Assembly (NCBI GenBank): GCA_009783555.1
Contig: WRDH01000031.1
Span: 1-34,736 of the forward strand
Direction: 5' to 3'
DNA length: 34,736 nucleotides
Source: Oscillospiraceae bacterium
GTDB taxonomy: Bacteria > Bacillota > Clostridia > Oscillospirales > Oscillospiraceae
The notes under the pieces are model-generated. The model made no database searches and was not told the DNA's origin. It worked only from the letters and a program-made list of their open reading frames with translations. The position numbers and the translations under genes are program-made. How positions within the stretch are numbered: the stretch's first letter is position 1; each line of letters opens with the position of its first letter. This document shows, one piece after another, positions 1 to 34,736 of this stretch.

Positions 1-2
1 AT

Positions 3-596
3 GAAATATCTTCTTTAAGGACATTTAACAAAGGTACAGTAGTTTATGTTCACGGAAAGAGACTGTTTTTTATCAACAATACAATAAAAACATATAAGAT
101 GTTTTTCACACAGTTCAATCTTAACAGAAGCGTTAATAGAAGCGTTGACGGAAGCGATGACGGAACGCCGGTCGACGAGCAGGAATTATACGCTATCCGA
201 CGAAGTAATGCGAAGAAGGTTGAGGGGTGTATGTGGCCTTGCTTTAGCATAGGAGTTCTTCTATGGGTATTTTTACGACAGACAACCCCTGCAAGCATAT
301 ATGAAATAATCCTTTTTTCAGTTGCGGTGTTGTTATCTCTTTGGTATATGCTCCATTGTCTGCGATGGAAAATGACCGGCTTTGAAAACAGCATTAAAGT
401 AAGAACCGCTCTTAGAGGTGAAAGAGAGTATCGTTTTTCCGATATTATAAAGATCGAAATAGAAAAAGAAAAACTCGTTGTTTTCACTGATGAGAATAAA
501 TCATTTAAATTACCGGGCGGTGCTGGCTGTGCAGAGCTTGTCGAAAAGCTTCAAAATGAAAACATACCGTTTTACAGAAACGGAGAGTTGTTGTAG
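3..596 (+). CDS. Hypothetical membrane protein, cut by left edge
   Basis: I do not recognise this gene. The first ATG is at 99, but the frame is open without a stop back to the window edge, and the upstream codons give protein-like sequence (GKRLFFINN before the ATG). The gene therefore probably starts outside the window, and 99 has no good ribosome site. Counting from the window edge, two adjacent hydrophobic segments lie at about residues 76-92 and 97-120, forming a membrane hairpin. A soluble C-terminal tail of about 75 residues follows, with alternating strands (REYRFSDIIKIEIEKEKLVV) that recall the PH-like domains of small bacterial membrane proteins; that comparison is inference. It lies 61 nt upstream of another unknown membrane protein on the same strand and may share its transcript. 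Confidence 0.6.
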   Translation, partial: EISSLRTFNKGTVVYVHGKRLFFINNTIKTYKMFFTQFNLNRSVNRSVDGSDDGTPVDEQELYAIRRSNAKKVEGCMWPCFSIGVLLWVFLRQTTPASIYEIILFSVAVLLSLWYMLHCLRWKMTGFENSIKVRTALRGEREYRFSDIIKIEIEKEKLVVFTDENKSFKLPGGAGCAELVEKLQNENIPFYRNGELL

Positions 597-657
597 ATGA
601 AATCCGTTTTTATGTCATGAACTTTGTTGGTTGCGCTATCACTTAGGAGAGATATCA

Positions 658-2292
658 ATGAGTATTGAATACGCACCAAGCACAGAAAGCAAAACCGGGC
701 ATGAGCTTATCAATGTCTTTGTTTTTTCCGATGGGAAGCGAATTAAATCGACATTTGAGCTATTTGAAAAATGCGGTGACTATGTAGAGCTTACTCTTAC
801 GGTTATGGAGCGGAGCTATAGGACGCAAGCTTCAACCTTTTTTAGAGCCATGATCAAAATCAGAGCAAACCTTGAGTTGGAAAACAAGTATTTGATATGC
901 TACGGCGCATCTGAGGACGTTTACCCCTCCGGCATGTCAGTATCTATGGGTACAGGTCGCTTGGCATATCGTTGCAAGCTCGGGATGCCCGCGCTACGAA
1001 CCGATATTGTGGATATTTTCAATACCGATGATTATTGTGTCCCGGCAACTATTCAAGTGCAAAAGCGGTTCAACGAGAAATGGCTAAAAAGCATTTCCGG
1101 TATAAGAACCAATAAAAAGATACGCATAACGCCGAAGTTTAATATTGCTCTCTTTTTTTCGGGCGCAGGACTTTGGGGTTGTGTCGGATTATTTCGGTGG
1201 CTGACGAATGACACAGGCAGCGAAGCCGTTTGGATTGCTATGGTTGTACTTGGATTAGTGGCTATGATAATTCCGTTTCTGCCTTTCTTTGAAACAATCA
1301 ACAAACCGAGTAAGAATGCTCTCAAGCCAAAAAATAAGGTGTCTGTTGAAGATCAGATTATTGTACTTTCAGAGCTAGGAATCAAGCCTAAACAAGATGA
1401 TTTTAAGAAGTGGATATACGAGGAATGTGACATAGAAGATATCGAGTCCAATCCTTATAATGCGTTGCTTTACATTATGAGCGGCACGCGCCAATATAAG
1501 TATGGTACGTATAGATGGGAGTCGTTATCAGATGATATATTTATTCTTGATATTGAGTGTGTAGTAAGTGATGATATTTATGCAGTTGCTTTAAAACGTT
1601 TAGCAGTTCTTTCAAAAGGTGTTTTCGATTTAACAAATGTGTCCGGTAAGGTAAACCGCGATGATAAAAACACATCAGTTTCATTCTCGATTAACGGTAA
1701 AAATCATTCATGGCAATTACGTTACGATAATGACCGGTTTGATGTCCTATTCATAAGCAAGATAAACAGGTTGTTAAGAAGCATGGGTTCGGAAAAGCTG
1801 TTATATATGAATGTTTCAACTTGGAGCGTATGTGTTATTTTTAGTACTGAAGAAATCATCTCAAAGCTAAATGACTTAATTGCGATGCCTTTTTACCTCG
1901 ATATTTACGAAAATGACGGTGCAAAGGAGTTATTTTACTCGTTAAGAACACAAAATTACCTTTATTCAAATAACATGATTTATGGCGGTCTGTTTGAAAA
2001 CATAATGAGTGCTTCCGATTTTGCCTCGAATGATTTTATGGTTCTTGCTCCAAACGAACCAATAAACCGCTGTACGTTTTTGCAAATGGCAAAAAACTCG
2101 GCAAAGAATGCGAAATTTCTCTATACACTGGAAATTGCATTTGGAAGAAAGAATAGAAGCACGTCGTTCTATCGACTAGATACAAATGACAAAGACGTTG
2201 TGCTGCAGCATTTTGTAAATTATTGGCGTGACCAAAAAATCCCCGATGTCTCTTTATGGGAGGATGTATCCGGAGAGTTAAAGCGACGATGA
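658..2292 (+). CDS. Hypothetical protein with central membrane hairpin, 544 aa
   Basis: Not recognised. The ATG at 658 is chosen over the upstream in-frame TTG at 631 because AGGAGA lies 7 nt before it. The N-terminal ~160 residues are soluble. Two hydrophobic segments follow at about 163-182 and 190-211, separated by a short loop (TNDTGSEA), and then a long C-terminal part of about 330 residues, presumably on the same side of the membrane as the N-terminus. The C-terminal part is mixed alpha/beta with no nucleotide-binding or protease motif that I can see. It follows another membrane protein with the same hairpin topology, so the two may work together; that is inference from position only. 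Confidence 0.7.
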   Translation: MSIEYAPSTESKTGHELINVFVFSDGKRIKSTFELFEKCGDYVELTLTVMERSYRTQASTFFRAMIKIRANLELENKYLICYGASEDVYPSGMSVSMGTGRLAYRCKLGMPALRTDIVDIFNTDDYCVPATIQVQKRFNEKWLKSISGIRTNKKIRITPKFNIALFFSGAGLWGCVGLFRWLTNDTGSEAVWIAMVVLGLVAMIIPFLPFFETINKPSKNALKPKNKVSVEDQIIVLSELGIKPKQDDFKKWIYEECDIEDIESNPYNALLYIMSGTRQYKYGTYRWESLSDDIFILDIECVVSDDIYAVALKRLAVLSKGVFDLTNVSGKVNRDDKNTSVSFSINGKNHSWQLRYDNDRFDVLFISKINRLLRSMGSEKLLYMNVSTWSVCVIFSTEEIISKLNDLIAMPFYLDIYENDGAKELFYSLRTQNYLYSNNMIYGGLFENIMSASDFASNDFMVLAPNEPINRCTFLQMAKNSAKNAKFLYTLEIAFGRKNRSTSFYRLDTNDKDVVLQHFVNYWRDQKIPDVSLWEDVSGELKRR

Positions 2293-2336
2293 TAATACAT
2301 GGATTGAGCAACATAGGAAATGAGTGATAGAATAAC

Positions 2337-2891
2337 GTGAAGTACAAGACCAGAAGCTGTCCCCAATTCGCTGCATGTGGATTAAACTGCGGGCTTTGTT
2401 CCCGTTATTACACCGTTGGATCGTCACGTTGCCCCGGCTGTGCTGGTGAGGGGTTTTCGGACGTTCATCCGAATTGCGGAATTTTGTTATGCTGCCAGCG
2501 GAAAGGCTTAGAATACTGCTTTGAATGTGACGAGTTCCCATGTAGTAAATACGACAAATGGGGTGATTCTGACTCCTTTATCACCCACAGAAATTACCTC
2601 GCTGACATGGAAAAAGCAAAGCGAATCGGCATGGACGCGTACAAAGCCGAGCTTGATGAAAAAATCGGCATAGTAGAAACGCTGTTGAATAGTCATGATG
2701 ACGGTCGGCATAAGGGGTTCTTTTGCTTGGCGGTTAATCTTTTGGATTTACAAGATGTGAAAGCAGTAATGGAGCGGCTTGTCGATGAGACTACATTGGA
2801 TATGCCAATAAAAGAAAAAGCGAAAATTGCTGAACGCTTGTTTGAGGAAACGGCACAGCAAAGGGGCATTTTGTTGAAGTTAAGGAGGTAA
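2337..2891 (+). CDS. DUF3795 cysteine-rich protein
   Basis: The protein has 184 residues and starts with GTG; no in-frame ATG occurs before about residue 90. The N-terminal third is rich in cysteine: CGLNCGLC, then RCPGCAG, CGILLCCQ and CFECDEFPC. This is the arrangement of the DUF3795 family, small proteins presumed to bind zinc or an iron-sulphur cluster and whose function is unknown. The C-terminal half is helical and charged with no clear motif. It begins 44 nt after the preceding unknown membrane protein and may be cotranscribed with it. Family assignment is from the cysteine pattern and length; no biochemical role can be given. Confidence 0.75.
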   Translation: MKYKTRSCPQFAACGLNCGLCSRYYTVGSSRCPGCAGEGFSDVHPNCGILLCCQRKGLEYCFECDEFPCSKYDKWGDSDSFITHRNYLADMEKAKRIGMDAYKAELDEKIGIVETLLNSHDDGRHKGFFCLAVNLLDLQDVKAVMERLVDETTLDMPIKEKAKIAERLFEETAQQRGILLKLRR

Positions 2892-2987
2892 TCGAGAGGA
2901 GAGGATTACATCAGAAAAATGGTTACCTCTGCGCCCATGTTTTACAGTGTATTACATACCCTTGTGTATGTGGTTTTGCCATCGAAC

Positions 2988-3016
2988 TTGACTTTGTAAT
3001 GCAAGGACGTTATTAT
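2988..3016 (+). promoter_or_regulatory. Promoter upstream of tRNA-Ser
   Basis: TTGACT at 2988-2993 and TATTAT at 3011-3016 are separated by 17 nt, close to the sigma-A consensus. Transcription from about 3023 would run through the tRNA-like fragment and then the intact tRNA-Ser. Confidence 0.6.
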
Positions 3017-3029
3017 AGAAACTCATTGA

Positions 3030-3077
3030 GGGGAGATGTTCGGGTGGTCATAAGGTGCGCGTAGTGGTGCAAGCGAC
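3030..3077 (+). pseudogene. Degenerate tRNA-Ser fragment lacking the anticodon arm
   Basis: The segment reads like the 5' half of the intact tRNA-Ser 100 nt downstream. The D-arm region (TTCGGGTGGTCATAAGGTGC) matches TCCGAGAGGTCGAAGGTGC, and the variable-arm sequence GTGGTGCAAGC is shared exactly. The anticodon stem and loop that should separate these blocks are missing, and no T arm or acceptor 3' strand follows. It is probably the remnant of a duplicated tRNA gene lying in the leader of the tRNA-Ser transcript. Confidence 0.5.
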
Positions 3078-3131
3078 GCATCTAGGAATGCTTCGGATGA
3101 TTAGTGCAGAAAATCGGATGAAAAGATATAC

Positions 3132-3219
3132 GGAAAGGTGTCCGAGAGGTCGAAGGTGCAACATTGGAAATGTTGTGTGGTGCAAGCCACCCGGGGTTCG
3201 AATCCCCGCCTTTCCGCCA
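3132..3219 (+). tRNA. tRNA-Ser (anticodon GGA)
   Basis: The gene is 88 nt including an encoded CCA end. The acceptor strands GGAAAGG and CCTTTCC pair perfectly. The anticodon stem CAACA/TGTTG closes the loop TTGGAAA, giving anticodon GGA at 3166-3168, which reads UCC and UCU. The long variable arm (GTGGTGCAAGCCAC) is the class II feature expected of tRNA-Ser, and the T loop carries the usual GGTTCGAATCC. A sigma-A type promoter lies about 120 nt upstream. Confidence 0.96.
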
Positions 3220-3231
3220 ATAATTTGCCTT

Positions 3232-3256
3232 AGAACCCTTGCGTAGCGAGGGTTCT
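3232..3256 (+). terminator. Hairpin after tRNA-Ser, possible terminator
   Basis: AGAACCCT at 3232-3239 pairs perfectly with AGGGTTCT at 3249-3256 across a 9-nt loop, 13 nt after the tRNA end. No T-run follows directly; the nearest is at about 3284, so termination activity is uncertain. Confidence 0.35.
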
Positions 3257-3306
3257 CGGCATGGGAGCAATTATGTTTGTGGTTTTTTAGGAGTTTAGCA
3301 AAAGTT

Positions 3307-3336
3307 TTGGAATGCGGGACTGATTAATGATATAAT
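3307..3336 (+). promoter_or_regulatory. Promoter of the HExxH-lipoprotein pair
   Basis: TTGGAA at 3307-3312 and a consensus TATAAT at 3331-3336 are 18 nt apart. The start codon lies about 70 nt downstream. Confidence 0.5.
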
Positions 3337-3405
3337 ACATTTGTCCGAGTTTTACGAAGGACAATCACATTTATAGCGTGTACTTTACTTTTGTGAGGAA
3401 GGACT

Positions 3406-4749
3406 ATGCGAAAAAGATATTCAAAAGCACCGTATATTTTCATAATAATGCTCATGCTGTTTACGGCTTTTGTCGGCTGGGCGGCTGTAAATCATTTTAG
3501 TAACGGAATAGAATCATACGAAGACCTGTCATCGGAAGCGAGCACGTTTTTCCAAACACGACCGGTGCAAACGTTCACGAATTCAACCGCAAATGCAGAT
3601 CCATATATTTACTATGACCACCGCGATGATGCTCTGCACCTTTTTGAGACACCCGAAGGTTTTACAATGGTTAGTCATTCAGAAATCTGGGATGAATATA
3701 TGCTTATACAGTTGTATCATGAACTCATGCTCAATACACATGGAGATGAGATAGAGTTTTTGCACGAGGTAATCGTCTACCCGCATGAGGAAGAGGATGG
3801 TCATGCTTTGGCTACATTTTCTCAGGGAATCACAATCATAGAGTTCTTTATCCAATTTCCCGCACTGCCTGAAGACTTTGCAATTCCATTTCCTCAGGAT
3901 ATAGGCACAATCAACCTTTTTGGCGGTGATATAAATACAACTATTGAAAGCATGGCTAACAGTCTTAGTCATGAATACGGGCATTTGTATACGTTTTATT
4001 ACATGTTTAACGCTGAAAGAAACGAAAACGAATCAAACGGGAATGGCTCTTTGAGTGATACAGTGTATGCAAGATTAAGAGAAGCTGCAAGGTTTAACTT
4101 AATTACAAACGCAAGCCCCGGCGAAACATACCTGCAAGAACGTTTCCGATATCTTATTGAAATAGCTGCCGAGGACTATGTACAGCTTATGGGTTCTCCA
4201 ACCACTCGTCAGATCGTGGATTTTGTTGATGTACGGCAAATCGTCAATGGTGCTGAGCGTCCTGAAAGCATCAGAAACGCAAGAAACGCGTTCCCGCAGG
4301 AAAATCTGATGATACCGCTGGCTAATGACGCGCCGGGATTAAAGGATTATTTCTTTAGTTTTATAAGCACCGAACCACGAATGCCCGTAGAGGAAAAGCA
4401 AGAAGTTATTTTACAGATCAGAAGAAATGATATAGAGTTCCATTTAGTATCAGGATATCGCACTTTTACTCATTACGCGATAACATGGAATACGCCATAT
4501 AACGATGCAATTTATACGCTCGTATGTTATGACCCTGATGACTACACAGGATGGGGTATACCGATAAAAACCGTCCGACCCGGACAAAACGCATCGGCAG
4601 TAGTTGGTGAATATGTTGTCGAGTGGGGCAATCAGGTTGAATCACTGGATGACGGTCTCGCAACAGGAACAAAGGTGTTCTTAGTAGTAGCAATGCTACA
4701 TGACGGCACATTATATCTTTCAGAAAAGCTGGAGTATACTTTTTCATGA
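3406..4749 (+). CDS. Membrane-anchored HExxH putative metalloprotease
   Basis: The protein has 447 residues; GAGGAAGG precedes the ATG closely. A basic N-terminus and one hydrophobic segment at about 10-28 act as a signal anchor, so the rest should lie outside the membrane. HEYGH at 189-193 is the zinc-binding HExxH motif. IEIAAEDYVQ at about 251-260 offers Glu256 as a possible third ligand, as in gluzincins. The last ~115 residues look like a beta-sandwich of fibronectin type III kind. I do not recognise a named family, and the protease activity is inferred from the motif alone. The stop overlaps the start of the following lipoprotein gene by 4 nt (ATGA), so the two are probably translationally coupled and work at the same surface. 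Confidence 0.75.
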   Translation: MRKRYSKAPYIFIIMLMLFTAFVGWAAVNHFSNGIESYEDLSSEASTFFQTRPVQTFTNSTANADPYIYYDHRDDALHLFETPEGFTMVSHSEIWDEYMLIQLYHELMLNTHGDEIEFLHEVIVYPHEEEDGHALATFSQGITIIEFFIQFPALPEDFAIPFPQDIGTINLFGGDINTTIESMANSLSHEYGHLYTFYYMFNAERNENESNGNGSLSDTVYARLREAARFNLITNASPGETYLQERFRYLIEIAAEDYVQLMGSPTTRQIVDFVDVRQIVNGAERPESIRNARNAFPQENLMIPLANDAPGLKDYFFSFISTEPRMPVEEKQEVILQIRRNDIEFHLVSGYRTFTHYAITWNTPYNDAIYTLVCYDPDDYTGWGIPIKTVRPGQNASAVVGEYVVEWGNQVESLDDGLATGTKVFLVVAMLHDGTLYLSEKLEYTFS

Positions 4750-5570
4750 GAAAACACACAATAGTCGTTCTATTATTAATATTGTTGTCACTTTTATTTC
4801 TGTCGGGCTGTATAAACATCGAAATTGAGGCAGGGATTGATGAACATTTTACATCATATCTTATTTATCACATAGAGCTTGATGCAGGAGAACTTGATGA
4901 GCGTTACCAAAATTCTTTAAGAAGAGCACTTAATGAAATCGGGTGGAACTATCAAGAAGAGCATGATTTTGTTGTTTCTTTTAATACAGATTCTATGCCT
5001 TATGTCTTAACGATGACACGGAGAATTGAAAACAACAGCTTTGAGCAAGCGTACCGGTCGCTTGAAGCTTTGCTGACAAATGAGAATATAACCCCGTTTA
5101 TGACAGTAGGCATGGCATTCGAGCATTCTGAAAGACAGAGCAGATATATATTTGAAGCAATGACTGATATCCCGCAAATAATGCGCTTATCTAATGCAGA
5201 AGAATTGACACCGGAGTTACAGCAGCAGCTTGAAGATGCCATTGCAACAGGAGATGGTTCTGTTACTATAAAAATCCCCGTAAGTGAGCTGGTGAGTTCA
5301 TCTCATTCAGTGAACACAGAAAGCAACCGTGCCATAATGAAAGTACCGCTTAGCTATACAAGCCAAACGGAACTTGAGTTATCAGGGATAGTTAATATAA
5401 TCGAAGACGGTGTAATCGGAGGTTTATTAGGAGAAATTATTGATGAGCAATATAAATTAAGAAACAAGATTGTTTTTATATGTGCCATAGTTTTTGCTAT
5501 ACTTCTGTTGATAATGTTGATGATTATTCTTGTGAGAAAGAGTAAATCAAGGCGTTATAATGGTATGTAA
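4746..5570 (+). CDS. Lipoprotein with C-terminal membrane anchor
   Basis: The protein has 274 residues. The N-terminus is a lipoprotein signal peptide ending in LSGC, with Cys22 as the lipid-modified residue. A soluble domain of about 215 residues follows, then a hydrophobic segment at about 242-264 and a basic tail (RKSKSRR) that should stay in the cytoplasm. This plan, an exposed domain held by lipid at one end and a helix at the other, is seen in the LppM/DUF3153-like lipoproteins of Gram-positives; I treat that only as a resemblance. It overlaps the upstream HExxH gene by 4 nt and is a likely partner or substrate of it. Confidence 0.8.
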   Translation: MRKHTIVVLLLILLSLLFLSGCINIEIEAGIDEHFTSYLIYHIELDAGELDERYQNSLRRALNEIGWNYQEEHDFVVSFNTDSMPYVLTMTRRIENNSFEQAYRSLEALLTNENITPFMTVGMAFEHSERQSRYIFEAMTDIPQIMRLSNAEELTPELQQQLEDAIATGDGSVTIKIPVSELVSSSHSVNTESNRAIMKVPLSYTSQTELELSGIVNIIEDGVIGGLLGEIIDEQYKLRNKIVFICAIVFAILLLIMLMIILVRKSKSRRYNGM

Positions 5571-5616
5571 TAAATCTTGTGCAGCGCAGTGAGAGAGTTA
5601 TTTTATAATCGCCTTA

Positions 5617-6318
5617 TTAATGTGCGCTTGCATGAGTTATTTTCATCATTATTTTCTTTCTGAAAAGTAATACCGCCAGTATTATTACAACCACAACTGC
5701 CGCTATGACAATGGCGGTTGTGTAATTTCCCGTTGAAACGCGTTCTCCTAAAAATGTACAGATAAACGTTGACGGTATGCTGCCGAGCACGACTGCAGCA
5801 ATGTACTTTTGCAGAGAGAGCTCCGTTTCCGCAAAGACATAGGGTACAATGCCGTTAGGAATCCCCGGTATAAGAAAGAAGAAAAAGGCTACAAGCTCAG
5901 GTCTTTTTATCTTCTCCAACTGCTCCTTTGAGATTATACCCTTATGTTTGTTCTTTTTTTTCAAAAACGGTGCAATTAAATCCTTAAGCTGACGAATCCC
6001 GGCAAAAACAATGATGTTGCCAAGAACGCATCCGGCAAGATTAATTAAAGTCCCCCAGTATGCACCATAACACAGCCCTGTCAGAACCTGAATTGCGGCA
6101 GAAGGGATAACTGCTACAATAATCTGCAACGCCTGCATGCCCATCAGGATGGGTATACCTTTTGAACCATATGATTCAATGTAGCTGACCATGCTGGATT
6201 CATCTCCGGCATCTTTGATCACATTCTCAACCAACGGTAGCAAATCAACAATCATTACAACCAAAAGAGCAACAATCGCAAGTGCTATTAAAATCTGAAA
6301 AACAATATGTTTTTTCAT
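5617..6318 (-). CDS. VTT-domain (TVP38/TMEM64, DedA-like) membrane protein
   Basis: The protein has 233 residues; AGAGG precedes the ATG. It is mostly hydrophobic, with an N-terminal helix at about 7-28, further membrane segments from about 55 to 110, and a C-terminal helix at about 200-220. The stretch LIPGIPNGIVPYVFAETELS followed by GSIPSTFICTFLGE is the conserved core of the VTT (SNARE-associated) family, whose members include re-entrant helices and act in lipid scrambling or small-ion transport. The exact substrate cannot be told. A short charged cytoplasmic loop (KKKNKHKG) separates the halves. It is transcribed away from the DJ-1 family gene and has its own promoter. Confidence 0.88.
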   Translation of the reverse strand: MKKHIVFQILIALAIVALLVVMIVDLLPLVENVIKDAGDESSMVSYIESYGSKGIPILMGMQALQIIVAVIPSAAIQVLTGLCYGAYWGTLINLAGCVLGNIIVFAGIRQLKDLIAPFLKKKNKHKGIISKEQLEKIKRPELVAFFFFLIPGIPNGIVPYVFAETELSLQKYIAAVVLGSIPSTFICTFLGERVSTGNYTTAIVIAAVVVVIILAVLLFRKKIMMKITHASAH

Positions 6319-6339
6319 AGCTTTACCTCTGGTTTAGAT

Positions 6340-6369
6340 ATTATCATGCATTTTAAGTATTCTCAACAA
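6340..6369 (-). promoter_or_regulatory. Promoter of the VTT-domain gene
   Basis: On the minus strand TTGTTG (6369-6364) and GATAAT (6345-6340) are 18 nt apart, with the start codon about 22 nt after the -10 element. Confidence 0.45.
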
Positions 6370-6403
6370 TTATTATCAAGCAGTCAATTTATTGACATAT
6401 ATG

Positions 6404-6412
6404 TGTTATACT
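6404..6412 (+). promoter_or_regulatory. Extended -10 promoter of the DJ-1 family gene
   Basis: TG-T-TATACT at 6404-6412 is an extended -10 element. A TTGACA at 6392 lies too close (9 nt) to serve as its -35, so this promoter probably depends on the TG extension. Confidence 0.4.
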
Positions 6413-6454
6413 GGGTTTGGCAATCTCCTTGATATTGAAACGGAGGAATGAGTT

Positions 6455-7000
6455 ATGGTGTATATCCTGTTGGCTGAAGGCTTTGAAGAAATAGAGGCAC
6501 TTGCACCGGTCGATCTTTTACGAAGAGTTGATGTTGATGTTGCTACAGTCTCATTGACTGATGACTTAATAGTGTTGGGTGGGCATGGCATCAAAGTTAT
6601 GGCTGATATTACTCTTGAGCAGGTTGATGTTGAAGCTTTGGAAATGCTTGTGTTGCCGGGAGGTCTAGGTGGCGTGAACACGATTGCGGATGCTCCCGCT
6701 GCAATGGAGTTGATACAAAAAATATGGAGTGCAGGGAAAAAACTTGCGGCTATATGTGCTGCGCCTAAGCTGCTTGCCGGGTTAGGTATTATCGCCGGGA
6801 TGTCGGTTGTCTGTCATCCATCTGTCAATAATGAAATAATGAACGCCGGAGGAAGAGTGCTCTTTAACAAACAAGCAACCTGCGACCAAAACCTGATAAC
6901 AGGTAAAGCCGCAGGCTCTTCAATAGAGTTTGCCCTTGAATTAGTCGCAGTTATGCGTGATAGGGAAACCTCCGATAGACTTAGGCATGCTCTAACATAA
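6455..7000 (+). CDS. DJ-1/PfpI family protein
   Basis: The protein has 181 residues and is a single DJ-1/PfpI domain. It starts MVYILLAEGFEEIEA, where the second E of GFEE corresponds to the glutamate that hydrogen-bonds the reactive cysteine in DJ-1. The nucleophile elbow is AAICAAP (Cys at about 105), preceded by VLPGG. Relatives include YajL/ThiJ-type chaperones and glyoxalase or deglycase-like enzymes; which activity applies here cannot be read from sequence. GGAGG at 6441-6445 precedes the ATG. It is divergent from the VTT gene and convergent with the GH9 gene, so it is probably monocistronic. Confidence 0.92.
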   Translation: MVYILLAEGFEEIEALAPVDLLRRVDVDVATVSLTDDLIVLGGHGIKVMADITLEQVDVEALEMLVLPGGLGGVNTIADAPAAMELIQKIWSAGKKLAAICAAPKLLAGLGIIAGMSVVCHPSVNNEIMNAGGRVLFNKQATCDQNLITGKAAGSSIEFALELVAVMRDRETSDRLRHALT

Positions 7001-7013
7001 CCAATAAAAGGCG

Positions 7014-9362
7014 CTAAACCGATGGGAGCGAAAACTGTATAGCAGCAAGCAACAGCCATCGACCTACCGAGCTTGTCCAGATTTCCTTGTAAGTCGCATT
7101 ATTTGCCATCGGCCAGTAAGGCCTGTCCTCGTTACCTCTTGTCTGTATACCCACCGGCAGCTCACCTGTCAGTTCTCCTGCAAGGTAAGCATATTGTTGA
7201 GCATAATTATACCCGGCTCCGTACATAAGGGATTGCCCGAAGGGGTTGATGCCGAAAGTGAAGTAAAGCTGGTCGTTTGCGATGTCCATCAATCGTCTGT
7301 CATTGAAATATCGACCTATCATTCCGGCTCCGGCACCCGAGGAAAGATGTACGGCGCAGTTTCCTCTGAAGCTGAACCACACCGGGAAATGACGCAGGCA
7401 ATGGTTATCGTCAAGACGCTTCCCGGAATTGAGTTGTTCACGATAATTTTCTCTTTCTTTGTCGTATGTAGTGTATACATGCAGAAGAGAGAATGTTTCG
7501 CAGTCCTCGAACTCATCATACCGATGCACACCGGCGGGAAGCATCCCATATGGCTCAGCATAACCTGCCATAGCAATGTAATAATCACCGAGGTGACGAA
7601 GAGCTGACTCCCAATTAACCAGCTCCGTTGCATCGGGTTGTGTTTTAATCAGGGATATAAGAGCCTGGGCGAAAATATGTTCCCGGGACTGGTGATTAAA
7701 ATGCACAATGGTACGCTTCTCCGGCTCGCGGTAGAAGAAGCCGCGAAACGGTAACCCTGCTCCTCCATCCTCTTGACACGTAAGCAGATGCGATGCATAC
7801 TCGCGTGCCGTTTCAGCATAATACTCATCTCCGGTGGCTCTCAAGAGTTCGGAAGCTGACCAAACAATTACAGCCCGGAACTGGGACAGGCTTGCATTAT
7901 GCGTATGCTCCATTTTGAACCCAGGTTCCACGCCGACCTCGTTGAATCGCTTCATCGCAAATGCAAAATCTTCTTTTGCGGCATTTAGCATTTTCCACGC
8001 AAAGTCCCTATCCTCATCTTTATAACGAAAGCCGGCGATTGCTTCTACACCAGCCATCAAAAAGTTATCAAATGAACGGTTGTGTACGCGAGCGGTTTCG
8101 TCATCGTTGGTACCCAGCCGATTGTCTGTATAACGAAGGATTCCGACGCCTGTGGCACGGTATCCATCTTCCAGCCGGGTACGTAAAACGAAGTCGAGAC
8201 CCCATCGGGCTTCCTCATCCAGTCTTGCTCGCAGTAAAGGGTCGTGCTTCGCCTTGCTTCTCATCTCCATCAAAGCGAGAGCTACCTCCGCAGTTTGCAA
8301 TGTCTGCTGAGATACATCACCTGCATCATGCCAACCACCGTTAAAAGGGATGGAGTAATCCTTGTATTGTGCAACAATGTCTCCATGGCAGTAACCATGA
8401 CCGCCATTTACGGGGTATCCGCACCGTTCGCCATAGAGGTAATTGATTGCTTTCCAAACCGGTTCTTCCATGACTCGTTCATCTATTGGAAAGAACTCAC
8501 TGCTCAGAGTATCAGTTTTGATGCGGTAGACGCCTTTTTCATTGAACTCCGAAAAATCTGCAATCCCTAAGACACCCTTCTCATTTTCTACCTTTTCAAG
8601 ATCCCCGGAATATACAGTGTTTCCCGATTCATCTTCCAGTGTAAAACTTCCCTTGGTCGCTCTGACTATACAACGTTTGCGTCCTGCAGTTTGATAACCG
8701 ACAGTGCTGTAGCATATAGTTGATTCATTGCCCAGCCAGCCTAGTGAAACATCAGGGTCTTCCACCTTTTCCAAATATATATCCTTGATTTTAAAAGTAA
8801 ACTCGTCAGCTCCGCCGATTTCTTTACCGTTGCAATTAATGAAAAAGCTAAGCTCTGTAATTGCGTCACGCGGCAAATCCGGAAACTCCCACACGCAGTT
8901 GTTCCACCGATGGTTGCACAAGTTTACATAATGATAACCCTCGCGGTCATAAATATCCGGTATTTTCTGCTCGCCATCGTTTCGCAGGCATATGGTTAAA
9001 AAGGGTTTGCTGTAACCCGGACAATCCGCATAGATACTACACCGCACCCGGTTGAACCCTGTCCAATCCTCCCTTTGCAGACGAAGAATGGCGTGCATAT
9101 AATGGTAGTTTGCGTAATGACCCATGGGTTCTGTGTGTTCGGAGCGTGGCGGTGTAGTTATACGGAGATTGCCGTCCCGACAGGAGATTTCACCGACCCC
9201 TTCTTTTGCCCAAGGGGCGGCATCCACTCCATCCCAGAGACTGTGCTCTTTAAGAACCGGCTTTTTAAGAAGCCGAGCCTCCACAGAACGCTCTTCATGA
9301 AGGGGAAGCAGCTTGTGTACATATCCTGTATTAATTAGCTCTTTGCGAAATTCTTCACGCAT
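7014..9362 (-). CDS. Glycoside hydrolase family 9 enzyme, no signal peptide
   Basis: I start at the ATG at 9362 (782 aa), which has GGAG 6 nt upstream; a TTG at 9383 would add 7 residues. An N-terminal domain (about 55-205) looks like a beta-sandwich carbohydrate-binding module. An Ig-like CelD_N domain lies at about 215-293, followed by the (alpha/alpha)6 GH9 catalytic domain from about 300. NGGWHDAGD holds the two aspartates of the catalytic base site (Asp346, Asp349), and NNATYKEIW near the C-terminus holds the catalytic acid Glu760. GINPFGQSLMYGAG is also typical of GH9. The N-terminus has no signal peptide, anchor or dockerin, so the enzyme should act in the cytosol on imported beta-glucan oligosaccharides, perhaps as an exo-glucosidase; that role is inferred. 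No sugar transporter lies next to it. Confidence 0.93.
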   Translation of the reverse strand: MREEFRKELINTGYVHKLLPLHEERSVEARLLKKPVLKEHSLWDGVDAAPWAKEGVGEISCRDGNLRITTPPRSEHTEPMGHYANYHYMHAILRLQREDWTGFNRVRCSIYADCPGYSKPFLTICLRNDGEQKIPDIYDREGYHYVNLCNHRWNNCVWEFPDLPRDAITELSFFINCNGKEIGGADEFTFKIKDIYLEKVEDPDVSLGWLGNESTICYSTVGYQTAGRKRCIVRATKGSFTLEDESGNTVYSGDLEKVENEKGVLGIADFSEFNEKGVYRIKTDTLSSEFFPIDERVMEEPVWKAINYLYGERCGYPVNGGHGYCHGDIVAQYKDYSIPFNGGWHDAGDVSQQTLQTAEVALALMEMRSKAKHDPLLRARLDEEARWGLDFVLRTRLEDGYRATGVGILRYTDNRLGTNDDETARVHNRSFDNFLMAGVEAIAGFRYKDEDRDFAWKMLNAAKEDFAFAMKRFNEVGVEPGFKMEHTHNASLSQFRAVIVWSASELLRATGDEYYAETAREYASHLLTCQEDGGAGLPFRGFFYREPEKRTIVHFNHQSREHIFAQALISLIKTQPDATELVNWESALRHLGDYYIAMAGYAEPYGMLPAGVHRYDEFEDCETFSLLHVYTTYDKERENYREQLNSGKRLDDNHCLRHFPVWFSFRGNCAVHLSSGAGAGMIGRYFNDRRLMDIANDQLYFTFGINPFGQSLMYGAGYNYAQQYAYLAGELTGELPVGIQTRGNEDRPYWPMANNATYKEIWTSSVGRWLLLAAIQFSLPSV

Positions 9363-9439
9363 ATTAAACTCCATTCCAACCAAATTGATACTTCACTCTT
9401 AAGGGCTGCTTGCATCGAGAAGACAACGTACTAATTGCA

Positions 9440-9988
9440 TTAGCTCCATTCGTTTTTATTGATTGCGTATTCGAGTCGGTCTTTCATTTTGCCGTCATGG
9501 TAAACAGCATTTATTTTTTCAGCTTCTTTCCTAAAACCGGATTTTTCTATCACCCTGCGGCTCGCTTCGTTTTCCTTGTGACAGCCTGTCGTTATACGGA
9601 AGCAGTTGTCCTGGGAAAATGCAAAGTCTATCACCTTTTTGACGGCTTCTGTCATGTAACCGCGGCCATTGTATTCGGGGAAAAGCATGTACCCCATATG
9701 GACGATATTGCCGTAGGGCGTGGTGTCGGTAATTGTATAACCAATACTTCCGATAAACTTATCTGATGGTTTTTCGGTGATACAAAAGTAATGACCGTCA
9801 GAGTTTGCCATACCAACATTAAGATATTTAACAGTATCTTCAATGTAATGGCATAGAATGTCTTCCAAATAGTACATCGTGTCCTTGTCAGACCAGAGAC
9901 GGTGCATATCAGTTAGGTCGGTTTCTTTATAATCGCGCAAGACAAGACGTTCCGTTTCCAGTTGATGCGCTATGACTTTTACTTTCAT
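9440..9988 (-). CDS. GNAT family N-acetyltransferase (RimJ/RimL-like)
   Basis: The start at 9988 gives 182 residues with AGGGG 7 nt upstream; a TTG at 10009 would add 7 residues. The sequence ETERLVLRDYKETD near the N-terminus is typical of the Acetyltransf_3 (RimJ/RimL) group. GYMLFPEYNGRGYMTEA contains the acetyl-CoA pyrophosphate loop (Q/R-x-x-G-x-G/A, here YNGRGY), and ENEASRRVIEKSGF is the usual C-terminal motif. The acceptor may be a protein N-terminus or a small amine; it cannot be told. It lies 77 nt upstream of the GH9 start on the same strand and may be cotranscribed with it. Confidence 0.9.
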   Translation of the reverse strand: MKVKVIAHQLETERLVLRDYKETDLTDMHRLWSDKDTMYYLEDILCHYIEDTVKYLNVGMANSDGHYFCITEKPSDKFIGSIGYTITDTTPYGNIVHMGYMLFPEYNGRGYMTEAVKKVIDFAFSQDNCFRITTGCHKENEASRRVIEKSGFRKEAEKINAVYHDGKMKDRLEYAINKNEWS

Positions 9989-10011
9989 TGTGCCACCCCT
10001 GCCTTTCAATT

Positions 10012-10040
10012 ATCATATCCCCAATGTGGACACAATTCAA
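10012..10040 (-). promoter_or_regulatory. Promoter of the GNAT gene
   Basis: On the minus strand TTGAAT (10040-10035) and TATGAT (10017-10012) are 17 nt apart, ending about 24 nt before the start codon. Confidence 0.5.
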
Positions 10041-10209
10041 TATGTAAATTATATTCGTGTCCTCGCAGAAAATCAAGAAAGTTTCTTTTTGAGGTTGCAC
10101 CGGTCTTTGTGTTAAAATTAGTTGGTAATTTCATGGATAAATTTAACATCCTTTGGGGCTTTATGGTGGTTGATTAGGAACGTTTGTATATTTTCATTAC
10201 AACCAGAGC

Positions 10210-10263
10210 AAAAATCCGAAAGCTTCACCGATGATTACTACATCATCAGGTGAAACGTTCGGA
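10210..10263 (-). terminator. Rho-independent terminator of tRNA-Arg
   Basis: On the minus strand a long interrupted hairpin starts 12 nt after the tRNA. TCCGAA, TTCACC and ATGAT blocks pair with ATCAT, GGTGAA and TTCGGA, and TTTTTG follows (A-run at 10210-10214 on the plus strand). Position and T-run fit intrinsic termination. Confidence 0.8.
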
Positions 10264-10274
10264 TTACTCGCAAG

Positions 10275-10351
10275 TGGCACGCCCGATGCGATTCGAACGC
10301 ACGACCTTCAGAGTCGGAGTCTGACACTCTATCCAGCTGAGCTACGGGCGC
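10275..10351 (-). tRNA. tRNA-Arg (anticodon CCG)
   Basis: The 77-nt gene includes an encoded CCA. Acceptor strands GCGCCCG and CGGGCGT pair with one G-U. The anticodon stem TCAGA/TCTGA closes loop CTCCGAC, giving anticodon CCG (plus strand CGG at 10315-10317), which reads CGG codons. The T arm contains GTTCGAATC. It is transcribed away from prfA and ends at a strong hairpin. Confidence 0.95.
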
Positions 10352-10396
10352 GTATATGTTTGCGCGTTACAGGGCATATTTACTTTCTCTCCGGAA

Positions 10397-10405
10397 TGTG
10401 ATAAT
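10397..10405 (+). promoter_or_regulatory. Possible extended -10 promoter of prfA
   Basis: TG-T-GATAAT at 10397-10405 fits an extended -10 element about 42 nt before the prfA start. No convincing -35 is seen. Confidence 0.35.
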
Positions 10406-10447
10406 ATCCCATAGCCAATTATACAACAACATGAGGTACAACACAAT

Positions 10448-11512
10448 ATGCTTGAAAAGCTAAAATCAATTGAAGAGAAGTACAACACTCTTGAGCTTAG
10501 AATGCAAGAGCCGGAGGTTTATTCCGATCCTGTTCAATATACGAAAATTGCTCGTGAGCAGAAGGAGATACAACCTGTTGTTGATACCTTCAGGCGTTAC
10601 GTCAAAGCACAAAACGACATGGAAGGTGCCCGCGAGCTTATGAGCGACCCGGATTTTAAGGAAATGGCACAAGAGGAGTTTGAGTCAGCGCAAGCGGATA
10701 TGGAAAGAATTAATGAGGAATTGAAATTTCTGCTGCTGCCGCGTGACCCGAATGATGATAAAAACGTCATTATAGAGATTCGCGGCGGTGCGGGAGGCGA
10801 TGAAGCGGCTTTATTTGCAAATAGTCTCTACCGTATGTATTCGATGTATGCCGAATCCAAGCGCTGGAAGGTTGAGATCGCAAACTTAAATGAAACAGAG
10901 CTTGGCGGTATCAAAGAAATCAGCTTTATTATAGAAGGTGACGGAGCTTATTCCCGGCTAAAGTTTGAAAGCGGCGTACACCGCGTGCAGCGTGTACCGG
11001 AGACAGAAGCTTCTGGGCGTATCCATACAAGTACAGTGACTGTGGCTGTTCTTCCGGAAATGGAAGAAGTAGATTTTGAAATAAACCCTACGGATTTAAG
11101 TATAGATACCTTCCGTGCCAGCGGTGCAGGCGGACAGCATGTAAACAAGACAGAGTCTGCAATCCGTATAACACACTTACCAACAGGCACAGTTGTTGAA
11201 TGTCAGGACGAACGCAGTCAACATAAGAACCGTGACCGTGCAATGAAGATTCTCGCTTCGCGTCTTTACGAGGAAGAATGCCGCCGCCAAGCTGCCGAAC
11301 AAGCCGCCGAGCGCAAGGGTCAGGTAGGTACAGGCGACCGCTCAGAGCGGATAAGGACATATAATTACCCTCAAGGCCGTATGACCGACCACCGTATCGG
11401 TTTAACTTTATACAAACTTGAACAGATCTTAAACGGCGTACTCGACGAAGTGATTGATGCTTTGATAATGGCAGACAGAGCAGAAAAGCTGAAGGTATCA
11501 GAAGAAAATTAG
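10448..11512 (+). CDS. prfA: Peptide chain release factor 1
   Basis: RF1 recognises UAA and UAG stop codons in the ribosomal A site and triggers peptide release. The protein has 354 residues, the usual length. [18 protein letters not shown] carries the PxT codon-reading tripeptide (Pro184-Glu185-Thr186), which separates RF1 from the SPF motif of RF2. [13 protein letters not shown] carries the GGQ catalytic motif (228-230), whose glutamine is normally methylated by PrmC; no prmC is in the window. GAGG lies about 11 nt before the ATG. It heads the run prfA, coaE, dipeptidase, XRE, lepA, cysS, all on the plus strand, though repeats in the gaps may break up the transcript. Confidence 0.97.
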
Positions 11513-11565
11513 GATATAGCGGGTTAGTACTCTGCGCCATAAATAATTGGAAATAATTGAAATTA

Positions 11566-11606
11566 TGGATTGCCACACCGTCTGCGGACGGCTCGCAATG
11601 ACGGGG
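11566..11606. repeat. Family B palindromic repeat, copy 1
   Basis: Between prfA and coaE. It runs TGGATTGCC...CTCGCAATGACGG with the inner palindrome CCGTCTGCGGACGG. The first 35 nt match the reverse complement of copy 3 (31398-31432) at 34 of 35 positions. Its end merges into the G-run that precedes the coaE start. Confidence 0.85.
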
Positions 11607-11616
11607 GTTGGGTTAT

Positions 11617-12204
11617 ATGTACATTATCGGCATTACAGGCGGTACGGGTGCGGGAAAAACTTCAGCGATTGAAGCGCTTCAAGCGTTTGGAGCTATGGTG
11701 CTTGATTGTGACGAAGTGTATCATGAACTGCTCATAAGCAACATTGAGATGGTAAAGGAAATTGAAGCTAACTTTGCAAATGTGACAGAGGATGGAAAAA
11801 TTAACCGTCTAAAGTTAGGCGAAATCGTTTGGAATGACGCAGACGCTTTGCAAAAACTCAATGCTATTACACATAAGTTTGTTAACGATGAAATTGACCG
11901 ACGCATAAATGTATTTCAAAAGCAAGGTGCAAGTATCGCTGCAATTGATGCAATAGCATTAATAGAAAGCGGACAGGGCAAACGATGCGATACAATCGTT
12001 GGTATTACAGCACCACAAGAGAGCCGTATACAACGAATTATGAAGCGGGATAACATATCAAAAGAAATTGCACAAGCACGAATCAATGCACAAAAACCCG
12101 AGAGTTTCTATAAAGAAAATTGCGATTTTATACTAGAGAATACATGTGACACAAAAGAGGAGTTCGAAGAGAAATGTATCGAATTCTTTAAGGGTATTCT
12201 ATAA
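11617..12204 (+). CDS. coaE: Dephospho-CoA kinase
   Basis: CoaE phosphorylates the 3'-hydroxyl of dephospho-CoA, the last step of coenzyme A synthesis. The start at ATG 11617 gives 195 residues, the usual length; a TTG at 11608 would add three. The N-terminus MYIIGITGGTGAGKTSA holds the P-loop (GGTGAGKT). It is followed by VLDCDEVYHELL, where most CoaE proteins have DADxxxH or DADxxxR; here the second D is preceded by Cys. AIDAIALIESGQGKRCDTIV is the conserved strand and LID region, and RDNISKEIAQARINAQ follows in the usual place. The sequence just before the start is the end of a family B repeat, whose GGGGG may serve as the ribosome site. It lies about 100 nt after prfA. Confidence 0.9.
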   Translation: MYIIGITGGTGAGKTSAIEALQAFGAMVLDCDEVYHELLISNIEMVKEIEANFANVTEDGKINRLKLGEIVWNDADALQKLNAITHKFVNDEIDRRINVFQKQGASIAAIDAIALIESGQGKRCDTIVGITAPQESRIQRIMKRDNISKEIAQARINAQKPESFYKENCDFILENTCDTKEEFEEKCIEFFKGIL

Positions 12205-12232
12205 CCACCAGGCGAGAACTTGTTCACGTTAC

Positions 12233-12246
12233 CCCTCTGCAGAGGG
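12233..12246. repeat. CCCTCTGCAGAGGG palindrome (family C-like)
   Basis: A perfect 14-nt palindrome between coaE and the dipeptidase gene, preceded by TTAC and followed by an A-rich stretch. It resembles the first hairpin of the family C repeats but lacks the second half. It has no T-run on the plus strand. Confidence 0.5.
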
Positions 12247-12289
12247 AATAAGAATAAAAGTAAAACGATAGCAAAGGAATTGTATCATT

Positions 12290-13735
12290 ATGAGTGACAG
12301 AGCAGAAACACGCAAAAAAATCGATGCTTGGTTTGAGGCAAATTCAGAACAAATGATAAGTGATCTGGGAAAAATTATTGAGATAAACAGCGTCAGAAGC
12401 GAAAGCAAGGAAGGCGCACCATATGGCGAAGAATCTCGTGAGGTTCTGTCATTGGCTCAATCAATGATTGAAGAGCGTGGATTTGATGTGCGTGTTTTTG
12501 AGGATATGATGATAGTTGCCGAGTATGGCCCGACTCCATCACTGATGGGTATTTTAGCGCATCTTGATATCGTTGCCGTTGGCGAAGGTTGGGACACAGA
12601 CCCATTAAAGCTTGTTGAGAAGGATGGAAAACTCTATGCCCGCGGTGTTATTGATGATAAAGGACCTTCGATTGCTGCGATGTATGCGCTTTATTGTGCC
12701 CGTGAACTTTTTCCGCAGTTTAAGCACGGGGTTCAATTAATATTGGGTTCAGGTGAAGAAACAGGATTTAATGATGTCACTCAATATCTAAATAAGAATA
12801 CACTGCCGCCAAATGTATTTACACCTGATGCCGAATATCCTGTAGTGAATATTGAAAAAGGCAGATTCATGCCTGTTTTTGGTGCTAAATGGGAAAAAGA
12901 AGCAACGCTTCCCCGGTTAATTTCAATAGTTGGCGGGAAGACTCCGAATGTTGTTCCAAACTATGCCGAGGCTGTTATAGAAGGTTTTTCAACAGAGGAA
13001 GTTGTAACGTTTTGCCGTGACTATTCGGACAAGACAGGTGTAACTATTTCCGCGATTGCCGGTGATAAAACGAAGACAGATGAACCGTCCCCCTGTCCTA
13101 TTACAATTAAAGCAGAAGGCAAAGCTTCACATGCGAGTAAGCCGGAGCGTGGAAACAATGCACAGACTGCATTGATAGAAATGCTTGCTAATATGCCTTT
13201 TGCAAAAAGCAAAGGTTTTGAGCATGTCTGCACCTTAAACCGCCTGTTCCCACATGGTGACAACCATGGATCTGCAATCGGTATTAATATGTTTGACGAA
13301 AAAACAGGCAGAATAACTGTGAACTTCGGTGTACTTCGTTTAACAGAGTATGAATTCTCCGGAAACTTCGACAGTCGCACACCGTCATGCGCAGATGATG
13401 TCGACCTTTTAGGTAAAACAAAAGCCAAACTTGCAAATGAAGGAATAGATATAACATATCACGAAATCACCGGGTGTCATCACACGCCGGAAGAAACCCC
13501 GTTTGTGCAAAAACTCTTAAATCTATACGAAGAGTACACAGGACAACACGGAAAGTGTACATCCATGGGTGGCTTGACATATGTTCATGATATAGATGGC
13601 GGTGTTGCATTCGGCGTTGCGATGCCGGGTGATGATAATAGAGCACATGGTGCAAATGAATATATTAACAAGGAACAGCTTATAATGAGCGCTAAAATGT
13701 TCACACAAGCGATTATTGACATGTGTGTGGATTAG
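12290..13735 (+). CDS. PepV-like dipeptidase (peptidase M20)
   Basis: This is a cytosolic di-zinc amino-dipeptidase of 481 residues that should release amino acids from dipeptides, including those with an N-terminal beta-Ala or D-Ala. Metal and catalytic residues of the PepV group are present: AHLDIVAVGEGW (His91, Asp93), VIDDKGP (Asp122), GSGEETGF (Glu156 base, Glu157 ligand), FTPDAEYP (Asp180) and NRAHGANE near the C-terminus. The lid domain lies between about 190 and 390. Residues 262-269 (KTDEPSPC) are encoded by a perfect 25-nt copy of the family A intergenic repeat at 13073-13097, in a lid loop just before ITIKAEGKASHAS. The frame is kept and the motifs are intact, so the enzyme is probably active. 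Its place between coaE and an XRE gene says little about regulation. Confidence 0.93.
   Translation: MSDRAETRKKIDAWFEANSEQMISDLGKIIEINSVRSESKEGAPYGEESREVLSLAQSMIEERGFDVRVFEDMMIVAEYGPTPSLMGILAHLDIVAVGEGWDTDPLKLVEKDGKLYARGVIDDKGPSIAAMYALYCARELFPQFKHGVQLILGSGEETGFNDVTQYLNKNTLPPNVFTPDAEYPVVNIEKGRFMPVFGAKWEKEATLPRLISIVGGKTPNVVPNYAEAVIEGFSTEEVVTFCRDYSDKTGVTISAIAGDKTKTDEPSPCPITIKAEGKASHASKPERGNNAQTALIEMLANMPFAKSKGFEHVCTLNRLFPHGDNHGSAIGINMFDEKTGRITVNFGVLRLTEYEFSGNFDSRTPSCADDVDLLGKTKAKLANEGIDITYHEITGCHHTPEETPFVQKLLNLYEEYTGQHGKCTSMGGLTYVHDIDGGVAFGVAMPGDDNRAHGANEYINKEQLIMSAKMFTQAIIDMCVD
13073..13097. repeat. Family A repeat inside the dipeptidase gene
   Basis: The 25 nt (AAGACAGATG at the left end, CCCCCTGTC at the right) equal the reverse complement of 22837-22861 exactly, and match 28317-28341 except for one base. 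The copy lies in frame and encodes KTDEPSPC. Confidence 0.9.
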
Positions 13736-13791
13736 TGGGTGATTTCAGGGTTATACATAGGATTTAGGGGTTGGAAGTTAGGATAAAATAT

Positions 13792-14142
13792 ATGATAGAT
13801 GAGTTGTCAAAAGGAACTAAATTTGCTGAGATTTTGGGAAATCTTAGGCGTGAGAGAGGGTTGAGCCAAAGGCAGGTTGCAGGAGAGCTTGGTATTTCTC
13901 AGGCATTATTATCGCATTACGAAAACGATGCACGTGAGCCGCGGCTTGAATTTGTTGTCAGAGTAAGTGAGTATTATTCAGTGACAACCGACTATCTCCT
14001 CGGGCGTACAATGGAACGTGATGATGGAACATCGATACTCTCGGTCAAGATAAACAGCATTGTTGATTCTATAGAAGAAATTAGAACGACAGAAGCGAAG
14101 TTATTAGATTCATTGAGAAATTTATTGAATAGTAAGGGATAA
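13792..14142 (+). CDS. XRE family transcriptional regulator
   Basis: The start at ATG 13792 (116 aa) has AGGA 8 nt upstream; the TTG at 13771 would add seven residues. Residues 13-67 form a Cro/C1-type helix-turn-helix: [20 protein letters not shown] followed by [16 protein letters not shown], then [17 protein letters not shown], the usual end of the domain in Firmicute XRE regulators. The C-terminal 40 residues are helical and may mediate dimerisation. The target is unknown. It lies about 55 nt after the dipeptidase gene and 49 nt before lepA, with the second gap filled by a repeat. Confidence 0.92.
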
Positions 14143-14144
14143 AG

Positions 14145-14182
14145 CCCTCTTTGAGAAGAGGGTGCCGCTGATTAGCGGCGGG
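14145..14182. repeat. Family C repeat before lepA
   Basis: Two adjacent hairpins fill the gap between the XRE stop and lepA: CCCTCTT/AAGAGGG (14145-14151 with 14156-14162) and GCCGCT/AGCGGC (14164-14169 with 14174-14179), followed by GGGTA. Layout matches the repeat at 21155-21195. It could attenuate lepA or shield the transcript end of the XRE gene. Confidence 0.7.
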
Positions 14183-14191
14183 TATAGTCAA

Positions 14192-16000
14192 ATGCAAAGT
14201 AATCAAGATAAAATTCGGAATTTTTCCATAATCGCGCATATTGACCACGGTAAATCGACGCTTGCCGACAGACTGCTCGAAAGGTGTGGCGCGATAGATG
14301 CGCATAATATGGAAGAGCAAATTCTCGATAATATGGAATTAGAACGTGAACGAGGTATAACGATCAAAGCACGTGCCGTAGGCTTAACATATACTGCTCG
14401 CGACGGTGAACAATATAAGTTAAATCTGATTGATACTCCCGGGCATGTTGATTTTAATTATGAGGTTTCCCGCTCGCTGGCAGCATGTGAAGGTGCAATT
14501 CTGGTTGTTGACGCTGCGCAGGGTGTTGAGGCTCAAACGCTTGCAAATACATATCTTGCGCTCGACCACAACTTAGAGATTCTTCCTGTTGTTAATAAGA
14601 TTGATTTAGTCAATGCAGACCCGAAAAGGGTAAAAAAAGAAATCGAAGACATCATAGGCATTCCCGCAGATGACGCACCCGAAATTTCCGCCAAACGCGG
14701 CACAGGAATCGAGGATGTTCTTGAGCGCATTGTTTCCGATATTCCTCCGCCAAAAGGAAACCCTAATGCTCCGCTTAGAGCGTTGATTTTCGACAGTCAA
14801 TATGACTTGTACAAGGGTGTTATTGTATACATTCGTGTTATCGATGGTCAATTGCGGCAGGATATGAGCGTAAAACTGATGTCATCCGGAGCGGAATACC
14901 GGATTGTTGAAATCGGTCATATGCGCCCGATAGGTATGGAACCGTGCGACGTTCTATCAGCGGGTGATGTCGGCTATTTGACCGCAAGCATCAAAAATGT
15001 CGGAGATACAACGGTTGGCGACACTGTCACAGATGCATCGCACCCGGCAACAGAGCCGCTACCCGGATATAAGAAAGTACAATCGATGGTTTTTTCCGGT
15101 CTGTACACGGCTGACGGTGCAAAGTACCCTGACCTCAGAGATGCACTTGAAAAACTAAAACTCAATGATGCCGCACTCACGTATGAACCGGAATCTTCAG
15201 CAGCTCTGGGCTTTGGTTTCCGTTGCGGGTTTCTCGGTTTATTACATATGGAGATAATTGGAGAGCGTCTTGAGCGTGAGTATAATCTCGATCTAATCTT
15301 GACTGCTCCGAGCGTTATTTACCGTGTTACAAAATCAGATGGTCAGGTTGTTTACATTGATAACCCGCTCAACTATCCCGATCCATCGATTATAGAGTTA
15401 GCGGAAGAACCGTTTATAAAGGCATCAATCATCTGTCCGCCCGATTATGTAGGCAGCATAATGGATTTGTGTCAGGACAGGCGCGGTGAATATAAAGAGC
15501 TGGTTTATCTGGAATCCACACGCGTTGAGCTTCACTATGAACTGCCGCTTAATGAGGTCATTTACGATTTCTTTGATGCTTTAAAGTCACGAAGTCGCGG
15601 TTATGCTTCCTTGGATTATGATTTTCTGGGCTATCGTGCTTCAAGCCTTGTAAGACTCGATATCTTACTAAACGGTGAGATTGTCGATGCGCTATCGTTT
15701 ATAGTCCATAAAGAGAAGGCATATGCAAGAGGCCGCAAAATCGTTGAGAAACTGAAGGAAAACATCCCTCGCCAGTTGTTTGAAGTCCCTGTACAGGCGG
15801 CAATAGGCGGTAAGATAATAGCGAGAGAAACGATACGTGCTCTTCGCAAGGATGTACTGGCAAAATGCTACGGCGGCGACATAACACGTAAGAAAAAGCT
15901 GCTGGAAAAGCAAAAAGAAGGTAAAAAACGCATGCGCAGCTTAGGCAGCGTAAACGTACCACAGGATGCTTTTATGGCGGTTTTGAAGTTGGATGAATAG
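14192..16000 (+). CDS. lepA: Elongation factor 4 (LepA), ribosome back-translocase GTPase
   Basis: LepA/EF4 is a membrane-associated translational GTPase that acts on stalled or late-assembling ribosomes. The ATG at 14192 gives 602 residues, the usual length. The G domain begins at once: [16 protein letters not shown] (G1), [10 protein letters not shown] (G2), [10 protein letters not shown] (G3) and NKIDL (G4). Translation factor domains II, III and V follow. The LepA-specific C-terminal domain ends with [19 protein letters not shown] and then [13 protein letters not shown]. The ribosome site is weak (GGCGGG about 9 nt upstream, at the end of a family C repeat). cysS starts 12 nt after the stop, so the two are cotranscribed. 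Confidence 0.97.
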
Positions 16001-16012
16001 GATGAGATTTAA

Positions 16013-17413
16013 ATGAAATTATATAACACAATGACACATAATAAAGAGACGTTTGTTCCGATTGAGGCAGGGAAAGTTAAGATGTATGCTTGCGGACCTA
16101 CGGTATATAACTTTTTCCATATTGGCAATGCCCGTCCTCTTATTATGTTTGATGTCCTGCGGCGTTATTTTGAGTATCGCGGCTTTGATGTAACGTATGT
16201 ACAGAACTTTACGGACATAGATGACAAGATAATTAACCGTGCCAATGAAGAAGGCGTGTCCTGCGAAGAAATTACCGGAAAATATATAGATGAGTATTGG
16301 GTAGATGCACGTGGTCTTGGTGTACATGATGCTACTTTTCAACCGAAGGCTACAGAAAATGTTCCGGAGATTATAGCTCTAATTGAAACTTTGATTAAAA
16401 ACGGCTTTGCGTATCAAAGTGGAAATGATGTGTATTATCGTACTGCTGCATTTACGGATTACGGTAAGCTCTCGAGGCAGCCGTTAGAGGAGCTTCAGGC
16501 AGGTGCACGTGTTGATGTGTCTGAGGCTAAGGAAAACCCTGTTGATTTTGCTTTGTGGAAAGGTACAAAACCGGGTGAGCCTTATTGGAATTCTCCCTGG
16601 GGTCAGGGCCGTCCCGGATGGCATATAGAGTGCTCTGCTATGGCGAATAGATATCTTGGCAAAACGATAGATATACATGCCGGCGGGCAGGACTTGATTT
16701 TCCCTCATCACGAAAATGAAATCGCGCAGTCGGAAGGGGCAAATGGTTGCGAGTTTGTCCGGTACTGGCTGCACAATGGTTTTATAAGTATTGATAAAGT
16801 AAAAATGTCAAAATCCCTTGGTAACTTCTTTACGGTGAGAGAAGCTGCCGAAGCCTATGGATATGAGAATATCCGCATGTTTATGCTGATGAGCCATTAC
16901 AGAAGCCCGATGAATTACTCCGGTGATGTACTCATTCAAGCAAAAAGTGCGCTTGAAAGAATAAAAACTGCAAAAAGCAGTTTAGAGTTCATAGGCGAAA
17001 ACGGTTCTGATGTTCTTAAAGACAACGAGAGGGAGTTTATTGCATCTCTCCCCCGCTATCGCGAGCGTTTTATTGAGGCTATGGATGATGACTTTAACAC
17101 GGCAGACGCAATTTCCGTGATATTCGAGTTGGTGCGTGAAAGCAACAGCTTGGCAGCAGAAACAGAGCCGTCCAAGGACTTTGCAAGCTCTGCGCTAAAA
17201 ATGTTAAACGAATTGGTTGATGTTCTTGGCTTGATTTATGGAGAAAAGGCAGACGATAGCTTGAATGCGGAAGTTGAAGAACTTATTGATGCACGTCAAA
17301 AAGCAAGAGCGGATAAAAACTGGGCAGAAGCTGATGCGATAAGAGATAAGCTACACGAAATGGGAATAACGCTAAAAGATACGCCGCAAGGTGTTGTTAT
17401 TGAGCGGAGTTAA
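16013..17413 (+). CDS. cysS: Cysteinyl-tRNA synthetase
   Basis: This class I aminoacyl-tRNA synthetase of 466 residues charges tRNA-Cys. [10 protein letters not shown] carries the HIGH-type motif (36-39) and VKMSKSLGN the KMSKS loop (264-268). Zinc ligands by comparison with E. coli CysS are Cys27 (MYACGPT), Cys207 (GWHIECSAM), His232 and Glu236 (HHENE). The C-terminal anticodon-binding part ends with [20 protein letters not shown] and then LKDTPQG, as usual. It follows lepA by 12 nt. Its stop codon shares the TTAA at 17410-17413 with the stop of the convergent VanY gene, leaving no room for an intergenic terminator. Confidence 0.97.
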
Positions 17414-18483
17414 ACATAATAATCAATTTCAGCGTCCGGGTCATAGGGTAGCATTATAGCTGTGACTATAAATCCGTCTATGTTGTTGCCCGAAATTTCG
17501 AACACGCTGTCAAGCGGGACTCTTACTTCCGTGCCTTCGATGAAAAAGATATGGAATGTAGTGTCGTCATGTTCAAAGACAAAGGGATCTTCGAGTGTGT
17601 GGTTTCTTATTTGCTCATGATATTCTTCGAAAACCCAGTTGTTTTCATTCATTATCAGTGAATGAGGAAGTCCTATATACCTGAAGTGCCACGGCTCGTG
17701 GTTTGTTTGAGTTATACTTGTTTTATTTGGCGGATAACGAAGGATAAACCCGAATCTGTAAGAATTGCGTCTAAACCAGGCAGTGCTTCCGCCGCCCGTG
17801 AATGCTGTGACAGCACCGCCGGATTGTTGCATTCCAAAGTCAAAGGCAAGTCCGGTGTGGTGTTCGCTGTAACCCGGAAGAGCAGCCCAGCGCAGAGCTT
17901 CTCTGCGTCCCATTTGTGAGATGTATCTGTTTAGTATGCTTCGCTGGGTTTCATAATTTCTGTAAGCACTTCTGATTGTTACTGCTCTGTTGCCTGTTGT
18001 TTCAATAAACTCAGCCATCATTTCGTCAAGCGGCTCCATAATTGAACCTGCAAGACGTGAGTTGCGATGCTGAACTCTAAAGTTAGTAGTCTGTGTATCT
18101 AAAATATTAACCAAGCCAAGGTCATTTGGGATTGCAAATGAGTGGTCGTGATTGACAAGAAGAAGAAAACCCCGGTGTATGTCGGCTTCATCCATTTCTA
18201 TTACTATAAAGTCGTCCCATTCAGGGTAAGGCTCCGGGTCAACATCTACCGGGTCGGGATCATCTTCCGGTTCTTCATCTGTCGGATCATCTTCAATTTC
18301 ATCACCGGGTTCCGGTTCTTCCGTGACATCATCAGGTTCCGGTGTTTCAACCGGCTGTTCTATGCGCTCATGCGGTGCTGCCGCGATGTTTGACCATGCA
18401 TATATAAATGTAAAAGCCGCAATAACAAGCAGCAGCAAAACAACTATTATTGGGTATTTCCAGAATCTTAAACGACTACGCAC
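17410..18483 (-). CDS. VanY-like D-alanyl-D-alanine carboxypeptidase, membrane-anchored
   Basis: The GTG at 18483 has AAGGGAGA 5 nt upstream. The 357-residue protein has an N-terminal anchor helix (about 11-29). A very acidic Pro/Glu/Asp-rich linker follows (about 40-90) that should span part of the wall. Next is an M15B peptidase domain with [12 protein letters not shown] (His208, Asp215) and NHEPWHFRY (Glu263, His266), the zinc and catalytic residues of VanY. It should trim D-Ala from peptidoglycan stem peptides outside the membrane. No van resistance genes are nearby, so a housekeeping cell-wall role is likelier than glycopeptide resistance. It overlaps the end of cysS by 4 nt in convergent orientation. 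Confidence 0.93.
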
Positions 18484-18570
18484 AAGAGTCTCCCTTAGAA
18501 TGAATATTGCTTCATTATAGCAAAAACACGGAAAAAATGAAACCTCTAAAGCAATTAATTAAACTTTATC

Positions 18571-18599
18571 TTGCAATTTATTTTGTGCTAAAGTATAAT
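18571..18599 (+). promoter_or_regulatory. Promoter of yajC
   Basis: TTGCAA at 18571-18576 and TATAAT at 18594-18599 are 17 nt apart, about 75 nt upstream of the yajC start. One of the clearest sigma-A promoters in the window. Confidence 0.7.
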
Positions 18600-18674
18600 T
18601 ACAAGGCTGTGGAACTAAGAATATCAATGCATTGAGCTAAGAGACAATAAATTATATCAACCGGAGGAGTTACT

Positions 18675-18956
18675 ATGGGCGGCTATGAAATGATTATTAT
18701 GATCGTGTTAATGGTAGGTATTTTCTACTTTTTCATGATTAGACCTGAGAGCAAGAAAAAGAAAAAGCTTGCGGAAATGCGCAGTTCTTTGACAATTGGC
18801 GATACAATTACAACTATCGGCGGTATCTTCGGAAAGGTTGTTTCCGTCGCTGATGAAAAAATAACCTTTGAAACAGGTGAAGACAGAGTTCGTATCCAAG
18901 TTGCGAAATGGGCTGTCTCAACCGTTGGTAAGGCTACTGAGGAACCAGCGAAATAA
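18675..18956 (+). CDS. yajC: Preprotein translocase subunit YajC
   Basis: YajC is a small accessory subunit of the Sec translocon. The protein has 93 residues, the usual size. GGAGGAG precedes the ATG. A single membrane helix lies at about 4-22, ending in FFMIRPESKKKKK, the family's hallmark junction with a basic stretch. A cytoplasmic domain follows with SLTIGDTITTIGGIFGKVVS and VRIQVAKWAVSTV, both typical. The gene has its own promoter and is closed by a hairpin terminator. secD, secF and tgt, frequent neighbours elsewhere, are absent here. Confidence 0.95.
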   Translation: MGGYEMIIMIVLMVGIFYFFMIRPESKKKKKLAEMRSSLTIGDTITTIGGIFGKVVSVADEKITFETGEDRVRIQVAKWAVSTVGKATEEPAK

Positions 18957-18985
18957 TATAAGTTATCTTTAAGGGTATAACTAAA

Positions 18986-19018
18986 TTCCCCTGTTCATTC
19001 GAGCGGGGGATTGTTTTT
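18986..19018 (+). terminator. Terminator after yajC
   Basis: TTCCCC (18986-18991) can pair with GGGGGA (19005-19010), followed by TTGTTTTT. It lies 30 nt after the yajC stop. This separates yajC from the CPBP gene. Confidence 0.7.
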
Positions 19019-19050
19019 CAAATTACAAATGACAAATTGAAAGTTGAAAG

Positions 19051-20217
19051 TTGAAAGTGGAAAATAAAAGCGAAACTCACGAGTATATTGAGAACTTAGA
19101 AAAAAGTACACAAAATGACGGCGAAAATACTAAGCATCTAGAGCAATGCACAGAGCCGGACGGCAAAGATGCTCTGCCTATTAATGAATGTACAGAGCCG
19201 GGTAGCGAGCAAGATGGTTCTTTGAAGCTTCGCGGGTATAAGCTTGTGTGTGCCAAGCTTGGCGTTGCTATGTGTGTATACTTTCTTTTCCGGCTTCTTG
19301 GCGGGTGGATTGTTCTGCAGCTCGGCAGCCATTCAGGCGCAATGGGCGAAGCTGCATTCAGTATACTAAGTAATTCCATTATTATCATTTTTGTTTATGT
19401 AATACCACTTCTTGTTACTGCATTTTTATTTAACAGTTTCAAAAACTATAAAGGTAATTACCGTCAGTTATATGCAAGACCAAAAAGGCTTGCTCGTGCG
19501 TTGGGAACTTTTCCCGGTACATTCGGACTTGGTCACGGTGTCGCACTGTTGACAATGCTTATTATGTATCTTATAACGAGGAATCTGAGCGGCTATACCT
19601 ATATTGAGGAACTTTTACGGCCAACCACTATGGAGCCTTCCACAAACCTGACAAGTATGTTTATGCTTGTTTTTATGATGGTTATTATCGCTCCGCTATT
19701 TGAGGAGTTTTGGGTCAGAGGTATAATGTATGACGCGCTTCGACCGTACGGTGTGGGTATGGCTATTATTATCAGCTCATTATTGTTTGGGTTTATGCAT
19801 GGAAATATTTATATGCTTTTTTACACTACTGCGTACGGTTTTGCTTTCGGGTACATTCGCTATGCCACAAACTCGCTTTTTACCGTGACCATTCTCCATG
19901 CAATTGTAAATGCGATAGGTGCAGGGGCCTTAGTTGTAACAACGTTTCTACAAATCACAAACGAAGAAAGCAGGGTTGTAAATACGTTCTCTTGGATTTA
20001 CATGCTGGCATTTTTGGCTATCATAATCATCGGGGTAGTAGTATTCCTTTCAAAAATCCCGAAAATAAGAAAGTATAAATTTGAAAATGCATGGACAGAG
20101 GTCGGTCCGTGGAAGAAAACGGCTTTGTTCTTTATTTCGATTCCCGTTATACTGATGATGGTATTGGTTTTCAACGAGCTTTCACAAGGAATGCTGGTCA
20201 GGTTAATTTTTCAATAA
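19051..20217 (+). CDS. CPBP family intramembrane metalloprotease
   Basis: The protein has up to 388 residues. The three CPBP (Abi, Rce1-like) motifs are intact: EEFWVRG (Glu218, Glu219, Arg223), FGFMH (246-250) and HAIVN (283-287), lying in membrane helices. At least six hydrophobic segments are visible between about 65 and 385. The family includes CAAX prenyl endopeptidases and bacteriocin-immunity proteins; the substrate here is unknown. The N-terminal ~58 residues are soluble and low-complexity, with two CTEPx units (EQCTEPDG, NECTEPGS). The start is unsure: TTG 19051 and GTG 19057 lie in a run of GAAAGTT repeats with no clear ribosome site. It is 11 nt upstream of an ABC ATPase gene, so a role alongside a peptide or lipid exporter is possible. 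Confidence 0.85.
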   Translation: MKVENKSETHEYIENLEKSTQNDGENTKHLEQCTEPDGKDALPINECTEPGSEQDGSLKLRGYKLVCAKLGVAMCVYFLFRLLGGWIVLQLGSHSGAMGEAAFSILSNSIIIIFVYVIPLLVTAFLFNSFKNYKGNYRQLYARPKRLARALGTFPGTFGLGHGVALLTMLIMYLITRNLSGYTYIEELLRPTTMEPSTNLTSMFMLVFMMVIIAPLFEEFWVRGIMYDALRPYGVGMAIIISSLLFGFMHGNIYMLFYTTAYGFAFGYIRYATNSLFTVTILHAIVNAIGAGALVVTTFLQITNEESRVVNTFSWIYMLAFLAIIIIGVVVFLSKIPKIRKYKFENAWTEVGPWKKTALFFISIPVILMMVLVFNELSQGMLVRLIFQ

Positions 20218-20228
20218 AGGAGTTTGCG

Positions 20229-21140
20229 ATGCTTAAAATATCAGGACTTAAAAAGAGTTATAAGAGTTTTCCTGTGTTAAAAGGTCTTAACATGAGTATC
20301 TCCAAAGGCGATATATACGGGTTTTTGGGGCCGAACGGCTGCGGAAAAACCACGACAATGAATATCATCTGCAATATCATTGCAAAGGACGCAGGCAGAA
20401 TTGATTTTGAAAGCGATTCTGTAAAACTCGGATATCTTCCGGAGTCACCGGCACTATTCGGATATATGAATGGATTTGAATACCTTGATTATATCGGTGC
20501 CTGTTGTGATTATGGGGGAAGTATTAAAGAACGTACCGCCGAGGTTTTGATACTAACAGGCATGCAGAATAATGCACAAAGGAAAATAAAGGGGTATTCG
20601 CGCGGAATGGTTCAACGCATCGGTATAGCTGCCGCGCTCTATGCAAATCCCGATTTGTTGATTCTTGACGAACCTACTTCCGCTCTTGATCCCGAGGGCA
20701 GAGCCGAGGTTATAGATATTGTCAGTAATCTTGCTGCCTCAGGTTCTACAATTATTCTTTGCACACATATCTTAAACGATGTTGAAAGAGTAGCAAGTAA
20801 GGTCGGTATTCTCCGTAACGGGATTATGGCTGTAGAAGGTTCATTGATGGATATAAGAAAGATGTTCGGCGTCGGGACTGCTGTTACCGTCAGAACACAA
20901 AATTCGGCTGCCGCAACCGAGGTGCTTCAAGGACTCGATGTTGTTAAGCGTGTGGACGCGGAATACTACGGGGATGTAACTGCTGTTGCAAAATACGGGG
21001 TTAGCGAAGCAGAGTTGTTCTACAGAACGGTAAATGCACTTGCCAGTAACCAAATCGTCCCCGAAGGTGTTTGGTTCAAGAGGTTTTCATTAGAGCAGAT
21101 TTATCTGGGAATAAACAGCGGTCAGTTGTTACCGCATTAG
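20229..21140 (+). CDS. ABC transporter ATP-binding protein
   Basis: The ATG at 20229, with AAAGGAG just upstream, gives 303 residues. It has Walker A GPNGCGKTT (34-42), signature YSRGMVQR (123-130, SRGM in place of SGGQ), Walker [16 protein letters not shown] (about 143-157) and the switch histidine in LCTHI. The C-terminal ~90 residues form the extra domain seen in drug, bacteriocin and ABC-2 type exporters (CcmA/NatA-like). It should power the membrane subunit encoded next, 59 nt downstream; the gap is a family C repeat. The substrate is unknown. Confidence 0.94.
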   Translation: MLKISGLKKSYKSFPVLKGLNMSISKGDIYGFLGPNGCGKTTTMNIICNIIAKDAGRIDFESDSVKLGYLPESPALFGYMNGFEYLDYIGACCDYGGSIKERTAEVLILTGMQNNAQRKIKGYSRGMVQRIGIAAALYANPDLLILDEPTSALDPEGRAEVIDIVSNLAASGSTIILCTHILNDVERVASKVGILRNGIMAVEGSLMDIRKMFGVGTAVTVRTQNSAAATEVLQGLDVVKRVDAEYYGDVTAVAKYGVSEAELFYRTVNALASNQIVPEGVWFKRFSLEQIYLGINSGQLLPH

Positions 21141-21154
21141 AGGCAGGGTCTTTG

Positions 21155-21195
21155 CCCCCCTTCTTAAGAAGGGGGTGGCACGGAGTGACGGGGGT
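21155..21195. repeat. Family C repeat before the ABC permease
   Basis: A perfect palindrome CCCCTTCTTAAGAAGGGG (extended by further C/G pairs, 21156-21175) is followed by GGCACGGAGTGACGGGGG. The final G-run sits 5 nt before the permease ATG and is its only apparent Shine-Dalgarno. The end TGACGGGGGTTG is shared with family B copy 1 before coaE. Confidence 0.85.
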
Positions 21196-21199
21196 TGTT

Positions 21200-22039
21200 A
21201 TGAGTATTCAAACTAAAGCGGGCTTTAAAAAGGAATTTTTGGCGTTTTTCAAGACACGCACGTTTATTATAATAGCTTGTGTAATTATAGGTCTATCTCT
21301 TTTCAATCCGCTTCTGGTTGCCGGTTTAGGGAATATGATGGATTCTATGAGTGATGTTTATGACGATATGGGTATGGATGTATCGGGCATGACAGATTTT
21401 TTATCATCGTCTGTGGCTGTTGGTATGATACTCTCAATAGAGGCTGTGGTTGGCACGAGTTTAATTGTTGTGCTGCTTCTTCTAAATAAAACAGCGGGCG
21501 GAGAACAAAAGAAGCGGTCGGTTATAATTCCAAAAAGTGCGGGGTTGCGAAGCTTTGCGTATATTTTCCCGAAATTCATAATTTATCCGCTGACGATATT
21601 TACTTTGGCATTTCTGGCAATTCTTGCTGCGTGGCCTCTTTCGGTTATGCTCTTTGAGATTAACGATGTCACAGCAGGAGGTGTGTTGCTTGCAGGGGTT
21701 CTTTCGGGAGTAAGTATGATGTTTTATGTGTGTTGCCACCTTGCTTTGGGGACAGCAACAGGCAGAGCAGGGATGAGCGCGGCGGTTTTAATCTCTGTAT
21801 CTATAATATTGCCTATGGTTTTTGCAACCGTAGGTTTGGAATACATGTTTAATCCCTTTGCATTAGGCACATTAGCATCTATGGCTGTGCAGTCAGGCGT
21901 GACTTCCGGTTCGTTTTTAGCGGATAACTTAATTTCTATTGCATTTGCACTCGGAATAATGCTTGTCACTTATTTAATAGCTCTTTTTGCACAAAACGCG
22001 AGGAAGATAGATAATACCGGTGACGAGATAGAGCTTTAG
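21200..22039 (+). CDS. ABC-2 type transporter permease
   Basis: The ATG at 21200 follows GGGGG by 5 nt and gives 279 residues; the frame is open further upstream, but that sequence is antisense to nothing useful and lies in the ATPase gene. About six membrane segments are visible, starting at 21-42 (FIIIACVIIGLSLFNPLLVA) and ending near 268. A large extracytoplasmic loop follows the first helix (Met/Asp-rich, about 45-68), as in ABC-2 exporters. No residue motif identifies the substrate. It pairs with the ATPase gene upstream. The CPBP protease gene before that may belong to the same unit. Confidence 0.85.
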   Translation: MSIQTKAGFKKEFLAFFKTRTFIIIACVIIGLSLFNPLLVAGLGNMMDSMSDVYDDMGMDVSGMTDFLSSSVAVGMILSIEAVVGTSLIVVLLLLNKTAGGEQKKRSVIIPKSAGLRSFAYIFPKFIIYPLTIFTLAFLAILAAWPLSVMLFEINDVTAGGVLLAGVLSGVSMMFYVCCHLALGTATGRAGMSAAVLISVSIILPMVFATVGLEYMFNPFALGTLASMAVQSGVTSGSFLADNLISIAFALGIMLVTYLIALFAQNARKIDNTGDEIEL

Positions 22040-22054
22040 AGCAGGTAAATCTAT

Positions 22055-22082
22055 TTGACAACAAAATCATTTCTGATAGAAT
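22055..22082 (+). promoter_or_regulatory. Promoter abutting the DUF1624 gene start
   Basis: TTGACA at 22055-22060 and TAGAAT at 22077-22082 are 16 nt apart. The expected transcription start, about 7 nt after the -10, coincides with the ATG at 22089, suggesting a leaderless message. Confidence 0.5.
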
Positions 22083-22088
22083 GGGCGA

Positions 22089-22808
22089 ATGGAAGAGAAG
22101 AAGAAACGTATTGAAATTATTGATGCACTTCGCGGATTATCAGTTACCTTGATGGTAATACACCACGCTTTTTATGATTTTGTGGTTTTTCTGGATGCTC
22201 CCCGGTGGATATACACCAATCCTGTATTTGATGTGCTGCAAGCCATTTTCATTGGTGTATTTATTTGTGTTTCCGGTGTGTCGTCACGGTTCTCCAAAGG
22301 TAATGTAGAACGTGGAGCAATCGTTATTGTCATCGCCGTGATAATCACATATGTAACGGTGCGTATGGAGATGCCCATCTACTTCGGGATTTTGCATCTT
22401 CTGGGTTTTCTGATGATTTTTTACGGGCTGACCCAAAAGCTATGGAATAAAATCCCAAGAAAAACCGCACCATTTATTTATATCACGCTTGTTATAGCAA
22501 GCGTTCTGGCGAGAATCCATCTGTCGCCGGAGTCAGATAATCTTGTTATCCGTGATTTGCTGTCAGTTTTCGGCTGGCATCAGCAAGGATTTGTAAGCTT
22601 CGATTATCAGGTTATCTTACCATGGATTTTCGTGTTTCTGTTTGGAACATGGGCAGGCGGATATATCCGCGAAGGAAAGTTCCCCTCATGGTTTTACGAA
22701 ATGAAAGTCCCCTTTTTCCCGCTGGTCGGAAGACATGCGCTAGTAATCTATGTTCTGCATCAGCCAGTTTTATACGGGTTGACGATGGGCTTGGTGTATT
22801 TGATGTGA
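22089..22808 (+). CDS. DUF1624 / heparan-alpha-glucosaminide N-acetyltransferase-like membrane protein
   Basis: The protein has 239 residues. It begins RIEIIDALRGLSVTLMVIHH, the signature of the DUF1624/HGSNAT catalytic domain, where a histidine in the first helix is thought to accept the acetyl group in the human enzyme. About seven membrane segments follow, including VLQAIFIGVFICVSGVSSRF and the C-terminal HALVIYVLHQPVLYGL, which is typical. In bacteria these proteins are presumed to acylate cell-surface glycans. No Shine-Dalgarno precedes the ATG. A close sigma-A promoter suggests leaderless translation. Confidence 0.9.
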   Translation: MEEKKKRIEIIDALRGLSVTLMVIHHAFYDFVVFLDAPRWIYTNPVFDVLQAIFIGVFICVSGVSSRFSKGNVERGAIVIVIAVIITYVTVRMEMPIYFGILHLLGFLMIFYGLTQKLWNKIPRKTAPFIYITLVIASVLARIHLSPESDNLVIRDLLSVFGWHQQGFVSFDYQVILPWIFVFLFGTWAGGYIREGKFPSWFYEMKVPFFPLVGRHALVIYVLHQPVLYGLTMGLVYLM

Positions 22809-22820
22809 CAGAACACAACC

Positions 22821-22865
22821 GGACGGTTCGTCACAAGACAGGGGGACGGTTCATCTGTCTTCCCT
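22821..22865. repeat. Family A repeat, double unit
   Basis: Between the DUF1624 and HExxH genes. Two GGACGGTTC units (22821 and 22844) are separated by GTCACAAGACAGG. The part at 22837-22861 is the exact reverse complement of the copy inside the dipeptidase gene. Confidence 0.85.
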
Positions 22866-22902
22866 GTGTTTGGCAAATCGTTATACAAAACAGGAGAACT
22901 GC

Positions 22903-23694
22903 ATGATGACAAACGAAAATAGAATGCGAGCATTACAGCTACTTGGTGCAATTGATGAGGATATGGACGCATTACTTGCCTACACAAGTAATGCATTCAC
23001 ACCTCGCCAAGACACAGGCAGTGACGAATTGCCCCCCCAATGGCCGGAGATGTGGGAAAGAGTGCAAAATGTTTGTTCCACGCCGCCCCGGCTTGAGATT
23101 TTTACATCCGTTGCGGGTCCGATTCCCATTGTCTATCCTGCAGATACTACTGATTTTGAAGGTCTCCTGCGCGAAATCATTTTCAAGGGCAAAGATGTGC
23201 CTAATCTCGAAAAAAGAGGTGCTCAGTTTGTTTTCGGAAAAGCACAAAGGTTTATTATTCTGACAGACAAACCTTACAGCGGTGTACCGGCGAAAGATAT
23301 GGGTCTTTCAGAAAACGAGTGGCTCGAAAAGTCCATGATAATCCGAAAAAACCATGAATGCGCCCATTACTATACCAAGCGTTTTTTTGGTTCTTCAAAG
23401 AATCATCTGCATGATGAATTGATAGCCGATTTCAACGGTCTTTACACTGCTTTCGGTGAATATTGTGCAGCATGGTTCATAAAGTTCTTCGAGATTCGTT
23501 TTGATATTTATGTCAAAGGCATGAGTGTCACAGCGGCAAATGTAATCCGCGCTTTGGCAACTGTTGCAGCAAAGGGGGTCGAAAAATGGACAAAAACAGA
23601 AGGTTTTGCACAATTGGATGAAGCCGGCCGGATTGAGTATTTAGCGGGAAAGGAACTGCTCACATATGTAGGCGATGGCGAAGTTGCCACTTAA
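22903..23694 (+). CDS. Cytosolic HExxH protein, putative gluzincin
   Basis: The ATG at 22903 has AGGAG 6 nt upstream and gives 263 residues. I recognise no named family. NHECAHYYTKRFFG contains HECAH (HExxH), and 20 residues later HDELIADFNG gives ELIAD (ExxxD), the third-ligand motif of gluzincin zinc peptidases. The spacing fits that class. There is no signal peptide and only weakly hydrophobic segments, so it should be cytosolic. Earlier parts (about 40-130) carry no motif that I can name. It follows the DUF1624 gene across a family A repeat. Its TAA overlaps the stop of the convergent aldo/keto reductase gene in a shared TTAA. Peptidase activity is inferred from the zinc motif. Confidence 0.7.
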   Translation: MMTNENRMRALQLLGAIDEDMDALLAYTSNAFTPRQDTGSDELPPQWPEMWERVQNVCSTPPRLEIFTSVAGPIPIVYPADTTDFEGLLREIIFKGKDVPNLEKRGAQFVFGKAQRFIILTDKPYSGVPAKDMGLSENEWLEKSMIIRKNHECAHYYTKRFFGSSKNHLHDELIADFNGLYTAFGEYCAAWFIKFFEIRFDIYVKGMSVTAANVIRALATVAAKGVEKWTKTEGFAQLDEAGRIEYLAGKELLTYVGDGEVAT

Positions 23695-24866
23695 ACTTTT
23701 TTCAACAACTCGCAAAAACTCTTCATTGTATCGGCAATATCAATATTTTGAGGGCAAAGCGGATTGCATGCTCCGCAGCCTATACAGGCTTGCGGTATTT
23801 TGTCGTCTTCCAGTGTGTCCAGTACATCTTCCACGTACCATCCCATTACATTGCTTGCTTCGTTGTAAGTTGCTATCAGCATTGGGATGTCAAGTTTTTG
23901 CGGGCAAACGCCGATGCAATAGCGGCATGATGTGCATGGTACAAACGTTGCCATTCCATCCACAATTTTTTGCAACAAGGCTTTGTCGGAATCGTTGAGC
24001 GGGTCATTCTTATTGAACAACTCCAGATTCTCTTTCAGTTGCTCCATCGTGGTCATACCGCTAACTGTGACATATACATTTGGCAATGACTGCAGGAATC
24101 TAAATGCCCAAGAAGCCGGAGTATCGCCCGGTTTTACTGCTTTAAGTGCTTCCTCTGCTTCTTCTCCCGGAGCTGCAAGTAAACCTCCCCTTACGGGTTC
24201 CATAACAAAAATAGGTATATTGTGCTTTGTCAGTACATCGCACTTTTTGTTTGCTTCCTGCAGTGACCAATCCAAATAGTTAAGCTGCATCAGTGCAAAC
24301 TCAAAACAATCATAGCTGTCTAAAAACTTATCTATAGTTTCATAACGCCCATGTGTTGAGATGCCAAGGTGCTTTATGCGACCGGCTTTCTTTTCATCAC
24401 AGAGATAGCTGATAATCCCTATTTTTTCATCGGTATATAGGTCATATGTGCTCTCTGTGATGTTATGTATCATATAGAAGTCAAAATAATCAACGCTGCA
24501 ATTTTTCAGTTGATGCTCAAAAACCTCGGCAGGATTATTAAACGTCATTTTTTTCATTCCTGCCCACTCTGCGTCAAAGAGCATTTTCCCATTTTCTACA
24601 CTTATCATGTTACCCGGGAATTTATCTGCCAAATACCATGTATCACGAGGGTATTTCTTCAGTTCCTCACCAAGGACAAACTCAGACTCACCTCCATGAT
24701 AGAAAAACGCCGTGTCAAAAAGGTTGACGCCGTTGTTATATGCATAATCAATTAACTCCGCGGCTTTTACTCTGTCAATTTTCTCGTTTTTCTTATTTGT
24801 CGGCAGACGCATTCCACCGTAGCCAAGCGTTGATAGTTTGAGGTCTTTAAACTCTCTGTAAATCAT
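23691..24866 (-). CDS. Aldo/keto reductase with C-terminal 2[4Fe-4S] domain
   Basis: The protein has 391 residues. The N-terminal ~290 form an AKR barrel: GYGGMRLP, NLFDTAFFYHGGE (Asp51, Tyr56), YLADKFPG (Lys82) and DFYMIHN (His134) give the catalytic tetrad. The C-terminal part carries two ferredoxin-type clusters. The first is CTSCRYCIGVCP (Cys311, 314, 317, 321) and the second is CIGCGACNPLCP (Cys361, 364, 367, 371). This fusion is common in anaerobic Clostridia, where electrons may pass between ferredoxin and a carbonyl or alcohol substrate; the substrate is unknown. Its ATG overlaps the sirtuin stop by 4 nt, so the two are translationally coupled. Confidence 0.94.
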   Translation of the reverse strand: MIYREFKDLKLSTLGYGGMRLPTNKKNEKIDRVKAAELIDYAYNNGVNLFDTAFFYHGGESEFVLGEELKKYPRDTWYLADKFPGNMISVENGKMLFDAEWAGMKKMTFNNPAEVFEHQLKNCSVDYFDFYMIHNITESTYDLYTDEKIGIISYLCDEKKAGRIKHLGISTHGRYETIDKFLDSYDCFEFALMQLNYLDWSLQEANKKCDVLTKHNIPIFVMEPVRGGLLAAPGEEAEEALKAVKPGDTPASWAFRFLQSLPNVYVTVSGMTTMEQLKENLELFNKNDPLNDSDKALLQKIVDGMATFVPCTSCRYCIGVCPQKLDIPMLIATYNEASNVMGWYVEDVLDTLEDDKIPQACIGCGACNPLCPQNIDIADTMKSFCELLKKV

Positions 24867-25597
24867 GTTTCTTCTCCTTTTATTGCTCCATTTAATGTTT
24901 GCCCTATACTTTCCCTAATGATTAAATTCGCATATCTGTCGTATGGTGTTTCTGACTTATTAATCAGTACGAGGTTGCTGCCACGATAATAATCAATGAT
25001 ACCTGCGGCGGGATATACATTCAATGATGTTCCGCCTACGATTAAAACTTCGGCTTCATGGATGGCTCTGGTTGCTTTTGAAATTACGTGCGGATCAAGA
25101 CCTTCTTCGAATAATACCACATCAGGTTTAATAATACCACCACACTTGCAGTGCGGTACGTTTTTAGACTCAAGAATTACCTCCATTAGGTAACAGTCGT
25201 TACACTCCATACATAGATTCCTATGAGCTGAACCGTGCAACTCTAATACGTTTTCACTTCCCGCCATTTTGTGTAAACCATCTACGTTCTGTGTAATAAC
25301 CGCCTTTAGTGTCCCTCTCTTTTCAAGCCGTACGAGAGCAATGTGAGCATTGTTCGGCTTTGCGTTGGAATAAAGCATTTTTTCCCTGTAAAAACGGAAA
25401 AATTCCTCTGTATTGGATATGAAAAAACTGTAAGAAAGAATCATCTCGGGCGGGTACGTGTATGATTTGCTATAAAGCCCGTCAGCACTGCGAAAATCGG
25501 GTATACCACTTTCCGTAGATACCCCCGCTCCGCCGAAGAAAACGATGTTGTCAAAAGAGTCTATTATATGTTTTAATTTCGCAATGTCAGCGCTCAC
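24863..25597 (-). CDS. Sir2 family NAD-dependent protein deacylase
   Basis: A sirtuin of 244 residues that removes acyl groups from lysines using NAD+. It has the NAD-binding GAGVSTESGIPDFR (23-36), TQNVDGLH (102-109), and the catalytic histidine in ELHGS (His121). A zinc ribbon is formed by CMEC (Cys129, 132) and CKC (Cys150, 152). GGTSLNVYPAAG is the late NAD motif. The start is GTG at 25597 with AAGGAG 9 nt upstream. The gene is the first of a two-gene unit with the Fe-S aldo/keto reductase, sharing ATGA, which links the deacylase to a redox enzyme. A clear promoter lies about 50 nt upstream. Confidence 0.94.
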   Translation of the reverse strand: MSADIAKLKHIIDSFDNIVFFGGAGVSTESGIPDFRSADGLYSKSYTYPPEMILSYSFFISNTEEFFRFYREKMLYSNAKPNNAHIALVRLEKRGTLKAVITQNVDGLHKMAGSENVLELHGSAHRNLCMECNDCYLMEVILESKNVPHCKCGGIIKPDVVLFEEGLDPHVISKATRAIHEAEVLIVGGTSLNVYPAAGIIDYYRGSNLVLINKSETPYDRYANLIIRESIGQTLNGAIKGEET

Positions 25598-25644
25598 AGC
25601 CAGATACTCCTTATTGTTCTTGTCGGCTCCTTTATTCTGCAGTT

Positions 25645-25673
25645 ATTATATGGCTATTTCGCAATAATCGCAA
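25645..25673 (-). promoter_or_regulatory. Promoter of the sirtuin-reductase operon
   Basis: On the minus strand TTGCGA (25673-25668) and TATAAT (25650-25645) are separated by 17 nt. Confidence 0.65.
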
Positions 25674-25750
25674 TACAATAATTACTTTTAGCGCGCTTGA
25701 TTACAGATCACACCCGTCATCACCTAGTGCGATTAGTTAAAAATCACTCT

Positions 25751-25807
25751 CGTCATTGCGAGCCACGTAGTGGCGCGGCAATCCACACCTTTGTACAAAC
25801 GCACAAA
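25751..25807. repeat. Family B palindromic repeat, copy 2
   Basis: CGTCATTGCGAG...GCGGCAATCCA with inner CCACGTAGTGG, followed by the conserved tail TTTGTACAAACGCACAAA (25790-25807). The tail is shared with copy 4 at 31461-31478 in reverse complement. It lies in the gap between the sirtuin promoter and the next minus-strand gene. Confidence 0.85.
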
Positions 25808-25868
25808 ACCAGATAAGTGCGAGAAATATCGTGTGGTTGTAATTCTTTCAATGTTGCAAATTCCCGTA

Positions 25869-26411
25869 TTATCTTGCCTCTAGTGAGATATCTGATATTG
25901 TAATTCCGGAATTTTGTGCCAGTTCAATGACCTTTTCGCGCGCAAGCAGTTCAAATAACTCTACAATGGCGGATGGCGGTATCGTCGACATTGTTTCATC
26001 GATAAACGGTTTTATTATTCTGATTGTTTCAGTCACGGTGTGATTATTGGTTTTGGTTCCTGTGGATTTCACCGATTCACTGATGACATCAGCAAGCTTT
26101 GCATAATCAATGCTTTCAATTGAAACCTTAACATCCATTATGCAATCCTCGCTTTCTTTATTATGTTCAAAGGCATTGCTCCCGACTCTCAGCCCGGAAA
26201 GTGTAACTCCATACTCTTCGGCAAAACCGAGAATTATTCGATGCAAGATAAAAGGATGCTTGATTATCCTCTTTATAACAAAAGTATTTAACGCAACTTT
26301 TGCTATGTCCGAAACAATGCCGGACAAAACCGTTTTAGGTTTTTCTGCACTTTGAATATGTGATAAAAGCTTATCGAAATTTATATGTTGAAGCTCAGAG
26401 CAAATAAACAT
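25869..26411 (-). CDS. Hypothetical protein, 180 aa
   Basis: Not recognised. The ATG at 26411 has AGGA 9 nt upstream and a strong promoter before that; a GTG at 26417 is too close to the AGGA. The protein is soluble, rich in Ile, Val and Ser, and has no cysteine-rich or nucleotide-binding motif. A helical N-terminal third (LSHIQSAEKPKT to RIILGFAEEYGV) precedes a central beta segment (CIMDVKVSIESIDYAKLADV) and a helical C-terminus. A well-formed promoter and ribosome site argue that it is a real gene. It is transcribed alone, divergent from sua5. Confidence 0.65.
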   Translation of the reverse strand: MFICSELQHINFDKLLSHIQSAEKPKTVLSGIVSDIAKVALNTFVIKRIIKHPFILHRIILGFAEEYGVTLSGLRVGSNAFEHNKESEDCIMDVKVSIESIDYAKLADVISESVKSTGTKTNNHTVTETIRIIKPFIDETMSTIPPSAIVELFELLAREKVIELAQNSGITISDISLEAR

Positions 26412-26440
26412 AGTCACTTATCCTAAATATTATGTCCAAT

Positions 26441-26468
26441 ATTATACCTTGCTTCCCCTTGAAGTCAA
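26441..26468 (-). promoter_or_regulatory. Promoter of the 180-aa hypothetical gene
   Basis: On the minus strand TTGACT (26468-26463) and TATAAT (26446-26441) are 16 nt apart; the start codon follows about 30 nt later. Confidence 0.6.
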
Positions 26469-26491
26469 CATCTTCTGTTAACTCGTGCTTC

Positions 26492-26521
26492 CACACATTC
26501 TCTTTACTACGGAAATGTGTG
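26492..26521. repeat. Inverted repeat CACACATT / AATGTGTG
   Basis: An 8-bp perfect inverted repeat with a 14-nt loop lies between the divergent 180-aa gene and sua5. It could be an operator or an RNA hairpin; nothing favours either. Confidence 0.35.
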
Positions 26522-26661
26522 TCGGTTCTAATTATAATCTCTGTAAAGTTGAAAACCAATCGGCTATGAGGCTTACGGCATCGACATCTCTGTCAGTATA
26601 TCTTGAAGTCAGTTCCGCTATGTGCTATGATTTCATCGAATAAACAGGTATTGGAGACATT

Positions 26662-27744
26662 GTGGATACAATCATTCTTAATGCAAGCGAATTAAAGAAC
26701 ATCAAGCTTTGCGCTGATGTTCTGAAAAGCGGTGGTTTAGTTGCGTTTCCTACGGAAACGGTCTATGGGCTTGGGGCAAACGCCTTAGACGAAATCGCTG
26801 TTTCAAGGATATTCACGACCAAAGGGCGTCAGGAAGATAATCCCTTGATTGTGCATGTCGCATCTATTGATGAGGTTGGTTCATTGGTAGACTCAACCCC
26901 GGAAGTGTTTTTGACGCTCGCTAAAGCCTTTTGGCCCGGAGCATTAACGCTTGTGATGAAAAAGAGTAAAATAATCCCGGATAATGTAACCGCAGGACTC
27001 AACACTATCGCAGTCCGTATGCCTAAGCACCCTGCGGCACTTGCCTTGATTCGAGCTTTTGGTTTTCCTGTAGCAGCACCCTCCGCTAACCCGTCAGGCA
27101 AACCCAGTCCGACCAAAGCGATACATGTTTTTAACGATATAAACGGTAAAATCCCATACATACTCGATGGCGGAGATTGCGAGGTAGGCGTAGAATCAAC
27201 AGTACTTGATATATCAGGAAACACTCCCCGAATATTACGTCCGGGCGGTGTGACATACAATGAGATTAAGAGTGTTCTCAGAGATATGGAAGTTGAAATT
27301 GCATCATCTTCAATGAAAATTACATCAGAGACACACGAAACATGCATAATAAACAAAAGTAACGGCACGGAATCTCCCAAGTCGCCGGGTATGAAATACC
27401 GCCACTACGCACCAAAAGCACCAATAACGGCAGTTATCGGCTCACCTGACAAAACTGCTAAGCACATATCCGACCAAATAAATAACTCAGGCGGCAAAGA
27501 CAACAGAACTGCAGCACTAATGTTTGATGAATATGCGCTATCTCATCCGAATGTCATAACCTTCGGCAAGAGTGATGAGTATGCATCTCAAGCTGCTCGC
27601 CTATTTGACGCTCTACGTGAGTTTGATAACATGGACATCACTTCTATATACGCTCAAGTACCGCAAGAAGAAGATTTGGGAAGTACAATTGCAAACAGAA
27701 TAATTAAAGCTGCAGGGGGAAATCTTGTGATACTGAAAATGTAA
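26662..27744 (+). CDS. Threonylcarbamoyl-AMP synthase, Sua5 type
   Basis: The enzyme makes threonylcarbamoyl-AMP from threonine, bicarbonate and ATP, the first step toward the t6A37 modification of ANN-decoding tRNAs. The GTG start at 26662 has GGAG about 6 nt upstream. The TsaC/YrdC domain covers about residues 10-200: AFPTETVYGLGANALD, TKGRQEDNPLIVHV, WPGALTLVMKKS, PVAAPSANPSGKPSPT and GVESTVLDISG. A linker with SPGMKYRHYAPKAP leads to the C-terminal Sua5 domain (about 250-360), which gates the active site in long-form enzymes. At 360 residues it is full length. The HD-domain gene follows after 65 nt containing a family A repeat. Confidence 0.95.
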   Translation: MDTIILNASELKNIKLCADVLKSGGLVAFPTETVYGLGANALDEIAVSRIFTTKGRQEDNPLIVHVASIDEVGSLVDSTPEVFLTLAKAFWPGALTLVMKKSKIIPDNVTAGLNTIAVRMPKHPAALALIRAFGFPVAAPSANPSGKPSPTKAIHVFNDINGKIPYILDGGDCEVGVESTVLDISGNTPRILRPGGVTYNEIKSVLRDMEVEIASSSMKITSETHETCIINKSNGTESPKSPGMKYRHYAPKAPITAVIGSPDKTAKHISDQINNSGGKDNRTAALMFDEYALSHPNVITFGKSDEYASQAARLFDALREFDNMDITSIYAQVPQEEDLGSTIANRIIKAAGGNLVILKM

Positions 27745-27756
27745 AGCCGTGAACCG

Positions 27757-27785
27757 GAAGACATGAACCGTCCCCTCGTCTTGAG
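27757..27785. repeat. Family A repeat, single unit
   Basis: GAAGACATGAACCGTCCCCTCGTCTTGAG lies between sua5 and the HD gene; the flanking AAGAC and GTCTT arms are complementary, as in the other copies. It ends just before the HD gene's ribosome site. Confidence 0.75.
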
Positions 27786-27809
27786 ACAAAGGAAAGGATA
27801 AAACAGACA

Positions 27810-28274
27810 ATGACAGACCGTCTTGAAATATTGCGAAATGACATTGACAGGTTGATTTATAAGAAGCAACCGGGATACAGCCGTTATTTCATAAATCATC
27901 TGTATGGGGTATCAAAATTTTGTGTGCTTATTGCGCTTAAACGTGGTTTAGATCCCGAAATAGCCGCAACATGCGGAATGCTGCATGATATTTATCAAGT
28001 AACAGATGGAACAACACAAGACCACGCTATTAGAGGCGCAGAAATTGCCGGCCAAATGCTAAAAGCAACAAAACAATACAGCGATGAAGAAATCAACGTC
28101 ATAACCGCCGCCATATCGGTGCACAACAAAAAAAGAAAAATCCACGGTCCTTACGAAGAATTGCTGAAGGACGCAGATGTTTTGGATCACTGTTTTTACA
28201 ATCCCGGATATTCGGTACTGGAAAAAGAAGTGGATCGTTATAATAGTCTGGTTGAGGAGTTTGGGTTGGAGTAA
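27810..28274 (+). CDS. HD-domain phosphohydrolase-like protein
   Basis: The protein has 154 residues and is a single HD domain. Conserved residues are His30 (YFINHLYGV), His59-Asp60 (CGMLHDIYQ), His72 (QDHAIRGAEIA), His105 (ISVHNKK) and Asp121/Asp123 (LKDADVLDH). This pattern matches metal-dependent phosphohydrolases of nucleotides. The substrate cannot be named; the small size fits the stand-alone HD proteins rather than GGDEF-linked or HD-GYP types. AGGAAAGGA precedes the ATG. The gene is probably cotranscribed with sua5 and converges on the restriction endonuclease gene. Confidence 0.88.
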   Translation: MTDRLEILRNDIDRLIYKKQPGYSRYFINHLYGVSKFCVLIALKRGLDPEIAATCGMLHDIYQVTDGTTQDHAIRGAEIAGQMLKATKQYSDEEINVITAAISVHNKKRKIHGPYEELLKDADVLDHCFYNPGYSVLEKEVDRYNSLVEEFGLE

Positions 28275-28275
28275 C

Positions 28276-28367
28276 AAGACATGGGGACGGTCCCTCTATC
28301 TTTATCCAAGGGATAAAGACAGACGAACCGTCCCCCTGTCTTGCGACGAACCGTCCCCTTGTCTTGT
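28276..28367. repeat. Family A compound palindromic repeat
   Basis: Three units: GGGGACGGTCCC (28284), CGAACCGTCCCCC (28325) and CGAACCGTCCCC (28348). The first is inverted relative to the other two, so GGGGACGGT pairs with ACCGTCCCC. Between them CTTTATCC and GGGATAAAG form an inner hairpin. Its place between two convergent genes would suit a bidirectional terminator. Confidence 0.85.
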
Positions 28368-28397
28368 GTAATTGTATAGCTGTTGCCGCAATCAACT

Positions 28398-29051
28398 TTA
28401 GGAGTCCATCTCATTCAACCCGCGAATAACTGTTTCGTACCACATATCCGGGTCTATTCTGTTTTCAAGGGCAAACATTTTTCGAGTTTCGTAAATTGCC
28501 CTCACAAACTCTTGAATATTTGCAAAGCATTCTGTTGGACGTTTATGAAAAGCGTAAGGGCGTATAGCATAAGGCTGCTCCTGTTTAACCTGTAATCCAA
28601 TAGGATACTTTTGCGCTCTTGATGTAAGCTCCCATAGGTTCTTTAAATAAACGTTGTTAATTCTAAACCCGTGCATTGTAGGCGTATATCCAAAGACTAA
28701 ATATTTAGCATGCAGTTTATTAGGATGTGTATACACTTCTCTATAAAATCCATCAAAGTTTGCTAAATCGAAAGCAGGGTTATTTGTATAATTCCAACAT
28801 TTAATCTCCATATCATGCTTGACACCGTTAATATTAGCAGTAAAGTCCGGAAAAACCTGAGAGCTTTCATTTGCTTCCAGCTCTAGTCCGTTATCTGATA
28901 ACCATTGGGGAATCCATTCCTGTACACAGTTGCCGATTATATCATTGGATTTACTTATCTTAGGAATACCTGCGATGGTTATCGTTATTACACCTAATTC
29001 GTTCTTAATATCTCTAACGGCTTTATCATAGAGTTCTTCCAATGAGTTCAT
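28398..29051 (-). CDS. Type II restriction endonuclease (PD-(D/E)xK)
   Basis: The protein has 217 residues and lies 35 nt after the 5-methylcytosine methyltransferase stop, in the same direction, as in a type II R-M operon. VFPDFTANINGVKHDMEIKC gives a PD-(D/E)xK core: Asp69, then Glu82 and Lys84. The N-terminus is helical (LEELYDKAVRDIKNELG) and the C-terminus has no named motif. It resembles the NgoBV/NlaIV group (GGNNCC) in size and core layout as far as I can recall, but I cannot confirm the specificity from sequence. Alternative: a restriction enzyme of another PD-(D/E)xK family. Confidence 0.8.
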   Translation of the reverse strand: MNSLEELYDKAVRDIKNELGVITITIAGIPKISKSNDIIGNCVQEWIPQWLSDNGLELEANESSQVFPDFTANINGVKHDMEIKCWNYTNNPAFDLANFDGFYREVYTHPNKLHAKYLVFGYTPTMHGFRINNVYLKNLWELTSRAQKYPIGLQVKQEQPYAIRPYAFHKRPTECFANIQEFVRAIYETRKMFALENRIDPDMWYETVIRGLNEMDS

Positions 29052-29086
29052 ACAAATACTCCAATCTCTGAAAAAGGTAGTCGTTT

Positions 29087-30385
29087 TCAGCTTACAAGCA
29101 ACTCTGAGCGAGTAATCGCTTTTAACAAGCTGTCTGCTACGAAAGTAACAACAGGCACTACAACAGTGTTTCCTAATAAGTCATAACCCAACTCTTTTTC
29201 AATCTCAAACTTGAAGCTTTCCGGATAGCCGAACAATCGCAAGCCCTCGCGCAATGATAGATTTCTTATTCCAATACCGTCAACGACATATATATGCTTC
29301 ATATCCATTGCCACAAGCGTAGGTGCACATTTATTAGGATCGAGTATTTTATTGACTTCAAAAGACATCTTACCCGTTACGATATTATAGCCTAGTGGCA
29401 ATGTTTCATCTTGCTTACGCCCATTTTCCACTTTCTTCTTTGGGTGTTCCATTTTAAGATATTTCTTCTCAACAAGATCAGCAAGCAACTTTTCAAGATT
29501 ATTATGGTCATAGAAAGAGCGGATATTTTCGAGAGTCAAAGGCATCCCGTCCATCCAGTCGATGCCATATTGCTCTGCCCATTTCTTTTTTCTACGTTCT
29601 TTTAGTATCTGATTAAGGAGGGTTTTTTGTTCTTCGCTGACTTTACCTTTTAGTTCAATATCCCAGCTATGAATATTGTCATATCCACCACGCTTATCTT
29701 TTATTGCTTTGCCATATAAATCATCGGTAGTATAATGGTTCAGCAACAATTTGACAAAATCGCTATCGGATGTTACCAGTCCTTTTTCAATTATTTCCCC
29801 AACAGATGAAGTTATCAGAGGCGGACTTTGGAGATTTGGAGAACTGTCTTTCGTACCAACAATATAGATGCGTTTCCGCTCTTGAGGCACACCAAAATTC
29901 TTTGCATCTAAAACCTTCCAAGAAATGTTGTAGCCTAATCCATTAAGACGGTCTAATATCGTTGTTAGTGTACGTCCGACCTTATCCTTTCTATCAACTC
30001 TGTCATGTGTAACAAGACCTTCGACATTTTCCAATATAAAACCCCTCGGCTTCTTCTCGCTGAGTATCCGCTCAATCTCAAAGAACAGTGTTCCTCGAGT
30101 GTCAAGAAACCCAAGTCTTCTTCCGGCTGACGAAAAAGCTTGACAGGGGAAACCGGCAAGTAAAAAATCAAAATCCGGGATTGAAGAAGACGAGATTTGA
30201 GTTATATCCCCGCTGACTTTTTCGTTCGGATGATTCTGTTGTAAAATTCTTATTGCATGAGGTTTAATCTCTGAAGTTAATACACAAGTTGTTTTGTATC
30301 CATGCTTTTTACAGGCAAGCTCAAAACCTTGCCTGATTCCACCGATACCTGCAAATAAATCTATGAACCTAATTGTGTCATCCAT
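29087..30385 (-). CDS. DNA (cytosine-5-)-methyltransferase
   Basis: The protein has 432 residues from the ATG at 30385, which has GAGG 6 nt upstream; in-frame codons further upstream are less well placed. C5-methyltransferase motifs occur in order: I IDLFAGIGGIRQGFE (8-22), IV GFPCQAFSSAG (catalytic Cys81), VI ENVEG (119-123), VIII QERKRIYIVG (168-177), IX/X RNLSLREGLRLFGYPESF and LLGNTVVVPVV (403-413). The target-recognition region lies at about 200-380 and is long. It protects host DNA from the nuclease encoded downstream. The promoter is well formed, and the gene is divergent from a 76-residue unknown gene. Confidence 0.95.
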   Translation of the reverse strand: MDDTIRFIDLFAGIGGIRQGFELACKKHGYKTTCVLTSEIKPHAIRILQQNHPNEKVSGDITQISSSSIPDFDFLLAGFPCQAFSSAGRRLGFLDTRGTLFFEIERILSEKKPRGFILENVEGLVTHDRVDRKDKVGRTLTTILDRLNGLGYNISWKVLDAKNFGVPQERKRIYIVGTKDSSPNLQSPPLITSSVGEIIEKGLVTSDSDFVKLLLNHYTTDDLYGKAIKDKRGGYDNIHSWDIELKGKVSEEQKTLLNQILKERRKKKWAEQYGIDWMDGMPLTLENIRSFYDHNNLEKLLADLVEKKYLKMEHPKKKVENGRKQDETLPLGYNIVTGKMSFEVNKILDPNKCAPTLVAMDMKHIYVVDGIGIRNLSLREGLRLFGYPESFKFEIEKELGYDLLGNTVVVPVVTFVADSLLKAITRSELLVS

Positions 30386-30427
30386 AGAAAACCTCATTAA
30401 TACACAATATATAGTAATCCTCTGAAT

Positions 30428-30457
30428 AATATAACACAATACCTATGCAGTAGTCAA
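30428..30457 (-). promoter_or_regulatory. Promoter of the restriction-modification genes
   Basis: On the minus strand TTGACT (30457-30452) and TATATT (30433-30428) are 18 nt apart, about 43 nt before the methyltransferase ATG. Confidence 0.55.
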
Positions 30458-30480
30458 CGTTAAGACATGTATAAATAATT

Positions 30481-30503
30481 ATTTCTACAACAAGTGTAGA
30501 AAT
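30481..30503. promoter_or_regulatory. Perfect 9-bp palindrome, possible operator
   Basis: ATTTCTACA and TGTAGAAAT are separated by ACAAG, between the methyltransferase promoter and the divergent small gene. No T-run follows on either strand, so an operator or RNA hairpin is likelier than a terminator. Confidence 0.4.
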
Positions 30504-30595
30504 TTCACCATAAAACCGGTTTGCATAAAGTAAAAGGGTAAATATTATGTTGATAACAAATCAAAAACAAAGAATTTTCACATGTTTTTCGTTTA

Positions 30596-30623
30596 TAGAC
30601 AAGATAGAACACACGGCTATAAT
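30596..30623 (+). promoter_or_regulatory. Promoter of the 76-aa gene
   Basis: TAGACA at 30596-30601 and TATAAT at 30618-30623 are 16 nt apart, about 38 nt before the start. Confidence 0.55.
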
Positions 30624-30661
30624 TATGGTAATCCCGATATAGGTTACGAGGAGGCATGAAC

Positions 30662-30892
30662 ATGGAGCTTAATAGTTTTATAAAGGAATTAGAAAAAGCA
30701 ATACTTGAGTATGGCAAAGACCATATTGATATATTTCTTGACTATGATGAAAATGGTTATGCTGTTATTTACGGGATGTATTGTAGCCGTAATAATAGCT
30801 TTAATGTTACCGGTACATACCTCGCAAGAATACTAAAATGTGATGCTAAGAGGTATGCAGACGGATTAGGTGTTGGATTAAGCTATACATAA
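30662..30892 (+). CDS. Small hypothetical protein, 76 aa
   Basis: Not recognised. The ATG at 30662 is preferred over 30656 because AGGAGG lies 7 nt before it but only 1 nt before the other. The protein is mixed helix and strand: a helical N-terminus (LNSFIKELEKAILEYG) followed by IDIFLDYDENGYAVIYGMY. It has no helix-turn-helix, so it does not look like a restriction-modification control protein. A promoter and strong ribosome site support it as real. It ends 2 nt before the stop of the convergent anti-sigma kinase gene. Confidence 0.65.
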   Translation: MELNSFIKELEKAILEYGKDHIDIFLDYDENGYAVIYGMYCSRNNSFNVTGTYLARILKCDAKRYADGLGVGLSYT

Positions 30893-30894
30893 GG

Positions 30895-31290
30895 TCATTT
30901 TACGGACTTGCGAATTGTCAGCAGGTTTTTACCGTCTTCATAGCGGTACTCCACGGAGTCCATAATCTTTTTTACCATAAAGATTCCGAGACCGCCGATT
31001 TCTCGTTCCTCTGCGCTAAGTGAGATGTCGGGATCGTCTTTTTCCAGAGGATTGTAGGGTTTACCCTTGTCCTCAAACTCAATAACGACTTCATCACCGA
31101 CGTTTATGCGTACTAACACATCTCCAACTTCCGGACTATAAGCATAATGCGCTATGTTGACGAAAATCTCCTCGACAGCGATTGTAAATTGAGTCTGTAG
31201 TTTCATAGGTAAAGCTTCAAGTTCATTCGCTATAAAATCCAAAACCGTATCAAGATTTTCTGTTTTTGCATCTATCGACAACTCTTTCAT
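30895..31290 (-). CDS. Anti-sigma regulatory factor, RsbW/SpoIIAB-like HATPase
   Basis: The protein has 131 residues and is a single GHKL (HATPase_c_2) domain. The ATG at 31290 follows AAAGGAA at 12 nt; a TTG at 31320 would add 10 residues. The Bergerat motifs are complete: N-box VEEIFVNIAHYAY (Glu40/41, Asn45), G1 FEDKGKPYNP (Asp74, Gly76) and G2 GGLGIFMVKKIMD (99-111). Such proteins phosphorylate STAS anti-sigma antagonists and bind a sigma factor in turn. No STAS or sigma gene is visible; they may lie outside. The neighbouring ABC ATPase carries a related but degenerate domain, and the two genes point the same way about 260 nt apart. Confidence 0.9.
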   Translation of the reverse strand: MKELSIDAKTENLDTVLDFIANELEALPMKLQTQFTIAVEEIFVNIAHYAYSPEVGDVLVRINVGDEVVIEFEDKGKPYNPLEKDDPDISLSAEEREIGGLGIFMVKKIMDSVEYRYEDGKNLLTIRKSVK

Positions 31291-31397
31291 AATAAAGACT
31301 ATTCCTTTCGTATTGCTCAAGACGTAAACTTAATAAAACAACGTACATTTCCACATTATTTACAGTACACACGGTATCTATAAATACTATCTCTCAT

Positions 31398-31518
31398 CAT
31401 TGCGAACCGTCCGCAGACGGTGTGGCAATCCATTTTTGTGGTATAATTAAGATATTTTGCTTTGTGCGTTTGCACAAATACATGGATCGCCACGTCGCTA
31501 TGCTCCTCGCGATGACGG
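31398..31518. repeat. Family B inverted pair, copies 3 and 4
   Basis: Copy 3 (31398-31432) and copy 4 (31483-31518) face each other. Copy 3 has core CCGTCCGCAGACGG. Copy 4 reads TGGATCGCC...CTCGCGATGACGG with the family tail TTTGTGCGTTTGCACAAA at 31461-31478. About 50 nt of AT-rich sequence separates the copies. The whole looks like a small non-coding element between the ABC ATPase and anti-sigma genes. Confidence 0.85.
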
Positions 31519-31548
31519 GTGTGTACAGCAACCCACATTACTATTAAA

Positions 31549-32622
31549 TCACAGTATAGCAATAATGGTATTTTTGCCATCGGCATATTCGTGCCTGATT
31601 TCTTTTGCGTTGCCCTGCACCATCATAGCGGATAAATCATCATCGGTGGTTTCCAGCGCATTAGACGAATCACCGTTGTAGGATACCGACAGTTCATAAT
31701 TGCCGAGTTTTTCTGAAAAGCTTAGATTAAGCACGCAAGCACTATATATCGGAGTGACTATATTTATAACCAGTTCCTCCGCCAGCAGTTGCAGCTTGTT
31801 TGCAGTCTTTCTCTCTATTGCGTGGCGGAAGCAGAAGTTCTCAACGCCTCCTAGCATTTCCATATAATCGAAGTCACTGCTTGTTACTTCGTAACTGTAT
31901 GAACGGATATTGTAAATAAACGCCTGTGTTTTCGGCTTTTTTGGCGACGTGAATATTTCTGAGGGGCTGCCGTCCTCATATATGCCGCCTTCGTCCATAT
32001 AAAACACGCGGCTCGACACATCCCGGGCGAAATCCATTTCATGTGTCACCACAACCATAGTCATGCCCGATTTTGCAAGGCTTCGTATAACTGCCATAAC
32101 CTCACTGACCATTGTCGGGTCAAGAGCGCTGGTCGGCTCATCGAACAGTATTACCTCCGGCGACATTGCAAGGCAACGGGCAATCGCCACACGTTGTTTT
32201 TGACCGCCGGATAATTGGCGCGGAAAATGACGGGCGCGCTCGCTAAGTCCGACTGTTTTTAGAAGCTCCGCCGCTTTCTCTTCCGCTTCTTTTTTGGATA
32301 TACCCAGAAGCTTAATCGGTCCTGCAGTGAGGTTGCCCATGACATCCAAATGGCTAAACAGTCCGAAGCTCTGGAAGACCATACCCATTCTGCGTCGTGC
32401 GGTGTCAATGTTTTTCTTCGTGATTTGTTCACCGTCGAAGAACACCTCGCCATCCGTGGGCGGATCGAGGAAGTTTATTGCCCGCAGAAAGGTGCTCTTT
32501 CCCGTCCCGGACGGACCGATGATAGAAATTACCTCGCCCTTTTCGATGTCTGTGCTTATGTTTTGAAGAATCACATTATCTCCGAAACGTTTTTCAAGAT
32601 TTCTTACAGAAATAATACTCAC
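31549..32622 (-). CDS. Amino-acid ABC ATPase fused to degenerate anti-sigma-like HATPase domain
   Basis: The GTG at 32622 has GGAGG 9 nt upstream and overlaps the permease stop by 4 nt. Residues 1-240 are a polar amino-acid (GlnQ/HisP-type) ATPase: Walker [10 protein letters not shown] (36-44), Q-loop FQSFGLF, signature LSGGQKQR (137-144), Walker [15 protein letters not shown]-loop VVTHEM. Residues about 250-357 are extra. [13 protein letters not shown] aligns with the N-box of the anti-sigma protein encoded at 30895-31290, [12 protein letters not shown] with its G1 region, and [13 protein letters not shown] with its end YRYEDGKNLLTI. The G1 aspartate is replaced (Tyr in my alignment) and the G2 glycines are lost, so this copy should not hydrolyse ATP. 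It may sense or bind a signalling partner and tune uptake. The domain relation is my alignment by eye. Confidence 0.88.
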
Positions 32623-34736
32623 CCTGAAACACCTCCACTGACTTTTTTCACAATGAGCTTGAACAGTTGTACGCAAATCATTGTTACGATAAGATATATT
32701 ACCGCAATAAACAAAAGCGGGAAATATGCGTCATAGGTGCGGCTTCTGATAATGTCGCCTGCGCGTGTAAGGTCTTGGATAGCAATGAAACCAACAATAG
32801 CAGTTGCCTTCACCAACTCAACAAAGCCATTTGTATAAGCAGGCAAGGCACGGCGAACAGCTTGTGGCAGAGTGACGGTCAAAAACGCCTTGAACGCCGG
32901 GAATCCTAAGCTTCGCGCCGCTTCGATTTCAACAGGGTCAACAGTTTCTATAGCTCCTTTTAGAATCTGCGCAATGCTCGCACCCGTCACCATTGTGAAC
33001 GCCGCTATTGCAACGACGACACCGGGTATTCTGGTACCTCCGAAAATTATATAGTATGTAATCATCAGCAGTACAACCGCGGGAGTACCTCGTATCAAAC
33101 CGCAATAGAAATTCCCGAACCACTGTGCAAGCTTGCTTTTGCGTGTCAGCACATAGCACACGAAACAGCCGAACACTGTCCCAAAAATCTGCGCCATCAG
33201 AGCAATAAGCATCGTTGTGCCGAGTCCGTTTACAATCATTTCCCATCGGTTATCTGTGATAAGGTTTCTTTCTACGCCTGTTATGAGCCACGATATGAAT
33301 CCACCGCCGGAATCGGAAACCGTAGTGTCGCTCGGTCTAAGTGCAATGATACCACCCTGATCGTAATAAATAGGGTCGGTAAATGACACGCTTAGCTTCC
33401 GTTCTTCGGTGATTGAGATATCCGCAATTGCAAGGTCAGCTCTGCCGCTTACAATGTAGGGTATCATCGCACCAAAGTCCATTTCGGAAAATTCAATAAC
33501 CATACCCTCATGTGCCGCAAAACGGTACACAAGCTCAATGCTGTAGCCTTTTAGTTCGTTACCTGCACCCATATACGCAAAAGGCATTGAACCCGCAGAA
33601 GTTGCAACCAGCAGTGTTCCGTTTGTACCTATTGAAATGATTTCCGGCATCGGCGAATCTAAATCAGGCACAGTATTCAGCCAACGATTTTGCATATCCT
33701 CCAATGTCCCGTCGGCTTCAACACTTGCAAGAAAAACATTAAACCTGTCGATTATATCCTGATTTAGCGATACCGCAGCCATCGGAGCACTGAAAATTTC
33801 GGCGGGGACTTCCACGTTTATCAAATCCTGATTTTCCTGCATTGCGACTAACACCCGTACGGCGGATAAATCGGCTATAAAACCATCTATCCGGTTCATA
33901 CGGATATCCTCCACCCCTGCTGACATATCCGAATAGTACTCGGCAACTGCGTTAAGAGGCCCTTCAATTATTTGATCCCATATAGTACCTGTCTTGTGAC
34001 CTATCCGCTTCCCGGCGAAGGATCTGTAGTCAAGAACGGTATCGCCATTTCGCCCGGAGTCATTGGAATGTCTCAATGTAAGGATAGCGGCACGATCTTC
34101 TGCAGAATGTCTCAATGTAAGGATAGCGACACGATCTTCTGCATAAGGTTCGGAAAACAGAACACTTTGCTTGCGTTCCTCGGTGATAAACAGAGCGTCA
34201 ATGCCTATGTCCGCTCTCCCGCTTATCACATAAGGAATAAAACCGGAAAAGTCTACTGTTGAAAACTCAATATCCATACCCTCATGCGCAGCGAAGCGAT
34301 ACGCCATTTCTATACAAAAACCTTTGAGCTGGTTTTCCGCTCCGAAAAATGAGAAAGGCATAGCCACTCCGGATGTCACAACTTGTAATGTGCCGTTTTC
34401 TCCTGTCAGCGGAATGTTTGGCATCGGTGCATCAAGGTCCGGTACGGTTTCCAGCCAACGTCCCCGCATTTCATTAAGCGTGCCGTCAGCTCGTATTTTT
34501 GCCAGAAACACGTTGAAACGATCAATCACTTCCGGACTCATTGAAATTGCACCTTGTTGTACAGCGAATACTTCGGCAGGTACATCTATGAGCATTATAT
34601 CTTCGTTTCCCGGCATTGAGTCGAATACCCGCGCTATGGATTCATCGGTCATATATCCGTCGATTCTGTTTCTGCGTAAATCTTCAATTGCCGCGGACAT
34701 TTCACTGTAATAAACAGGAGTTCCACCGATATCCTC
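32619..34736 (-). CDS. Polar amino-acid ABC permease with tandem substrate-binding modules, cut by right edge
   Basis: The frame stays open to the right edge, so the start lies outside; 705 residues are visible. Numbering from the edge, residues 1-108 are the C-terminal part of one SBP_bac_3 module (from [12 protein letters not shown] to DLDAPMPNI). Residues about 113-366 are a complete module ([10 protein letters not shown] to DLDSPMPEI). Residues about 371-470 are only the first part of a third ([10 protein letters not shown] to GGIIALRP). A membrane permease of about five helices follows (480-695) with the EAA loop [24 protein letters not shown] at about 603. Modules two and three are about 60% identical by eye. 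This is the transport unit for the overlapping ATPase gene; the ligand is probably a polar amino acid. Confidence 0.9.
34066..34143. repeat. 39-nt tandem duplication inside the permease gene
   Basis: Units 34066-34104 and 34105-34143 differ at one base (codon for Val versus Ala). Each encodes AEDR(V/A)AILTLRHS, so 13 residues are repeated without a frame change at the end of the second module's first lobe. Confidence 0.95.

Follow-up and report, generated by a model that had tools for sequence, protein, structure and literature searches.

The locus analysed here raises the question of what a domain related to the kinases of partner switching does at the end of an amino-acid importer ATPase. 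Within the window, that is, the whole 34,736-nucleotide stretch of DNA that was analysed, the gene for a GlnQ-type ABC ATPase with a C-terminal pseudo-RsbW domain (31,549–32,622, reverse strand) has a GTG start and encodes 357 residues. Its start overlaps the stop of a gene on the same strand (34,736–32,619) that joins three SBP_bac_3 stretches (PF00497, E value of 1.7e-51) and a BPD permease domain (PF00528, E value of 1.6e-14) in one chain, and whose 5′ end is open, the window edge being the contig end there. The next recognisable gene downstream of the ATPase in the window, separated from it by a 258-base spacer (31,291–31,548), encodes a stand-alone RsbW-like kinase (30,895–31,290, reverse strand; ATG start, 131 residues) with N, G1 and G2 boxes, which matches HATPase_c_2 (PF13581) with an E value of 2.3e-21 in a Pfam scan run from an upstream TTG (141 residues). 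RsbW-type proteins are anti-sigma kinases. No inverted repeat was found in the spacer, and a repeat consensus had no match in the window; by eye, part of the spacer (31,380–31,530) resembles an interspersed repeat. On the 3′ side of the kinase gene, two ORFs of 450 and 217 residues (28,398–30,439, reverse strand) resemble, by eye, a cytosine methyltransferase and restriction-enzyme pair.

The nucleotide-binding domain of the ATPase (residues 1–238; 31,909–32,622, reverse strand) is of the kind found in GlnQ/ArtP/TTHA1159-type amino-acid ABC ATPases and shows 53 and 55% identity with the importer ATPases 4u02 and 4yms in a Foldseek search. Walker A, Walker B, LSGGQ and H-loop residues are invariant in 49 aligned sequences (alignment A3, drawn from the 73 sequences of A1, see below), so that the ABC motifs are intact, and the full-length model has a pLDDT of 96.0. 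The protein scores 286.8 bits against a cut-off of 379 for the NCBIfam GlnQ equivalog. Chains of the GlnQ/ArtP/TTHA1159 type stop near residue 240, whereas the present one is about 119 residues longer and is accompanied by SBPs fused to the permease. As the similarity to GlnQ (NF007027 match) covers residues 3–238 only, 119 residues are extra; the figure of about 105 given in the original prediction corresponds to the core of the additional domain (residues ∼253–357).

The identity of this tail (residues 239–357; 31,552–31,908, reverse strand) was addressed by structure prediction and profile comparison, both of which agree with its earlier assignment as an RsbW/SpoIIAB-like (GHKL) domain. Its AlphaFold model (pLDDT of 93.6, pTM of 0.86) has SpoIIAB, RsbW, UsfX, SigF-anti-sigma, SiaB–SiaC and Rv1364c entries as its matches at ranks 1–21 of a Foldseek search of the PDB, the best being 1tid_A (E value of 9.1e-6, TMq of 0.67). 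Taken alone, the window tail matches HATPase_c_2 with an E value of 0.038 and 14.4 bits, under the Pfam cut-off of 27.4, and homology therefore rests on profile–profile comparison. An hhalign alignment of 73 tails (A1, composed of the window tail and those of 72 of 80 related loci, L073 and L086 having been removed for odd tails) with 10 stand-alone kinases (A2) extends over 110 columns with a Prob of 98.2 and an E value of 3.4e-14, and the three pairs of sequence blocks that the tail had been said to share with the downstream kinase are in register in it. Among the 73 homologous tails, 33 match HATPase_c_2 at E≤1, any other family being matched by two tails at most. Searched against PDB sequences, the tail profile gives no match at E≤1; the kinase profile A2 retrieves RsbW (6m36, E value of 1.2e-12) and anti-sigma-F chains. 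The tail has in common with RsbW and SpoIIAB (PF13581) the fold, the order of elements, the N-box glutamate, the G..(N/D)PL loop and the closing strand pair with its asparagine. MetN-type ATPases likewise carry a C-terminal domain of regulatory size on an amino-acid importer ATPase. A MetN-like (ACT/NIL-type) regulatory domain is nevertheless rejected as an identity for the tail: none is among its 50 listed Foldseek matches, and MetN fits this ATPase badly when entire chains are superposed (r.m.s.d. of 9–11).

Unlike RsbW and SpoIIAB, the tail is fused to an ABC ATPase and falls under the Pfam cut-off, has no G1 aspartate, shows a deletion before G2 and usually lacks the N-box asparagine. Residues E41, N45, D74, G99, G100 and G102 are invariant in the 10 stand-alone kinases. 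At the corresponding G1 place an aspartate is found in none of the 73 tails, the G1 glycine being present in 58. The N-box asparagine, a Mg-ATP ligand, occurs in 10 of 73 tails including that of the window (N287), and 31 tails have a glutamine at that place. In the profile alignment the 12 kinase residues up to the first glycine of G2 have no counterpart in the tails, the rest of G2 changes from GLG in the kinases to DLS in the window tail, and a GG or G.G near G2 is seen in 6 of 73 tails. The reported loss of the G1 aspartate and of the G2 glycines thus holds. Elsewhere the domain is well conserved: the two glutamates of the Glu–Glu pair (E282–E283 in the window tail, 31,774–31,779, reverse strand, with N287 after it) are kept in 70 and 71 of the 73 tails, the asparagine or aspartate of the NPL loop in 62 and the closing asparagine in 57. 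Fold, profile and motif evidence together support the view of the fused domain as a pseudo-kinase. The tail is an RsbW-type domain without ATP-site motifs that has kept the fold for meeting STAS proteins, and we infer that ATP binding itself has been lost.

A recent duplication of the neighbouring kinase as the source of the tail is ruled out by a tree of every fourth A1 row (19 ABC tails), 20 kinases, 6 MATE and 2 SDF domains, in which the 19 sampled ABC tails form a clade of their own (support of 98/88). The fusion of ABC ATPase and pseudo-RsbW domain is old and widespread. It is present in 80 of 80 related loci (A1 score above 60 bits), a proportion that is partly due to selection because, of at least 592 in a scan of genome contigs, these are the 80 that rank highest in full-length similarity. 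They span several phyla, with labels that include Oscillospiraceae, Treponema, Bacteroidetes, Chlorobiaceae, Gammaproteobacteria, Acidobacteria, Lentisphaeria and more, and in two of them (L089 and L104) SBPs, permease, ATPase and tail are all in one chain. The tail is also matched in 11 of 60 relatives' genomes, the window's own counted, and in 15 of the 148 genomes of a Bacteroidota set assembled around L054 (labelled Bacteroidales), the genome at its centre counted. A one-off fusion or an assembly artefact is ruled out by the 80 loci and by the 11 relatives' genomes with the domain. Searches of open-licence PMC full text for the fusion or for transporter-linked partner switching listed no description of such fusions.

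The original prediction tied the fused domain to partner switching with STAS proteins and PP2C phosphatases, and both gene neighbourhoods and co-occurrence support this tie. Flanks of up to 6 kb a side were searched with local kinase, STAS and SpoIIE profiles. At least one of the three genes lies near the fusion in 25 of the 80 loci (STAS in 19, SpoIIE in 15, kinase in 14) and in 0 of 14 GlnQ-type control loci without the domain (one-sided p value of 0.009), a comparison that leans towards the test set because neighbours of these loci supplied the sequences for the STAS and SpoIIE profiles. The controls come from five fusion-bearing genomes, and one is only 3.5 kb long. All ORFs were used, so that L037, L044, L056, L099, L101 and L109 are included; a first neighbour survey had left out L001, L018 and L021 (copies of the window) and L025 and L032 (fragments). 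L128 (genome G074), where ATPase and tail are in two frames, was scored as lacking the domain. In the five control genomes and the window's own, a partner gene is near only 3 of 9 fused loci (L127, L129 and the window).

Where partner genes adjoin the fusion, their arrangement is informative. A STAS gene lies directly downstream of the fused ABC gene (<100 bp, same strand) in 7 of the 80 related loci and in 7 of 15 Bacteroidota-set loci, the latter from 14 genomes; in L049 it is of a STAS-APH form. A kinase gene follows within 400 bp in 8 of these 14 loci. SpoIIE is in the same operon as the fusion in L034, L035, L068, L149 and L150, and in L149 and L150 SpoIIE (truncated where the examined stretch ends), SBP-permease, ABC, STAS and kinase genes stand in a row on one strand. 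The fusion operons of L034 and L068 encode Cache/PDC and HAMP sensor phosphatases. Among cultured relatives, Acetobacterium dehalogenans (L065) has kinase and SpoIIE genes in the neighbourhood of its fusion, and in Oligosphaera ethanolica (L078) a STAS gene is the direct downstream neighbour. All 33 STAS-only ORFs of less than 150 residues in the loci collected carry a phospho-Ser-type motif of the form (S/G)S(A/S/L/V)G(L/I)R. No sigma-factor family was found among 72 chosen proteins from such loci.

RsbW proteins form complexes with STAS antagonists that are broken by phosphorylation, as is established for SpoIIAB/RsbW. Since the tail has an RsbW fold without ATP-site motifs, and since the partner gene most often found directly downstream is a STAS gene, the tail is best read as a STAS dock. 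In the reading that we prefer, with a probability of roughly 0.55, the tail would serve as the dock of a STAS protein that is switched by phosphorylation, and this protein would act on the amino-acid importer itself instead of through a sigma factor. The tail would be the putative receptor of an RsbV/SpoIIAA-like STAS protein. The stand-alone RsbW-like kinase (31,290–30,895) would phosphorylate this protein and so lower its unphosphorylated form, which SpoIIE-type phosphatases with extracellular Cache sensors would raise again by dephosphorylation. We infer that the transporter would be bound by the unphosphorylated STAS protein only, which may then alter activity or assembly of the importer, the output being without a sigma factor.

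Two roles for the pseudo-kinase had originally been offered, a docking site for a STAS protein or a partner for the intact kinase. RsbW and SpoIIAB are homodimers, and a heterodimer of the tail with the intact RsbW-like kinase might tune kinase activity at the membrane; the kinase gene is the next recognisable one in the window, and in L066 it follows the ABC gene at a distance of 2 bp. L066 is, however, the only one of 95 loci with a kinase gene directly downstream of the fused ABC gene, against 14 of 95 with a directly downstream STAS gene (<100 bp), and the tail belongs to a separate clade rather than being a recent kinase copy. Such a heterodimer appears improbable, and the data lean towards the STAS docking site.

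No STAS or SpoIIE gene adjoins the fusion within the window; in its own genome they are on other contigs. Both C39 and C7 carry STAS genes with the phospho-Ser-type motif, a SpoIIE gene being located no more than about 5 kb away in each case, and the SpoIIE protein of C39 has dCache and HAMP domains. The window kinase is the only match of the A2 profile at E≤1e-15 in this genome. With the kinase in the window and STAS and SpoIIE on C39 and C7, all partner-switch parts are therefore present.

The same parts could also run in the opposite direction, with the transporter as the sensor: substrate flux would change the ABC dimer, and the pseudo-RsbW domains would capture or release a STAS protein that acts elsewhere, on a sigma factor, a cyclase or another regulator. 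In favour of this, a small number of kinases can be shared by several fusions: genome G102 has two ABC fusions and one A2-type kinase, and G305 has three ABC fusions, one MATE fusion and two kinases. Other possible outputs are a GGDEF protein next to SpoIIE in L175 and, in L122, a RelA/SpoT-type gene (3612–5487, reverse strand) that directly adjoins the STAS and RsbW-like kinase genes. The Cache/PDC-HAMP phosphatases already present in the fusion operons of L034 and L068 and in the own genome (L174) make a second sensor unnecessary, however, and the 72 proteins scanned include no sigma-factor family. A sensing transporter is thus rather unlikely, and control passing from the partner switch to the transporter is favoured over the reverse.

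Co-occurrence across genomes bears on whether the tail is still tied to its presumed partners. Of 298 genomes of the own phylum (the own excluded), the ABC fusion is present in 5, each of which belongs to the 9 that carry the A2 kinase subfamily at E≤1e-15 (p value of 7e-9). One of these 5 is G074, counted as a fusion genome though its ATPase and tail are in two frames, which leaves 4 intact fusions. Fusion and kinase are on different contigs in G102, G193 and G266 and 62 kb apart in G074. In the Bacteroidota set (147 genomes, the centre excluded), the fusion is found in 14 genomes. Kinases at E≤1e-40, a cut picked after the list was seen, are present in 6 genomes, all of them within the 14 (p value of 2e-7). 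At E≤1e-15 a kinase is found in 12 of 14 fusion genomes and in 83 of 133 others (p value of 0.07), an association that is not significant because 96 of the 148 genomes of the set have such kinases; the other 2 fusion genomes, G418 and G531, have no kinase match at this threshold. Since the genomes are related, all p values given here overstate independence. In 28 of 30 further genomes, selected from the 80 loci and mostly outside Clostridia, a kinase is found at E≤1e-8 (none in those of L080 and L082), which is weak evidence given the high base rate of kinases (96 of 148 at 1e-15 in the Bacteroidota set).

The tail might instead be a mere dimerisation or stability tail of the ATPase whose relation to partner switching is historical. 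MetN, MalK and PotA ATPases, all in the Foldseek list, carry unrelated C-terminal domains, and 55 of the 80 loci have none of the STAS, kinase and SpoIIE genes in the flanks examined. Against this stand the enrichment of neighbours and the co-occurrence with the kinase subfamily, together with the presence of comparable domains in MATE and SDF transporters, for the most part in the vicinity of these partner genes. In the light of these, a purely structural role appears improbable.

These other transporters emerged from the A1 and A2 searches, which also match MatE or SDF proteins of 542–668 residues with an RsbW-like domain. The domain is C-terminal and mostly degenerate in MATE proteins of L113 (3896–5683, forward), L114 (3602–5350, forward), L115 (285–2039, forward), L118 (8573–10360, reverse), L119 (4723–6495, reverse), L056 (8808–10814, forward), L177 (753–2492, forward) and L178 (1092–2852, forward). 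It is N-terminal and degenerate in SDF sodium:dicarboxylate symporters of L116 (4193–5821, forward) and L117 (4697–6394, forward). In L115, L116 and L117 it is detected by this study's profiles only. The domains of L113–L119 and L056 keep the Glu pair, and the G1 aspartate is absent save in L119, whose MATE fusion retains both this aspartate and the asparagine. For all of these eight loci but L116 a SpoIIE, STAS or kinase gene is found in the same stretch, and SpoIIE adjoins the MATE fusions of L113, L114, L115, L118, L119 and L177 and the SDF fusion of L117.

Full-length matches to a MATE-domain profile, in ORFs of 584–623 residues, occur in 6 of 299 genomes, every one of which also has the A2 kinase; 5 of the 6 had supplied sequences to the profile. 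The sixth, G088, which lies outside the profile-building set, carries two MatE fusions. Downstream of one of them, in the same run of genes, are two dCache-HAMP-SpoIIE genes and a gene for an RsbW-like protein. Taken together, ABC or MATE fusions are found in 8 genomes besides the own, each of which is one of the 9 with the kinase. In the tree the ABC tails (98/88), MATE domains (80/55, weak) and SDF domains (100/98) form separate groups, which suggests that the three kinds of carrier gained RsbW-like domains by separate fusions. It is quite possible that the unrelated ABC, MATE and SDF carriers each gained a degenerate RsbW plug for a phospho-switched STAS protein, and that a sigma-free branch of partner switching thereby regulates transport after translation in bacteria of many lineages.

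Known systems provide partial parallels for a STAS protein that acts on a transporter. In MlaFB, the STAS protein MlaB binds the ABC ATPase MlaF, using a C-terminal extension of the latter, and affects its stability and assembly (PMC7367683). The MlaF extension differs from the present tail in having about 25 residues and in not being of RsbW type, and the sections of that article at hand describe no kinase or phosphatase with it (PMC7367683). In the SiaABCD system of Pseudomonas aeruginosa, SiaC binds and activates SiaD, so that the output is not a sigma factor (PMC8457831); this output is a diguanylate cyclase, and SiaC binds the stalk of SiaD, which is no pseudo-kinase domain. A SiaB–SiaC entry (6kko) is among the fold matches of the tail. 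A switch known for the control of gene expression may act here directly on transporters. If this is true, the reach of partner switching would widen beyond gene expression to transport itself, with uptake and export under its direct control, and STAS, RsbW and SpoIIE genes without an adjoining sigma factor would gain a testable role. A widespread, conserved set of RsbW domains without ATP-site motifs, lodged in transporters, would also make it possible to test cleanly what a ‘dead' RsbW does.

Further gene associations were observed around these loci. MFS transporters with long N-terminal extensions lie near SpoIIE, STAS or RsbW genes in L131 (1337–4327, forward), L125 (8101–11169, reverse) and L174 (6531–8378, forward), the last in the own genome; the RsbW-like profiles have no match in these three proteins at E≤1e-3. 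Genes for 5′-nucleotidases (Metallophos and 5_nucleotid_C) recur near the fusion, as in L035 (8070–9695, forward) and similarly in L076 and L102, and in the own genome a 5′-nucleotidase gene (L175:3708–5330, reverse) is located between SpoIIE and STAS. Fusions of a STAS domain with an APH-type or TCAD9 domain are encoded in L049 (7121–8677, forward), L027 (1952–3397, forward), L077 (1023–2207, forward), L079 (191–1372, forward), L108 (3–1124, forward), L127 (75–2441, reverse) and L123 (6583–8931, reverse), near fused ABC genes or STAS, kinase or SpoIIE genes, and are possibly STAS proteins with a kinase of their own.
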